This document shows, one piece after another, positions 1 through 6,158 of a DNA stretch of 6,158 nt. Each line of letters begins with the position of its first letter. Position 1 is the first letter of the stretch. The notes below the pieces were generated by a model. That model saw only the letters and a list, made by a program, of their open reading frames with translations, made no database searches and was not told the origin of the DNA. The DNA is from Anaerolineae bacterium. GTDB lineage: Bacteria > Chloroflexota > Anaerolineae > 4572-78 > NAK82. Location: positions 1 through 6,158 of the forward strand of contig JAUVPY010000179.1 of the NCBI GenBank assembly GCA_030598425.1. The letters are read 5' to 3'. The translations under genes were made by a program, and so were the position numbers.

Positions 1-70
1 GAGAGAAAGCTGTTGTGTATTCCTCCTAAGGTCATTTGCCAAAGCGTGTTCGCAGGGCGACCGACATGGT

Positions 71-100
71 CTGATGCTGATTATTCAATTTCAGCATCGG
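71..100 (+). promoter_or_regulatory. Hairpin in the leader of the DUF3105 gene
   Basis: GATGCTGA (73-80) and TCAGCATC (91-98) are perfect inverted repeats separated by 10 nt. A wobble pair and a C-G pair extend the stem to 71-100. The 3' arm runs into the GGAGA purine stretch at 99-103 that would be the ribosome-binding site for the GTG start at 108, so the hairpin could mask it. It could equally be a repressor operator. No T-tract follows, so it is not a terminator. Confidence 0.4.
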
Positions 101-107
101 AGAATGA

Positions 108-689
108 GTGAGAAAGGCAAAGATGGCAAAAGCAAAGGCAAAACGGGTATCAAAAGAAGAGCGGCGTCGGCTGCGGGACCGAGCGCATCTCCGGCGCCGG
201 TTGATATGGATAGGGATCGCGGTCGGGGCGTTGGCTCTGGTGGGTTTTATAGCCTTACGCGAGGTATCCCGACCCCGCCCAGGCGAGGCCGTTAGGTCGA
301 TGGGCAACCAACACATCGGACCTGATCAAGTAGGCGCCATCGCCTACAATTCAACGCCACCCACATCCGGGCCGCACCTGGGGCAGCTTGCCCGTTGGGG
401 GGTCCACAGCGAACCCGTCCCTAACGAGCTTCAGGTTCACAACCTCGAGGACGGTGGCGTGATGGTCCAGTACGACTGTGAGGAGTGTGATGAGTTGGTG
501 GTGCAATTGGCCGGGGTGGTCCAACGTTATAACGATCACGTGATCCTGGCACCGTATCCAGGTATGGACCATCGCATTGCTCTCACGGCCTGGAATAGGA
601 TTGACGCCTTTGACGAGTTTGATGAAGAACGTGTCGCGACCTTTATTGAAGCCTACGCGGGTGATGACCATCACGCGCGTACTCCTTGA
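108..689 (+). CDS. DUF3105 family membrane-anchored protein
   Basis: Protein of 193 residues with a very basic N-terminus (residues 1-31), one membrane segment at about 32-50, and a DUF3105 domain in the remainder, probably outside the membrane. Visible hallmarks are PPTSGPH (84-90), WGVHSEPVPNE (97-107), HNLEDGG (111-117) and an ILAPYPGMDHRIALTAW block (146-162). Several conserved His/Asp residues and a CEEC pair (C124, C127) look suited to metal or redox chemistry, but the family has no established reaction. The start is uncertain. GTG at 108 has GGAG 5 nt upstream, while ATG at 123 (MAKAKAK) has AGAAAGG 5 nt upstream and gives 188 residues; the domain is unaffected. It leads the cluster with the Trx-like lipoprotein (42 nt downstream) and cytochrome c, suggesting a shared envelope redox or metal task. 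Confidence 0.85.
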   Translation: MRKAKMAKAKAKRVSKEERRRLRDRAHLRRRLIWIGIAVGALALVGFIALREVSRPRPGEAVRSMGNQHIGPDQVGAIAYNSTPPTSGPHLGQLARWGVHSEPVPNELQVHNLEDGGVMVQYDCEECDELVVQLAGVVQRYNDHVILAPYPGMDHRIALTAWNRIDAFDEFDEERVATFIEAYAGDDHHARTP

Positions 690-731
690 CCAGTTCAAGA
701 GATACTGTCCCGGACCAACCGTGAATAAAAA

Positions 732-1112
732 ATGACCCAGAAAACAATTTCCACCCTCGCGCTTGTTGTAGCCGCCCTCTTGTTGTCGGCCTGCGGTCCC
801 ACTCAGACTGAGCCCGTTGCGCCAGATCCTGAGCGGCCAACCTTCATCTTCTTTTTCACCGATCCCTGAGCGAATTGAGAGGTGATGAAGCCCATCGTGA
901 ATGGGCTTGAGGATGAATATGCCAAGCGTATTGCCTTTCTGCAGCTTGACGCCGACAATGACGGTCGAGATGCCTTTGCGTCTTTCAATCTACGAGGACA
1001 TCCCAGTTATGTAATCATTGACTCATTCGGCGGCGTATTGTGGAAGAGCGTAGGCGAGCAGCCGGCCAGCGAGTTGAGAGGTGCGATTCAGCGGGCGCTG
1101 GAAGACGCCTGA
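732..1112 (+). CDS. Thioredoxin-fold lipoprotein, putative UxxU selenoprotein
   Basis: Read through two in-frame UGA codons, this is a 126-residue protein. Residues 1-20 are a lipoprotein signal peptide with lipobox LSAC (Cys21 lipidated), residues 22-35 a Pro/Glu linker, and the rest a thioredoxin fold: strand PTFIFFFTDP, active site U46-A-N-U49 followed by EVMKP, strand IAFLQLDAD, the RGHP loop with the cis-proline (P91), strand SYVIID, and a C-terminal helix. UGA falls on exactly the two CxxC positions, with no frame change and otherwise intact coding on both sides. A hairpin at 888-908 fits a bacterial SECIS. The likely role is a membrane-tethered extracytoplasmic thiol/selenol oxidoreductase, perhaps serving cytochrome c or metal-protein maturation. 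ATG 732 is the only upstream start, as a TAA sits two codons before it; it lacks a clear Shine-Dalgarno. Without recoding the product would stop after residue 45. The alternative is a double nonsense pseudogene, which would need both mutations to hit the catalytic cysteines. Confidence 0.8.
867..869 (+). other. First recoded UGA codon (Sec46, N-terminal position of CxxC)
   Basis: In frame with ATG 732, directly after FFFTDP. The position matches the first, nucleophilic cysteine of a thioredoxin active site. The next two codons encode Ala-Asn and are followed by the second UGA. The candidate SECIS apical loop starts 26 nt after this codon. Confidence 0.75.
876..878 (+). other. Second recoded UGA codon (Sec49, C-terminal position of CxxC)
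   Basis: In frame and separated from the first UGA by exactly two codons. It is followed by EVMKP, matching the residues after the second Cys in thioredoxins, including the proline five positions on. The candidate SECIS apical loop starts 17 nt after this codon. Confidence 0.75.
888..908 (+). promoter_or_regulatory. Candidate bacterial SECIS element
   Basis: AAGCCCAU (888-895) and AUGGGCUU (901-908) form a perfect 8-bp stem closing the loop CGUGA (896-900). The bacterial SECIS model requires a stem-loop with a small apical loop, a G among the first two loop bases, and roughly 16-37 nt between UGA and loop. Here G is the second loop base, and the distances are 17 nt from the second UGA and 26 nt from the first, so one element could serve both. 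The hairpin lies inside the coding sequence, as bacterial SECIS elements do. SelB binding is inferred. Confidence 0.7.
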
Positions 1113-1147
1113 AGCGATACGAGACCTAGAGGGGGAAGTCTTGAACT

Positions 1148-1675
1148 GTGGCAAAGCCATTGCAGCGTAAGGGCGCCCGAACCAGCTCAAACAGCAGGCC
1201 GGTGCAACGGATGTGGAAATGGGTCGCTGCAGTTGCCGCGGCCGTTCTAATATTCGGGCTGGGCGGCATCTGGCTGCGGCTTGGCAGTGATCAGGGGCAA
1301 ACTGGCACCAGTCAAGCGTTAATACCATCAGAGCATTTGACCGATGGCAAGGCCCTGTACGAGGCGAATTGCGCCTCCTGCCACGGCATCAACGGCGAGG
1401 GGCAGCCTAATTGGCGGGTCCCCAACGAACAGGGGGTGTACCCGGCGCCCCCTCATAACAACGATGGTCACACCTGGCACCATGCCGATCAGCAACTATT
1501 GGAAATCATTGCGCAGGGGGGTAGCCTACCAAACACTGGGATGCCGGGATATGGAGGCATACTGAACCAAGCGCAGATGGAGGCCATCCTAACCTATATC
1601 AAGACGTTCTGGGGGCCAGAGCAACGGGAGTTCCAGGAACAGGTGACCCGAAACCGGCAGCAACAAACGCAATAA
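1148..1675 (+). CDS. Membrane-anchored class I c-type cytochrome
   Basis: Protein of 175 residues with a basic N-terminus, an uncleaved membrane anchor at about 24-43 (WKWVAAVAAAVLIFGLGGIW), a short linker, then one cytochrome c domain. The heme site is CASCHG (C75, C78, H79), and the likely sixth ligand is M132 in GMPGYG. Between them lies a GHTWHH segment (107-112) typical of one branch of small cytochromes c. The domain should face the outside of the membrane and carry electrons between a donor and a terminal acceptor. The C-terminal tail is charged and Gln-rich. The start is GTG at 148 codons-in-frame position 1148, with GGGGGAAG at 1131-1138 as a slightly distant ribosome-binding site; ATG at 1211 would cut into the basic leader. 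It begins 35 nt after the Trx-like gene and is probably co-transcribed with it. Confidence 0.9.
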   Translation: MAKPLQRKGARTSSNSRPVQRMWKWVAAVAAAVLIFGLGGIWLRLGSDQGQTGTSQALIPSEHLTDGKALYEANCASCHGINGEGQPNWRVPNEQGVYPAPPHNNDGHTWHHADQQLLEIIAQGGSLPNTGMPGYGGILNQAQMEAILTYIKTFWGPEQREFQEQVTRNRQQQTQ

Positions 1676-1729
1676 ACGCCAACGCGATTCCCAATCGTGC
1701 CGGGTTGTGCGAGATAGCGGCAGGTGCGC

Positions 1730-2505
1730 ATGTACGAAAAAAAGGCGGAATTGATCGGTCGACAGCGCGCGGCAGCGATCTGGATGCAAAGAGGACTCGG
1801 ACTCAGCCACCTTTGGTTGGCCTGGACCAACGTTTTTTGGGTTGTTTTGGTGGGCTTGCCCTGGTTTGCCCCTGTGCTGATGAGAATCGGAGCCTCTGGG
1901 CCAGTGCGGGGCATCTACATTTTTTATGGTTTTCTTTGCCATCAGTACGCTAATCGCTCCTTCTTTTAGTTGGTGCCGAAGGCGATGTACACTTTTCGCG
2001 AGTTGCAGTTGGTGGCGCCCAACGCAGATACCTGGTCGGGCTTGCGCGTTTTCGTGGGGACGGCTGAATTGGGCTACAAGGTGGCCTGGTCAGACCCTAT
2101 GGTGTCCTTGTACGGGGGGCATCCTGCTGGGTGGTTTGATTTTCGCGCTCGTACGCCATCGCGTACGGCCCCACGCTGGCGCGTTTTGGCACTGATGACG
2201 GTCCCCATTTTCCTGGATGGCGTCACGCATATGATTGCGGACGTGCCCGGCGTCGGTCAGGGGGTTTCGCTACGACAACGCTTGGCTGGCCACTCTGACC
2301 GGCAGTACGTTCCCTCCGAGCTTTTACACCGGCAACGCCCTGGGATCATTTAACTCCTGGATTCGGTTGATCAGTGGTCTCTTTTTCGGACTAAGTCGTG
2401 TGGTTGGCGTATCCGACGGTCTGGACGTATTTCCACCACATACGGCAAGCGCTCGAACCCCGATTGCGCCAAATTGATGCAGCTACCAACCGGTTGCCGT
2501 CGTGA
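1730..2505 (+). pseudogene. DUF2085 membrane protein, frame broken by multiple indels
   Basis: DUF2085 features are present but spread over three frames. The first frame reads MYEKKAELIG through two membrane-like stretches to FLCHQYANRSFF, then TAG at 1967-1969. It resumes as PKAMYTFRELQ and AELGYKVAWSDPMVSLYGG, then must shift at G6 (2114-2119) to ILLGGLIFALVRHRV, back at C4 (2169-2172) to PRWRVLALMTVPIFLDG, forward again at G5 (2260-2264) to FRYDNAWLATLTGSTFPP, and again near 2393 to VWLAYPTVWTYF, ending at TGA 2503-2505. The TAG itself vanishes if one T is restored at 1964-1967 and one removed near 1974, giving FFLVGPKAMY as expected. The reconstructed length, about 258 residues, fits a complete multi-pass protein of unknown function. 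Either this is a recent pseudogene or the sequence carries homopolymer errors and the gene is intact. The start is ATG 1730 with a weak AGG, or GTG 1724. Confidence 0.75.
2487..2496. repeat. Perfect palindrome CAACCGGTTG upstream of the TCS promoter
   Basis: A perfect 10-bp palindrome centred about 35 bp upstream of the predicted transcription start of the response regulator gene and overlapping its -35 zone. It could be an operator, but it lies in the 3' end of the DUF2085 coding region and could be chance. Confidence 0.25.
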
Positions 2506-2519
2506 AACTATGCTATAAT
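2494..2519 (+). promoter_or_regulatory. Extended -10 promoter for the two-component operon
   Basis: TGCTATAAT at 2511-2519 is a perfect extended -10 (TGn plus TATAAT). The best -35-like hexamer is TTGCCG at 2494-2499 with a short 14-nt spacer, which an extended -10 can tolerate. Transcription would begin near 2526, leaving a leader of about 190 nt before the response regulator. Confidence 0.55.
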
Positions 2520-2602
2520 ACGGAGTGAGGCAATATCGGATTTGACGCTGCATCCCTCGTATTGGTCAACTGCTGAATGATACTGGGCAGCAGATTGAAC
2601 TG

Positions 2603-2633
2603 TCGCGTAGCAGCAAAATTTGCGACTGCGCGA
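2603..2633 (+). repeat. Imperfect inverted repeat in the response regulator leader
   Basis: The two 15-nt arms flank a single A at 2618. The inner part GCAAA/TTTGC and the outer TCGCG/CGCGA pair perfectly; one wobble and two mismatches lie between. In RNA the innermost A/T pairs would open into the loop. No T-tract follows, so it is not a simple terminator. It could be a leader structure or the binding site of a regulator. Confidence 0.4.
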
Positions 2634-2717
2634 GGCTTCACGATCCAGCAGTTTTCTCGAATTTTGGGATCTAGTGCTCCATGTGACTGGAACCGTAGAT
2701 GGGTCAGGGAGCAAACG

Positions 2718-3416
2718 ATGCAGAGCACATCTCATACGATCCTCGTCGTAGATGACGAACCAACTATTCTTAACACCGTACAAGCCTATCTTGAGAAAGA
2801 AGGCTACACCGTCCACACAGCATCGGACGGCCCCTCGGCTCTCAAAGCCTCGCGAGCGTTTCGTCCACACCTCATCGTGCTGGACATTATGCTTCCCGGT
2901 ATGGATGGCTTGGAAGTGCTACAGCGCCTCCGTCAGGAGTCCGACGTGTACGTCTTGATGCTGACGGCTAGAGCAGACGAAACGGACAAGATTGTCGGCC
3001 TAACCGTAGGCGCCGACGATTACTTGACCAAACCCTTCAGTCCTCGTGAGCTAGTGGCAAGGGTAAAAGCCGTCATGCGTCGTGACCGTGGCGCTGGTCT
3101 CGGTGAGCACACTCTCGCTTTCGCTAACCTGCGCATTGAACCCGGTTCCCGTCGCGTATGGAAGGATGATCAGCTCCTCGACTTGACGCCGATCGAGTTC
3201 GACCTTCTATATGCGCTGGCGAGACACAGGGGCCGAGCATTGAGTCGTGAGCAGCTCATTGAGCAGGTTTGGGGCTACGACTATTATGGCGACGAACGGG
3301 TAGTGGATGTGCACATTGGACGCCTTCGAAAAAAAGTCGAAAACGATCCCACGAAACCGACCCTGGTCGCCACCGTGCGCGGCGCGGGTTACCGCTTTGA
3401 AGATCAAGTGACATGA
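2718..3416 (+). CDS. OmpR/PhoB-family response regulator
   Basis: Protein of 232 residues. The receiver domain covers about 6-120, with the acidic pocket D12/D13, phosphoacceptor D56 in VLDIMLPGMDG, the switch T83 and invariant K105 in TKPF. A winged-helix DNA-binding domain covers about 130-230, with LTPIEFDLLYALA, the recognition-helix region VVDVHIGRLRKKVE and the wing VRGAGYRF. All catalytic residues are present, so it should be phosphorylated by the kinase encoded next and bind direct-repeat operators. Start: ATG 2718 has AGGGAG at 2706-2711, 6 nt upstream, and gives the canonical short N-terminus; the frame is open back to 2577, but that extension has no ribosome-binding site and no family similarity. 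Its stop overlaps the kinase start by 4 nt. The target genes are unknown; the metal-type genes downstream are candidates. Confidence 0.95.
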   Translation: MQSTSHTILVVDDEPTILNTVQAYLEKEGYTVHTASDGPSALKASRAFRPHLIVLDIMLPGMDGLEVLQRLRQESDVYVLMLTARADETDKIVGLTVGADDYLTKPFSPRELVARVKAVMRRDRGAGLGEHTLAFANLRIEPGSRRVWKDDQLLDLTPIEFDLLYALARHRGRALSREQLIEQVWGYDYYGDERVVDVHIGRLRKKVENDPTKPTLVATVRGAGYRFEDQVT

Positions 3417-4528
3417 AGTGGCTCTCAGTAATTCGCTCACGCCTGAGTTGGAAGCTTTTCTTTTCTTATCTCGTCGTCATTCTGGTAGGCGTCGCAGTGC
3501 TGTTTGGCACGGCCCAGTTTCATACCACCTCGGCCCTAACCCGCCATATTGCCATTATGCACGCATTGCTGAGTGACGATCCGGTTTTGGGTGCACAATT
3601 GGACGACACGTTTCACGATGCGGTCAACGAAATCCTCATCGTTTCGACGGTAGCAGCCCTACTGGCAGCGATCCTGGTGAGCATCTTTACCGCTCGGCGT
3701 ATTGTGGAGCCTATCAGGGCGATGATGCGGGCCAGCATACACATCGCGGATGGTGACTACCATGAGCGAGTCCAGGTGCCCGGCCAGGACGAGCTGGGCG
3801 GCCTTGCGCAATCCTTCAACCGTATGGCGGACACACTGGAACGAACTGAACAGCGCCGCATGGAGTTGATCGGCGACGTGGCGCACGAGCTACGTACTCC
3901 GCTAAGCAGCATCAAGGGGGTGCTAGAAGGGTTGGTGGATGACGTACTCCCAGCTGAACCCGCCACCTTTCTGAGTATGGAGCGCGAGGTCGCGCGTTTA
4001 CAGAGATTGGTTCAGGATTTGGGGGAGCTCTCCCGTGCTGAGGCGGGCCAAGTCCTGCTCGAAATTCGTGTGTCTTGTCCTGCTGATCTGATCCACGCTG
4101 CCGCGAATCGTCTACGGCCTCAGTTCGATGACAAGGGCGTTTCCCTGGATCTTGGAGTACCGCCGGACCTACCACAGGTTAAAGCCGACGCCAACCGAAT
4201 CACCCAGGTGCTGCTCAATCTGCTGGGAAACGCCCTCCAGTACACACCTGCAGGCGGCCAAGTCACAATCCACGCTTGGCGTGATAGTGACAACGTTGCC
4301 ATCGCCGTACAGGATACCGGCATCGGTCTTTCCTCCGAGAACTTGGCCCACGTATTCGAGCGGTTTTACCGCGTCGACAAGTCTCGCTCGCGAGCGGGTG
4401 GGGGAAGCGGCATCGGCTTGACAATCTCCAAGCACTGGGTCGAAGCCCATGGCGGGAGCATATGGGCCGAGAGTCGCGGTCCCGGCAAGGGAAGCACGTT
4501 CACATTCAAGCTGATGATCGGTGCCTGA
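3413..4528 (+). CDS. HAMP-containing sensor histidine kinase
   Basis: Protein of 371 residues. Membrane segments at about 15-33 and 74-93 flank a short extracytoplasmic loop of roughly 40 residues, followed by a HAMP linker (about 93-146, including VEPIRAMM and DELGGLAQSFNRMADTLE). The HisKA domain carries the phosphorylated H158 in VAHELRTPLSSIKG. The HATPase domain has an N-box with N269 and N273 (LLNLLGNALQYTP), the G1 box DTGIG at 301-305, FERFYRVDKSRSR, the G2 box GGGSGIGLTI, and a C-terminal GSTFTFKL. All catalytic motifs are intact. The tiny sensory loop has no recognisable domain, so the signal may be sensed in or near the membrane. Translation is coupled to the response regulator through the ATGA overlap, and a terminator follows 64 nt downstream. 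Confidence 0.95.
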   Translation: MKWLSVIRSRLSWKLFFSYLVVILVGVAVLFGTAQFHTTSALTRHIAIMHALLSDDPVLGAQLDDTFHDAVNEILIVSTVAALLAAILVSIFTARRIVEPIRAMMRASIHIADGDYHERVQVPGQDELGGLAQSFNRMADTLERTEQRRMELIGDVAHELRTPLSSIKGVLEGLVDDVLPAEPATFLSMEREVARLQRLVQDLGELSRAEAGQVLLEIRVSCPADLIHAAANRLRPQFDDKGVSLDLGVPPDLPQVKADANRITQVLLNLLGNALQYTPAGGQVTIHAWRDSDNVAIAVQDTGIGLSSENLAHVFERFYRVDKSRSRAGGGSGIGLTISKHWVEAHGGSIWAESRGPGKGSTFTFKLMIGA

Positions 4529-4591
4529 CTCGAAAATAGAAGCCGAACGCGCTAGTTCTTGAATTGTTTCAGGCTACTCCACAGCTTCAAG

Positions 4592-4617
4592 AGCCCCGGC
4601 TTTCAGCCAGGGCTTTT
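4592..4617 (+). terminator. Rho-independent terminator after the histidine kinase
   Basis: AGCCC-c-GGCT pairs with AGCC-a-GGGCT around a 3-nt loop, forming nine base pairs with one C/A mismatch, directly followed by TTTT (4614-4617, first T paired). It sits 64 nt after the kinase stop and separates the two-component operon from the metal-type genes. Confidence 0.8.
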
Positions 4618-4743
4618 CCGTTGATAACGCAGGTAGTTCCTGAGACCCCAAAGGTAGAAGATTAGGGGCAAGACTCCCGCTGCGCCAATGATGCCTGCAT
4701 CAAAGATAATGTGCTAAATGGTCTCCGCGTAGACAATCATCAC
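4603..4743 (-). pseudogene. Possible broken small membrane ORF
   Basis: On the minus strand, GTG-ATG at 4743-4738 opens MIVYAETI, meets TAG at 4716-4714, and continues as HIIFDAGIIGAAGVLPLIFY, then LWGLRNYLRYQRKSPG, to a TGA at 4605-4603 inside the terminator. The second part looks like one membrane helix followed by a basic tail. A single C-to-T change (CAG to TAG) would explain the stop. There is no good ribosome-binding site and I recognise no family, so it may be a chance open stretch in an intergenic region. Confidence 0.2.
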
Positions 4744-4962
4744 GGTGGCGTGTTGTGTGTTTGCGAGCTCCACATAGTGATCATCTTTTGGGTGGCGATT
4801 ATTGTCGCAGCCGTTTGGTTTTTGAGTTACCTCTTCCCTCGCTGCACAACCAATCGGTCATCGGAGACTACGACAACACGGAACACTTTTTCGGACTCGC
4901 AGCAGAAGACCCTCAAACAACGTTATGCCAGCCGGGAGATAACCCAGGCCGGATGCATTTAG
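4711..4962 (+). pseudogene. Decayed SHOCT-type membrane protein, copy of the next gene
   Basis: The part from about 4768 onward parallels the intact SHOCT protein at 5120: IVIIFWVAIIVAAVWFLSYLFPR matches its membrane segment, and QQKTLKQRYASREITQA matches QEILKARYARGEITKA. The SHOCT core is damaged: the Gly of RGEIT is replaced, and the EYDEIRSDL end is lost, replaced by GCI and a stop. The N-terminus starts at a GTG with no ribosome-binding site and does not resemble the intact copy's Gly-rich start. The simplest reading is an old tandem duplicate that has decayed. The downstream bases (RMHLDAADF in another frame) may be a shifted remnant of the tail. Confidence 0.5.
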
Positions 4963-4973
4963 ATGCGGCCGAT

Positions 4974-4995
4974 TTTGATGAATATTGTCATCAAA
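4974..4995. promoter_or_regulatory. Perfect inverted repeat, candidate operator
   Basis: TTTGATGA-N6-TCATCAAA is a perfect 8-bp dyad with a 6-nt AT-rich spacer (ATATTG). It lies about 30-60 bp upstream of the likely -10 elements of the SHOCT operon, a common place for a dimeric regulator. No T-tract or GC-rich stem suggests termination. The regulator is unknown; a metal-responsive repressor or the neighbouring response regulator are possibilities, though OmpR-type proteins usually prefer direct repeats. Confidence 0.45.
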
Positions 4996-4997
4996 TC

Positions 4998-5040
4998 TTC
5001 ATCTTCCCGTTAATGGTCTGTTATAGTGATTCGTTATACT
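4998..5040 (+). promoter_or_regulatory. Probable promoter of the SHOCT/DUF302/metal operon
   Basis: Two -10-like hexamers occur: TATAGT (5022-5027) and TATACT (5035-5040). The -35 candidates are poor: TTCATC at 4998-5003 with an 18-nt spacer for the first, and TTAATG at 5010-5015 with a 19-nt spacer for the second. A weak -35 would suit activator dependence. The choice between the two is uncertain. Confidence 0.35.
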
Positions 5041-5062
5041 TTAGGCAGTTCGATGGAAGAAG

Positions 5063-5080
5063 GGCCCACCCAAGCGGGCC
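5063..5080 (+). repeat. GC-rich leader hairpin before the SHOCT gene
   Basis: GGCCC (5063-5067) and GGGCC (5076-5080) can pair around an 8-nt loop within the short leader, about 40 nt before the start codon. No T-tract follows. It may affect transcript stability; it has no specific family resemblance. Confidence 0.25.
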
Positions 5081-5119
5081 GGAATACGTAATAATTGGGT
5101 AATTGAAAAGGAGAAAAAA

Positions 5120-5374
5120 ATGATGATGGGATTTGGTAGTTTTGGTGGGCTTGGCATCATCTACATGCTCATCTTCTGGGTGGTGATAATAGGCGTTGGT
5201 GTCTGGCTGTTAAGCCGTATCTTTCCCAGAGCGACAGCAGACGTTTCACCGAGGGGTCCACTTCCGCGCAATAGGTCATCCGAGTCGGCGCAGGAGATTC
5301 TTAAAGCACGCTACGCACGTGGCGAAATAACCAAAGCCGAGTACGACGAGATCCGCAGCGACCTGGGCAGATAA
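5120..5374 (+). CDS. Small SHOCT-domain membrane protein
   Basis: Protein of 84 residues with a Gly/Phe-rich start (MMMGFGSFGGLG), one membrane helix at about 13-35 ending in RIFPR, a polar linker, and a C-terminal SHOCT domain (about 55-84: AQEILKARYARGEITKAEYDEIRSDL). SHOCT is a short oligomerisation-type motif found at protein ends, with no enzymatic role. Small TM-SHOCT proteins often sit beside heavy-metal transport genes, as here. AAAGGAG at 5107-5113 lies 6 nt before the ATG and is one of the strongest ribosome-binding sites in the window. A decayed second copy lies just upstream. The DUF302 gene follows 42 nt later, so the two are probably one transcript. Confidence 0.9.
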   Translation: MMMGFGSFGGLGIIYMLIFWVVIIGVGVWLLSRIFPRATADVSPRGPLPRNRSSESAQEILKARYARGEITKAEYDEIRSDLGR

Positions 5375-5416
5375 TCCAAGCACTTAACACAATACAAAAG
5401 TCAGGAGAAAAAAACG

Positions 5417-5820
5417 ATGATTAGAACAACGACTGAATACGCTTTCAGAACCCGGCTAGACTTGCCCTATGAGCAGGCGGTCGCGAACGTGACAACAGCC
5501 CTGAAAAACGAGGGTTTTAGCGTGCTAACAGAAATCGACGTCAAGGCCACTCTGAAGCAAAAGCTGGACGTCGACTTTCTAAGTACGTCATATTGGGAGC
5601 CTGTAACCCGTCTTTGGCGCATCAGGCCCTAAACACAGAATTGGAGATCGGGCTGCTGCTACCATGCAACGTCATCGTTTATGAGGACAATGGCGGGAGC
5701 GTGGTTTCCATCGTGGATCCCATCTCAATGCTGGGCGTCATCGAGAGCCCCGACCTGGATCCGGTTGCGCAGGAAGCCCGTGCTCGGCTGCAACGGGTGA
5801 TCGAAGCGGTAAGCGTTTAA
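5417..5820 (+). pseudogene. DUF302 protein with a single frameshift
   Basis: The first part (5417 to about 5578) reads as the N-terminal half of DUF302: YAFRTRLDLPYEQAVANVTT, then EGFSVLTEIDVKATLKQKLDVDF. After that the frame must change at about 5576-5580: restoring one base gives RKYVILGACNPSLAHQAL and then LLPCNVIVYEDNGGSVVSIV through to TAA 5818-5820. The reconstructed protein of about 134 residues is full length and keeps the GACNP and LLPCN cysteine motifs. Known structures show a small alpha/beta fold; the function is unknown, though the genes are often near metal or redox stress genes. One lost base in an otherwise undamaged gene suggests a sequencing indel or a very recent mutation. 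The local TTTCT is not a classical slippery heptamer, so programmed shifting is unlikely. AGGAG at 5403-5407 is the ribosome-binding site. Confidence 0.8.
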
Positions 5821-6005
5821 TGGGGAGATGCTTTGTGGAAGAGGTGAACCCTTCCGGGCAGCCAATGGAATGGCCAATGCCGCTCTGGTTGATGAGCGAC
5901 GATGGCCTTGACGACCTGCTTGATCTCAAAAGCCTGCCCCGAGGAAATGGCCGTTTTCCCACTGAGCTTCGACCACACCTAAAGGAGAACGTTTTGAATG
6001 AGTGA
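5820..6005 (+). CDS. Small protein of unknown function, coupled to its neighbours
   Basis: I do not recognise this 61-residue product. It has a WPMPLWLM segment in its first half, an acidic stretch SDDGLDDLLDL, and a basic middle (LPRGNGRFPTELRPHLK). There is no signal peptide, convincing membrane helix or CxxC. ATG 5820 overlaps the DUF302 stop (TAATG), and its own TGA at 6003-6005 overlaps the next start by 8 nt, so translational coupling on both sides supports a real gene. It has no ribosome-binding site of its own. It could instead be a leader peptide that controls the gene at 5998, whose AGGAG lies inside this ORF. Confidence 0.5.
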   Translation: MGRCFVEEVNPSGQPMEWPMPLWLMSDDGLDDLLDLKSLPRGNGRFPTELRPHLKENVLNE

Positions 6006-6158
6006 AGCGATCTTGAACGTATGCAATATGAGGGATCCGTTGTGCGCGCAGGGAGTGGAACAGGTCCTGGGTAGGTTGCCAGGTGTGCACCACGTGGAAA
6101 CCAACCCAGTCAATGGCACGACCGTGGTGCACTATGACCAAACCAAGACCGACTATGA
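5998..6158 (+). CDS. N-terminal HMA domain protein, probably a heavy-metal P-type ATPase (partial)
   Basis: The first 53 residues are visible before the window ends. They match a heavy-metal-associated domain: strand ILNVCNM, the metal loop MRDPLCAQGVEQVL, RLPGVHHVETNPVNGTTVVHYD. In standard HMA domains the loop is GMxCxxC; here the first Cys position is Asp (D13) and only C16 remains, with another Cys at C9 in the first strand, so metal binding may differ. Such N-terminal domains most often precede a metal-translocating P1B-type ATPase; a stand-alone chaperone is excluded only if the frame continues far beyond the edge. A good ribosome-binding site, AAAGGAG, lies about 10 nt before ATG 5998. 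The upstream SHOCT and DUF302 genes fit a metal export operon. Truncated by the window. Confidence 0.8.
   Translation, partial: MSEAILNVCNMRDPLCAQGVEQVLGRLPGVHHVETNPVNGTTVVHYDQTKTDY

Follow-up and report, generated by a model that had tools for sequence, protein, structure and literature searches.

The gene at positions 732-1112 of the 6,158-nucleotide stretch of Anaerolineae bacterium DNA analysed here (the window) very likely encodes a thioredoxin, predicted to be lipid-anchored, in which two in-frame UGA codons are both read as selenocysteine (Sec), giving a UxxU active site, with one downstream hairpin probably acting as the SECIS for both. We found the same UGA pair in 66 other distinct genes, nearly all of which carry the same hairpin, and this makes it very likely that both codons specify selenocysteine. 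The local recoding proposed in the initial annotation, which was made from the letters of the window, is strongly supported by the 67 UxxU genes, by a covarying hairpin and by the presence of selA, selB and part of selD in the window's MAG; the hairpin and the extent of the family had been missed there.

Frame, protein and predicted fold

From its ATG to its terminal TGA the frame holds two in-frame TGAs and zero further stops (Table 1), and with TGA read as U it translates as MTQKTISTLALVVAALLLSACG...FIFFFTDPUANUEVMKPIVNGLE...RGHPSYVIID...LEDA. The two UGAs had been placed on the cysteine positions of a thioredoxin CxxC, and that placement is confirmed, the pair being shared by 67 genes. The protein matches PF00085 at 32.8 bits against a gathering cut-off of 23.5 (Pfam); the CxxC active site of thioredoxins is absent from it and UxxU stands in its place, as in a subfamily with an altered motif. 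An AlphaFold2 model obtained with a 55-sequence alignment has a mean pLDDT of 93, its best PDB matches are thioredoxins (Foldseek E ~1e-8), and profile comparison agrees. In this model the two TGAs correspond to residues 46 and 49, where the first helix of the thioredoxin fold (residues 47-63) begins. Pro91 of the GHP motif is what we take to be the cis-Pro equivalent, judging from the alignment and from general knowledge of thioredoxin structure. The lipoprotein signal, the cis-Pro loop, the thioredoxin fold and the cytochrome c neighbour that had been read from the window were all borne out by the alignment and Pfam. The sole cysteine of the protein, Cys21 (792-794), is invariant in alignment A1, and the mature protein, having no cysteine except that of its lipid anchor, would thus act as a Se-Se/selenol couple.

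Table 1. Features of the UxxU gene and its neighbours in the window
Feature	Position	Strand	Remarks
DUF3105 (PF11303), upstream neighbour	108..689	+	42 bp gap to the UxxU gene
UxxU thioredoxin-fold lipoprotein gene	732..1112	+	126 residues, stop TGA 1110-1112, frame open under TGA=U
Predicted lipoprotein signal peptide	732..794	+	lipobox ...LLLSAC at its end
UGA 1, predicted Sec46	867..869	+	first active-site position
UGA 2, predicted Sec49	876..878	+	second active-site position
Predicted bacterial SECIS hairpin, AAGCCCAU-CGUGA-AUGGGCUU	888..908	+	8 bp, 5-nt loop 896-900
Gly-His-Pro, cis-Pro loop	996..1004	+	
c-type cytochrome (PF00034/PF13442), downstream neighbour	1148..1675	+	35 bp gap to the UxxU gene
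Start of heavy-metal-associated (HMA) domain protein	5998..6158	+	runs off contig

UGA is the terminator of the DUF3105, response-regulator and kinase ORFs within the window, so the code is not globally changed. This agrees with what had been argued from the window alone, and we rule out a global reassignment of UGA.

In a collection of 5.8 billion proteins the window protein has 19 matches, its own piece included, all of which are 71-86 aa long and cover at most 59% of the query, in a search for which full-length proteins were eligible by length. The family is hidden because gene callers cut at the UGA. These short pieces (19/19) and an ORF that begins at GTG 882 might be taken as signs of two short products, the first terminated at UGA 1 and the second re-initiated past UGA 2, with no readthrough. 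Such pieces would, however, divide one thioredoxin fold where its first helix begins, the spacing and the frame are kept in 67/67 genes, and the SECIS hairpin would be purposeless; we accord this explanation almost no weight.

Distribution and conservation of the family

A profile search pooled over all fetched loci gave 174 matches. Seven of these were excluded because of a gap or a short end, and removal of exact repeat copies left 117 distinct rows. These comprise 67 distinct UxxU genes (the window's included), 25 UxxC genes and 25 CxxC genes. In 67/67 UxxU genes the pair is TGA/TGA with a spacing of 9 nt, and the 55-codon core is otherwise free of stops. Median pairwise identity across that core is 38%, with 61 clusters at 80%, and at such divergence decay is no explanation for the UGA pair. 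The window does hold a broken DUF2085-like gene and an apparently split DUF302 gene, as would be expected if the two stops had arisen through pseudogene decay or sequencing error. Against this, 66 further distinct genes, drawn from many assemblies, have the same TGA pair, and both the protein on either side of the TGAs and the hairpin are conserved. Decay would not strike the same two codons, and we reject it as extremely improbable. The initial view that two stops on these positions are hard to ascribe to decay is thereby strengthened.

Wherever UxxU carriers are named they belong, going by record titles, to the Chloroflexota. A scan of named genome contigs with the pattern MxPIV[DN]G[LFA]E, which overlaps the hairpin and is therefore biased towards UGA genes, returned 40 loci, all from Chloroflexota, with UxxU in 35/40 and UxxC in 5/40. 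Besides the window's gene, we found 11 two-TGA genes in 10 other genomes among the 61 searched (the window's own included). A profile search of 396 genomes of the class, run without the seed pattern and listing the best matches by score, gave at least 54 two-TGA matches, all 54 of which were fetched. Among these listed matches 53 are UxxU, from 49 genomes; the remaining one (G166, L185) has a UxxC motif and a second TGA that lies 76 codons downstream. A scan of viral contigs found no relative.

The UxxU genes share properties beyond the UGA pair. GHP is present in 66/67 of them and in 0/25 UxxC and 0/25 CxxC genes; the sole UxxU gene that lacks it (L184) lies on a contig that stops just ahead of the GHP site. 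With gene starts chosen by script, on which both counts rest, exactly one cysteine is found in 62/67 UxxU proteins, and the lipobox pattern is found in 59/67 UxxU versus 9/25 UxxC proteins. On a tree the UxxU state requires 3 changes versus a shuffled mean of 37.8, a result drawn from few columns that does not establish a single UxxU origin without reversion to Cys.

The UxxC thioredoxins seem to form a further selenoprotein group, also widespread in the class. Many of the genes at the 25 UxxC loci have FYSNxUSxC and a predicted N-terminal hydrophobic stretch and carry the same SECIS hairpin. The window's MAG itself contains a second thioredoxin-like gene of this kind (G000:C266, L047:216-635), with USSC and a covarying hairpin, CCUGUC-GUC-GACAGG. 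Tandem arrangements also occur: L024 has two UxxC thioredoxin genes in tandem, and in L186 a UxxC gene lies beside a CxxC copy with PIVNEIE.

The predicted SECIS hairpin and the selenocysteine machinery

The bSECIS model given in PMC13188914 has a loop of 3-9 nt with a G within its first two positions, a stem of 4-16 bp, a spacing of 16-37 nt from the UGA and a minimum free energy no higher than -7.5 kcal/mol; SECIS practice is also treated in PMC1088965. In the window the hairpin loop starts 26 nt past UGA 1 and 17 nt past UGA 2, and the folding energy of -10.2 to -11.7 kcal/mol lies beyond the bSECIS limit of -7.5 kcal/mol. Four codons past UGA 2, nearly every gene has CCC AUC GUG (A/G)AU GGG, which encodes PIV(N/D)G. 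All five core pairs form in 62/67 UxxU, 24/25 UxxC and 1/25 CxxC genes, and the loop is GUG in 67/67 UxxU and 20/25 UxxC genes.

Synonymous and compensatory changes preserve the hairpin in UGA-bearing genes. Across 92 aligned genes 98.7% of cells are paired, with 17 double-sided changes versus 1.6 in shuffles and a covariation score of 0.157 versus 0.083 in shuffles; when the pairing partner is slid by 1-3 bases, pairing falls to 11-56%. Examples are CCC GUC GUG AAC GGG (L145, L146), CUC GUC GUG AAC GAG (L018) and CCU GUC GUG AAC AGG (L198, L201). Most CxxC rows are by appearance ordinary, more distant thioredoxins, and their lack of the hairpin is partly due to this distance. As a control for it we used a synonymous codon redraw in which each protein is held constant: in 200 draws the five pairs occurred in a mean of 3.2 and a maximum of 9 of the 67 genes, and in 60 draws the mean folding energy of a 27-nt window rose from -9.2 to -4.2 kcal/mol.

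In 62/67 UxxU genes one and the same hairpin, of -4 kcal/mol or lower, fits both UGAs by the rules on loop, stem and spacing; among CxxC genes, tested at the matching places, the count is 3/25. With the energy rule of -7.5 kcal/mol or lower applied to the 27-nt window, the counts are 51/67 UxxU, 21/25 UxxC and 5/25 CxxC. The core helix is broken in five UxxU genes (L153, L158, L161, L171 and L170), for at least one of which (L158) a shifted helix with a bulge is predicted. RNAalifold gave no consensus structure for the joint alignment of 92 sequences and did not recover the hairpin there; for UxxU genes alone it gave a weak, partly different structure (-0.8 kcal/mol), and for UxxC genes alone it recovered the hairpin (-6.0 kcal/mol). 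In place of RNAalifold, we base the case for the hairpin on counts for a named structure, on the sliding of the pairing partner and on the synonymous redraw. Scanned against Rfam, the window shows no known RNA; a Clostridiales-1 match in the kinase gene (E 0.57, below the gathering score) is taken as chance.

In the mechanism that we propose, SelB with Sec-tRNA would bind the GUG loop once UGA 1 has entered the A site, the loop then lying 26 nt ahead. Three codons on, the same hairpin would recruit SelB and Sec-tRNA again for UGA 2, with the loop now 17 nt ahead. The product would be a lipid-anchored protein outside the membrane, carrying a Se-Se/selenol couple.

The machinery for such decoding is partly present in the window's MAG, which consists of 482 contigs and is 63% complete. 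selA is found on C330 (E 7e-141, Pfam-confirmed), selB on C404 (638 aa), and selD as its C-terminal half only, at a contig end. Of the four Sec genes to which the initial annotation had tied the recoding, selA, selB and part of selD thus stand, and selC (tRNA-Sec) was not found in this 63% complete genome. Five RF01852 matches in the same genome were rejected as tRNA-Sec; they sit on tRNA-Ser genes and one tRNA-Arg gene.

Across the 61 genomes searched, the window's own counted among them, tRNA-Sec is present in 47, and 8 of the 10 other UxxU genomes of this set have it; the anticodon is UCA in 6/6 tRNA-Sec loci checked (ARAGORN). SelA (1e-60 or better) is found in 44 of the 49 genomes with listed UxxU genes, a figure obtained by cross-reading the SelA list against the UxxU list, versus 315 of the 396 genomes of the class, an enrichment that is modest. 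Among the five of these genomes outside the SelA list, G017 has tRNA-Sec and G070 has both SelB over the cut-off and tRNA-Sec. G008, another of the five, has a partial SelA and SelB over the cut-off, and its tRNA-Sec-like match is a tRNA-Ser. In the other two SelA, SelB over the cut-off and tRNA-Sec were all not found: G317, which is 78% complete, and G326, a single 5.6 Mb contig rated 95% complete that carries a UxxU gene with its hairpin (L147). The best tRNA matches in these two genomes are Leu and Ser. For G326 we can offer no more than guesses, namely that the machinery was lost recently or that there is a gap.

G326, and the tRNA-Sec not found in the window's MAG, are what one would expect if a suppressor tRNA decoded UGA as cysteine or another residue, making the protein an ordinary CxxC thioredoxin. 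Suppression needs no hairpin, yet the hairpin is kept in UGA genes and present in 1/25 CxxC genes; moreover, selA, selB and part of selD are present in the window's MAG, the neighbouring genes terminate normally at UGA, and a CxxC gene with the GHP signature was seen in 0/25 cases. We regard suppression as very improbable and retain the reading of both codons as selenocysteine.

Gene context, function and related selenoproteins

The neighbourhoods of UxxU genes were compared with those of 25 CxxC, 25 UxxC and 30 tRNA-Sec loci of similar flank length, using neighbour families identified on one representative each and picked for recurring near UxxU genes themselves. Relatives of the cytochrome c are found within 1.4 kb of 20/67 UxxU genes, against 1/25 CxxC, 0/25 UxxC and 0/30 tRNA-Sec loci. 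P-type ATPases with HMA (Cu-type) are found within the same distance of 20/67 UxxU genes, against 0/25 CxxC, 1/25 UxxC and 0/30 tRNA-Sec loci. Direct adjacency on the same strand is observed for cytochrome c in 16/67 and for the ATPase in 13/67, with 27/67 loci having such an arrangement in all. In one genome (Chloroflexi bacterium isolate Dive96_bin1.126, L105:5905-6780) the UxxU domain is fused in frame with a cytochrome c domain.

A cupredoxin lies within 1.4 kb of 5/67 UxxU genes and of none of the controls. The CsoR-type query matches 5/67 UxxU loci and also 3/25 CxxC and 4/25 UxxC controls, and is therefore not specific to UxxU loci. For the remaining queries the counts at UxxU loci and at CxxC/UxxC/tRNA-Sec loci are 11/67 and 1/0/0 for DsbA/DUF3105, 5/67 and 0/0/1 for DUF2085, 7/67 and 13/4/1 for TlpA (a query that matches thioredoxins generally) and 1/67 and 0/1/3 for the response regulator.

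Two further genes of the window appear damaged. The DUF2085-like gene at 1724-2480 is interrupted by a TAG in frame (1967-1969) and apparently by shifts of frame, and relatives of its first piece lie within 4 kb of 12/67 UxxU loci, the window's own included. The DUF302 (PF03625) gene at 5417-5820 is apparently split over two frames near 5590-5630; in the second frame the profile match begins at position 21, and the first frame has no Pfam match.

This gene context links the family to c-type cytochromes and copper export. The role that we favour, as a reductant or exchanger for the cysteines of a cytochrome and copper pathway, seems to us about evenly poised; the targets would be the haem-binding cysteines of apocytochromes or the cysteines of copper sites. 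As the main alternative, the paired selenols may bind Cu(I), making the protein a copper chaperone and not a redox enzyme. Consistent with this are the Cu-type P-ATPases (PF00122 and HMA) near 20/67 genes, the cupredoxin in 5/67 versus none of the controls, the CsoR-type repressor in 5/67 (though 3/25 CxxC and 4/25 UxxC controls match too), the HMA protein that begins near the end of the window, and the His that precedes the cis-Pro in 66/67 UxxU proteins, GHP being found in 0/50 UxxC and CxxC genes. A UxxU metal-binding selenoprotein, NF041115, is also described in PMC13188914. On the other side, the protein retains the thioredoxin fold, the UGA-encoded pair standing where the first helix begins and the cis-Pro position being conserved, and the cytochrome c fusion and adjacency suggest electron or thiol exchange. 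We judge a purely chaperone function unlikely, and redox and copper-chaperone roles could exist side by side.

Taken further, the redox reading would make the protein an all-selenium thioredoxin of the Chloroflexota, a diselenide lipoprotein in direct electron exchange with a c-type cytochrome, to which it is fused in one case, and servicing the cysteines of copper or haem sites, with one compact SECIS for both Sec residues whose stem dictated PIV(N/D)G. We put this picture forward tentatively, holding it in its entirety to be somewhat doubtful.

ResA, CcmG and TlpA are membrane-anchored proteins with a thioredoxin fold outside the cytoplasm and a CxxC motif. The window family differs from these reductases in having UxxU, and weak profile similarity to ResA was seen in 3/6 proteins scanned, far below the ResA, TlpA and DsbE cut-offs. 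No NCBIfam model scored over its cut-off for the six proteins scanned.

The initial annotation had named animal selenoprotein L (SelL) as the known example of UxxU, a statement that needs widening: in prokaryotes UxxU is also described for Prx-like (PF00578), NF041115 and FmdB (TIGR02605) families (PMC9312934, PMC13188914, PMC2398784), and has been reported from marine metagenomes in Prx-like 2 sequences (PMC2398784). The Prx-like thiol:disulfide oxidoreductases (PF00578, UxxC/UxxU) have a bacterial UxxU redox motif in common with the window family, and three UxxU members tested had no match to PF00578 (AhpC-TSA) at E 0.01. NF041115 (metal-binding/putative mercuric reductase) and the FmdB family likewise share two Sec in UxxU, and none of the six proteins scanned with NCBIfam matched NF041115 or TIGR02605 at E 0.01, the fold being that of thioredoxin instead. 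SelL is Prx-like, is listed with aquatic eukaryotes and is reported to form a diselenide bond (PMC2398784). It shares the UxxU motif; the window family, by description, is set apart from it by being bacterial, by PF00085 and by a hairpin within the reading frame.

Closest in fold is the bacterial UxxC thioredoxin selenoprotein, which has PF00085, a UGA at the first catalytic position and a downstream SECIS in common with the window family; in the latter, by contrast, both positions are UGA, the protein is a predicted lipoprotein and the cis-Pro loop is GHP. Table 1 of PMC13188914 lists the PF00085 thioredoxin selenoprotein as UxxC, with one Sec. UxxU is thus known from other bacterial families but absent from the thioredoxin listing of that source, and we found no report of a UxxU thioredoxin family in titles and abstracts of the open-licence literature.

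The family would add a large double-Sec group to the bacterial selenoproteome, and it provides a natural experiment on the ability of one bacterial SECIS to serve two UGAs that lie at different distances from it. It also hints at a protein motif shaped by an RNA element, and the window protein and its relatives would provide a bacterial UxxU model with which to ask why both cysteines of a thioredoxin are replaced.
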